Of a stretch of 35,034 nucleotides of DNA, positions 1 to 35,034 are shown piece by piece. Below the pieces are notes generated by a model. It had not been told where the DNA came from, made no database searches, and worked only from the letters and a program-made list of their open reading frames with translations. Both the position numbers and the translations under genes were made by a program. The number at the start of each line of letters is the position of its first letter. Position 1 is the first letter of the stretch. Source of the stretch: an uncultured Faecalibacterium sp. (lineage in GTDB: Bacteria > Bacillota > Clostridia > Oscillospirales > Ruminococcaceae); the NCBI GenBank assembly GCA_934526125.1, contig CAKSZU010000016.1, positions 1 through 35,034 of the forward strand, written 5' to 3'.

Positions 1-7
1 ACAACGT

Positions 8-81
<74 letters not shown>

Positions 82-88
82 TTTATGT

Positions 89-163
89 GGTGCCTTTAGC
101 GTAGTCGGTTAACGCGCCAGATTGTGGATCTGGAGACCGTGGGTTCGAGTCCCACAAGGCACC
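89..163 (+). tRNA. tRNA-His (anticodon GTG)
   Basis: The acceptor stem GTGCCTT (90-96) pairs with AAGGCAC (156-162). The extra G at 89 faces C at 163, the G-1:C73 pair typical of histidine tRNAs. The anticodon stem CCAGA/TCTGG (117-121/129-133) holds GTG at 124-126. It follows tRNA-Arg by 7 nt, so the two are probably cotranscribed. No CCA is encoded. Confidence 0.95.
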
Positions 164-173
164 CTTCAAAAGA

Positions 174-208
174 AAAGACCTGAGATCGTAAGATCTCAGG
201 TCTTTTTG
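174..208 (+). terminator. intrinsic terminator after the tRNA pair, possibly bidirectional
   Basis: A perfect stem GACCTGAGATC (177-187) / GATCTCAGGTC (192-202) with a GTAA loop is followed by TTTTT. The A-rich run before the stem (168-176) gives a T tract on the other strand. It may therefore also stop minus-strand transcription from the phage cassette, which ends at 225. Confidence 0.9.
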
Positions 209-224
209 TTTTACCGGTTTCTCT

Positions 225-1520
225 TCAGCTGTTCATCTGCCGGAGGATCTCCCGGATCTGCGCGGAGGAGTAGCCCTCCTTCAGCAGCTCGGTCCGGATG
301 GCGGTGTCGCTCTTGCCCTGACTGCGGAGCCGGGCCGCGGTGTAGGGCACCGTGGTGCCGGACGAGACGCCGCTCCGGTTCACGCTCAGGTCTCCGCCCG
401 TCAGGCTGCCGCCCGTGTCGGCGGTGCTGCTCTGACGCTTCGCCGCGGCTTCCGCCTCAGTGCCGGCTTTCCCGGCGCTGCGGCTGGCCCGGGCCTGCTT
501 GCTCTCCCACTGGCTTCTGGCCAGTTCCAGCTTTTCGGCGGCAAGGGCATTGCTTGTCTGCTGCTGGCGCAGCTTGTCCTGATACTCCTGCTTTGCCTGC
601 TCGTTTTCCAGCTGCTGCTGGGTCAGGCTGTCCTGCCGCTGCTGCTCCTGCATCTTCTGGCTCCAGGCCGTATCCGCCCGGTCGGCCTCGTAGGCGCGGT
701 TGTTGGCGTAGATGTTGTAGCCGGTGCTCAGCAGGCTGCCCGCCATGGAGCCCAGACCTGCCGTGCCGGTGTAGGCCATCTGCACCGCGTCGCCGATGAG
801 CCCCAGCACGGTGATCACATTGTTGAACACCTGCTGACGCCGGGCCGACTCGTTCTGCTCCTGCCCGGAGTAATACCCGTACAGATCATCCAGCTGCCCC
901 AGATAATCCTGATAGCGGCCGTAGTCCTGCTGGTAGGCCTTCTGATAGGCATCGCTCTTCTGTTCCAGCTGGGTGTAGTAATCCGAAAGCTCCCGGTCAT
1001 AGGCGCTCCGGGCGCTCTGTTCCTGCCCGTTCAGCTGGTCGATCCGGTCCAGCAGCTCCTCGCCGCCGCTCTGGTAGGTCTCCAGTGCCAGACGGTACAG
1101 CGTGGGCACCGCCTCGTTCAGGGCACCGATCTGCTGCTGGTAGGCCTGCCGGGCCGCACTGGCCGCATAGCTGGAACCATACCCGCCGGTCAGGGCAGCG
1201 GCCTGTGCCGCCGCATCCGCGCTGGCATTCTGGGCGTTCTGGGTATAGAGCTGGGCGTACTGGCGGTACAGCGGGTCCTGTCCGTAGCTGTACCGGAATT
1301 CCTTCCGGCCCGCCAGCTCCTCCAGCAGCCCGTCGATCTGGTCCTGGTAGCGGCTCTGATAGCTGCCGGGGCGGTTCTGCTGCCACTGCTTCAGCTCCCC
1401 CGCCGCGTCCGTCACCTCCTGTGCAGGGCGGTACTCGGCCGCAGCCAGGGCATTCTCCACATCCTGACGGGTCTTCAGCCCGCCCACGGTGTAGTCCTGT
1501 TTCTTTTTTTCCTCGCTCAT
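225..1520 (-). CDS. phage ejection / internal virion-like protein (431 aa)
   Basis: Last gene of the minus-strand phage cassette. The ATG at 1520 is chosen because AAGGAG sits about 7 nt upstream; the open frame extends further but has no better start. The product is rich in Q, A, Y and E, with long coiled-coil-like stretches (roughly residues 60-230 and 290-370). A central hydrophobic, glycine-rich segment is near residues 245-285. The tail is Ser/Gly/Thr-rich and ends in a small helical motif (TELLKEGYSSAQIREIL). A helical protein with a membrane-active-looking patch at the distal end of a podovirus-like structural cluster fits a DNA-ejection or pilot protein. No family was recognised with certainty. 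It overlaps the upstream 62-aa gene by no bases and lies 13 nt after its stop. Confidence 0.75.
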   Translation of the reverse strand: MSEEKKKQDYTVGGLKTRQDVENALAAAEYRPAQEVTDAAGELKQWQQNRPGSYQSRYQDQIDGLLEELAGRKEFRYSYGQDPLYRQYAQLYTQNAQNASADAAAQAAALTGGYGSSYAASAARQAYQQQIGALNEAVPTLYRLALETYQSGGEELLDRIDQLNGQEQSARSAYDRELSDYYTQLEQKSDAYQKAYQQDYGRYQDYLGQLDDLYGYYSGQEQNESARRQQVFNNVITVLGLIGDAVQMAYTGTAGLGSMAGSLLSTGYNIYANNRAYEADRADTAWSQKMQEQQRQDSLTQQQLENEQAKQEYQDKLRQQQTSNALAAEKLELARSQWESKQARASRSAGKAGTEAEAAAKRQSSTADTGGSLTGGDLSVNRSGVSSGTTVPYTAARLRSQGKSDTAIRTELLKEGYSSAQIREILRQMNS

Positions 1521-1533
1521 GAAGTCTCCTTTC

Positions 1534-1722
1534 TCACGGGATACGGTCCAGCCGGGTGCAGAGTTCCTCCGAGAGGTTCTCGGTGTCCAGATTGCACAGC
1601 ACATACTGCAGCTGTTCCTGCAGCTGGTACAGATAATTCCGCAGCGCCCGCGCATCCTCCGGGTCCATGTTGTCGCTCAGCCGGGGCAGTCCGATCTTGC
1701 CCAGACCCGCAATGCTTGCCAT
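1534..1722 (-). CDS. small phage structural-cluster protein (62 aa)
   Basis: The ATG at 1722 has a strong GGAGGG site about 8 nt upstream, which overlaps the stop codon of the preceding gene. The short acidic protein is mostly one amphipathic helix (RNYLYQLQEQLQYVLCNLD) followed by ENLSEEL. Similar YLYQLxEQLxYxLxNLxxENL stretches occur in small proteins and tail-linked segments of Firmicutes phages, a recollection that needs a search. Its position between the tail-hub-like protein and the ejection-like protein suggests a minor tail or adaptor role. Function unknown. Confidence 0.7.
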   Translation of the reverse strand: MASIAGLGKIGLPRLSDNMDPEDARALRNYLYQLQEQLQYVLCNLDTENLSEELCTRLDRIP

Positions 1723-1725
1723 CGT

Positions 1726-3597
1726 TCATCCCTCCTGTTCCATTCTGCCGCCCCGAACCGTGCCGAAGCTCTTTGCCAGGCTCCGCAGGGTGATCTGCCC
1801 GCTGCCCCGCAGCCGGAGCCGCAGCGAGCCGCACCGGCGCGGCACAAGCGGAAGATCCAGACACCGGCGCGGGCCTTCCAGCGTCCGGGCCGCGGCTTCC
1901 TCCCATGGGCCGCCGTCATAGCTCATCTCCACGACAAGGCGGCTGCGGCAGGCGGCATCCAGCCGGAGCGTCAGGCGGGTCAGATACCGCTCTTCCGGGC
2001 TGTCCATCCCCAGATCCCCCGTGACCAGCTCAAATGGCACCTCCTGCTCGGTCCCGGCACCGCTCTCCCCGGCCGCTTCCCGGCCGGGGTCGGCGGCCCA
2101 GAGGGCACTGCCGTCCCAGAGGTAGAGCTGTCCGCCGGTGCTGGCCATCTCGCAGGAGCAGACATCCTCCTCATGCCAGAGTCCCCGCTCGGTATCATAG
2201 ACCAGCAGCCGCACCCGGTCCTCCCGGGCGATGTGCAGGTAATACCGGCCGTCCAGTGCGCCGCCCACGGCAGCTTTCACGTTGGACAGCCGCCCCGCAT
2301 CCAGCGCCGCCGAGACCTTGGCGGGGATGCTCCCATCCCATGCCATGACCCCGTCCGGCGAGAGATAATAGAGGGTCTCGTTCAGGACGCAGAGGCTCCT
2401 CGCCGCGTTCCGGGCCACACCCCGGCACCGCAGGGAGCTGAGCTGGAAATCCGACGGCCGCGAGCCGTACAATTTGTGCAGGGTATTTTCCTTGAAGAAC
2501 AGCGCATACCCCATGCAGGTGGCCGCCCCGGTAAAGGGGCCGTCGCTGCCCACGGTGACGGCATAACTGTCGGCGGCGATGCCCCGGTAGCTGAACCAGT
2601 TGGTCGGGTCGCCCAGCTTGCAGGCATAGATGACGTTTTCCCGGCTGGAACAGCCCCAGACCCGGTTGTCGCACTCGGTCAGAAACTCAAGGTCCGGCAC
2701 CCGCCGTTCCACCCGGACCGCTTCCGTCAGGACCATCTCCTGCCGCTCTTCCTCGTCCAGACTGACCCACACGGCACTGCTGCCGTTGCGGATCAGTTTC
2801 CCGTAGAACTTCCCGCCGCCGGGGTCCGCCCGGAGCCGCAGCCTGTTTTCGGCCGCATCGTACACGATCCGGTCTCCGTCCAGTTCCTCCCACTGCCCGG
2901 CTTCTTCCGCGCCGGTGCCGGTGAGGGTCACGGTGTCCCAGACCCGGAAGTCCGTCCCGATCCCCTCCGCCGTCACAAGGCAGTATTCCAGCGGGATGGG
3001 GGTCCAGCTGCCGGAGGCCTCGCTGTATTCTTCCAGCGTACTTCCGGCGGCGTAGGGCTTCTCCGGGTCGGCGATCTTCAGGAATCGCTGCCCGTCTGCC
3101 GGTTCCTCCGGCTCCTGTGTGCCCTTCGCGGTTCCTTCGTAGGTCTTTCCCTCTGCGTCGCAGGGGGCAAAGGTCACGCTGATCTCCCCTGCCTCCCACA
3201 GCGCCCCCAGGGACGCAGCCGTGCCGTCCGCGGTGTCAAAGGCGATCTTGTCCGGGAAGATCAGCACCCGGGTCCCGATGCCCACCAGCGTCTTGCGGCT
3301 GTCGGCCACGGCGTTCTTCACCCGCACCGGGCGGTCGGGGTCCTCGTCCGGGGTGTAGACCAGGTCCCGCCCGCAGACGGTCAGAAGCCCGTTGAGGTGA
3401 TACATCCCGTTCAGCCCGGTCAGTTCCTGCAGCTTCCGGCGGGGCATCCGGGTACTCAGGGCCGGGAAATCCCGGGCCGAGAAGTTGAGCCCGGTACTGT
3501 ATTCGGCTTCGGTGCAGCCGTAGGTCTCGTTGAGCCCTCCGAAGGCCCGCAGAAGGCTGCGGGTGTTGTTCAGGCTGCTGCGGTTCGCCAGGATCAT
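1726..3597 (-). CDS. phage tail-hub / DNA-stabilisation-like beta-propeller protein (623 aa)
   Basis: The ATG at 3597 is preceded by a near-perfect TAAGGAGGTG site. The protein begins MILANRSSLNNTRS and has many short beta-rich repeats. The middle part (around residues 325-480) reads like propeller blades, with segments such as NVIYACKLGDPTNWF, GYALFFKENTLHKLYGS and LYYLSPDGVMAWDG. This style is typical of podovirus tail hub, nozzle or packaged-DNA-stabilisation proteins. No transmembrane segment or signal peptide is seen. The gene follows the 128-aa neck-like gene after a 12-nt gap. It is the largest tail-associated product in the cassette, and no fibre or spike gene accompanies it. The family assignment is inference from position and sequence style. 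Confidence 0.75.
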   Translation of the reverse strand: MILANRSSLNNTRSLLRAFGGLNETYGCTEAEYSTGLNFSARDFPALSTRMPRRKLQELTGLNGMYHLNGLLTVCGRDLVYTPDEDPDRPVRVKNAVADSRKTLVGIGTRVLIFPDKIAFDTADGTAASLGALWEAGEISVTFAPCDAEGKTYEGTAKGTQEPEEPADGQRFLKIADPEKPYAAGSTLEEYSEASGSWTPIPLEYCLVTAEGIGTDFRVWDTVTLTGTGAEEAGQWEELDGDRIVYDAAENRLRLRADPGGGKFYGKLIRNGSSAVWVSLDEEERQEMVLTEAVRVERRVPDLEFLTECDNRVWGCSSRENVIYACKLGDPTNWFSYRGIAADSYAVTVGSDGPFTGAATCMGYALFFKENTLHKLYGSRPSDFQLSSLRCRGVARNAARSLCVLNETLYYLSPDGVMAWDGSIPAKVSAALDAGRLSNVKAAVGGALDGRYYLHIAREDRVRLLVYDTERGLWHEEDVCSCEMASTGGQLYLWDGSALWAADPGREAAGESGAGTEQEVPFELVTGDLGMDSPEERYLTRLTLRLDAACRSRLVVEMSYDGGPWEEAAARTLEGPRRCLDLPLVPRRCGSLRLRLRGSGQITLRSLAKSFGTVRGGRMEQEG

Positions 3598-3609
3598 CGG
3601 CTCACCTCC

Positions 3610-3996
3610 TTACCAGCGCCACCGGGCGCTTTTGGGCGGCTTTGCCCGCCGCCGCAGCCACGCCGACAGCTCTGCCGCGATGCTGTTGTACTGCGCCTGC
3701 TCCCCGGCATAGCGCTCCGTCTCGCCCAGGGCCGCATCCAGCCGGGCGCAGAGATAATGGGGATACAGCGCATCGAAGGGCGGCGGCACCAGAAGCTCGG
3801 TCTCATCCGCAAGCCCGCCCTCCTCGGGCCATGCAAGGTCTGCCCCCACACCGGCCCGGGCATTGCCGTTCGGTGCAAACAGCAGGGCACGCAGCATCCC
3901 GTCCTCCTCGCAGAGCCACCGCTGCCGGGTGCGCTCTTCCACCCGGCAGCCCGGCCGCAGCTCCCTGGTCTGTTCCAGGGCCTGTCCGACGGTCAT
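3610..3996 (-). CDS. phage head-tail connector/adaptor-like protein (128 aa)
   Basis: The ATG at 3996 has AAAGGAGG about 8 nt upstream. The helical stretch DALYPHYLCARLDAALGETERYAGEQAQYNSI (about residues 78-109) resembles the 'Y-L-x-A-x-x-A-x-x-x-x-E-x-x-R-Y-x-x-x-x-x-x-Y-N' helices of phage neck adaptors. A basic tryptophan-containing tail (AKPPKSARWRW) closes the protein. It lies between the small post-capsid protein and the tail-hub-like protein, the usual place for an adaptor. The name rests on context and a weak motif. Confidence 0.7.
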   Translation of the reverse strand: MTVGQALEQTRELRPGCRVEERTRQRWLCEEDGMLRALLFAPNGNARAGVGADLAWPEEGGLADETELLVPPPFDALYPHYLCARLDAALGETERYAGEQAQYNSIAAELSAWLRRRAKPPKSARWRW

Positions 3997-4010
3997 TGTT
4001 CCGCCTCCTT

Positions 4011-4226
4011 TCAGCCGGCCGCCGTCTCGGCGGCGGCGATCCGCGCAGCGGTGCGCTCGTCCTGCAGCTGGCTGTGTTCCAGCACCTCGGCCACCTCCGG
4101 CGGCACCTCCACGTCCACGCCCCGGCGGATCTTGTAATTCACCCCGTTGACGCTGACGAAAAGGTCCTCCTTGTACCGGCCGTTGTCCCGGAACAGCCGG
4201 ATGCGGACATTCTTTCTCTCTTCCAT
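4011..4226 (-). CDS. small phage protein following the major capsid gene (71 aa)
   Basis: The ATG at 4226 has a good AAAGGAG site 7-8 nt upstream. The protein is charged, with a compact centre (DLFVSVNGVNYKIRRGVDVEVPPEVAEVLEHS) and an Ala-rich end. Small proteins with an 'FVSVNGxxYxIxRGVxVEVPxxVAEVLxNS' core are often found beside capsid genes in Firmicutes phages (recollection, not searched here). Possible roles are capsid decoration or head completion; function not known. It starts 32 nt after the capsid stop, inside the same operon. Confidence 0.8.
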   Translation of the reverse strand: MEERKNVRIRLFRDNGRYKEDLFVSVNGVNYKIRRGVDVEVPPEVAEVLEHSQLQDERTAARIAAAETAAG

Positions 4227-4258
4227 CTTCTTTCTCCTTTCCTTTGCAGACAGGCGGC

Positions 4259-5266
4259 TCAGTTGGCCGCTGCGGTAGCCGAGTAGCTGGACACGCTCTC
4301 GATCCGCACCATGTACTGCTCCACCAGACGCTCGGCGGCGCGCATTCCCTTCCAGCCCACCGAAGCGCGCTGGTTCAGAGGGTCATCGCCATAGCCCAGC
4401 TGCTTGACGATGTGTTCCAGGCCGCCGCCCTCCAGCTCGGTGACGCCGTAGGCGTGGGCACCCAGCACCAGAGTACCGAACACCGCCATGCCCGCCGGGC
4501 AGGACGCATCCTTCCAGATCTTGGCCTCGCTGGTCTCGATAAACCGGATGTTGCCCAGCTTGCCGATCTCGCCGCGGTACATGGTCTCCGGGTCCGCATA
4601 CTTGTGGGCCTCCACAAACTCGCGGCAGGTCTTGAGGTCGTAGGCTGCATAGGGGTGGATGATGGCGATGTAGCTGTCGCCGATGGGGTCGGCGTTCATG
4701 GCACCCAGCTGCGCTGCCGCCTGGAAGAACAGCTTCGGGGTCAGGGTGCAGCTCTGGTCCAGATCCTTGCGGCTGGTCACGGCAGTCTCGGTGCCGTCCG
4801 CATTCTGTCTGGGGGCATACAGCACATTGGTGCCGCCTGCCAGCACATCCCGGGTGATGCTGTCCATGGTGCGCCCGGCCTGGCTTGCCAGCACACGAGT
4901 GGCCTGCACCACGTTGTTGTCGATGGCAGTCATCTGCAGCACATCGGTCAGCGGGGTCCAGCCGCCGTACTGGTGCAGGTCGCTGGTAATGGTGGTCACG
5001 TTCAGGGCCTGCCCGTTGGGGGTGACGCCCTCGGTCAGCGGGGTTGTCGCCTTGGGCAGGCTGTCGTACTTGCGGAACTCGATGGTCTTGCCGCCATTCT
5101 GGGGCACCGGGTAGTAATCCGCGAACTGGTCATGCACCAGCCGGGGCTCGGCCTGATCGATGAGCCTTTTCTCATAGAAGGTCTTCATCTCGGGGGACAT
5201 GGACGCAGTCGCGTTCAGGGGTGCGTCCGCTGCAAACATCTGGAGATCAAAAACGTAATTTTTCAT
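4259..5266 (-). CDS. major capsid protein, N4-gp56-like, with N-terminal Prp-type cleavage motif (335 aa)
   Basis: The ATG at 5266 has AAAGGA about 10 nt upstream. The sequence carries the pattern of N4-gp56-family capsid proteins: FYEKRLIDQAEPRLVHDQF, NGGKTIEFRKY, PLTEGVTPNGQ, an ITSDLHQYGGW segment and GGTNVLYAPR. About 335 aa suits the family. The extreme N-terminus reads NYVFDLQMFAADA, which closely resembles the motif cut by the Firmicutes protease Prp (LxLDLQxF|A, cut after Phe). The expected cut is after F11. The upstream gene encodes a Prp-like protease fused to the scaffold, so N-terminal processing during assembly is likely. This is inferred from the motif, not demonstrated. Confidence 0.88.
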   Translation of the reverse strand: MKNYVFDLQMFAADAPLNATASMSPEMKTFYEKRLIDQAEPRLVHDQFADYYPVPQNGGKTIEFRKYDSLPKATTPLTEGVTPNGQALNVTTITSDLHQYGGWTPLTDVLQMTAIDNNVVQATRVLASQAGRTMDSITRDVLAGGTNVLYAPRQNADGTETAVTSRKDLDQSCTLTPKLFFQAAAQLGAMNADPIGDSYIAIIHPYAAYDLKTCREFVEAHKYADPETMYRGEIGKLGNIRFIETSEAKIWKDASCPAGMAVFGTLVLGAHAYGVTELEGGGLEHIVKQLGYGDDPLNQRASVGWKGMRAAERLVEQYMVRIESVSSYSATAAAN

Positions 5267-5324
5267 AGCATGGGTCCTTTCTTCTGTTTATTCTATCTCC
5301 GGCCCTTCCGGGCCGGTTTTCCGG

Positions 5325-6263
5325 TCAGAATGTGATCTTTGCGCCGTGGAGGGCCTGCCGTTCCAGCGCTTCCCGCTGGGCGCGGGTCATCCGGTTCACG
5401 TCGGCCCCGGTGACGGCAGCACCGCCGGGGCGGGTCCCGTTTTCGGCCGGGCGTCCCGCCCTCTGCCGGATCCGCTCCACAACGCCCTGCTCCACGGTGC
5501 GGGCCGTCCGGGCAAGGGCATCGTCATAGTGGGCCAGCCGGTAGGCGTCCGCCATCCGCATCCCGGGCAGCTGCATCAGCCGCCGCATCTCCGAGTTCTG
5601 CAGCTCCTTCTGCAGCGAGAACTCCGGCACGTCCCGGCGCATCACGGCCTCTTCCGCCGCCCAGCGGCGGTGCAGCTGTTCCACGGCGTTCCGGCCCGGG
5701 AAGTGTTCCGGCAGGGCCGGACGGGACTTTGCCGGTTCCGGGTCTGCCGGGGCAGGCTGCGGTTTTTCCGGCTCTGGCGTTTTTTCCGCCGTGTCCGGTT
5801 CCGCCTGCCCGGCCCGTTCCCCGGGCTTCAGGGTGCCGGACGCCACGGCCTGCTGCTCCTGCGCCGTACTCAGGGCCGGGGCCGCCTCGCCCTCCGCAAA
5901 GAGCTGCAGGTCCATCATGGCCTGTCCGCCCCGGTCACTCAGGTCGGCAAAGCGGAGGTTGTCCGGGTAGCGCTCCGCCAGCAGGGCAAAGCCGGTCTTG
6001 GCCAGCTCAAAGGCCCCTTCCACCCAGGGCGGGTAGGGTGCCGGTGCCGTCACCACCAGCCGGGGGCCTTCCGGTTCGTCCCAGGCATCGCTGCGGACGT
6101 TCTCTTCCCCGGCCAGCAGGCTGATCAGCGCCTGCATCAGGGTGCTGGCCCCGGCGCAGACGATATCCTGCCCTGCCGGGGCATAGCCCGCATGGCCGCC
6201 GGCTTCCAGCCGCAGGGTCGGCCCGTGGGGGCCGTCCGGTTCCGTGTAATTTACCTTGATCAT
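5325..6263 (-). CDS. Prp-like cysteine protease fused to phage scaffold protein (312 aa)
   Basis: Residues 1-106 match the ribosomal-processing cysteine protease Prp: GGHAGYAPAGQDIVCAGAST holds the dyad His24 and Cys36 with the same 12-residue spacing as H22/C34 of S. aureus Prp, and the domain ends in ERYPDNLRF. A short linker then carries DLQLFAE (residues 118-124), a Prp-type cleavage site. Next comes a Pro/Glu/Ala-rich low-complexity stretch and a helical C-terminal half, as expected for a scaffold. The ATG overlaps the portal stop as ATGA, so the two are probably translationally coupled. Expected role: assemble the procapsid, release the scaffold by cutting at F122, and trim the capsid N-terminus. 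In S. aureus the host Prp does the equivalent job on phage 80alpha; here protease and substrate are one polypeptide. M116/M117 just before the site could allow a scaffold-only product, but no good Shine-Dalgarno is seen there. Confidence 0.9.
   Translation of the reverse strand: MIKVNYTEPDGPHGPTLRLEAGGHAGYAPAGQDIVCAGASTLMQALISLLAGEENVRSDAWDEPEGPRLVVTAPAPYPPWVEGAFELAKTGFALLAERYPDNLRFADLSDRGGQAMMDLQLFAEGEAAPALSTAQEQQAVASGTLKPGERAGQAEPDTAEKTPEPEKPQPAPADPEPAKSRPALPEHFPGRNAVEQLHRRWAAEEAVMRRDVPEFSLQKELQNSEMRRLMQLPGMRMADAYRLAHYDDALARTARTVEQGVVERIRQRAGRPAENGTRPGGAAVTGADVNRMTRAQREALERQALHGAKITF
5895..5912 (-). other. predicted Prp cleavage site DLQLF|A inside the protease-scaffold fusion
   Basis: These codons encode D118-L-Q-L-F-A123 of the fusion protein. 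The same six-residue pattern (D-L-Q-M-F-A) sits at residues 7-12 of the major capsid protein (codons 5231-5248). The cut is expected between F122 and A123 by analogy with Prp processing of ribosomal protein L27. Confidence 0.7.
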
Positions 6264-7987
6264 TGTTTCACTCCTTCCATGGCATCTGCCATTGCCTTTG
6301 TACTCAGGTTCTCCCCGGCACCGCTCAGCGTTCCGGTGAACCGGGCCAGCTGGTTCTGGGCCGCCGTCAGCCGGACGGCCAGGGTCCCGTTCTGCCGCAC
6401 CCTCTGGCGCACTTTTTCGATGCCCTCAAAGTCCATCATCTCCAGCGCTGCCAGAGCCGCATCGGCATTCTGCGGGGCAAAAAAGCCCAGCTGATAGCAC
6501 TCCTTGGCGGTCTCGTTCTGCGACAGGCGGCTGAAGGTAGATTTTTTCTCGGCACTGACCACGATGTCGAACACCGGCTCCCGGCTGCCCAGCTCCACAC
6601 CGGCCACGCTCTCTGCCGGGCGGGGCCGCAGCGCAGCCCCCGAAAAGGGCACGAACTCGCTGCCGCCGGTGGGGCCGACGATCCGGAACACCCGCTCTTC
6701 GTCATAGAACTGCCGCATCAGGTCGATGATGAGGTAACACTCCCGGGCAAAGGCGCGGTAGGCGCTCTTGAGCATATCCCGGCTCAGCTTGCTTCCGGCC
6801 TCCTGTAAGGCGGCGATGGCTGAAGCCGCTGTCACGCCTCCGGCCGTACCGCCCTGGGTCATGTCCCGGTTGCCGCTGATCTCTTTCAGCTCCTCGATCC
6901 GGCTGCTGCGGTAGCTCAGGCTGTTGCCCTGCAGCCCCGCCGTCTGCAGCGGCCGGAAGCTTTCCTCCCCCAGCCGCCCGGCCACATGGATGATGTCCCG
7001 GCTCAGATCCGCCAGCTCTTCCTCGTTGACCCCCGCCGTATCGCTGAGGACATACCGCTGCTTCGAGGCCAGCAGGACATTCTCGTCCATGGCATGGTTC
7101 ATCCGGTCGATGGCCATCTGGCATTCCTTCATCACATCGATGTAGCCGAACCCCGCCGGGCTGTCCTCCTCCATGAAAAGCGGATCAAAGACAAAGGGAT
7201 ACTTTCCGTGGTCGTAAAACCCCCGGCCTGCCAGAAGCGGGTCATCCTCGCTGGCATAGAGGACGACCCCATTGCAGAACTTGCAGTAATGGAGCAGGAC
7301 CCGGCCGTTCTCATCCGGCTTTTTGTAATACCAGTCCACCACCACGCTCTTGTCGGCGGTGTCCAGCCCGCCGTCGTGGAGAAAGCGCGGAACTTCCAGC
7401 GCACTGCCGCCGTGGCCCTTCAGCTGGGGCCAGCGGGTTTCCAGCTGCTTCGTGTTCTCCATGCTCAGGGAGAAAAAGTGGGGCGAGGACTGGATGTCGT
7501 TCACTCCCGGCTCCCAGTAGAGCATCAGCAGGTTCATGGGCCGGACGGCGATCTCGCCCACGCCGCCCCGGGCCTCCGGGTCCCAGAACACCCCCTTGAC
7601 GCCGGTGCCCTGCTTGAGCTTGCGCCACCAGGTATCGCTGTACACCTGTTCATAGTCCGCCTGCTCCAGAACCACCGGCAGGATGCTGGAAAGCACCCGC
7701 GCGGTCTGCTCGTCGTCCGCCGCCCGGGGCAGGACATTGGGGGCGGGATAGTTGTCCATGGCATCGGCGTGCTTGTTGGCGATGGAGTTGAACAGCCACC
7801 CGCTGGAAGGCTGCGGCTTTCCCTCCATCATGGGGTTCTGGTAATTTTTCCAGTGGCCCATCCGGAACCACAGCTCATTGTCCACCAGCCGCCGGTCCAG
7901 CGCCGCCTTTCCCGCCTTGTACTTCTGTAAGATCGCAGTGGCCTCCGCCACTTCCTCCGGCCCCACCCGGGGTCTGTTTTCGTCCAT
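6260..7987 (-). CDS. phage portal protein (575 aa)
   Basis: The ATG at 7987 has AAAGGAG about 7 nt upstream. Size and position (large terminase, portal, scaffold, capsid) fit a portal. Supporting segments are an N-terminal helical region ending WFRMGHWKNYQNP, HADAMDNYPAPNVLPRAADDEQTARVLSSILPVVLEQADYE, WWRKLKQGTGVKGVFWDPEA, and a long helical crown region with GNRDMTQGGTAGGVTAASAIAALQEAG. This is the style of P22/N4-like podoviral portals. Its stop overlaps the start of the protease-scaffold gene. A 117-nt gap before it contains a host-type palindromic repeat, whereas the other junctions are tight. Confidence 0.88.
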   Translation of the reverse strand: MDENRPRVGPEEVAEATAILQKYKAGKAALDRRLVDNELWFRMGHWKNYQNPMMEGKPQPSSGWLFNSIANKHADAMDNYPAPNVLPRAADDEQTARVLSSILPVVLEQADYEQVYSDTWWRKLKQGTGVKGVFWDPEARGGVGEIAVRPMNLLMLYWEPGVNDIQSSPHFFSLSMENTKQLETRWPQLKGHGGSALEVPRFLHDGGLDTADKSVVVDWYYKKPDENGRVLLHYCKFCNGVVLYASEDDPLLAGRGFYDHGKYPFVFDPLFMEEDSPAGFGYIDVMKECQMAIDRMNHAMDENVLLASKQRYVLSDTAGVNEEELADLSRDIIHVAGRLGEESFRPLQTAGLQGNSLSYRSSRIEELKEISGNRDMTQGGTAGGVTAASAIAALQEAGSKLSRDMLKSAYRAFARECYLIIDLMRQFYDEERVFRIVGPTGGSEFVPFSGAALRPRPAESVAGVELGSREPVFDIVVSAEKKSTFSRLSQNETAKECYQLGFFAPQNADAALAALEMMDFEGIEKVRQRVRQNGTLAVRLTAAQNQLARFTGTLSGAGENLSTKAMADAMEGVKQ

Positions 7988-8048
7988 AGGTTCTCCTTTC
8001 TTTTTTCAGCAGCCCTGTCTCCAGCTGAAGCTGGCCTCGCAGATGTCA

Positions 8049-8097
8049 TGGCTCTCCCTTTGGGAGAGCTGGCGAGCGAATGCGAGACTGAGAGGGC
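8049..8097. repeat. palindromic 'TGGCTCTCCC...GACTGAGAGGGC' repeat inside the phage cassette
   Basis: One half-unit of the repeat family also seen at 15385-15530, 19653-19705 and 19854-19980. It contains a GGCTCTCCC-TTTGGGAGAGC hairpin and the GACTGAGAGGGC end. It lies between the large-terminase stop (8105) and the portal start (7987), and accounts for most of that otherwise unusual gap. Confidence 0.75.
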
Positions 8098-8104
8098 AAG
8101 CCCG

Positions 8105-9538
8105 CTACACCCTGTAAAACCGCGCTTTCCGGTGCAGTTCCAGCGGATCGTCCCCCGCCGGAGGGCTGACGGCCTGCCGGGGCGGTGCCATGGGGTGTTC
8201 CATCAGCACATAACGGCATTCATCGTAGATATGATCCTCCTGCCGGGTGTCGATGTCCTCCACGTTGCTCTCGTCATAGACGAGGTTTGGCAGGGTGCGG
8301 ATGAAATGCCGGCAGCTGTGGAACACCTGAAACATGGGCCTGCCCCCGGCATCAAAGGCCAGCCGGTAATGGAACTGCATCTTTCCGGCCAGACGGGTGT
8401 TGTCCCCGGGCATCCAGTGCAGGAAATTCGGGCTCCGCTCCATCATAGAAGCGATGCTCTCTCCCCGGCTCTCATCAAAGATAGCCGGGTCTGCCACGCC
8501 CAGGATGGTGCGCCCTTTCAGCAGCGGGTCGTTCTGTTCCACCTCCCGGATCCGCCTTGCCTGTTCCACCGGGTCGATGCGCAGGCCCTCGTTGGGGCGT
8601 CCGGTGCAGCCGTACAGCTCCCGGATGCGGTAGAGCCTCCCCTCCTCGTCGGCCGTATACCAGCCCACCGAAAAAGGCCGGGAGAAGCCGAAATCGTAGC
8701 CCCGCCAGATCTTCCAGTGCTTCGGGATCGGAAACGGCGCGATGACGTGGGTCCAGCGCTGATCCTGATAATGGGAAGGGTCGTTCCGCCATTCCGTGAA
8801 CACCTGCCCCGAAAAGCTGTCCCAGCTCCCGTAGAGCAGGGCCTGCTTTTCCGCCTCCGGCAGGGAGGCGAGGCTGGCCAGGTAGTCCGGGTCGTTTTCC
8901 AGCAGGGCCGGGTTGTCGAACACGCTGCTGGGGATGAACACCCGCGCCCGTTCCAGCACCTTTTCCGTGCCGTCCGGCATCCGCACCGGCAGTTTCTCCA
9001 CGATGGGGGTGCCGGGCGGGGCGGGCGTGATGAACCGGGCCTTGACCCAGCCATGCCCCACCCCGCCGGGGTTGGTGGTCGCCCGCAGATAGACCCGGGT
9101 GCCCGGGCCGGTGGGGCGGTTGCGGCTCATCATATAGCTGTACTCTTCCCATTCAAAATGGGTCAGCTCGTCAAAGCCGATGAAGTCGAAGGCCTTTCCC
9201 TGATAATTCGTCCGGTCCTTGGTGTACTGCATGGAGCCGAAATAGATCTTCGCGCCGCTGGGGAACACCCACACATGGCTGGCAGCATTGTACTGCGCCG
9301 CCGGGAACGCCCTCCGGTAATACATCTGGCTCTTGTCCACCAGGTCGGACAGCTGCGGGTAGGTCTTGCGCAGGATCAGTCCCCGGTAATGGGGGATCTG
9401 CACCTGCCGCAGCGCTTCGATGACCAGTGCATCGCTCTTGCCGCCGCCCGCCGCACCGCCGTACAGCACTTCCGGCTCGGGCCGCCGCAGGAACTCGGCC
9501 TGCTTCGGCTGGGGTCTCCATACGATCTCTGTACTCAT
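8105..9538 (-). CDS. terL: phage terminase large subunit (477 aa)
   Basis: The ATG at 9538 has GGAGG just upstream and overlaps the small-subunit stop as ATGA. N-terminal ATPase: Walker A GGAAGGGKS (residues 27-35), Walker B DFIGFDE with D123/E124, and the coupling motif TTNPGG. C-terminal RNase H-like nuclease: GYDFGFSRPFSVGW and GVADPAIFD supply acidic metal ligands. The length is normal. The enzyme would drive DNA into the procapsid and cut concatemers. All motifs appear intact, which argues against simple decay of the cassette. Confidence 0.95.
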   Translation of the reverse strand: MSTEIVWRPQPKQAEFLRRPEPEVLYGGAAGGGKSDALVIEALRQVQIPHYRGLILRKTYPQLSDLVDKSQMYYRRAFPAAQYNAASHVWVFPSGAKIYFGSMQYTKDRTNYQGKAFDFIGFDELTHFEWEEYSYMMSRNRPTGPGTRVYLRATTNPGGVGHGWVKARFITPAPPGTPIVEKLPVRMPDGTEKVLERARVFIPSSVFDNPALLENDPDYLASLASLPEAEKQALLYGSWDSFSGQVFTEWRNDPSHYQDQRWTHVIAPFPIPKHWKIWRGYDFGFSRPFSVGWYTADEEGRLYRIRELYGCTGRPNEGLRIDPVEQARRIREVEQNDPLLKGRTILGVADPAIFDESRGESIASMMERSPNFLHWMPGDNTRLAGKMQFHYRLAFDAGGRPMFQVFHSCRHFIRTLPNLVYDESNVEDIDTRQEDHIYDECRYVLMEHPMAPPRQAVSPPAGDDPLELHRKARFYRV

Positions 9539-9819
9539 ACATCCTCCACGGCTGGCAGCAGCACCACGCCGCACTCGGCCTGCCCGGCCCCGGCTCCCTG
9601 CTCGTTCAGGGTCTTTGCCACGGCGGCCAGATCCTTCAGCACACCGGTGGTCTCCTTCAGCTCCCGGAGGGCGGAGGCGTTTTCTCCCCCGGCCTTCCGG
9701 GCCTTCTGGCGTTCGCTCAGCTCCCGCACCTCCTGTGCCAGCATCGTGCTCAGCAGGTCGGTGGCCCGCTGCAGACTGGCAAGGCTCCGTTTTCCTGCCG
9801 CCCGTTTCGTCTGTGCCAT
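9535..9819 (-). CDS. terminase small subunit-like protein (94 aa)
   Basis: The ATG at 9819 has GGAAG about 14 nt upstream, so the site is spaced rather far. The protein is almost entirely helical: a basic start (MAQTKRAAGKRS), then LLSTMLAQEVRELSERQ and LRELKETTGVLKDLAAVAKTLNEQ. This fits the oligomerisation part of a small terminase, and the gene is coupled to terL. At 94 aa it is shorter than most small terminases, and no helix-turn-helix is recognisable. DNA recognition may thus be weak, altered or supplied by another protein. Assignment rests mainly on position. Confidence 0.65.
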   Translation of the reverse strand: MAQTKRAAGKRSLASLQRATDLLSTMLAQEVRELSERQKARKAGGENASALRELKETTGVLKDLAAVAKTLNEQGAGAGQAECGVVLLPAVEDV

Positions 9820-10052
9820 CCTGTGTTCTCACTTCCTTTCGTTTGGGTCTGGCAAAAGGATACCACAGCCCCGCCCCGGCCGACAGTGTGTCCTTTTCGG
9901 CTCCGTTCCGTACATTTTGTGCAGCAAGAATCCAGTCTGTATAAAATTTAGTCCGTATTTTTCACGCTGTTCCGTTCTTTGCAGAAAAGTCCAGGTTTTT
10001 CCCGCATTTTCCGTGCCCGGGCACATCTGTCTTCTGAAGTGTTTTTGGGCGC
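9820..10052. other. intergenic region upstream of the phage cassette, no convincing promoter
   Basis: This 233-bp stretch should hold the promoter of the minus-strand cassette. A weak minus-strand TATACA-like element is present without a good -35. No operator repeats or regulator gene are seen. Confidence 0.5.
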
Positions 10053-10098
10053 AAAAAAGGCACCCTGTCCGCCCCTTGCGGGGCAGGACAGAGTGCCT
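10053..10098 (-). terminator. intrinsic terminator of the M16 protease gene
   Basis: The stem GGCACCCTGTCCGCCCC (10059-10075) / GGGGCAGGACAGAGTGCC (10080-10097) has a TTGC loop and one bulge. The A run at 10053-10058 gives TTTTTT on the minus strand, directly after the protease stop at 10116. Confidence 0.9.
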
Positions 10099-10115
10099 GC
10101 GTTTCAGCTTTTTTG

Positions 10116-12869
10116 TTACAGGGTCTCGATGCGGTCAAACAGCGCACCGGCAGCCTCTACGGCTTCCTTGCTGCCAAAGGCCACACGGATGCCGCCTGCC
10201 ATCTGTGCGGCAAGCCCGGCCGCCTGCGTCCGGACCGTCTCCGCCGTCACGCTGCACAGGGCCCGGCGCTCTTCCGCCGCCATCGCATCGGTGATGCCGC
10301 AGAAGTACCGGCGGTCCAGCTCCTTGGCTTCGGCGCTGGGCTTTCTGGGCGAATCCAGCTCCGACACGGTGCCCACGATGAACTCGGTCAGGTCCTTTTC
10401 GGTGTACTCCCGGCCTGCCAGCGCTTCCGGCGCTTTGGCAAAAGTGTCGTAGCTTTCGGTCATGTGGGGGTCGCGGTAGGTATACAGCGCCTCGAATTCC
10501 GCACGGTTCAGCATCCCGGTGCCGTAGGCACCGCCCACTTCCCGGATGTTGTGCCACAGATACTCATAGCTCATGATCCGGGCCAGCACCCGGCGGTCGG
10601 CCTGCCGCACCTGGGGCCAGGCCAGGATGTCGTAGTTGACGCCGCCGTCGATGATGAAAGCCTCGTTGACCGGTGCCGTCAGCTCCTCGGTGTAGGGCTG
10701 CGGGGCTTCCCGCCCGGCCTCGGCGAAGGCGCTGCCGGGCAGCAGGGTGCGCAGCTGCTCCATGGCCTCGTCGCTGCCATGCAGGCTGACAGTCAGGGCT
10801 GCATGGTGCAGCACCTTCTCCCGCACGGCTTCCAGCTTCCGGCCCATGGCGGCCCAGTCGCCCTTTTCCAGCAGGTCACACAGGAAGTGATACCCCGTCA
10901 CACCGCTGCACCGCTCGCTGAGGGCATACTCCACCGAGTAATGGGACGCCGCCCGCACGGAAGCGTACTGGTTGCCCTGCTGGATGAACTGCTGTTCCAT
11001 GCTCAGCTTCTGCTGATTCAGCACCCGGACAAAGGCGGCCTCAGCCCCGGCTCCGGTCAGGCAGGTCTTGTAGAGGTACTCGCCGCCCAGTTCCACGGCC
11101 TTGTCCAGATTCCGTTCCAGCAGGCTCATGCTCAGGGTCAGCTTGGCATGGCAGGGGCTGCCCTCCTGCCGGCCGGTCCAGAAGCTGATGCAGGCGGTGC
11201 TGCTGCCCAGCCAGGTGCTGCGCCGGGTCTGCAGCTCCCGGGCCGTATGCTCCGGGGTGTCCAGCTCGTCCAGAATGTCGGTGAGCAGGTCCAGATACTG
11301 GATCTCTTCCGGGGTGCAGCGGCCCAGATCATAGTAGAAGTTCAGGTACAGGCTGCCCTTGGAGGGGTGATGCAGCACCTCTGCCCCGGCCAGCGTTTCC
11401 ACGGTCCCGGCGGCACTCTTCTCGCCCTCGCCCAGGTCCGCCACGGTCAGGGGATGGTCCAGCACCAGCTTGCCCTCCGTGCGCACCGGCGCGGCGGCGT
11501 CCGCCTTCTTCTCCGGGTGGGTCGGGGTCTGGATGACCTGCACCGGCTCGGCCAGCAGCAGCTCCCGCAGCAGGTCATTGAACCACCCGGTGGAGAGCTT
11601 CTCCCGCAGGGAGGCAAACAGATCGTTGGTGTGCAGCAGCAATGCCGGGTCGCCGGTATGCAGCCAGCCCGTGGACGCATGGATGGCATCCAGCACACCG
11701 TCCGGCAGGCTGCCTGGCCGCTCCAGCATGGCAAACTCGGCCGCGTTCAGGCTGGCCAGCAGCAGCTCTTCGGGGATGCCCTCGGCCAGCAGCTCTTCCA
11801 CGGCCCGCTTCACCCCGGCGGCAAACTTCGGTGCCGTCTCTGCCGTGGCCCCCCGCAGCACCAGTTCCAGCGTGGGCTGCAGGGTGCTGTCGTCAAAGCC
11901 GACGTCGATATCCGCGCCCAGCTCCTGTTCCAGCAGGGCCGCCTTCAGGGGGGACTGGTTGGTGCCCAGCAGGGCATCCAGCAGGATCTCCACCCCCAGC
12001 TGCCGCTCCCGGTCCGCAAAGGCACCGGTGTACCAGGCCAGGGCGCACTGCACCTGATCCGGCTCCGGCTTCTCGGTGTAGTAGGGGATCTCCACCCGCA
12101 CACCCTTCTGCTCTTCCTGCAGCGTCAGGCGGGGACGGCTGCCGCTCCGGGGCATCCGGCTCAGGTACTGCTCGTCCAGGAAGGCCAGCTTCTCTGCCAT
12201 GTCCATCTTGCCGTACAGGGTGATGCAGCAGTTGTCGGCGCTGTAATGGCGGCGGTACACCCGCTGATACTTCTCATAGGTCAGCGACGGGATGGACTCC
12301 GGGTCGCCGCCGGACACAAAGCCGTAGGCCGTATCCGGGAACATCGCCCGCTCCAGCGCGTCCTGCAGCTGGGCATCCGGGGCCGCCAGCGCGCCCTGCA
12401 TCTCGTTGTACACCACGCCGCTGACGGTGCCGTCCGCGTCCCGGTGCCAGCCCTCCTGCTCGAACACGGCTTTATCCACCATGGCCAGCGGGCAGAACAC
12501 CGCGTTCAGGTAGACGTCCATCAGGTTCTTGAAGTCGGTCTCGTTGGGGGTCGCAAAGGGGTACACCGTCTTGTCCGGGAAGGTCATGGCGTTGAGGAAG
12601 GATGCCATGCTGCTCTTGAGCAGCTGCAGGAACGGCGAGGTCACGGGATACTTCTCGCTGCCCGCCAGCACCGAGTGTTCCAGAATGTGGAACACGCCGG
12701 TGTCATCGGAGGGGAAGGTGCCGAATCCGATGCCGAACGCCTTGTTGGTGTCCTCGTTCTCCACCAGAAGGACGGTGGCGTCGCTGAGATCATGGGCCAG
12801 GATGGTCAGGGTGCCGTGCTGCTCGGGGCAGGGCTCCTGCCGCACGACGGTATAGCCGGGATAGTTCAT
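10116..12869 (-). CDS. M16C-family (presequence-protease-like) zinc metallopeptidase (917 aa)
   Basis: The ATG at 12869 has AAAGGAG about 9 nt upstream. The N-terminal inverted zinc motif HILEH (H61, E64, H65) is followed by the M16C-typical GSEKYPVTSPFLQLLKSSMASFLNAMT and YPFATPNETDFKNLMDVYL segments, with a downstream glutamate in FEQEGW as the likely third ligand. The full length of about 920 aa holds two clamshell halves, as in PreP/Cym1 and bacterial homologues. No signal peptide is seen, so it probably degrades peptides in the cytoplasm. It is a single-gene unit with its own promoter (12903-12931) and terminator. Confidence 0.92.
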   Translation of the reverse strand: MNYPGYTVVRQEPCPEQHGTLTILAHDLSDATVLLVENEDTNKAFGIGFGTFPSDDTGVFHILEHSVLAGSEKYPVTSPFLQLLKSSMASFLNAMTFPDKTVYPFATPNETDFKNLMDVYLNAVFCPLAMVDKAVFEQEGWHRDADGTVSGVVYNEMQGALAAPDAQLQDALERAMFPDTAYGFVSGGDPESIPSLTYEKYQRVYRRHYSADNCCITLYGKMDMAEKLAFLDEQYLSRMPRSGSRPRLTLQEEQKGVRVEIPYYTEKPEPDQVQCALAWYTGAFADRERQLGVEILLDALLGTNQSPLKAALLEQELGADIDVGFDDSTLQPTLELVLRGATAETAPKFAAGVKRAVEELLAEGIPEELLLASLNAAEFAMLERPGSLPDGVLDAIHASTGWLHTGDPALLLHTNDLFASLREKLSTGWFNDLLRELLLAEPVQVIQTPTHPEKKADAAAPVRTEGKLVLDHPLTVADLGEGEKSAAGTVETLAGAEVLHHPSKGSLYLNFYYDLGRCTPEEIQYLDLLTDILDELDTPEHTARELQTRRSTWLGSSTACISFWTGRQEGSPCHAKLTLSMSLLERNLDKAVELGGEYLYKTCLTGAGAEAAFVRVLNQQKLSMEQQFIQQGNQYASVRAASHYSVEYALSERCSGVTGYHFLCDLLEKGDWAAMGRKLEAVREKVLHHAALTVSLHGSDEAMEQLRTLLPGSAFAEAGREAPQPYTEELTAPVNEAFIIDGGVNYDILAWPQVRQADRRVLARIMSYEYLWHNIREVGGAYGTGMLNRAEFEALYTYRDPHMTESYDTFAKAPEALAGREYTEKDLTEFIVGTVSELDSPRKPSAEAKELDRRYFCGITDAMAAEERRALCSVTAETVRTQAAGLAAQMAGGIRVAFGSKEAVEAAGALFDRIETL

Positions 12870-12902
12870 GTTCTTTCTCCTTTGGGGATATTTTTTGTTT
12901 TT

Positions 12903-12931
12903 ATTGTATCACGCCCGGCCGTAAGGTGCAA
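12903..12931 (-). promoter_or_regulatory. sigma-A-type promoter of the M16 protease gene
   Basis: On the minus strand TTGCAC (12926-12931) and TACAAT (12903-12908) are separated by 17 nt, about 35 nt upstream of the start codon. Confidence 0.7.
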
Positions 12932-12934
12932 CAA

Positions 12935-12963
12935 ACAAAAAGGCTCCCCTCGGCGGGGAGCCC
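12935..12963 (-). terminator. intrinsic terminator of the phospholipase/MFS unit
   Basis: On the minus strand a GGCTCCCCG / CGGGGAGCC-type stem (12942-12962) is followed by TTTTTGTTTG, just after the transporter stop at 12988. Confidence 0.85.
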
Positions 12964-12987
12964 AAAAAGCAGAAAAACCAGCGCGGC

Positions 12988-14250
12988 TCAGTCCGTGATC
13001 TTTCCGGTCCTGCAGGAGACCCGGAACAGCACGAAGCCTATGATGAACAGCACGATCAGGGAGCCGACGCCCACATTGGCGCTGCCGGTCAGCTGGCTGC
13101 CCACGCTGACGATCATGGTGCCCAGGAAGGACGCGCCCTTGCCGCAGATGTCGAACAGGCCGAAATACTCGCCCGACTTCTCCGGCGGGGTGATCTTGGC
13201 AAAGTGGCTGCGGCTCAACGCCTGCACACCGCCCTGGAACATGCCCACGATGACAGCCAGCACCCAGAACTGCCACTGCTGCGTCAGGAAGAAGGCGAAC
13301 ACCGCGATGCCCGCATAGGCCGCGATGCAGACCGGGATCAGGGTGGTGGAGGGGTACTTTGCCGACAGCCGCCCGAAGATCAGCGCCGAGGGGAACGCCA
13401 CGATCTGGGTCAGCAGCAGCGCCAGCAGCAACCCGGTGGTGTCCAGACCCAGAGCCGTGCCGTAGGCCGTGGCCATGTCGATGATGGTATACACGCCGTC
13501 GATGTAGCAGAAGAAGGCCAGCAGGAACCAGAACACCTGCTTGTCCTCATGCAGGTGGCAGATGGTGCTGCCGATCCGGGCGAAGCTCTGCCGGATGGCG
13601 TGCTGCTCCACCTCCACGAAATGCAGCTGCTTATAGCTCTTCAGCAGGGGCAGGGTGGTCACCAGCCACCAGGCCGCCGTGATGAACAGGGCGATGTTCA
13701 GGGCAGTCATCTGGGAGATGCCGATGCTCCCGGCCCCCAGCACCAGCGACAGGCAGACCAAAAAGGGCACACAGCTGCCGATGTAGCCCCACGCATACCC
13801 GCGGGCCGAGACCTCATCCATCCGCTCCGGGGTTGTGACGTCCGCCAGCATGGAGTCGTAGAACACCAGACTGCCCGAGAAGCCCACCTTGGCAAAGATG
13901 AAGATCAGCAGGAAGGGCAGCCAGGTCTTGGCCAGCCCCATGGCGCAGCAGCCCGCCACGCCCACCGCAAGGCAGAGGATGAAGATCGGCTTCTTGAAGT
14001 TCCGGGTATCGGCCAGGGTGCCCAGAATGGGGCTGAGGATGGCCGTGATGACCGTCACCGCCGAGGCCGCATAGCCCCAGTAGGCCAGATACTCCACCGG
14101 GCTCAGGCCGCCGGCCTCTGCCAGTGCATTGAAGAAAATGGGGATCAGGGTGGCCACCAGCAGCACAAAGGCCGAGTTGCCCACATCGTACAGGATCCAT
14201 GCCCGTTCCAGCCCCGTCAGGCGGAACTTCTGTTTTGTCTGTTCTTCCAT
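12988..14250 (-). CDS. MFS transporter, UMF1 (Atg22-like) family (420 aa)
   Basis: The start at 14250 (MEEQTKQKFRLTGLERAWILYDVGNSAF) is chosen over the longer frame because AGAGAGGA lies 9 nt upstream and the family signature WILYDVGNSAF then falls near the N-terminus. About twelve hydrophobic segments are visible. The cytoplasmic motif GTLADTRNFKKPIF follows TM2, as in other MFS proteins, and VQALSRSHFAKITPPEKSGEYFGLF is a strong UMF1 family marker. The substrate is unknown. The gene begins 17 nt after the phospholipase-like gene stops, so the two are cotranscribed. Confidence 0.9.
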   Translation of the reverse strand: MEEQTKQKFRLTGLERAWILYDVGNSAFVLLVATLIPIFFNALAEAGGLSPVEYLAYWGYAASAVTVITAILSPILGTLADTRNFKKPIFILCLAVGVAGCCAMGLAKTWLPFLLIFIFAKVGFSGSLVFYDSMLADVTTPERMDEVSARGYAWGYIGSCVPFLVCLSLVLGAGSIGISQMTALNIALFITAAWWLVTTLPLLKSYKQLHFVEVEQHAIRQSFARIGSTICHLHEDKQVFWFLLAFFCYIDGVYTIIDMATAYGTALGLDTTGLLLALLLTQIVAFPSALIFGRLSAKYPSTTLIPVCIAAYAGIAVFAFFLTQQWQFWVLAVIVGMFQGGVQALSRSHFAKITPPEKSGEYFGLFDICGKGASFLGTMIVSVGSQLTGSANVGVGSLIVLFIIGFVLFRVSCRTGKITD

Positions 14251-14267
14251 TCGTTTTGATTCCTCTC

Positions 14268-15065
14268 TCAGTTTTCCCCGAAGGTATGGTCGTAGGCCGC
14301 ATCCAGTGCCGCGCCGCTGTCCAGCCCTGCCGCGTATTCCGTGATCAGCCGCACCGCCAGCGGCACCGCCTTCTGATACAGCGCCTCCAGCTCCGCCCCG
14401 CTTTTTTCGCACAGGGGGTTGGGCCGGGGGGTCGCCACCAGCCCGTGCATGAACTCCCACTTGCCCGCCAGCCGCATGGCCGTCAGCACCACCCAGCGCT
14501 TGGCCGGGTTGGATGCCTGCAGCAGGTGATGCACCGTCAGCATCCCCTTCATGGCCGCATAGGTCTCGTCCACGGTGATTCCCTCATAGAACGGGGCCGC
14601 CACCGCGGCCCGCGCCCGGCTGGGCAGGATATGGCTGGCCGTGAAGAACTCCATCGGGTCCTGCCCGTCCTCCCGCAGAAGCCGGTTGTCGAACTCGGTT
14701 TCGATCTCGCAGTGGCTCACGCCGCTTTCCCGGACATACTGCTCCACATAGGGGTGGCAGGTGCTGTCCAGCGCAAAATGGCAGACGAACCCCAGCGCGT
14801 AGGCCAGAGCCGCGTCCCGGTCCGGGGCCGCTTTTACGACCTCCCGCGCCCGGGCAAAGAACACCCGGCCCGGCTCCTCGTGCATGGCATTGCCCAGCCG
14901 GCTCACCGGGTTGGACTGCAGGGCCTTGTAATAGAACAGCAGGTCCGGCCCGTGCAGGCCCAGATCATACAGCGCCCGGTTCGGGGCAATGACAGCCTGC
15001 AGCTGCCCGGGCAGCTGCGCCAGAACGTCCGCGCCGAAGCGGCGGTGTGCATAGGTGGATGGCAT
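14268..15065 (-). CDS. zinc-dependent phospholipase C-like protein (265 aa)
   Basis: The start at 15065 (MPSTYAHRRFGADVL) follows a GAGGAG site. The sequence matches the 'zinc-dependent phospholipase C family' common in Clostridia: an early His (H7), HGPDLLFYYKA, LGFVCHFALDSTCHPYV and EIETEFDNRLL supply the spaced His/Asp ligands. No signal peptide is seen, so it is probably intracellular despite the family name, and the real substrate is unknown. First gene of a two-gene unit with the UMF1 transporter. Confidence 0.85.
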   Translation of the reverse strand: MPSTYAHRRFGADVLAQLPGQLQAVIAPNRALYDLGLHGPDLLFYYKALQSNPVSRLGNAMHEEPGRVFFARAREVVKAAPDRDAALAYALGFVCHFALDSTCHPYVEQYVRESGVSHCEIETEFDNRLLREDGQDPMEFFTASHILPSRARAAVAAPFYEGITVDETYAAMKGMLTVHHLLQASNPAKRWVVLTAMRLAGKWEFMHGLVATPRPNPLCEKSGAELEALYQKAVPLAVRLITEYAAGLDSGAALDAAYDHTFGEN

Positions 15066-15100
15066 CAACTTTCTCCTCCTCTGTCTTTCGTACAAGACCC

Positions 15101-15106
15101 AGTATA
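15101..15106 (-). promoter_or_regulatory. -10 element (TGTTATACT) upstream of the phospholipase-like gene
   Basis: The minus strand reads CTGTTATACT, an extended -10 (TGn-TATACT), about 36 nt before the start codon. No good -35 is visible in the GC-rich stretch upstream. Confidence 0.45.
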
Positions 15107-15231
15107 ACAGAATCCCGCGCCGCCCGCTACCCTTTCCTGTCTGATTTGTGTAAAATTTTTGAGTTATTTTGTCACCCTGCCCCAAAATCCCTGCCGGATT
15201 TATACACTTTCACAAAATTTTTCAAAAGCTC

Positions 15232-15261
15232 TTGAAATCCGGATGGGGTGGGGGGTATAAT
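15232..15261 (+). promoter_or_regulatory. promoter of the riboswitch-LRR transcript
   Basis: TTGAAA (15232-15237) and TATAAT (15256-15261) are separated by 18 nt. A second overlapping TATAAT lies at 15261-15266. Transcription would start just before the aptamer. Confidence 0.7.
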
Positions 15262-15284
15262 ATAATGTATAAGAGTCCCTACAA

Positions 15285-15364
15285 CAGAAGAATCGGCAAA
15301 CCAGTCGAAAGGCTGCGACGCAAAGCTCCAGAGCCTGTAAAATGGCAGTCAGCTGCACTTTCTG
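15285..15364 (+). ncRNA. c-di-GMP-I (GEMM-I) riboswitch aptamer
   Basis: The conserved GEMM-I core is plain: GGCAAACC (15295-15302), the CAGTC-GAAA-GGCTG hairpin with a GNRA tetraloop, GACGCAAAGC (15317-15326), then ATGGCAGTCAGCTGC (15342-15356) as the tetraloop-receptor arm. P1 forms from CAGAAG (15285-15290) and TTTCTG (15359-15364). In other Firmicutes this class controls motility and surface adhesins. Here it precedes a secreted LRR protein, with an intrinsic terminator at 15548-15590 as the likely expression platform. On/off polarity cannot be decided by eye. Confidence 0.87.
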
Positions 15365-15384
15365 CGTAAAGTTCTCTCCACCAA

Positions 15385-15530
15385 GCCCTCTCAGTCAAAG
15401 CCTGTCGGCTTTGCCAGCTCTCCCGAAGGGAGAGCCAAGACATTTGCGAGGACAGCCGCCGCTAAGGGCCGGGCCGCTCATGGCTCCCCCTTCGGGGGAG
15501 CTGGCACGGCAAAGCCGTGACTGAGAGGGC
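15385..15530. mobile_element. 146-bp inverted-repeat (MITE-like) element between aptamer and terminator
   Basis: The ends are perfect inverted repeats of 13 bp: GCCCTCTCAGTCA (15385-15397) and TGACTGAGAGGGC (15518-15530). Each half contains an inner palindrome (GCTCTCCCGAAGGGAGAGC at 15417-15435 and GCTCCCCCTTCGGGGGAGC at 15483-15501). It encodes no protein. Single half-units of the same family occur at 8049, 19653, 19854 and 19954. It may be a MITE or REP-like element; no transposase is in the window. Confidence 0.75.
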
Positions 15531-15547
15531 ATGCACTAAAGTCTCAC

Positions 15548-15590
15548 AGAGCGTTGCACCAGCTTTTTGCCGGTGCGGCGCTCTTTTTAT
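15548..15590 (+). terminator. intrinsic terminator in the leader of the LRR gene (riboswitch expression platform)
   Basis: The 13-bp stem AGAGCGTTGCACC (15548-15560) / GGTGCGGCGCTCT (15572-15584) includes two G-T pairs and runs into TTTTTATT. It lies 50 nt before the LRR start codon, so readthrough is required for expression. Confidence 0.85.
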
Positions 15591-15639
15591 TTGCAGGGAA
15601 AGAGAGTTTCATTGGGATATTATAAAAAGGAGGATCTCT

Positions 15640-18600
15640 ATGAAAAACCGATTGCTCAGCATGATACTGGCCATCAGTATGGTGCTGACGTTCCTGCCGG
15701 TAAGCGCCATTTCAGCGTTTGCGGATGTTGGCAGCACCAGCAGCGATGATCTGAAATGGTCGATTGATGATAATGGCACTTTGACCATCAGCGGCTACGG
15801 TGCAATGAAAGATTATGATAATTATGCAAACCGCTCGCCTTGGCATAACTTTAATTTCACAAATGTCGTGATTGAAGATGGCGTGACCTCTATTGGTGAA
15901 TGGGCGTTTTATGAATGCAAGCTGACTCAGATTACCATCCCGAATAGTGTCACATCCATTGGGAAAAACGCATTCGATAGCAGTGGGCTTACCAGTGTGA
16001 CCATTCCCAGTTCGGTTACTTCTGTGGGTGAGTATGCTTTCGTGCGTTGTTCCTCTCTGAGCAGCCTTACCATCGAGAACAGCGTGATCAGCAGATACGA
16101 GTTCTACGGATGCACCAGCTTGACAGAGGTAACCATTCCGGGAGCCGTGTCCACGATTGAGGTATGCGCTTTCAAAGAGTGTTCCAATCTGGGGACTGTT
16201 ACGATTGAAAATGGTGTTACTGCTATTGGTAACGAAGCATTCATGTGTACGCTGACCAAAGACAAAAATGGCAATTATGTCGGCGCATCTGCTCCTTTTA
16301 GCGTGACGATCCCGGATTCGGTAACATCTATCGGGTCTTGTGCTTTTTATGGCCGTGCAGGTTTGACGAACATTGCACTTCCTTCAGGTCTTAAGACCAT
16401 CCCCGTCCTTGCCTTCTCCTATACGGGCCTAACCGAAATTGACATTCCGAATAGCGTTACCACAATTGAAAGGGAGGCCTTTTTGAAGTGTACAAGTCTA
16501 ACAAGGGTTTCCGTTCCTTCCAGTGTGAAAACGATTGGTGAGGGTGCGTTCTCCGGCTGTACGAGTCTTTCGATTGTCAATATCCCGGCGGGTGTTCAGA
16601 CAATTGAAACCTATACATTCAGAAATTGTGCCGCTCTGGAATCGATCGAAATTCCGGGCAGTGTAGAAAAGATTGGCATGTCTGCCTTTGAAGGCACAGG
16701 GTTGGTACACCTTGATATTCCAGAGGGCGTTACTACACTTGTGGATGGCGCTTTCAAGAATTGCCATAGCCTGCTTGATGTAAAAATCCCAAAAACCGTG
16801 AGCGATATGGATCCTCAGTTCGGCTCAATCTTTATGAATTGTGAACAGCTGAATACGGTTACATTCGCAAAAGACGGAAAGCTTACAGTTCTTGGCACCA
16901 GTACGTTTGAAGGTTGTAAAGCCCTTAAAACAATAACGTTTCCAGACAGCTTGCACGAGGTTCGACGTCGAGGTTTCAAGGGCTGCGAGGCTCTGGAAAC
17001 ACTCACATTGCCCAATAATTTTAGTGGTATTGAGGAAAGCGCTTTTCAGGATTGCATCGGCCTGAAAAATATTACGATTACTTTGCAAGGATCGACGTAT
17101 CTTAATATTGGTACAGATGCTTTCAAGGGATGCACCAACCTGGAGAAAATTTACTACACAGGTTCCCTCGCAAAACTTAGACTTTTTAATTCCGATTGGG
17201 TCCGTATTATCGGCCTGACTGGTCTGGATACCGGTGATACCCAAATCGTATATGAAGGCCAGGCCCCCATTGATCTGGTATATCGGCTCAGTGTGCGGTT
17301 CTATACTCCGGACTATTATGGCCGCTATGAATGCAATTCGGCAAACGACACCAGCGTCTACCATAACGAGACCCTTGCCAGCGACAAAGTTCCGACTTTG
17401 GAGAGCAAGGACGGTTACACCCTCCATTGGCGTGTGGACTCTGCAGACGGTGAAGAGTTTGTTTTGGGTGAAACGCCTGTGACGAAAGGCCTTTACCTGT
17501 ACGCCGTTTATACCCTTGACACCAAGGGCGTTACCGTGCCCGCCGGTGTAACGGTAAAGGATGCAGACGGCAACACAATCACCCCCGATGAAAACGGCAA
17601 GGTGTCCGTGACCCCCGGGCAGAAGATCACGCTGGAAGCTCCGACCAAGACTGATAATGGCGATGCCTACGAGTGGACGATCAGCGGAAACGGCAGCGAA
17701 CAGCCTGAAACCAAAATCAGTGACTCTATTACCGTTACAGTGAACGATGAAACCGAGATCAAGCTGGAAACCCTGAAAGCCCTGCACATTACCAATGAGG
17801 GCAAACCCAACACCACCGGCACCAAGTACGATGAAACCAGTGGCACTTACTACGGCAACGGCTGGGAGTACAGCGAAACTGCTGGCCTGACCATTAAGGC
17901 AAATGCAGACCTGAGCAACGAGCCTGCTGTTACTGTGAATGTGACAGTGGAAACCGGCAAGACCGTTTCCAACGCCAAGCTGACGGGGGACGTCACCAAC
18001 AACGGCACCCTGAGCAATTGTGTGCTGGACAAAGCCCCGACCGGCGGAACAGTGGAAAACAGCCTGTTCGGTGCAGAATACACCGGCGCACACACCCTGA
18101 CCGAAGCAGACGGTAAGGACATTACCGCCAAGCTGGACGGCGTGAAGGACGGCAGCCTGACCGGCAAAACGCTGTGGTTCGTGGGCACACCCAAGCTGAC
18201 CGCAACGGTTGAGAATACCGAGATCAAACACATCAACCATGATGACGTGAAGGCAAGCAAAATCACCGGTGTGAAGGGTACTGTTGAAACGGATAATGCT
18301 GACAACAGCGTGACCTTTACCCCCAACGGTGAAAAGAACATCCTGCTGAACAACCGGACGGCGGAAAGCGGCGATTTCACCTTTACCACGCCGGAGGATT
18401 GCACCTATGACGGCAATGTCCACAAGGTAGATGACATCACTTCCACGACCTACATGGACGGTGAATACACGGTCAAGTACGACTACAAGAAGCCGGACGG
18501 CACCCCGGGCGATGAGACCGAGGAGCCTAAGAACGCCGGAACCTACACGGTGAAGATCGTGATGAGCGACGGCCAGACCATCGACACCGGCAAGAGCTTT

Positions 18601-19644
18601 ACCATCAAGCCTGCAGAGCCCGGCAAGGACGACTTTGAGTTTGTCAAAGACCTGCCCTCCGGCGTGACCGAGGACCGGGACGACAGCGAAAAGACCGCCG
18701 AGGTCCAGCTGAAGAGCGACAGCCTGTTCCAGAAAAACGGTGCAGGCGTTGAACAGGAGTACCAGAAAAAGAATGCCGACGGCGAGTGGGAGAAAGTGAC
18801 TGCTCCCAGCGGCAAGGGCGAATATAAGCTGGTGGCAACGGTCACCACGACCGACCCGAACCTGACCGGCGGCACCGTGGAGTGGGAGTTTACCATTCTC
18901 GACCGCGAGGATGCCAACTGGCTGACGATGAGCGTCGAGGACGGCAAGATCACGAAGGTGACCCGCCCCGCCGCCGATGACGCCGAAGCCGAAGAGGACA
19001 TCACCGAAAAGGTGCTGCTGACGGCTTCTGCAGACGGCAGCAAGACCGCTTACAAAGTCCCCGCAGGCGCACAGGTGACCGTCACCGCCAACGATGCCCC
19101 GCAGGACATGAAGTTCGAGATGTGGCGCTTCAGCGTCAACAGCATGAACGGCGATACGGCCCTTGCCCTTTACAGCCGGAGCATGACCTTCACCCTGAAG
19201 GACGACGTTGCCGGCCTGACCGTCAGCGCCATGTATCAGGATGCCGCCATCGACAGCGGCTATGATATCCTCGGCCCGGCGGCGGCCGCCACCACGGCCG
19301 TTGTGGGCAGTGCCATCCTGGCCTATCAGGGCCACATGCTGGGCACCGAACTTTATCTGATCTATCTGCTGCCCTCCGGCGCAGTGATCCCGGCTAACCG
19401 CATCCAGCTGGCCATGCTGCTGTGGCAGGATGCCGGGAACCCCGCCCCCGTGGACGAGACCCTGTACACCGACATCGATGCCAACGACACCGACGCCATG
19501 CAGGCCGCCCAGTGGGCCGTGGAGACCGGTCTGATGGAGCTGCCGGACGCCGACAACGCCCCCGACCAGTTCGACCCCTACGCCGCCGTCTCCAACGTGG
19601 ATGTCATCCACGCCTGGAAGAAGGCGCAGAAGGTCAAAGGGTAA
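15640..19644 (+). CDS. secreted BspA-type leucine-rich-repeat surface protein (1334 aa)
   Basis: The ATG at 15640 follows AAGGAGG. A Sec signal peptide (MKNRLLSMILAISMVLTFLP..., cleavage probably near AFA-DV) opens the protein. Residues of about 60-530 are repeated LRR_5/BspA units of the form 'V-TSIG-x-x-AF-x-x-C-x-x-L-x-x-V-x-I-P-x-S-V'. A beta-rich, InlB/MBG-like middle follows, including TYDGNVHKVDD and NAGTYTVKI. The C-terminus (after about 1215) has a short hydrophobic segment and an SLH-like region: NRIQLAMLLWQDAGNP, AAQWAVETGLMELP, FDPYAAVSNVDVI. No LPXTG sortase signal is present, so wall attachment would be through the SLH-like part. Likely an adhesin controlled by c-di-GMP. The LRR half is visibly richer in A and T than the 3' half, suggesting a mosaic origin. 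Confidence 0.9.
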   Translation: MKNRLLSMILAISMVLTFLPVSAISAFADVGSTSSDDLKWSIDDNGTLTISGYGAMKDYDNYANRSPWHNFNFTNVVIEDGVTSIGEWAFYECKLTQITIPNSVTSIGKNAFDSSGLTSVTIPSSVTSVGEYAFVRCSSLSSLTIENSVISRYEFYGCTSLTEVTIPGAVSTIEVCAFKECSNLGTVTIENGVTAIGNEAFMCTLTKDKNGNYVGASAPFSVTIPDSVTSIGSCAFYGRAGLTNIALPSGLKTIPVLAFSYTGLTEIDIPNSVTTIEREAFLKCTSLTRVSVPSSVKTIGEGAFSGCTSLSIVNIPAGVQTIETYTFRNCAALESIEIPGSVEKIGMSAFEGTGLVHLDIPEGVTTLVDGAFKNCHSLLDVKIPKTVSDMDPQFGSIFMNCEQLNTVTFAKDGKLTVLGTSTFEGCKALKTITFPDSLHEVRRRGFKGCEALETLTLPNNFSGIEESAFQDCIGLKNITITLQGSTYLNIGTDAFKGCTNLEKIYYTGSLAKLRLFNSDWVRIIGLTGLDTGDTQIVYEGQAPIDLVYRLSVRFYTPDYYGRYECNSANDTSVYHNETLASDKVPTLESKDGYTLHWRVDSADGEEFVLGETPVTKGLYLYAVYTLDTKGVTVPAGVTVKDADGNTITPDENGKVSVTPGQKITLEAPTKTDNGDAYEWTISGNGSEQPETKISDSITVTVNDETEIKLETLKALHITNEGKPNTTGTKYDETSGTYYGNGWEYSETAGLTIKANADLSNEPAVTVNVTVETGKTVSNAKLTGDVTNNGTLSNCVLDKAPTGGTVENSLFGAEYTGAHTLTEADGKDITAKLDGVKDGSLTGKTLWFVGTPKLTATVENTEIKHINHDDVKASKITGVKGTVETDNADNSVTFTPNGEKNILLNNRTAESGDFTFTTPEDCTYDGNVHKVDDITSTTYMDGEYTVKYDYKKPDGTPGDETEEPKNAGTYTVKIVMSDGQTIDTGKSFTIKPAEPGKDDFEFVKDLPSGVTEDRDDSEKTAEVQLKSDSLFQKNGAGVEQEYQKKNADGEWEKVTAPSGKGEYKLVATVTTTDPNLTGGTVEWEFTILDREDANWLTMSVEDGKITKVTRPAADDAEAEEDITEKVLLTASADGSKTAYKVPAGAQVTVTANDAPQDMKFEMWRFSVNSMNGDTALALYSRSMTFTLKDDVAGLTVSAMYQDAAIDSGYDILGPAAAATTAVVGSAILAYQGHMLGTELYLIYLLPSGAVIPANRIQLAMLLWQDAGNPAPVDETLYTDIDANDTDAMQAAQWAVETGLMELPDADNAPDQFDPYAAVSNVDVIHAWKKAQKVKG

Positions 19645-19652
19645 ACGGCCTT

Positions 19653-19705
19653 GCCCTCTCAGTCAAAGCCTGACGGCTTTGCCAGCTCCCCCAAAGGGGG
19701 AGCCA
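19653..19705. repeat. palindromic repeat half-unit after the LRR gene
   Basis: GCCCTCTCAGTCAAAGCCTG followed by GCTCCCCCAAAGGGGGAGCC. It is nearly identical to the left half of the element at 15385-15437, and starts 8 nt after the LRR stop codon. Confidence 0.75.
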
Positions 19706-19765
19706 AGTCTGCCCCACGGGCAGGCCCATGATTTAGCCATTCCCTTGTAATATCCCAAGAACGGC

Positions 19766-19815
19766 AGCGCCGCCCTGTACCCTCATTCCGGGGGTCCAGG
19801 GCGGCGTTGTCGTTT
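19766..19815 (+). terminator. probable terminator of the LRR gene
   Basis: GCGCCGCCCTG (19767-19777) pairs with CAGGGCGGCGT (19797-19807), with an inner ACCC/GGGT extension. The following TTGTCGTTT is a poor T tract, so efficiency is uncertain. Confidence 0.5.
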
Positions 19816-19853
19816 GGGGAAAATTCAGATAGGGCCTGCCCTCGCAGATGACC

Positions 19854-19980
19854 TTGGCTCTCCCTCTCCGTCAGTGCTGACGCACTGCCACCTCTCCCAA
19901 AGGGAGAGGCAAGTGCGGCTCGGCCTTTTGCTGGAGCTGACCCCGTAGATACGTTGGCTCTCCCTTTGGGAGAACTGGCA
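19854..19980. repeat. two further degenerate palindromic repeat copies
   Basis: The copy at 19854-19911 reads TTGGCTCTCCCTCTCCGTCA then CACCTCTCCCAAAGGGAGAGGCAAG. The copy at 19954-19980 reads TTGGCTCTCCCTTTGGGAGA and abuts the stop of the metallophosphoesterase gene. Together with 19653-19705 they fill most of the 338-bp gap after the LRR gene. Confidence 0.6.
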
Positions 19981-19982
19981 CC

Positions 19983-20666
19983 TCACCGTTTCGCGTGTCT
20001 CTCCCCCATGGGGATCAGGTCGCAGAAGACGCACCGGCTCCGGGTGGAGAGGGCCATGTCCTTGTGGTAGCAGCCGAAGAACCACTTTTCATACTGCAGC
20101 TTCAGCAGGACCCGGTCGAGGAAGAGGTGGAGCCGGTTGGACTCCCCCACCGCCAGCGCGGTGAAATCCAGAAACCGGCTGGGGGCGTCGTGGGTCAGCA
20201 CATAGTCCACCTTCCAGCCGTTCGCTTCCAGATTCTTCTCGCAGGCCGCGTACTCCTCATCCGAGGGCATCTCCTGGGGCCACCAGTTGACCCCGGCCTC
20301 CCGCTCTTCCCGGTCCGGGCTTTCGGTGCCGCCGAAGCAGAGGTATTTCTTCCCCTCCAGCTCCAGTACGCCGCCCCGGCAGACATGGTAGACGTTGCCG
20401 CCCAGCGCCTGTACCCGGCCGCCGAACTTTTCTTCCGCCGGGTACTGTGCCAGCAGATCATAGTTCTCGTGGGCCCCGTCCAGAAACAGCAGTGTGTAGG
20501 GCCGCTTGCGCAGCCAGTCCAGCTTTTTCTCCTCTTCCCGGCTCCCGTCCCATACGAAGCCGAAATCGCCCAGCACCACCACGATGTCCCGCCGGCTCAG
20601 CCAGCGGAGCTTCCCATGCCGGAAGCGTTCCAGATCGCCGTGGGTGTCGCCTGTCAGATATACCAT
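19983..20666 (-). CDS. metallophosphoesterase (calcineurin-like, 227 aa)
   Basis: The start at 20666 (MVYLTGDTHGDLERF) is preferred because the first metal motif GDTHGD then lies at residues 6-11 and a GGAAGGGA site is upstream; an ATG at 20702 would add 12 basic residues. Later motifs are VVLGDFGFVWD, DGAHENYD in place of the usual GNHD, VLTHDAPS, and GCYHKD in place of GHxH. This arrangement is known from small cytoplasmic clostridial phosphoesterases of unknown substrate. The gene is transcribed away from the DacF-like gene. Its stop codon lies two bases from a repeat copy. Confidence 0.85.
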   Translation of the reverse strand: MVYLTGDTHGDLERFRHGKLRWLSRRDIVVVLGDFGFVWDGSREEEKKLDWLRKRPYTLLFLDGAHENYDLLAQYPAEEKFGGRVQALGGNVYHVCRGGVLELEGKKYLCFGGTESPDREEREAGVNWWPQEMPSDEEYAACEKNLEANGWKVDYVLTHDAPSRFLDFTALAVGESNRLHLFLDRVLLKLQYEKWFFGCYHKDMALSTRSRCVFCDLIPMGERHAKR

Positions 20667-20708
20667 CCTTGTTCCCTTCCGCCGCTTTGTGAAACCGGGC
20701 AAAAACCC

Positions 20709-20737
20709 TTGTTTCAGCGCGGCAAACCTGTTATTAT
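20709..20737 (+). promoter_or_regulatory. promoter of the DacF-like gene
   Basis: TTGTTT (20709-20714) and TATTAT (20732-20737) are 17 nt apart, about 95 nt upstream of the start codon. Confidence 0.5.
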
Positions 20738-20832
20738 TATAAGGTGCGGAGTTTTTCTCCGCAAAGTTCTGTCTTTTCCGTGCGGAAAGAACCGCAGTTT
20801 ATATCATATCGCTTTTTGAAGGAATTGTCCAC

Positions 20833-22173
20833 ATGAAACGTATTTTTGCATTGTTCCTGTCCTTTGCCGTCCTGTTCAGCTGTCTTGCCGTGACAGCCGG
20901 GGCCATGTTCGACCCCAGCACCGTCTACGAGATCCAGGCAAAGAGTGCCTATATCGTCAACACCGACACCAACATCATCGTCTACGAGAAGGACAGCCGC
21001 AAACAGGTGTCCGCCGGGGGGCTGACCAAATATATGACCGTTGCCCTGGTCATGACCAACTACGCCGACCAGCTGGACAACACTTTCACCATGCCCTTTG
21101 CCATTTCGGACTACGTCCATAACACCGACAACGCCGATATGCGCTCCGGCGAGACCTTCACCTACCGCGAAGCCCTCTATGCCATGCTGCTGCGGAACGC
21201 CAACGAGGCCGCCATGGGCCTTGCCTATGCCCTGTCCGGCGGTGATCTCACCGGCTGGGTGAGCCAGATGAACGCCCTGTCCCAGAAGATTGGCACCACC
21301 GACAGCACCTGGACCGATGCCTGCGGGCTGGACAGCGGCAACGTGACCACCGCCGTGGACATGTACCTGATCCTGCGCTACCTCATGAGCTTCGACGCTT
21401 TCAAAGAGATCTCGTCTGCCCCCACCTTCACCATGCCCGCCAAGGAAAAGCACACCAAGAGCTTCGTGCTGCTCAACCAGAACGTGGCCCTGAACAAGGT
21501 CAGCGGCGGGCAGTTCTACCGCAGCGCCATGCAGGGCGGCATGTGCGATGTGATGGCCTACAAGAACGACAACGGCGACCAGAGCTATGTCTCCTGGGCC
21601 AACAAGGACGGTGCCACCTATATCTTCTGCATCATGCAGAGTCCGGACACCTGCGACGATTACGGCTATGCCAACCGCCGCCCCGCCCTGTACGAGACGA
21701 CCAAACTCATCGACTGGGTGTTCGAGAGCTTTTCGATCCAGGCCGCGCTGGACACTGACCAGGCCCTGGCCGAGATCCCGGTGAAGTACTCCTCCGACAC
21801 CGACACCCTCCAGCTTTACCCCGACGACAACATGATGACCCTGCTGCCCTCCACCGGCGACGGCTCCGTCACCCAGAAATACTTCCACCTGCCCGACTAC
21901 GCCACCGCCCCCATTCATCAGGGCGACGTGGTGGGCACCGTGGAGCTGAAGCTGGCCGGGGAGACCATCGGCGTGGTAAATCTGGTGGCCGGGCAGGATG
22001 TTCACCAGAACGCCCTGCTCTTCACCCTCTCCCGGGTCCAGGCCTTCCTCCACAGCCTGTATCTGAAGGTCGTCATTGTCCTCTCCCTGCTGACGCTGGC
22101 CGTCTACGGCCTGTGGGTGCTGCTCAATCTCTGGAATGGCCGCCGCCCGCGCAAGAAGATCCACAGAAGATAA
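20833..22173 (+). CDS. D,D-carboxypeptidase-fold protein lacking the catalytic motifs (446 aa)
   Basis: The ATG at 20833 has GAAGGA about 9 nt upstream. Signal peptide MKRIFALFLSFAVLFSCLAV with cleavage near AGA. The body follows the DacF/PBP5 (peptidase S11) layout, including YREALYAMLL, WTDACGLDSGN and a C-terminal PBP5-like beta domain, then a membrane anchor (about residues 412-433) and a basic tail. The catalytic motifs are not intact. The SxxK site reads G63-L-T-K66, so Ser is replaced by Gly; SxN reads N122-A-N; and the KTG region reads AMQGGMC. The overall fold appears preserved without frame damage, so it looks like a pseudoenzyme that may bind peptidoglycan or a partner at the outer membrane face. 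Active D,D-carboxypeptidase activity is not expected. Confidence 0.85.
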   Translation: MKRIFALFLSFAVLFSCLAVTAGAMFDPSTVYEIQAKSAYIVNTDTNIIVYEKDSRKQVSAGGLTKYMTVALVMTNYADQLDNTFTMPFAISDYVHNTDNADMRSGETFTYREALYAMLLRNANEAAMGLAYALSGGDLTGWVSQMNALSQKIGTTDSTWTDACGLDSGNVTTAVDMYLILRYLMSFDAFKEISSAPTFTMPAKEKHTKSFVLLNQNVALNKVSGGQFYRSAMQGGMCDVMAYKNDNGDQSYVSWANKDGATYIFCIMQSPDTCDDYGYANRRPALYETTKLIDWVFESFSIQAALDTDQALAEIPVKYSSDTDTLQLYPDDNMMTLLPSTGDGSVTQKYFHLPDYATAPIHQGDVVGTVELKLAGETIGVVNLVAGQDVHQNALLFTLSRVQAFLHSLYLKVVIVLSLLTLAVYGLWVLLNLWNGRRPRKKIHRR

Positions 22174-22180
22174 CCGTTTG

Positions 22181-22216
22181 ACCGGGGCAGTCCTGCAGGG
22201 CTGCCCCGGTCTTTTA
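22181..22216 (+). terminator. intrinsic terminator of the DacF-like gene
   Basis: The perfect 10-bp stem ACCGGGGCAG (22181-22190) / CTGCCCCGGT (22201-22210) is followed by CTTTTAC. It lies between two converging genes and could act in both directions. Confidence 0.75.
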
Positions 22217-22220
22217 CATT

Positions 22221-22913
22221 TCAGTCAATGGTCGTTTTCGTCCGGCCGATGCCGATGACCGCCGTGGCGATCTTCTTCCAGGTGTTGCAGCCGCAGACAC
22301 CGTCCACCGCAAGACTGGTGCGCTTCTGGTAGCCCCGCAGGGCCTCCTCGGTGCGGGTGCCGAACAGCCCGTCGATCCGGCTGCCGGTCTGGTAGCCCAG
22401 GGTGGAAAGGGCATCCTGCAGGATCATCACATAGCACCCCCGGCTGCCCCGCCGCAGGGTGGGGTAGCCCGCCGTGGTTCCGCTGCAGGCCGGTGTACCG
22501 TAGCGCCGGTCAAAATGCACCCAGGTGGGAGTCTGGCTCAGCGGTTCCACATAGCCCCAGGCCCCAGTGGCCCGGGCGGCGTTGTAGATGGCCGTCCGCC
22601 GGCTCTGGGAAAGGCTCTGCCCCACATCAAACGCCACCCCGGCGTAGTGCTGGCTGCGGGTGCCGTGGCCGCCCTCCCAGATGCGGCGGAAGGCGTACCC
22701 CACCGGGATGCCGCTGCCGTACTTGCGGCGGGTCAGGTTCCATGCCTCCATGGCGGCGATCGTGGTCCACAGCACCGGACTGCCGGATTTTCCCCGGAAC
22801 TCCCGCAGCGTCAGGGTACGCTGGGTGCTGTATGGCATGGGGTCGTTTTCGTTGAGGCTGTTGTAGGTGTAGACTTTGTTTTCGTAGGCGTCATAGACAA
22901 GCAGACGTGCCAT
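22221..22913 (-). CDS. M15-type peptidase with C-terminal peptidoglycan-binding domain (230 aa)
   Basis: The ATG at 22913 follows GGAGG and lies 3 nt after the stop of the upstream gene, so the two form an operon. Peptidase M15A-type zinc ligands are visible: H89 and D96 in SQHYAGVAFDVG, and H133 in WVHFD. The C-terminal 75 residues form a PG_binding_1 domain (YPTLRRGSRGCYVMILQDAL, IDGLFGTRTEEALRGYQK, VDGVCGCNTW). The N-terminus (MARLLVYDAYENKVYTYN) has no signal peptide. A role in cleaving peptidoglycan peptide cross-links or stems is likely from the family. How it reaches the wall is unclear. Confidence 0.85.
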   Translation of the reverse strand: MARLLVYDAYENKVYTYNSLNENDPMPYSTQRTLTLREFRGKSGSPVLWTTIAAMEAWNLTRRKYGSGIPVGYAFRRIWEGGHGTRSQHYAGVAFDVGQSLSQSRRTAIYNAARATGAWGYVEPLSQTPTWVHFDRRYGTPACSGTTAGYPTLRRGSRGCYVMILQDALSTLGYQTGSRIDGLFGTRTEEALRGYQKRTSLAVDGVCGCNTWKKIATAVIGIGRTKTTID

Positions 22914-22916
22914 CCG

Positions 22917-25523
22917 TCATCCCTCCTCCGAAGTGCAGGCGCAGCTCTGGGCCCGGAGCGCCGCCCAGGTCTCCCGGTCCACGGTCCCCGTCTCCGGCAG
23001 GCCCGCCCGGCTCTGGGCAGCCTTCACGCCGGCAGTCTCCGCCGGGCCGAAGCATCCGTTTTCGGTCACATAACCCTCTTCACAGTAAAGGCATGCCCGG
23101 CCGTTGAGCCATTGCTCGATCTGCTGCACCTCCTGCCCCATGCTGCCCTCGGTGCTGGCCCGGCCCGGGTAGGCAAGACCCTGTGCGGTGTCCCGGTCAG
23201 GGTTCGGGGTCTGAGCCGCCAGCTGCAGGCTCAGGGCCTCCGCCGCCGTCCACGTCTCCCCGTCCGCGATGCCGGTCTCCGGCAGGCCCAGCAGCGCCTG
23301 CACACTGCGGGTGGCTGCCGCAACCTCTGCAGTGTAGCGGTCCGACAGCGGCGGGCTCTCCACGCTGTCAAAGTAATAGGCGATGCGCCGGAGCAGAAGG
23401 GTGTAGTACAGCACCGCCCGCCCCGAAGCGCCTTCGGTCAGCGGGGTGCCCGGATAGGGCAGCCGTTCCAGCGTCACCACCGGGCCGGAAGACCGCAGCG
23501 CCGACGCCCGGTCATAGAGGGACGCCCAGGTGCTGCGCCCCACGATGCCGTCCACCGTCAGCCCCGCAAGGCGCTGATAGGCCCGGACGGCATTTTCTGT
23601 TGCTGCGCCGAAGCTGCCGTCGATGGACACCGCCGGGATGCTGCTCTCGTAGGCGCTCAGGAGATAGAGATAGAACTGCAGCTCCCGCACTGCCGTGCCG
23701 GTGCCGCCCCGCTGCAGCAGGCCGGGGTACTCCCCGGGGCGCAGGCTGGCCGACAGCAGCCGGTTGGCAATGTCGTTGTAGACCTCATAGAGTTTGTTCC
23801 AGGTGGTGCGCCCCACCACGCCGTCGCTGGTCAGGCCGAAATAGCTCTGGAACTTCCGCACCGCCGCCGCGGTGGCTGCCCCGAATTTCCCATCCACCGT
23901 GACATTGTTCAGGCTGGAATAGACCGTCCGGGCGATCTTGAGCCAGAACTGGACCAGCCGGACATTCTGTCCGCTGTCCCCCTGCCGCATGGCCGTTCCC
24001 GGGTAGGCATTGGGGCTGCCGTTGTCGGACTGGATGCTCCGGAACTGGTCGTAGAGCTCGGTCCAGGTCTCCCGGCCCACCACACCGTCCACCTCCAGCC
24101 CGTACCGCTTCTGGAAGGCCCGGACGGCCGCCGCCGTGCCGGGGCCGTAGACCCCGTCCACGGTGACGGACGGGATGGAGGACTCATACTGCGCGAGGGT
24201 GTTCAGCCAGAACTGCAGCTGTTCCACGGCGCTGCCGGTAGAGCCCGTGCGCAGCACCGTTCCGCCCCAGGTGCCGTCGGACAATGTCCCGGAGACCGTT
24301 TCGCCCTCGCTGGTCAGCTCGGCAAGGTCCTTCACCGACACATAGATGTAGCTGATCTTGTACCAGGTCTGCCGCCCCACCACGCCGTCTGCCGTCAGGT
24401 TGAACTGTTTCTGGAACTTTTTCACGGTCTCGGTCATCTTCGCCCCGAAGACCCCGTCCACGGTCAGCAGCCCCAAAAAGGGGTAATCCTTCGTGATCCG
24501 GTTCAGCTGCCGCTGCAGGGTGAACACCGCCGTGCCCCGGTCCCCCTGCCGGACAGGCCTGCCGGGGTAGCTCCGGGGGATGGATTGGATGTTGCCGGTG
24601 CGGACGATCTCGATCTTGCTGCCGTAGTAGTATTTCAGGATGCTCAGGGCATTGCGGCCCTGGTTTGCCAGGGTCACCGTCCCCCACTGCTTCAGCCCCG
24701 GGCAGGTGACGGACTTGCCGTCGCAGTACTCGGAGTAGAACGGATTCACCGTCCCGGTCTTGCGCAGATAGGTGTTGAAAAGGTCATCCGTCAGTTTCAC
24801 CATCACGTCAAAGACGGTACGGCCATGGACATAGTACTGGTCATAGCTGGTGGAATTGGTGATGTTGAAGGTATAGCCCTTGCTGGGGTACCACTCGGTA
24901 TAGATGCGGTTCAGCGCCAGCGAGATCTGGCAGTGAATGTTGGCTTTCAGCGCTTCGACGGGCCAGGTGGGGTAGACCTCGCTGGAAGCCACATTGGCGA
25001 TGTAGTCCCGGAACGAGACCGTCACGTTCTGCGCCGATGCTGCCGGCCGGCCCAGATGGACGGTGATGTTCTTCGGGATGATGACCCGGTCCAGCACCTG
25101 GGAACCGGTGCAGTCCTCTACCGGGGCCGGGCCGCTGCCGCCCTTTCCCGCAAACAGGGCATGGGTGGGGATGATGACGGGCGGGTCTGCCACATCCCGT
25201 CCCTCTTCCGTTTCGGGGATCATCTCCAGCCGGGCCAGCGTCACCTGCCCCGCAAAGATCTGCACTCCCTCAATGCGGACGGTGCGGTAACCGGCGGCGG
25301 ATGCCGTCAGGCCGCACACCGCATAGGGGCGGACCGTGGTGTTGTCCTCGTTCAGCGAGAGCGCACAGTCCGGGGCCCTGATGGTCAGGTCGGCCGCATT
25401 GCCCTCGGCGTCGGTGGTGCGGGAGGCCGTGAAGCCGTCGCCGGTGATGTTCACCGCAACGCCTTCCGCCGGGGCCGACTGCCGGGCCTGATATGCCTGG
25501 ATGCGCAGAATTCCGGTCGTCAT
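22917..25523 (-). CDS. SpoIID-like protein with six peptidoglycan-binding repeats (868 aa)
   Basis: The start is ATG at 25523 with GGAG 9 nt upstream; a TTG two codons earlier is less likely. Order: an N-terminal beta-sandwich (about residues 1-105), a SpoIID/LytB-like domain (about 145-320; NVTVSFRDYIANVASSEVYPTWPVEALKA, later PFYSEYCDGKSVTCPG), then six PG_binding_1-type repeats. Four are clear (each with VDGxFG...VRxFQ...DGVVGRxTW) and the last two are diverged. SpoIID proteins are lytic transglycosylases acting on stem-less glycan, with the catalytic Glu in the SSEVYP segment. No signal peptide or transmembrane segment is visible, which is unusual for a wall enzyme. It is followed directly by the M15 peptidase. 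Confidence 0.85.
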   Translation of the reverse strand: MTTGILRIQAYQARQSAPAEGVAVNITGDGFTASRTTDAEGNAADLTIRAPDCALSLNEDNTTVRPYAVCGLTASAAGYRTVRIEGVQIFAGQVTLARLEMIPETEEGRDVADPPVIIPTHALFAGKGGSGPAPVEDCTGSQVLDRVIIPKNITVHLGRPAASAQNVTVSFRDYIANVASSEVYPTWPVEALKANIHCQISLALNRIYTEWYPSKGYTFNITNSTSYDQYYVHGRTVFDVMVKLTDDLFNTYLRKTGTVNPFYSEYCDGKSVTCPGLKQWGTVTLANQGRNALSILKYYYGSKIEIVRTGNIQSIPRSYPGRPVRQGDRGTAVFTLQRQLNRITKDYPFLGLLTVDGVFGAKMTETVKKFQKQFNLTADGVVGRQTWYKISYIYVSVKDLAELTSEGETVSGTLSDGTWGGTVLRTGSTGSAVEQLQFWLNTLAQYESSIPSVTVDGVYGPGTAAAVRAFQKRYGLEVDGVVGRETWTELYDQFRSIQSDNGSPNAYPGTAMRQGDSGQNVRLVQFWLKIARTVYSSLNNVTVDGKFGAATAAAVRKFQSYFGLTSDGVVGRTTWNKLYEVYNDIANRLLSASLRPGEYPGLLQRGGTGTAVRELQFYLYLLSAYESSIPAVSIDGSFGAATENAVRAYQRLAGLTVDGIVGRSTWASLYDRASALRSSGPVVTLERLPYPGTPLTEGASGRAVLYYTLLLRRIAYYFDSVESPPLSDRYTAEVAAATRSVQALLGLPETGIADGETWTAAEALSLQLAAQTPNPDRDTAQGLAYPGRASTEGSMGQEVQQIEQWLNGRACLYCEEGYVTENGCFGPAETAGVKAAQSRAGLPETGTVDRETWAALRAQSCACTSEEG

Positions 25524-25610
25524 AAGCAAAAACTCCTTTGCTGCAACAGATTGTCTGGGTTCACATCCAGTCTATGACCTTTGCGCGGAAGAAGTGCAGC
25601 AGACAGCAAA

Positions 25611-25657
25611 AAACCACCCGCCCGGCATCGCAGGGATGCCCGGACGGGTGGTTTTTA
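25611..25657 (-). terminator. terminator of the ATP synthase operon
   Basis: On the minus strand CCACCCG (25645-25651) pairs with CGGGTGG (25614-25620), with an imperfect inner stem. It is followed by TTTTTTGCTG, about 34 nt after the atpC stop. Confidence 0.85.
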
Positions 25658-25690
25658 TCGGGAGCTTCACTCTGATTCGGAAGCGGAAAC

Positions 25691-26097
25691 TCAGCGCTTG
25701 TATTTGGCCGCAGCCTGCAGACGCTGCATGGCGCGGTCCAGGGCGATCTTGCTCTGGTAGTACTCGTGCATACTCTGCTTGTGCTGCAGCCGCTCTTCGG
25801 CACGGATGCGGGCGGCTTCGGCGCGGTTGCGGTCGATGTCCTCGGGCCGCTCGGCACTGTCCACCAGCAGCAGGACGAAGGTGGGGGTCACTTCGGCAAT
25901 GCCGTCGCCCACCAGCACCTCCCGGGCCTCGCCGTTGACGGTGAACTTTGCAATGCCCATGTTCAGGGCCACCAGCACCGGGTTGTGCCCGGCCTGTACG
26001 CCGTACACACCGTCGCCGGTGGGCAGGACAAGGCTCTCGCAGTCGCCCTGATAGAATTCACCGCTGGAAGCCGTGATGTTCAGCATGAACTTTTCCA

Positions 26098-26098
<1 letters not shown>
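25691..26098 (-). CDS. atpC: ATP synthase epsilon subunit (135 aa)
   Basis: Full-length epsilon. The N-terminal beta-sandwich contains MLNITASSGEFYQGDCESLVLPTGDGVYGVQAGHNPVL and the typical DGIAEVTPTFVLLLVDSAE. The C-terminal helical hairpin (residues 82-135) is present, so regulatory inhibition of F1 is possible. The start shares one base with the atpD stop (TGATG), a sign of coupled translation. Last gene of the operon. Confidence 0.95.
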
Positions 26099-30189
<4,091 letters not shown>

Positions 30190-30200
<11 letters not shown>

Positions 30201-30681
30201 GCTCAGCACCTGCTTTCTCCAGCAGATCGTCCAGCAGACGGGCGTCATCCTGCTCGGTCAGGTTCCGGGACAGCAGCTTCTCGCACATGGCGCGGGCCAG
30301 AGCCGTGGTCTGTGCATCGGCCTGGCGCAGCTTGTTCTGGCGCTCGGCCTCGGCAGCTGCCTTGCCCTCTGCAACGATGGCATCGGCCTGCTTCCGGGCA
30401 TCGGCCAGCAGCTGCTGCTTCTCGGTCTCAGCCTGCTGCTCGTAGGCGGTGCGCCGGGCAGCCGCCTCGTTGTCCACGCCGCGCAGCTTCTCCTGCGCAG
30501 CATTCATGGCCGCAGCGGCCTCTTTCTTGGAGGTCTCGGCGGCGTTCAGGGCGTCATCCACCTGCTTCTGACGCTGTGCAATGATGTTCATGACAGGCTT
30601 GTACAGGAACTTGCGCAGCAGCAAAAACAGAACCAGAATGTTGACGACCGTATACAGAAGATTCAGATTCAGTGTCAGCAT
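30190..30681 (-). CDS. atpF: ATP synthase subunit b (163 aa)
   Basis: The start at 30681 has GGAGG 9 nt upstream. A single N-terminal membrane helix (LLYTVVNILVLFLLLRKFLYKP) leads into a long charged coiled coil. It forms the peripheral stalk, which elsewhere binds the delta C-terminal domain. Here its stop codon overlaps the start of the delta-alpha fusion, so the two interacting partners are translationally coupled. Length is normal and no b-delta fusion is present. Confidence 0.95.
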
Positions 30682-30698
30682 TCGTCATGCCTCCGTCA

Positions 30699-30923
30699 TC
30701 AACCCAGGAACAGGATGATCAGCAGTGCAACGACGAAACCGAAAATGGCAGTACCTTCGGCCAGGGCAGCGCCCAGCAGCAGGTTGGTCTGGATCTTACC
30801 GGAAGCCTCGGGCTGGCGGCTGATCGCCTCCGTTGCCTTGCCCGTTGCGATACCGATGCCGATACCGCCGCCAATACCAGTCAGCGCCGCGATACCGGCG
30901 CCCAGAGCTACGAGTCCGTTCAT
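30699..30923 (-). CDS. atpE: ATP synthase subunit c (74 aa)
   Basis: Two-helix hairpin with glycine-rich helix 1 ([23 protein letters not shown]), loop RQPEA and helix 2 holding the ion-binding Glu in [11 protein letters not shown]. The Na+-type signature (Gln in helix 1, Ser or Thr directly after the Glu) is absent: the positions read Ile and Gly. Proton coupling is therefore expected. Length is usual. Confidence 0.96.
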
Positions 30924-30946
30924 AATTTCATTCTCCTTTGATCAAT

Positions 30947-31630
30947 TCAATCTTCTTCTCCCATGGTCTCTTTCATGAACAGGGAGGTCAGGAACACAAA
31001 GACATACGTCTGGATCAGGCCATCGAACAGGTCAAAATACAGACTGAAGATGGCCGGAACAAAAACAGGAACCACAAGTTTGATCAGCTCCATGATGACG
31101 AAGGCGCCAAGCACGTTGCCGAACAGTCGCATACACAGGCTGGTCGGGCGGATGGCGATCTCCAGCACGTTCATGGGTGCCATGATCGGGGTGGGGGCTG
31201 CCAGACTCTTGAGGAAGCCGACCCCGCCGCGCGCGTGGATGCCGGAATACTCAATGAGGCAGATGCTCATCAGAGCAAGCGCCGCGGTGACATTCAGATC
31301 CTTCGTGGGGGGCTTGATGCCAAAGACACCGATCAGGTTGGAACAGGCGATATACAGCGCCACACTCATCAGATAAGGCACATACCGTTTGCCCTGCTCG
31401 CCCAGCAGCCCGGTGAAGAAGTCATTCAACATCGTCACGACCGTTTCCAGGATCGCCTGACGCTTGGTGATGTGGTCCACCCGCAGATTCCGCGTCAGCA
31501 GGATGGAACCAATGACCAGGAACGCCATGATGCCCCAGCTGACCACCACCGACTCCGGGATCTGAAGCCCAAAGACGGATACCATGTCAACGTTCAGCTC
31601 TTCTTTCAAAGCAGCAGTCAACGCATTCAT
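30947..31630 (-). CDS. atpB: ATP synthase subunit a (227 aa)
   Basis: First gene of the operon. The start at 31630 has AAAGGAGAGAG upstream. Five to six membrane helices are visible, with the essential Arg in IRPTSLCMRLFGNVLGAFVIMEL and the conserved helix FDGLIQTYVFVFLTSLFM. It forms the half-channels beside the c ring. No atpI precedes it. Confidence 0.96.
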   Translation of the reverse strand: MNALTAALKEELNVDMVSVFGLQIPESVVVSWGIMAFLVIGSILLTRNLRVDHITKRQAILETVVTMLNDFFTGLLGEQGKRYVPYLMSVALYIACSNLIGVFGIKPPTKDLNVTAALALMSICLIEYSGIHARGGVGFLKSLAAPTPIMAPMNVLEIAIRPTSLCMRLFGNVLGAFVIMELIKLVVPVFVPAIFSLYFDLFDGLIQTYVFVFLTSLFMKETMGEED

Positions 31631-31667
31631 TGATTTGCACTCTCTCCTTTCTCATTTTGTGTTCAGT

Positions 31668-31696
31668 ATCATAGCACGATTTTTGCCGGTTTTACA
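31668..31696 (-). promoter_or_regulatory. promoter of the ATP synthase operon
   Basis: On the minus strand TGTAAA (31691-31696) and TATGAT (31668-31673) are 17 nt apart, with an extended TGC before the -10. It lies about 38 nt upstream of atpB. Confidence 0.6.
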
Positions 31697-31944
31697 GCCC
31701 CCGTTTCAATGTTCTACTTTTTGTTATATTCCATTTCCGGGTTTGGCGAAAACAGTTGTGCATTTTGTTGAATGTTCCTTGCTAAAACTATACTTTTTGC
31801 ACAAGTTCTTTGCTGATTCTTAGCTTTTTGTTCCTTTTTTGCAGGGGTCTCGAAGCGGAATCGGCATATATATTCACTATATGTATAGCTGGTATATCAA
31901 ATTTGTATGGGAAGCAGGGCTGAGATGTAAGGGCTGTACCGGGT
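31697..31944. other. AT-rich intergenic region, nothing recognised
   Basis: About 250 bp between the atp promoter and the DUF2798-like gene. It is AT-rich with several TATA-type runs (31866-31905), but no gene, clear hairpin terminator or repeat is seen. Confidence 0.5.
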
Positions 31945-32403
31945 TCACTTCTTCTCACCGCGGCGGAACAGCAGGCGGAAAATAGCACGAGACAGCGGGC
32001 CGCAGTAGAACATCTGCCAGCACAGGGCCATGGGGAAATTGCAGCCGAAGGTATGCACCCACGTGCCGAAGCTGGGTTCCTTGAACAGCACGGTGGCGAT
32101 CAGGCTCATGACCGGGCACATCATGCAGACGATCATCAGCGAGATGGCATAGGTGATGAACTGGGGCCGGTCGGTGGGCTGCATAAAGCTGAATGCCAGC
32201 CGGGTGGCCAGCTTTTCCACCACGAAAAACTCCAGAATAAAAGCGGCGGGCACCATGATGGGCATTTCGTGCAGGGCCATCACGAAGGTGGCGTTGGTCA
32301 CGCCGCCGGTGTTCAGGGCGACATTATAAACGATCATTCCATAAACCATAATGGCGGCCATAACAACGGTAAAGACGATCTTTTCAAGCAGGGTTTTCGG
32401 CAT
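31945..32403 (-). CDS. DUF2798-like integral membrane protein (152 aa)
   Basis: The start at 32403 (MPKTLLEKIVFTVVMAAIMVYGMIVYN) follows AAAAGGAG at 10 nt. Four hydrophobic helices are arranged as two similar halves (MAAIMVYGMIVYNVAL...; ISLMIVCMMCPVMSLIATVLF), with a basic tail RLLFRRGEKK. This matches the small DUF2798 family of unknown function, some members of which are annotated near transport or antibiotic-response genes. A terminator-like hairpin in its leader suggests regulated readthrough. Confidence 0.8.
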   Translation of the reverse strand: MPKTLLEKIVFTVVMAAIMVYGMIVYNVALNTGGVTNATFVMALHEMPIMVPAAFILEFFVVEKLATRLAFSFMQPTDRPQFITYAISLMIVCMMCPVMSLIATVLFKEPSFGTWVHTFGCNFPMALCWQMFYCGPLSRAIFRLLFRRGEKK

Positions 32404-32451
32404 AGTTTTGAACTCCTTTTGATTGTTTCGTGGAAAACGTTCGCCGCGCCA

Positions 32452-32499
32452 AAACAAAAAAGAAGCCGGACAAAGGCCGAACCTTCGTCTGACTTCTTT
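32452..32499 (-). terminator. leader terminator / attenuator hairpin of the DUF2798-like gene
   Basis: On the minus strand AAAGAAGTCAGACGAAGG pairs with CCTTTGTCCGGCTTCTTT (about 16 of 18 positions), followed by TTTTTTGTTTT. It lies between the promoter (32525-32553) and the ribosome-binding site, so transcription must read through it. A short 60-codon reading frame beginning at 32516 runs across the hairpin. Confidence 0.65.
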
Positions 32500-32524
32500 G
32501 CGCGACTACCATTCATTGCCCGTT

Positions 32525-32553
32525 ATGATAGCACAAATTTTTACCTCACATAA
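32525..32553 (-). promoter_or_regulatory. promoter of the DUF2798-like gene
   Basis: On the minus strand TTATGT (32548-32553) and TATCAT (32525-32530) are 17 nt apart, with an extended TGC before the -10. It would give a leader of about 115 nt. Confidence 0.5.
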
Positions 32554-32689
32554 GGGTCCCGCGCTTATTTCTCGCTTTTTTCTACAAATCGTCCACAAAC
32601 GACCCGAAAGTTTTGGTCGAGTTTCATGTATCCCAGCTTTTTGGACTTTTAGTGCAAAAACAAGGGGCAATTGTTGTACAGTCTGCGAA

Positions 32690-32718
32690 TAGACAAGCCG
32701 CCCCGTTTTGAGTATAAT
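32690..32718 (+). promoter_or_regulatory. strong promoter of the orphan RNA
   Basis: TAGACA (32690-32695) and a perfect TATAAT (32713-32718) are 17 nt apart. The expected start is near 32725. Confidence 0.7.
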
Positions 32719-32799
32719 AAAGCCAGAAACCAGAGAAGTACAGCAGAAGCTCAAACGAGAGCTAATCCCGCTGACTTGAAGCAGAAAGGAGCGAGACCG

Positions 32800-32850
32800 A
32801 TGGTCGATATGGAACCCGCACAGTTTGGACAGACTGTCGGGGTTCGCTGA
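32800..32850 (+). CDS. candidate 16-aa peptide at the start of the orphan transcript
   Basis: ATG with AAAGGAG 8 nt upstream, encoding MVDMEPAQFGQTVGVR and ending TGA. It is the first frame after the transcript start and has the best ribosome-binding site. No function recognised; the frame may be accidental. Confidence 0.3.
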   Translation: MVDMEPAQFGQTVGVR

Positions 32851-33248
32851 GAAGCGAAACAGAGGCTCTCCACAAACGGGATGTTTCCCCCGTATAAAAA
32901 GACAAAATCAAAGAGCCGGTCTTGAGCATCGATAATGCGAAAACAGAACAGTCTGTCAAATAGATTTCCTGGCAATTCAAATAGATCCGCTTGAGGTGAT
33001 CTCATATGACGAGAACATTTACACGGATGCAGCTGTTTGAATGACCGAAAAGGAGTAACTCCAATGTACTGAGTAATGGAACCCCTGGCAAATCTAACTC
33101 GAAAGAATGTGGTAATATGAAATTCATCTTTATGATCTCTGTACCGCAGTCCAACAGTTAAGAGAAGGGTCAGTCCAATGTACTAGAGTAGTTCGTTCCC
33201 CTTGTAATCCATCTTCAGTTTCAGGTAGTTTCTAAGGAGAGTCACCCT

Positions 33249-33313
33249 ATGAAACGCACAGTCCGAAAATGAGGAAACCCAAGGAGAAGAGGCTTATGAC
33301 TCCGAAGAAGTAA
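33249..33313 (+). CDS. candidate pair of overlapping basic micro-peptides (7 and 14 aa)
   Basis: AAGGAG at 33234-33239 precedes MKRTVRK (33249-33272). Its stop overlaps the ATG of MRKPKEKRLMTPKK (33269-33313) as ATGA. Both are strongly basic. They end just before the terminator stem. Translation is unproven. Confidence 0.25.
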
Positions 33314-33317
33314 TTTA

Positions 33318-33363
33318 CCAGCCGGATGAGGGCTTGCAACCGCCTCATCCGGCTGGATTTTTT
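33318..33363 (+). terminator. intrinsic terminator of the orphan RNA
   Basis: The perfect 14-bp stem CCAGCCGGATGAGG (33318-33331) / CCTCATCCGGCTGG (33343-33356) is followed by ATTTTTTA. Confidence 0.93.
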
Positions 33364-33400
33364 ATCGGCTTTTTTCTCCCCCGCTGGTTGAATTGCGTCC

Positions 33401-33428
33401 TTGCTTTTTCACCCCCCTATGCTATAAT
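33401..33428 (+). promoter_or_regulatory. promoter of the 106-aa membrane protein gene
   Basis: TTGCTT (33401-33406) and TATAAT (33423-33428) are 16 nt apart, with an extended TGC before the -10. Confidence 0.65.
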
Positions 33429-33453
33429 TGTGGAAAAAAGGGAGGTATCCGCC

Positions 33454-33774
33454 ATGACATTGCAATTCTCCTGGGACAACCTGTTCCCCATCGTCATTGC
33501 CATCCTGATGTTCTTCTCCGGCATCCGCGATTTTCAGGGCAAAGACCCGCTGATCAATCTCCCCTTCAACCAGTACAACCGCGACCCCGAATACCGTGCT
33601 TTCTGGCAGAAGAAAAACGGCATCCTGTTCATGTTCAACGGCGTCATGGGCCTGCTGTCCTATCTTACGTCTTCTTCTCAGCTCTTCGGCGGCTTCCGTC
33701 TGATGGGCATTGCCGTGGCGGTGGATGTCGTTTACCTGATCGCCTACTACATCTGGGAACACAGTGCCGATTGA
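33454..33774 (+). CDS. small integral membrane protein of unknown function (106 aa)
   Basis: The ATG at 33454 follows GGGAGGT. Three hydrophobic segments are visible: LFPIVIAILMFFSGI, ILFMFNGVMGLLSYL and LMGIAVAVDVVYLIAYYIW. They are separated by a charged loop (DFQGKDPLINLPFNQYNRDPEYRAFWQKKN). No family is recognised. It is a single gene with its own promoter and terminator. Confidence 0.8.
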   Translation: MTLQFSWDNLFPIVIAILMFFSGIRDFQGKDPLINLPFNQYNRDPEYRAFWQKKNGILFMFNGVMGLLSYLTSSSQLFGGFRLMGIAVAVDVVYLIAYYIWEHSAD

Positions 33775-33790
33775 GAGTTGACAAAATCTC

Positions 33791-33841
33791 AAAAAAGAAT
33801 GACCGCGGGTTCGGGCAAGCATCGGCGGTCATTTCTTTTTG
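33791..33841 (+). terminator. intrinsic terminator after the small membrane protein
   Basis: GAATGACCGC (33797-33806) pairs with GCGGTCATT (33825-33833) and continues into TTCTTTTT; the A run before it extends the stem. Confidence 0.85.
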
Positions 33842-33869
33842 CCATTTTTCCAGTTGAAAACAGTCCCCC

Positions 33870-33898
33870 TTGCGTCCCGTGCTTTTCTCTGCTACAAT
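33870..33898 (+). promoter_or_regulatory. promoter of the Dabb-family gene
   Basis: TTGCGT (33870-33875) and TACAAT (33893-33898) are 17 nt apart, with an extended TGC before the -10. Confidence 0.6.
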
Positions 33899-33925
33899 GA
33901 GAAAAAACGCAGGAGGTATTTTATC

Positions 33926-34228
33926 ATGGTCAAGCACATCATTCTGTGGCAGCTGAAGGACGAGCTGTCCGAAACCGAGAAGGCCGCCGTTGTGGCCGGC
34001 ATCAAGGAAGGTCTGGAAGGCCTTGCCGGCAAGATCCCCGGCCTGATCGACATCAAGGTCAACACCGGTGCCCTGCCCACTTCCAACGCCGATGTCATGC
34101 TGGACACGACTTTGGAATCCGTCGAGGCTCTGAAGGGCTATGCTTCTCACCCGGCCCATGTGGCTGTGGCCAACAGCAAAGTCCGCCCTTATTATAAAAA
34201 CCGCGTCTGCATGGACTTTGAGGTCTGA
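33926..34228 (+). CDS. Dabb-family (stress-responsive A/B barrel) protein (100 aa)
   Basis: The ATG at 33926 has AGGAGG about 10 nt upstream. The sequence shows the dimeric alpha-beta barrel pattern: VKHIILWQLKDELSETEK, IPGLIDIKVNTG, DVMLDTTLESVEALKGYASHPAHVAVAN and a closing YYKNRVCMDFEV. This length and motif set is typical of single-domain Dabb proteins in Firmicutes. Cytoplasmic; function unknown, although the fold is used in small-molecule binding and some enzymes. Confidence 0.9.
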   Translation: MVKHIILWQLKDELSETEKAAVVAGIKEGLEGLAGKIPGLIDIKVNTGALPTSNADVMLDTTLESVEALKGYASHPAHVAVANSKVRPYYKNRVCMDFEV

Positions 34229-34250
34229 GGTTGACAAACCCTCGTTTTTT
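34227..34250 (+). terminator. weak terminator after the Dabb gene
   Basis: GAGGTT pairs with AACCTC-like bases (34227-34232/34237-34243, one bulge), followed by GTTTTTT. The hairpin overlaps the -35 box of the next promoter. Confidence 0.35.
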
Positions 34251-34259
34251 GCGTATTAT
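34231..34259 (+). promoter_or_regulatory. promoter of metG
   Basis: A perfect TTGACA (34231-34236) and TATTAT (34254-34259) are 17 nt apart. Confidence 0.85.
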
Positions 34260-34267
34260 AATAAGAA

Positions 34268-34567
34268 CAAGGGGGTTCTATGCCCCTTTGGAAAATGCGA
34301 TCCGCTTTGACGAGGAGAGTACGCTCTGTCTGCGCCTGACAGAAAGCCCGAAGGATGGAACCGGGCAGGTATGCGCAGAGCCGAAGATGGCCTCTGAGCC
34401 GTGGGGGTGAAGATTGAGCCTCCGCCGGGTGCGCCCGTTACCGCGCTGGTGCTGTTGGTTCAGCACACAAGGTCCTGCCTGCAAGGGCAGGGCGAAGCAA
34501 GGTGGTACCACGGAAGTTCAGCTCCCGTCCTTGTCCGGATGTTTCCGGCAGGACGGGAGCTTTTTTG
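34268..34567 (+). ncRNA. T-box leader (methionine specifier) of metG
   Basis: Stem I with the GAGGAGAGTA motif (34311-34321) is followed by the specifier loop with ATG at 34371-34373, matching methionine. The T-box sequence AAGGTGGTACCACGG (34499-34513) pairs with the acceptor end of uncharged tRNA-Met. A terminator formed by AGCTCCCGTCC/GGACGGGAGCT (34520-34530/34551-34561) and TTTTTT ends the leader. Uncharged tRNA-Met should favour antitermination and raise metG expression. Confidence 0.93.
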
Positions 34568-34597
34568 TGACACAGCCACATCAGAAAGGAAGAATGA

Positions 34598-35034
<437 letters not shown>

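What the first reader, a model, noticed from the sequence alone, without database searches (positions are those of the whole stretch)
5325..6263. Self-contained capsid maturation: Prp-like protease fused to the scaffold, with matching cleavage motifs
The scaffold gene begins with a full Prp domain (His24, Cys36 in GHAGYAPAGQDIVCAGAS). A Prp site (DLQLF|A, residues 118-123) lies exactly at the domain junction, and the capsid protein made by the next gene starts with FDLQMF|AAD. In S. aureus the host Prp trims ribosomal protein L27 and is known to process phage 80alpha scaffold and capsid. Here the protease appears to have been captured by the phage cassette and joined to its own substrate. It may also act on host L27, linking assembly with ribosome maturation. 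I do not know whether such fusions have been characterised.
Basis: partly seen in the sequence, partly recalled or inferred. Interest (0 to 1): 0.88.

Follow-up and report, generated by a model that had tools for sequence, protein, structure and literature searches.

The report
Capsid scaffold carrying its own protease
A gut bacterium's DNA-packaging particle (a tamed phage) makes its capsid scaffold as one protein with a cutting enzyme that some phages borrow from the cell, probably because this bacterium no longer has that enzyme elsewhere.

Summary
ORF 5325-6263 (-) is a Prp-type cysteine protease (residues 1-108, His24/Cys36) fused to a capsid scaffold, with DLQLF|A at the junction and a matching FDLQMF|A at the start of the capsid protein. 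But this is no ordinary phage: the cassette matches FpGTA operon I, a Faecalibacterium gene transfer agent published in 2026 (PMC12946183), whose main text holds neither 'protease', 'Prp' nor 'cleav'. PF04327 is found in 30 of 31 Faecalibacterium species genomes, in every case between portal and capsid genes of such a cassette: fused in 25 (one with a lost frame), separate neighbours in 5. Faecalibacterium L27 lacks the cleavable extension wherever resolved (13 loci and one more genome), so 'acts on host L27' is not supported. Best reading: the host lineage has neither Prp nor the L27 site elsewhere, and the packaging element keeps its own Prp, delivered by the scaffold, to free the scaffold and trim the capsid protein. 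The layout parallels P2 gpO with an unrelated protease. Cleavage is inferred, not shown; re-searching the published FpGTA mass spectra would test it. New variant of a known kind.

The parts
5325..6263 (-). prp-scaffold fusion gene, 312 aa
5940..6263 (-). Prp protease domain, residues 1-108
6192..6194 (-). codon of catalytic His24
   Evidence: alignment to S. aureus Prp 4peo/7kld
6156..6158 (-). codon of catalytic Cys36
5916..5918 (-). codon of Met116, ATG in 36 of 36 distinct DNA sequences; possible internal start, or a substrate residue
   Evidence: ribosome-binding-site test gives no support
5895..5912 (-). Prp-type site DLQLF|A, residues 118-123, at the domain junction
   Evidence: sequence; conserved in 120 of 120 listed relatives; low-confidence, so probably exposed, stretch 116-129 in the model
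5694..5894 (-). variable Pro/Glu-rich linker, residues 124-190
   Evidence: alignment, highest dN of the gene
5328..5693 (-). scaffold C-terminal part, residues 191-312, mostly helical
   Evidence: phrog_13908 E 1.6e-19 (no function given there); position between portal and capsid genes; model helices 191-211 and 246-270
4259..5266 (-). major capsid protein
   Evidence: PF25209, phrog_1357 major head protein E 4e-85
5231..5248 (-). matching site DLQMF|A of the capsid protein, residues 7-12
6260..7987 (-). portal protein (P22-like)
   Evidence: PF16510
8105..9544 (-). large terminase (start codon not settled)
   Evidence: PF03237
9535..9819 (-). probable small terminase
   Evidence: position; conserved directly before terL in relatives; FpGTA paper calls it possible TerS
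4011..4226 (-). 71-aa conserved gene
   Evidence: phrog_15239
3610..3996 (-). 128-aa gene, probable head-tail adaptor (name inferred)
   Evidence: phrog_12105, unknown function
1726..3597 (-). 623-aa gene, internal virion / stopper-like protein (stopper name inferred)
   Evidence: phrog_511 internal virion protein
1534..1722 (-). 62-aa ORF resembling the N-terminus of a 251-aa gene of relative L202
   Evidence: seen by eye; not tested
225..1523 (-). 432-aa gene, last of the cassette
   Evidence: no family; conserved in place

Best explanation
The gene makes a capsid scaffold that carries its own maturation protease. The Prp domain rides with the scaffold into the growing capsid of the gene transfer agent FpGTA. 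There, in trans or in cis, it cuts after Phe122, which separates protease and scaffold, and after Phe11 of the capsid protein, which trims its N-terminus. The host lineage has no other Prp and an L27 that needs none, so the particle cannot borrow the protease as staphylococcal phage 80alpha does. Shown here: domain, catalytic pair, fold, sites, conservation, purifying selection, absence of another Prp. Inferred: activity, the two cuts, delivery into the capsid, the reason for the fusion.
For: Prp domain and fold. Key residues G23 H24 A25 G31 D33 C36 invariant in 59 aligned sequences, S40 in at least 90%; the S. aureus counterparts Gly21, His22, Ala23, Gly29, Asp31, Cys34, Ser38 are described as functional in PMC9405229 (passages). 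Prp-domain dN/dS about 0.03-0.22 in the 10 close pairs that could be measured of 11 tried. Sites at both substrates and none in 72,623 residues of other genes. Only Prp of the genome: 28 of 30 positive genomes have one match, the other two a second one in a second cassette. Natural control in 119 genomes of the family: of 11 with a related capsid protein, 4 have a Prp beside it and a Phe-ending N-terminal site (2 of these 4 divergent, LNLHLF and LNLRMF), 7 have no PF04327 match on that contig and 0 of 7 has such a site (Fisher 0.003 uncorrected for kinship). Stand-alone-prp phages show sites on both scaffold and capsid protein in 11 contigs, some near-duplicates, with matched divergent pairs such as LHTHMF/LHTQMF (L006). 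FpGTA I makes ~40 nm particles in which the capsid and portal proteins dominate (PMC12946183, section 9).
Against: No protein cleavage was observed. In 80alpha neither capsid nor scaffold cleavage is needed for viable phage, only an intact scaffold N-terminus (PMC5744158, passages), so cleavage here may be dispensable too. Phages in Prp-bearing hosts also carry a prp gene (G105, G142), so lack of host Prp is not the only setting. One of 25 fused genes has lost its frame just after the junction (G030), and 2 of 120 listed relatives lack His or the loop. The scaffold role of the C-terminal part rests on position and an unnamed PHROG; its fold was barely tested.
Confidence: 0.8

Rival explanations
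1. Nested genes as in lambda C/Nu3 (recalled): besides the full protein, a scaffold alone is translated from Met116, so that protease is a minor species and most scaffold never carries it. Compatible with the best explanation as an addition.
For: The codon is ATG in 36 of 36 distinct sequences although its neighbours vary, and Met at this place (P7) is not required in the capsid sites. Split relatives start the scaffold close to the site.
Against: Upstream pairing with the anti-Shine-Dalgarno is no better than in synonymous recodings: mean -5.76 against -5.78 kcal/mol, 32 sequences. It is, however, better than at 1,206 other in-frame ATGs (-3.4) and weaker than the 22 Prp-scaffold starts (-10.2), so the test is not decisive.
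Confidence: 0.25
2. The Prp domain is no longer a protease and serves as a chaperone or assembly part of the scaffold.
For: Prp has been suggested to act as a chaperone for L27 (PMC9405229, passage); in 80alpha cleavage is dispensable.
Against: His and Cys kept in 118 of 120, low dN/dS, and sites kept in both substrates.
Confidence: 0.08
3. The fusion also processes host L27, linking capsid assembly and ribosome maturation.
For: S. aureus Prp does both jobs (PMC5744158).
Against: No L27 extension in 13 of 14 Faecalibacterium L27 loci, the 14th unresolved; also short in G026. In 7 complete genomes the DNA pattern for [DN]LQ[L/M/I/F]FA gave 17 hits: 9 cassette sites, 1 scaffold remnant (L221), 7 not at a plausible protein start. 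Proteins with other site variants were not searched.
Confidence: 0.02
4. Another cellular protease makes the cuts and the Prp domain is incidental.
For: Not excluded experimentally.
Against: No second Prp in 28 of 30 positive genomes, and the sites follow the presence of a neighbouring Prp in related cassettes, 4 of 4 against 0 of 7.
Confidence: 0.04

Closest known systems
FpGTA operon I of Faecalibacterium (Borodovich et al. 2026, PMC12946183)
   Same: Same genus, gene content and order (TerS, TerL, portal, scaffold, capsid, further phage genes), about 10 kb; ten ORFs there, ten here if the 62-aa ORF is counted. Strains named there (e.g. APC923/61-1, APC922/41-1, ATCC 27768, APC923/51-1) are loci L011, L012, L014, L015 here.
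   Different: In the main text the scaffold is called head scaffolding only; 'protease', 'Prp', 'cleav', 'peptidase' and 'L27' occur 0 times. Its supplementary files were not open to me.
P2 gpO
   Same: N-terminal protease (residues 1-141) and C-terminal scaffold (195-284) in one protein that cuts itself and the capsid protein (PMC7552001, passages).
   Different: gpO is a serine protease (S107A mutant is deficient); here a Prp cysteine protease. No homology claimed.
Phage 80alpha scaffold and capsid cut by host Prp
   Same: LQxF|A sites near the N-termini of both proteins (PMC5744158, PMC9405229, passages).
   Different: 80alpha uses the host's Prp; here the protease is encoded in the cassette, joined to the scaffold.
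Stand-alone phage prp genes (phrog_4478; e.g. L008, L034, L035, L049, L053-L056)
   Same: Prp gene directly before scaffold and capsid genes with matching sites.
   Different: Two genes, not fused.
Lambda C/Nu3 (recalled, no call)
   Same: Protease and scaffold in one frame.
   Different: Unrelated protease; internal start known there, unproven here.

Membership tests
Prp peptidases (PF04327, MEROPS C108 per PMC9405229) | profile match over the curated cut-off | tested here: met
   43.4 bits, cut-off 27
Prp peptidases (PF04327, MEROPS C108 per PMC9405229) | catalytic His and Cys in the GHA...DIVCA loop | tested here: met
Prp peptidases (PF04327, MEROPS C108 per PMC9405229) | Prp fold | tested here: met
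Prp peptidases (PF04327, MEROPS C108 per PMC9405229) | proteolysis at LQxF|A | not testable with these tools
   needs expression or mass spectrometry
L27-processing ribosomal Prp (YsxB) | gene between rplU and rpmA | tested here: not met
   gene lies between portal and capsid genes (relatives)
L27-processing ribosomal Prp (YsxB) | cognate L27 with cleavable N-terminal extension | tested here: not met
   tested in Faecalibacterium relatives, not in the window's own genome, which is not held: L27 starts MAHKKG in 13 of 14 loci, one unresolved
Protease-scaffold fusions (P2 gpO type) | protease N-terminal, scaffold C-terminal, one protein, next to the capsid gene | tested here: inconclusive
   protease part met; scaffold part inferred from position, helices and phrog_13908
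Protease-scaffold fusions (P2 gpO type) | gpO-type serine protease domain | tested here: not met
   Prp cysteine protease instead; works like gpO, is not a gpO
FpGTA operon I | TerS-TerL-portal-scaffold-capsid and accessory genes, no replication genes, in Faecalibacterium | tested here: met
   window atpD 99% identical to Faecalibacterium genome G018
FpGTA operon I | packages 8.4-8.9 kb host DNA into ~40 nm particles | not testable with these tools
   reported for other strains

The most novel reading that the evidence does not exclude
Loss of Prp together with the L27 extension closed the cell to phages that borrow Prp for capsid maturation; phage lineages that carried their own prp escaped this, and the one tamed as FpGTA welded it to the scaffold. 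If so, the genus-wide gene transfer agent holds the last Prp of these cells and its particle output could be switched off by inhibiting one active-site cysteine.
Probability: 0.15. Interest if true: 0.78.

Novelty: new variant of a known kind. Interest (0 to 1): 0.6.

Why it matters
It gives a mechanism for capsid maturation in the first gene transfer agent described from human gut commensals, points to a single residue (Cys36) whose removal should test it, and shows that capsid processing by Prp, known as a host-borrowing trait of staphylococcal phages, is also phage-encoded, and here covalently tied to the substrate. The tight link between host Prp and long L27 in 114 genomes (76 of 77 against 3 of 37) frames a testable question about why phages carry their own copy.

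Tried and rejected
Host L27 as substrate: rejected. Recent capture of prp from the host ribosomal operon: not supported by the Prp tree, though 104 columns give weak support (0.83) and the HOST and ALONE labels do not form clean clades. Internal start at Met116: ribosome-binding-site test gave no support and is not decisive. A purely mobile prophage: not favoured, because distances of cassette genes and host atpD agree (Mantel r 0.76-0.88, 24-25 genomes, p 1e-4) and the site is partly conserved; but only 10 of 21-22 bipartitions are shared and three strongly supported conflicts exist, and the tRNA-His/Arg neighbour is missing in G018 (L196) and in the chicken-type genomes examined. Solved-structure matches for the C-terminal scaffold part: none listed, the part was barely tested. 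Whole-protein phmmer against PDB finds S. aureus Prp only at E 0.0073 and one likely chance hit above the other Prps; the profile search is needed. Literature: 10 searches of the held library showed no paper on a Prp-scaffold fusion or a phage-encoded Prp; subscription journals are mostly missing, and the two founding Prp papers (PMC4418427, PMC5397363) are not held.

Full report

2. What the cassette is. The window's minus strand from 225 to 9819 holds a probable small terminase, large terminase, P22-like portal, the fusion, capsid protein, a 71-aa gene, two connector-like genes, a 62-aa ORF and a 432-aa gene; tRNA-Arg and tRNA-His lie at 7-164, and an M16 peptidase gene lies beyond 10116. 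The same set in the same order is found in Faecalibacterium genomes (some contigs are cut). The window's atpD is 99% identical to that of Faecalibacterium genome G018. Borodovich et al. 2026 (PMC12946183; I read the abstract, sections 9, 26 and 28 and passages) describe exactly this as FpGTA operon I, 10.5 kb with ten ORFs, in all twelve Faecalibacterium genomes they examined, with ~40 nm particles, ~9 kb DNA and capsid and portal proteins dominating the proteome of ATCC 27766. 'Protease', 'Prp', 'cleav', 'peptidase' and 'L27' occur 0 times in its main text. The element is therefore known; its protease, as far as I could search, is not.

3. Distribution and host background. PF04327 is found in 30 of 31 genomes of the genus; the exception, G020, is a 1.8 Mb assembly. 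In all 30 the match lies between portal and capsid genes. 28 have one match; G001 and G006 have a second one in a second, also fused, cassette. The main copy is fused and intact in 24, fused with a lost frame after the junction in G030, and two separate genes in G024, G025, G026, G027 and G029. L27 was found in 14 of 16 Faecalibacterium genomes searched: 13 of the 14 start MAHKKG after a strong ribosome-binding site, with no earlier start in frame; L090 is an unresolved run-on frame. Where I looked (L077, L080), rpmA follows rplU with no prp between them.

4. A natural experiment in the family. Of 119 genomes of the family, 114 gave an L27 match. Of 77 with the extension, 76 have PF04327; the exception, G101, has its L27 at a contig edge. 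Of 37 without it, 3 have PF04327 (recounted; Fisher 2e-24, not corrected for kinship). These three are G002 and G026, whose Prp is the cassette's, and G086, whose Prp sits right after rplU at the end of a contig other than the one with its L27, perhaps a stray contig. So host Prp and long L27 go together, and Faecalibacterium belongs to the side that has neither.

5. Do sites follow the protease? Related capsid proteins occur in 11 of the 119 genomes. Four have a Prp beside them (G002, G026, G105, G142) and a Phe-ending site at the capsid N-terminus, two of these divergent (LNLRMF|A, LNLHLF|E) with comparable sites at the scaffold start (IDLTVF|G, LLHLF|L). Seven have no PF04327 match on the capsid contig, and none of the seven has such a site. 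In the phage contigs, 11 with a stand-alone prp show sites on both scaffold and capsid protein (L034 and L050 are near-identical). L006 has the unusual pair HTHMF|D and HTQMF|D. This covariation within each element is the best sequence evidence that Prp cuts these proteins. G105 and G142 also have a host Prp, so carrying a prp is not limited to hosts without one.

6. Selection and descent. In the 10 pairs measured of 11, the Prp domain has dN/dS of about 0.03-0.22, and the linker is the least constrained part. Cassette and atpD distances correlate (Mantel r 0.76 terL, 0.77 portal, 0.88 capsid, 0.84 fusion; p 1e-4), 10 bipartitions are shared of 22 and 21, and three strong conflicts remain: mostly vertical descent with some exchange. 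In the Prp tree 31 fused domains fall in a group of 33 with two stand-alone phage Prps (support 0.83).

7. Mechanism. Most likely the protease enters the procapsid as part of the scaffold, frees it and trims the capsid protein, as P2 gpO does with another protease class (PMC7552001, passages). Delivery, activity and the cuts are inferred. 80alpha warns that cleavage may be dispensable (PMC5744158, passages). Whether a free scaffold is also started at Met116 is open: the codon is ATG in 36 of 36 sequences, but there is no codon-level sign of a ribosome-binding site.

8. Novelty. Protease-scaffold fusions, Prp-cut capsids and FpGTA are each known. The combination, a Prp-scaffold fusion as the only Prp in nearly all genomes of the genus, was not found in 10 searches of the held library. 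I file it as a new variant of a known kind, interest 0.6.

Noticed in passing
L001:3973-4113, L004:4964-5104, L103/L199 (G030): A ~140-base stretch sits inside the fusion gene exactly at the cleavage site and duplicates the LQ[LM]FA part; similar stretches lie near tRNA genes or between genes in L013, L011, L199, L040, L002 and L196, so it looks like a small dispersed repeat.
   Followed up: partly
L247 (G013:C1:1530000-1545000), about 5343-7397: A degraded second cassette: portal followed directly by a scaffold frame starting MDLQLFADG with no Prp, next to arrays that read like translated CRISPR-type repeats.
   Followed up: no
L006:6033-8397; L244; L245: Divergent Prps paired with divergent but matching scaffold and capsid sites (HTHMF/HTQMF; LHLF/LHLF; LTVF/LRMF): a possible set for studying protease specificity.
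   Followed up: partly
L008:10695-11219: A later structural gene of a prp-bearing phage also starts with a site (MFETGLQLFAEA), perhaps a third Prp substrate.
   Followed up: no
window 1534-1722: 62-aa ORF that resembles the start of a 251-aa gene in L202; in the human-type cassettes this gene may have been cut short.
   Followed up: no
L091, L092, L100, L102: Split scaffolds carry a conserved odd leader (LLPALCxAKRC or similar) before the cleavage site.
   Followed up: no
L040-L048 and others (IMG/VR): Pieces of this chromosomal gene-transfer-agent operon are catalogued as viral contigs.
   Followed up: no
P0093, P0004, P0005: Relatives with internal duplications or foreign C-terminal domains (PF17853, PF13556 in P0093), perhaps assembly chimeras.
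   Followed up: no
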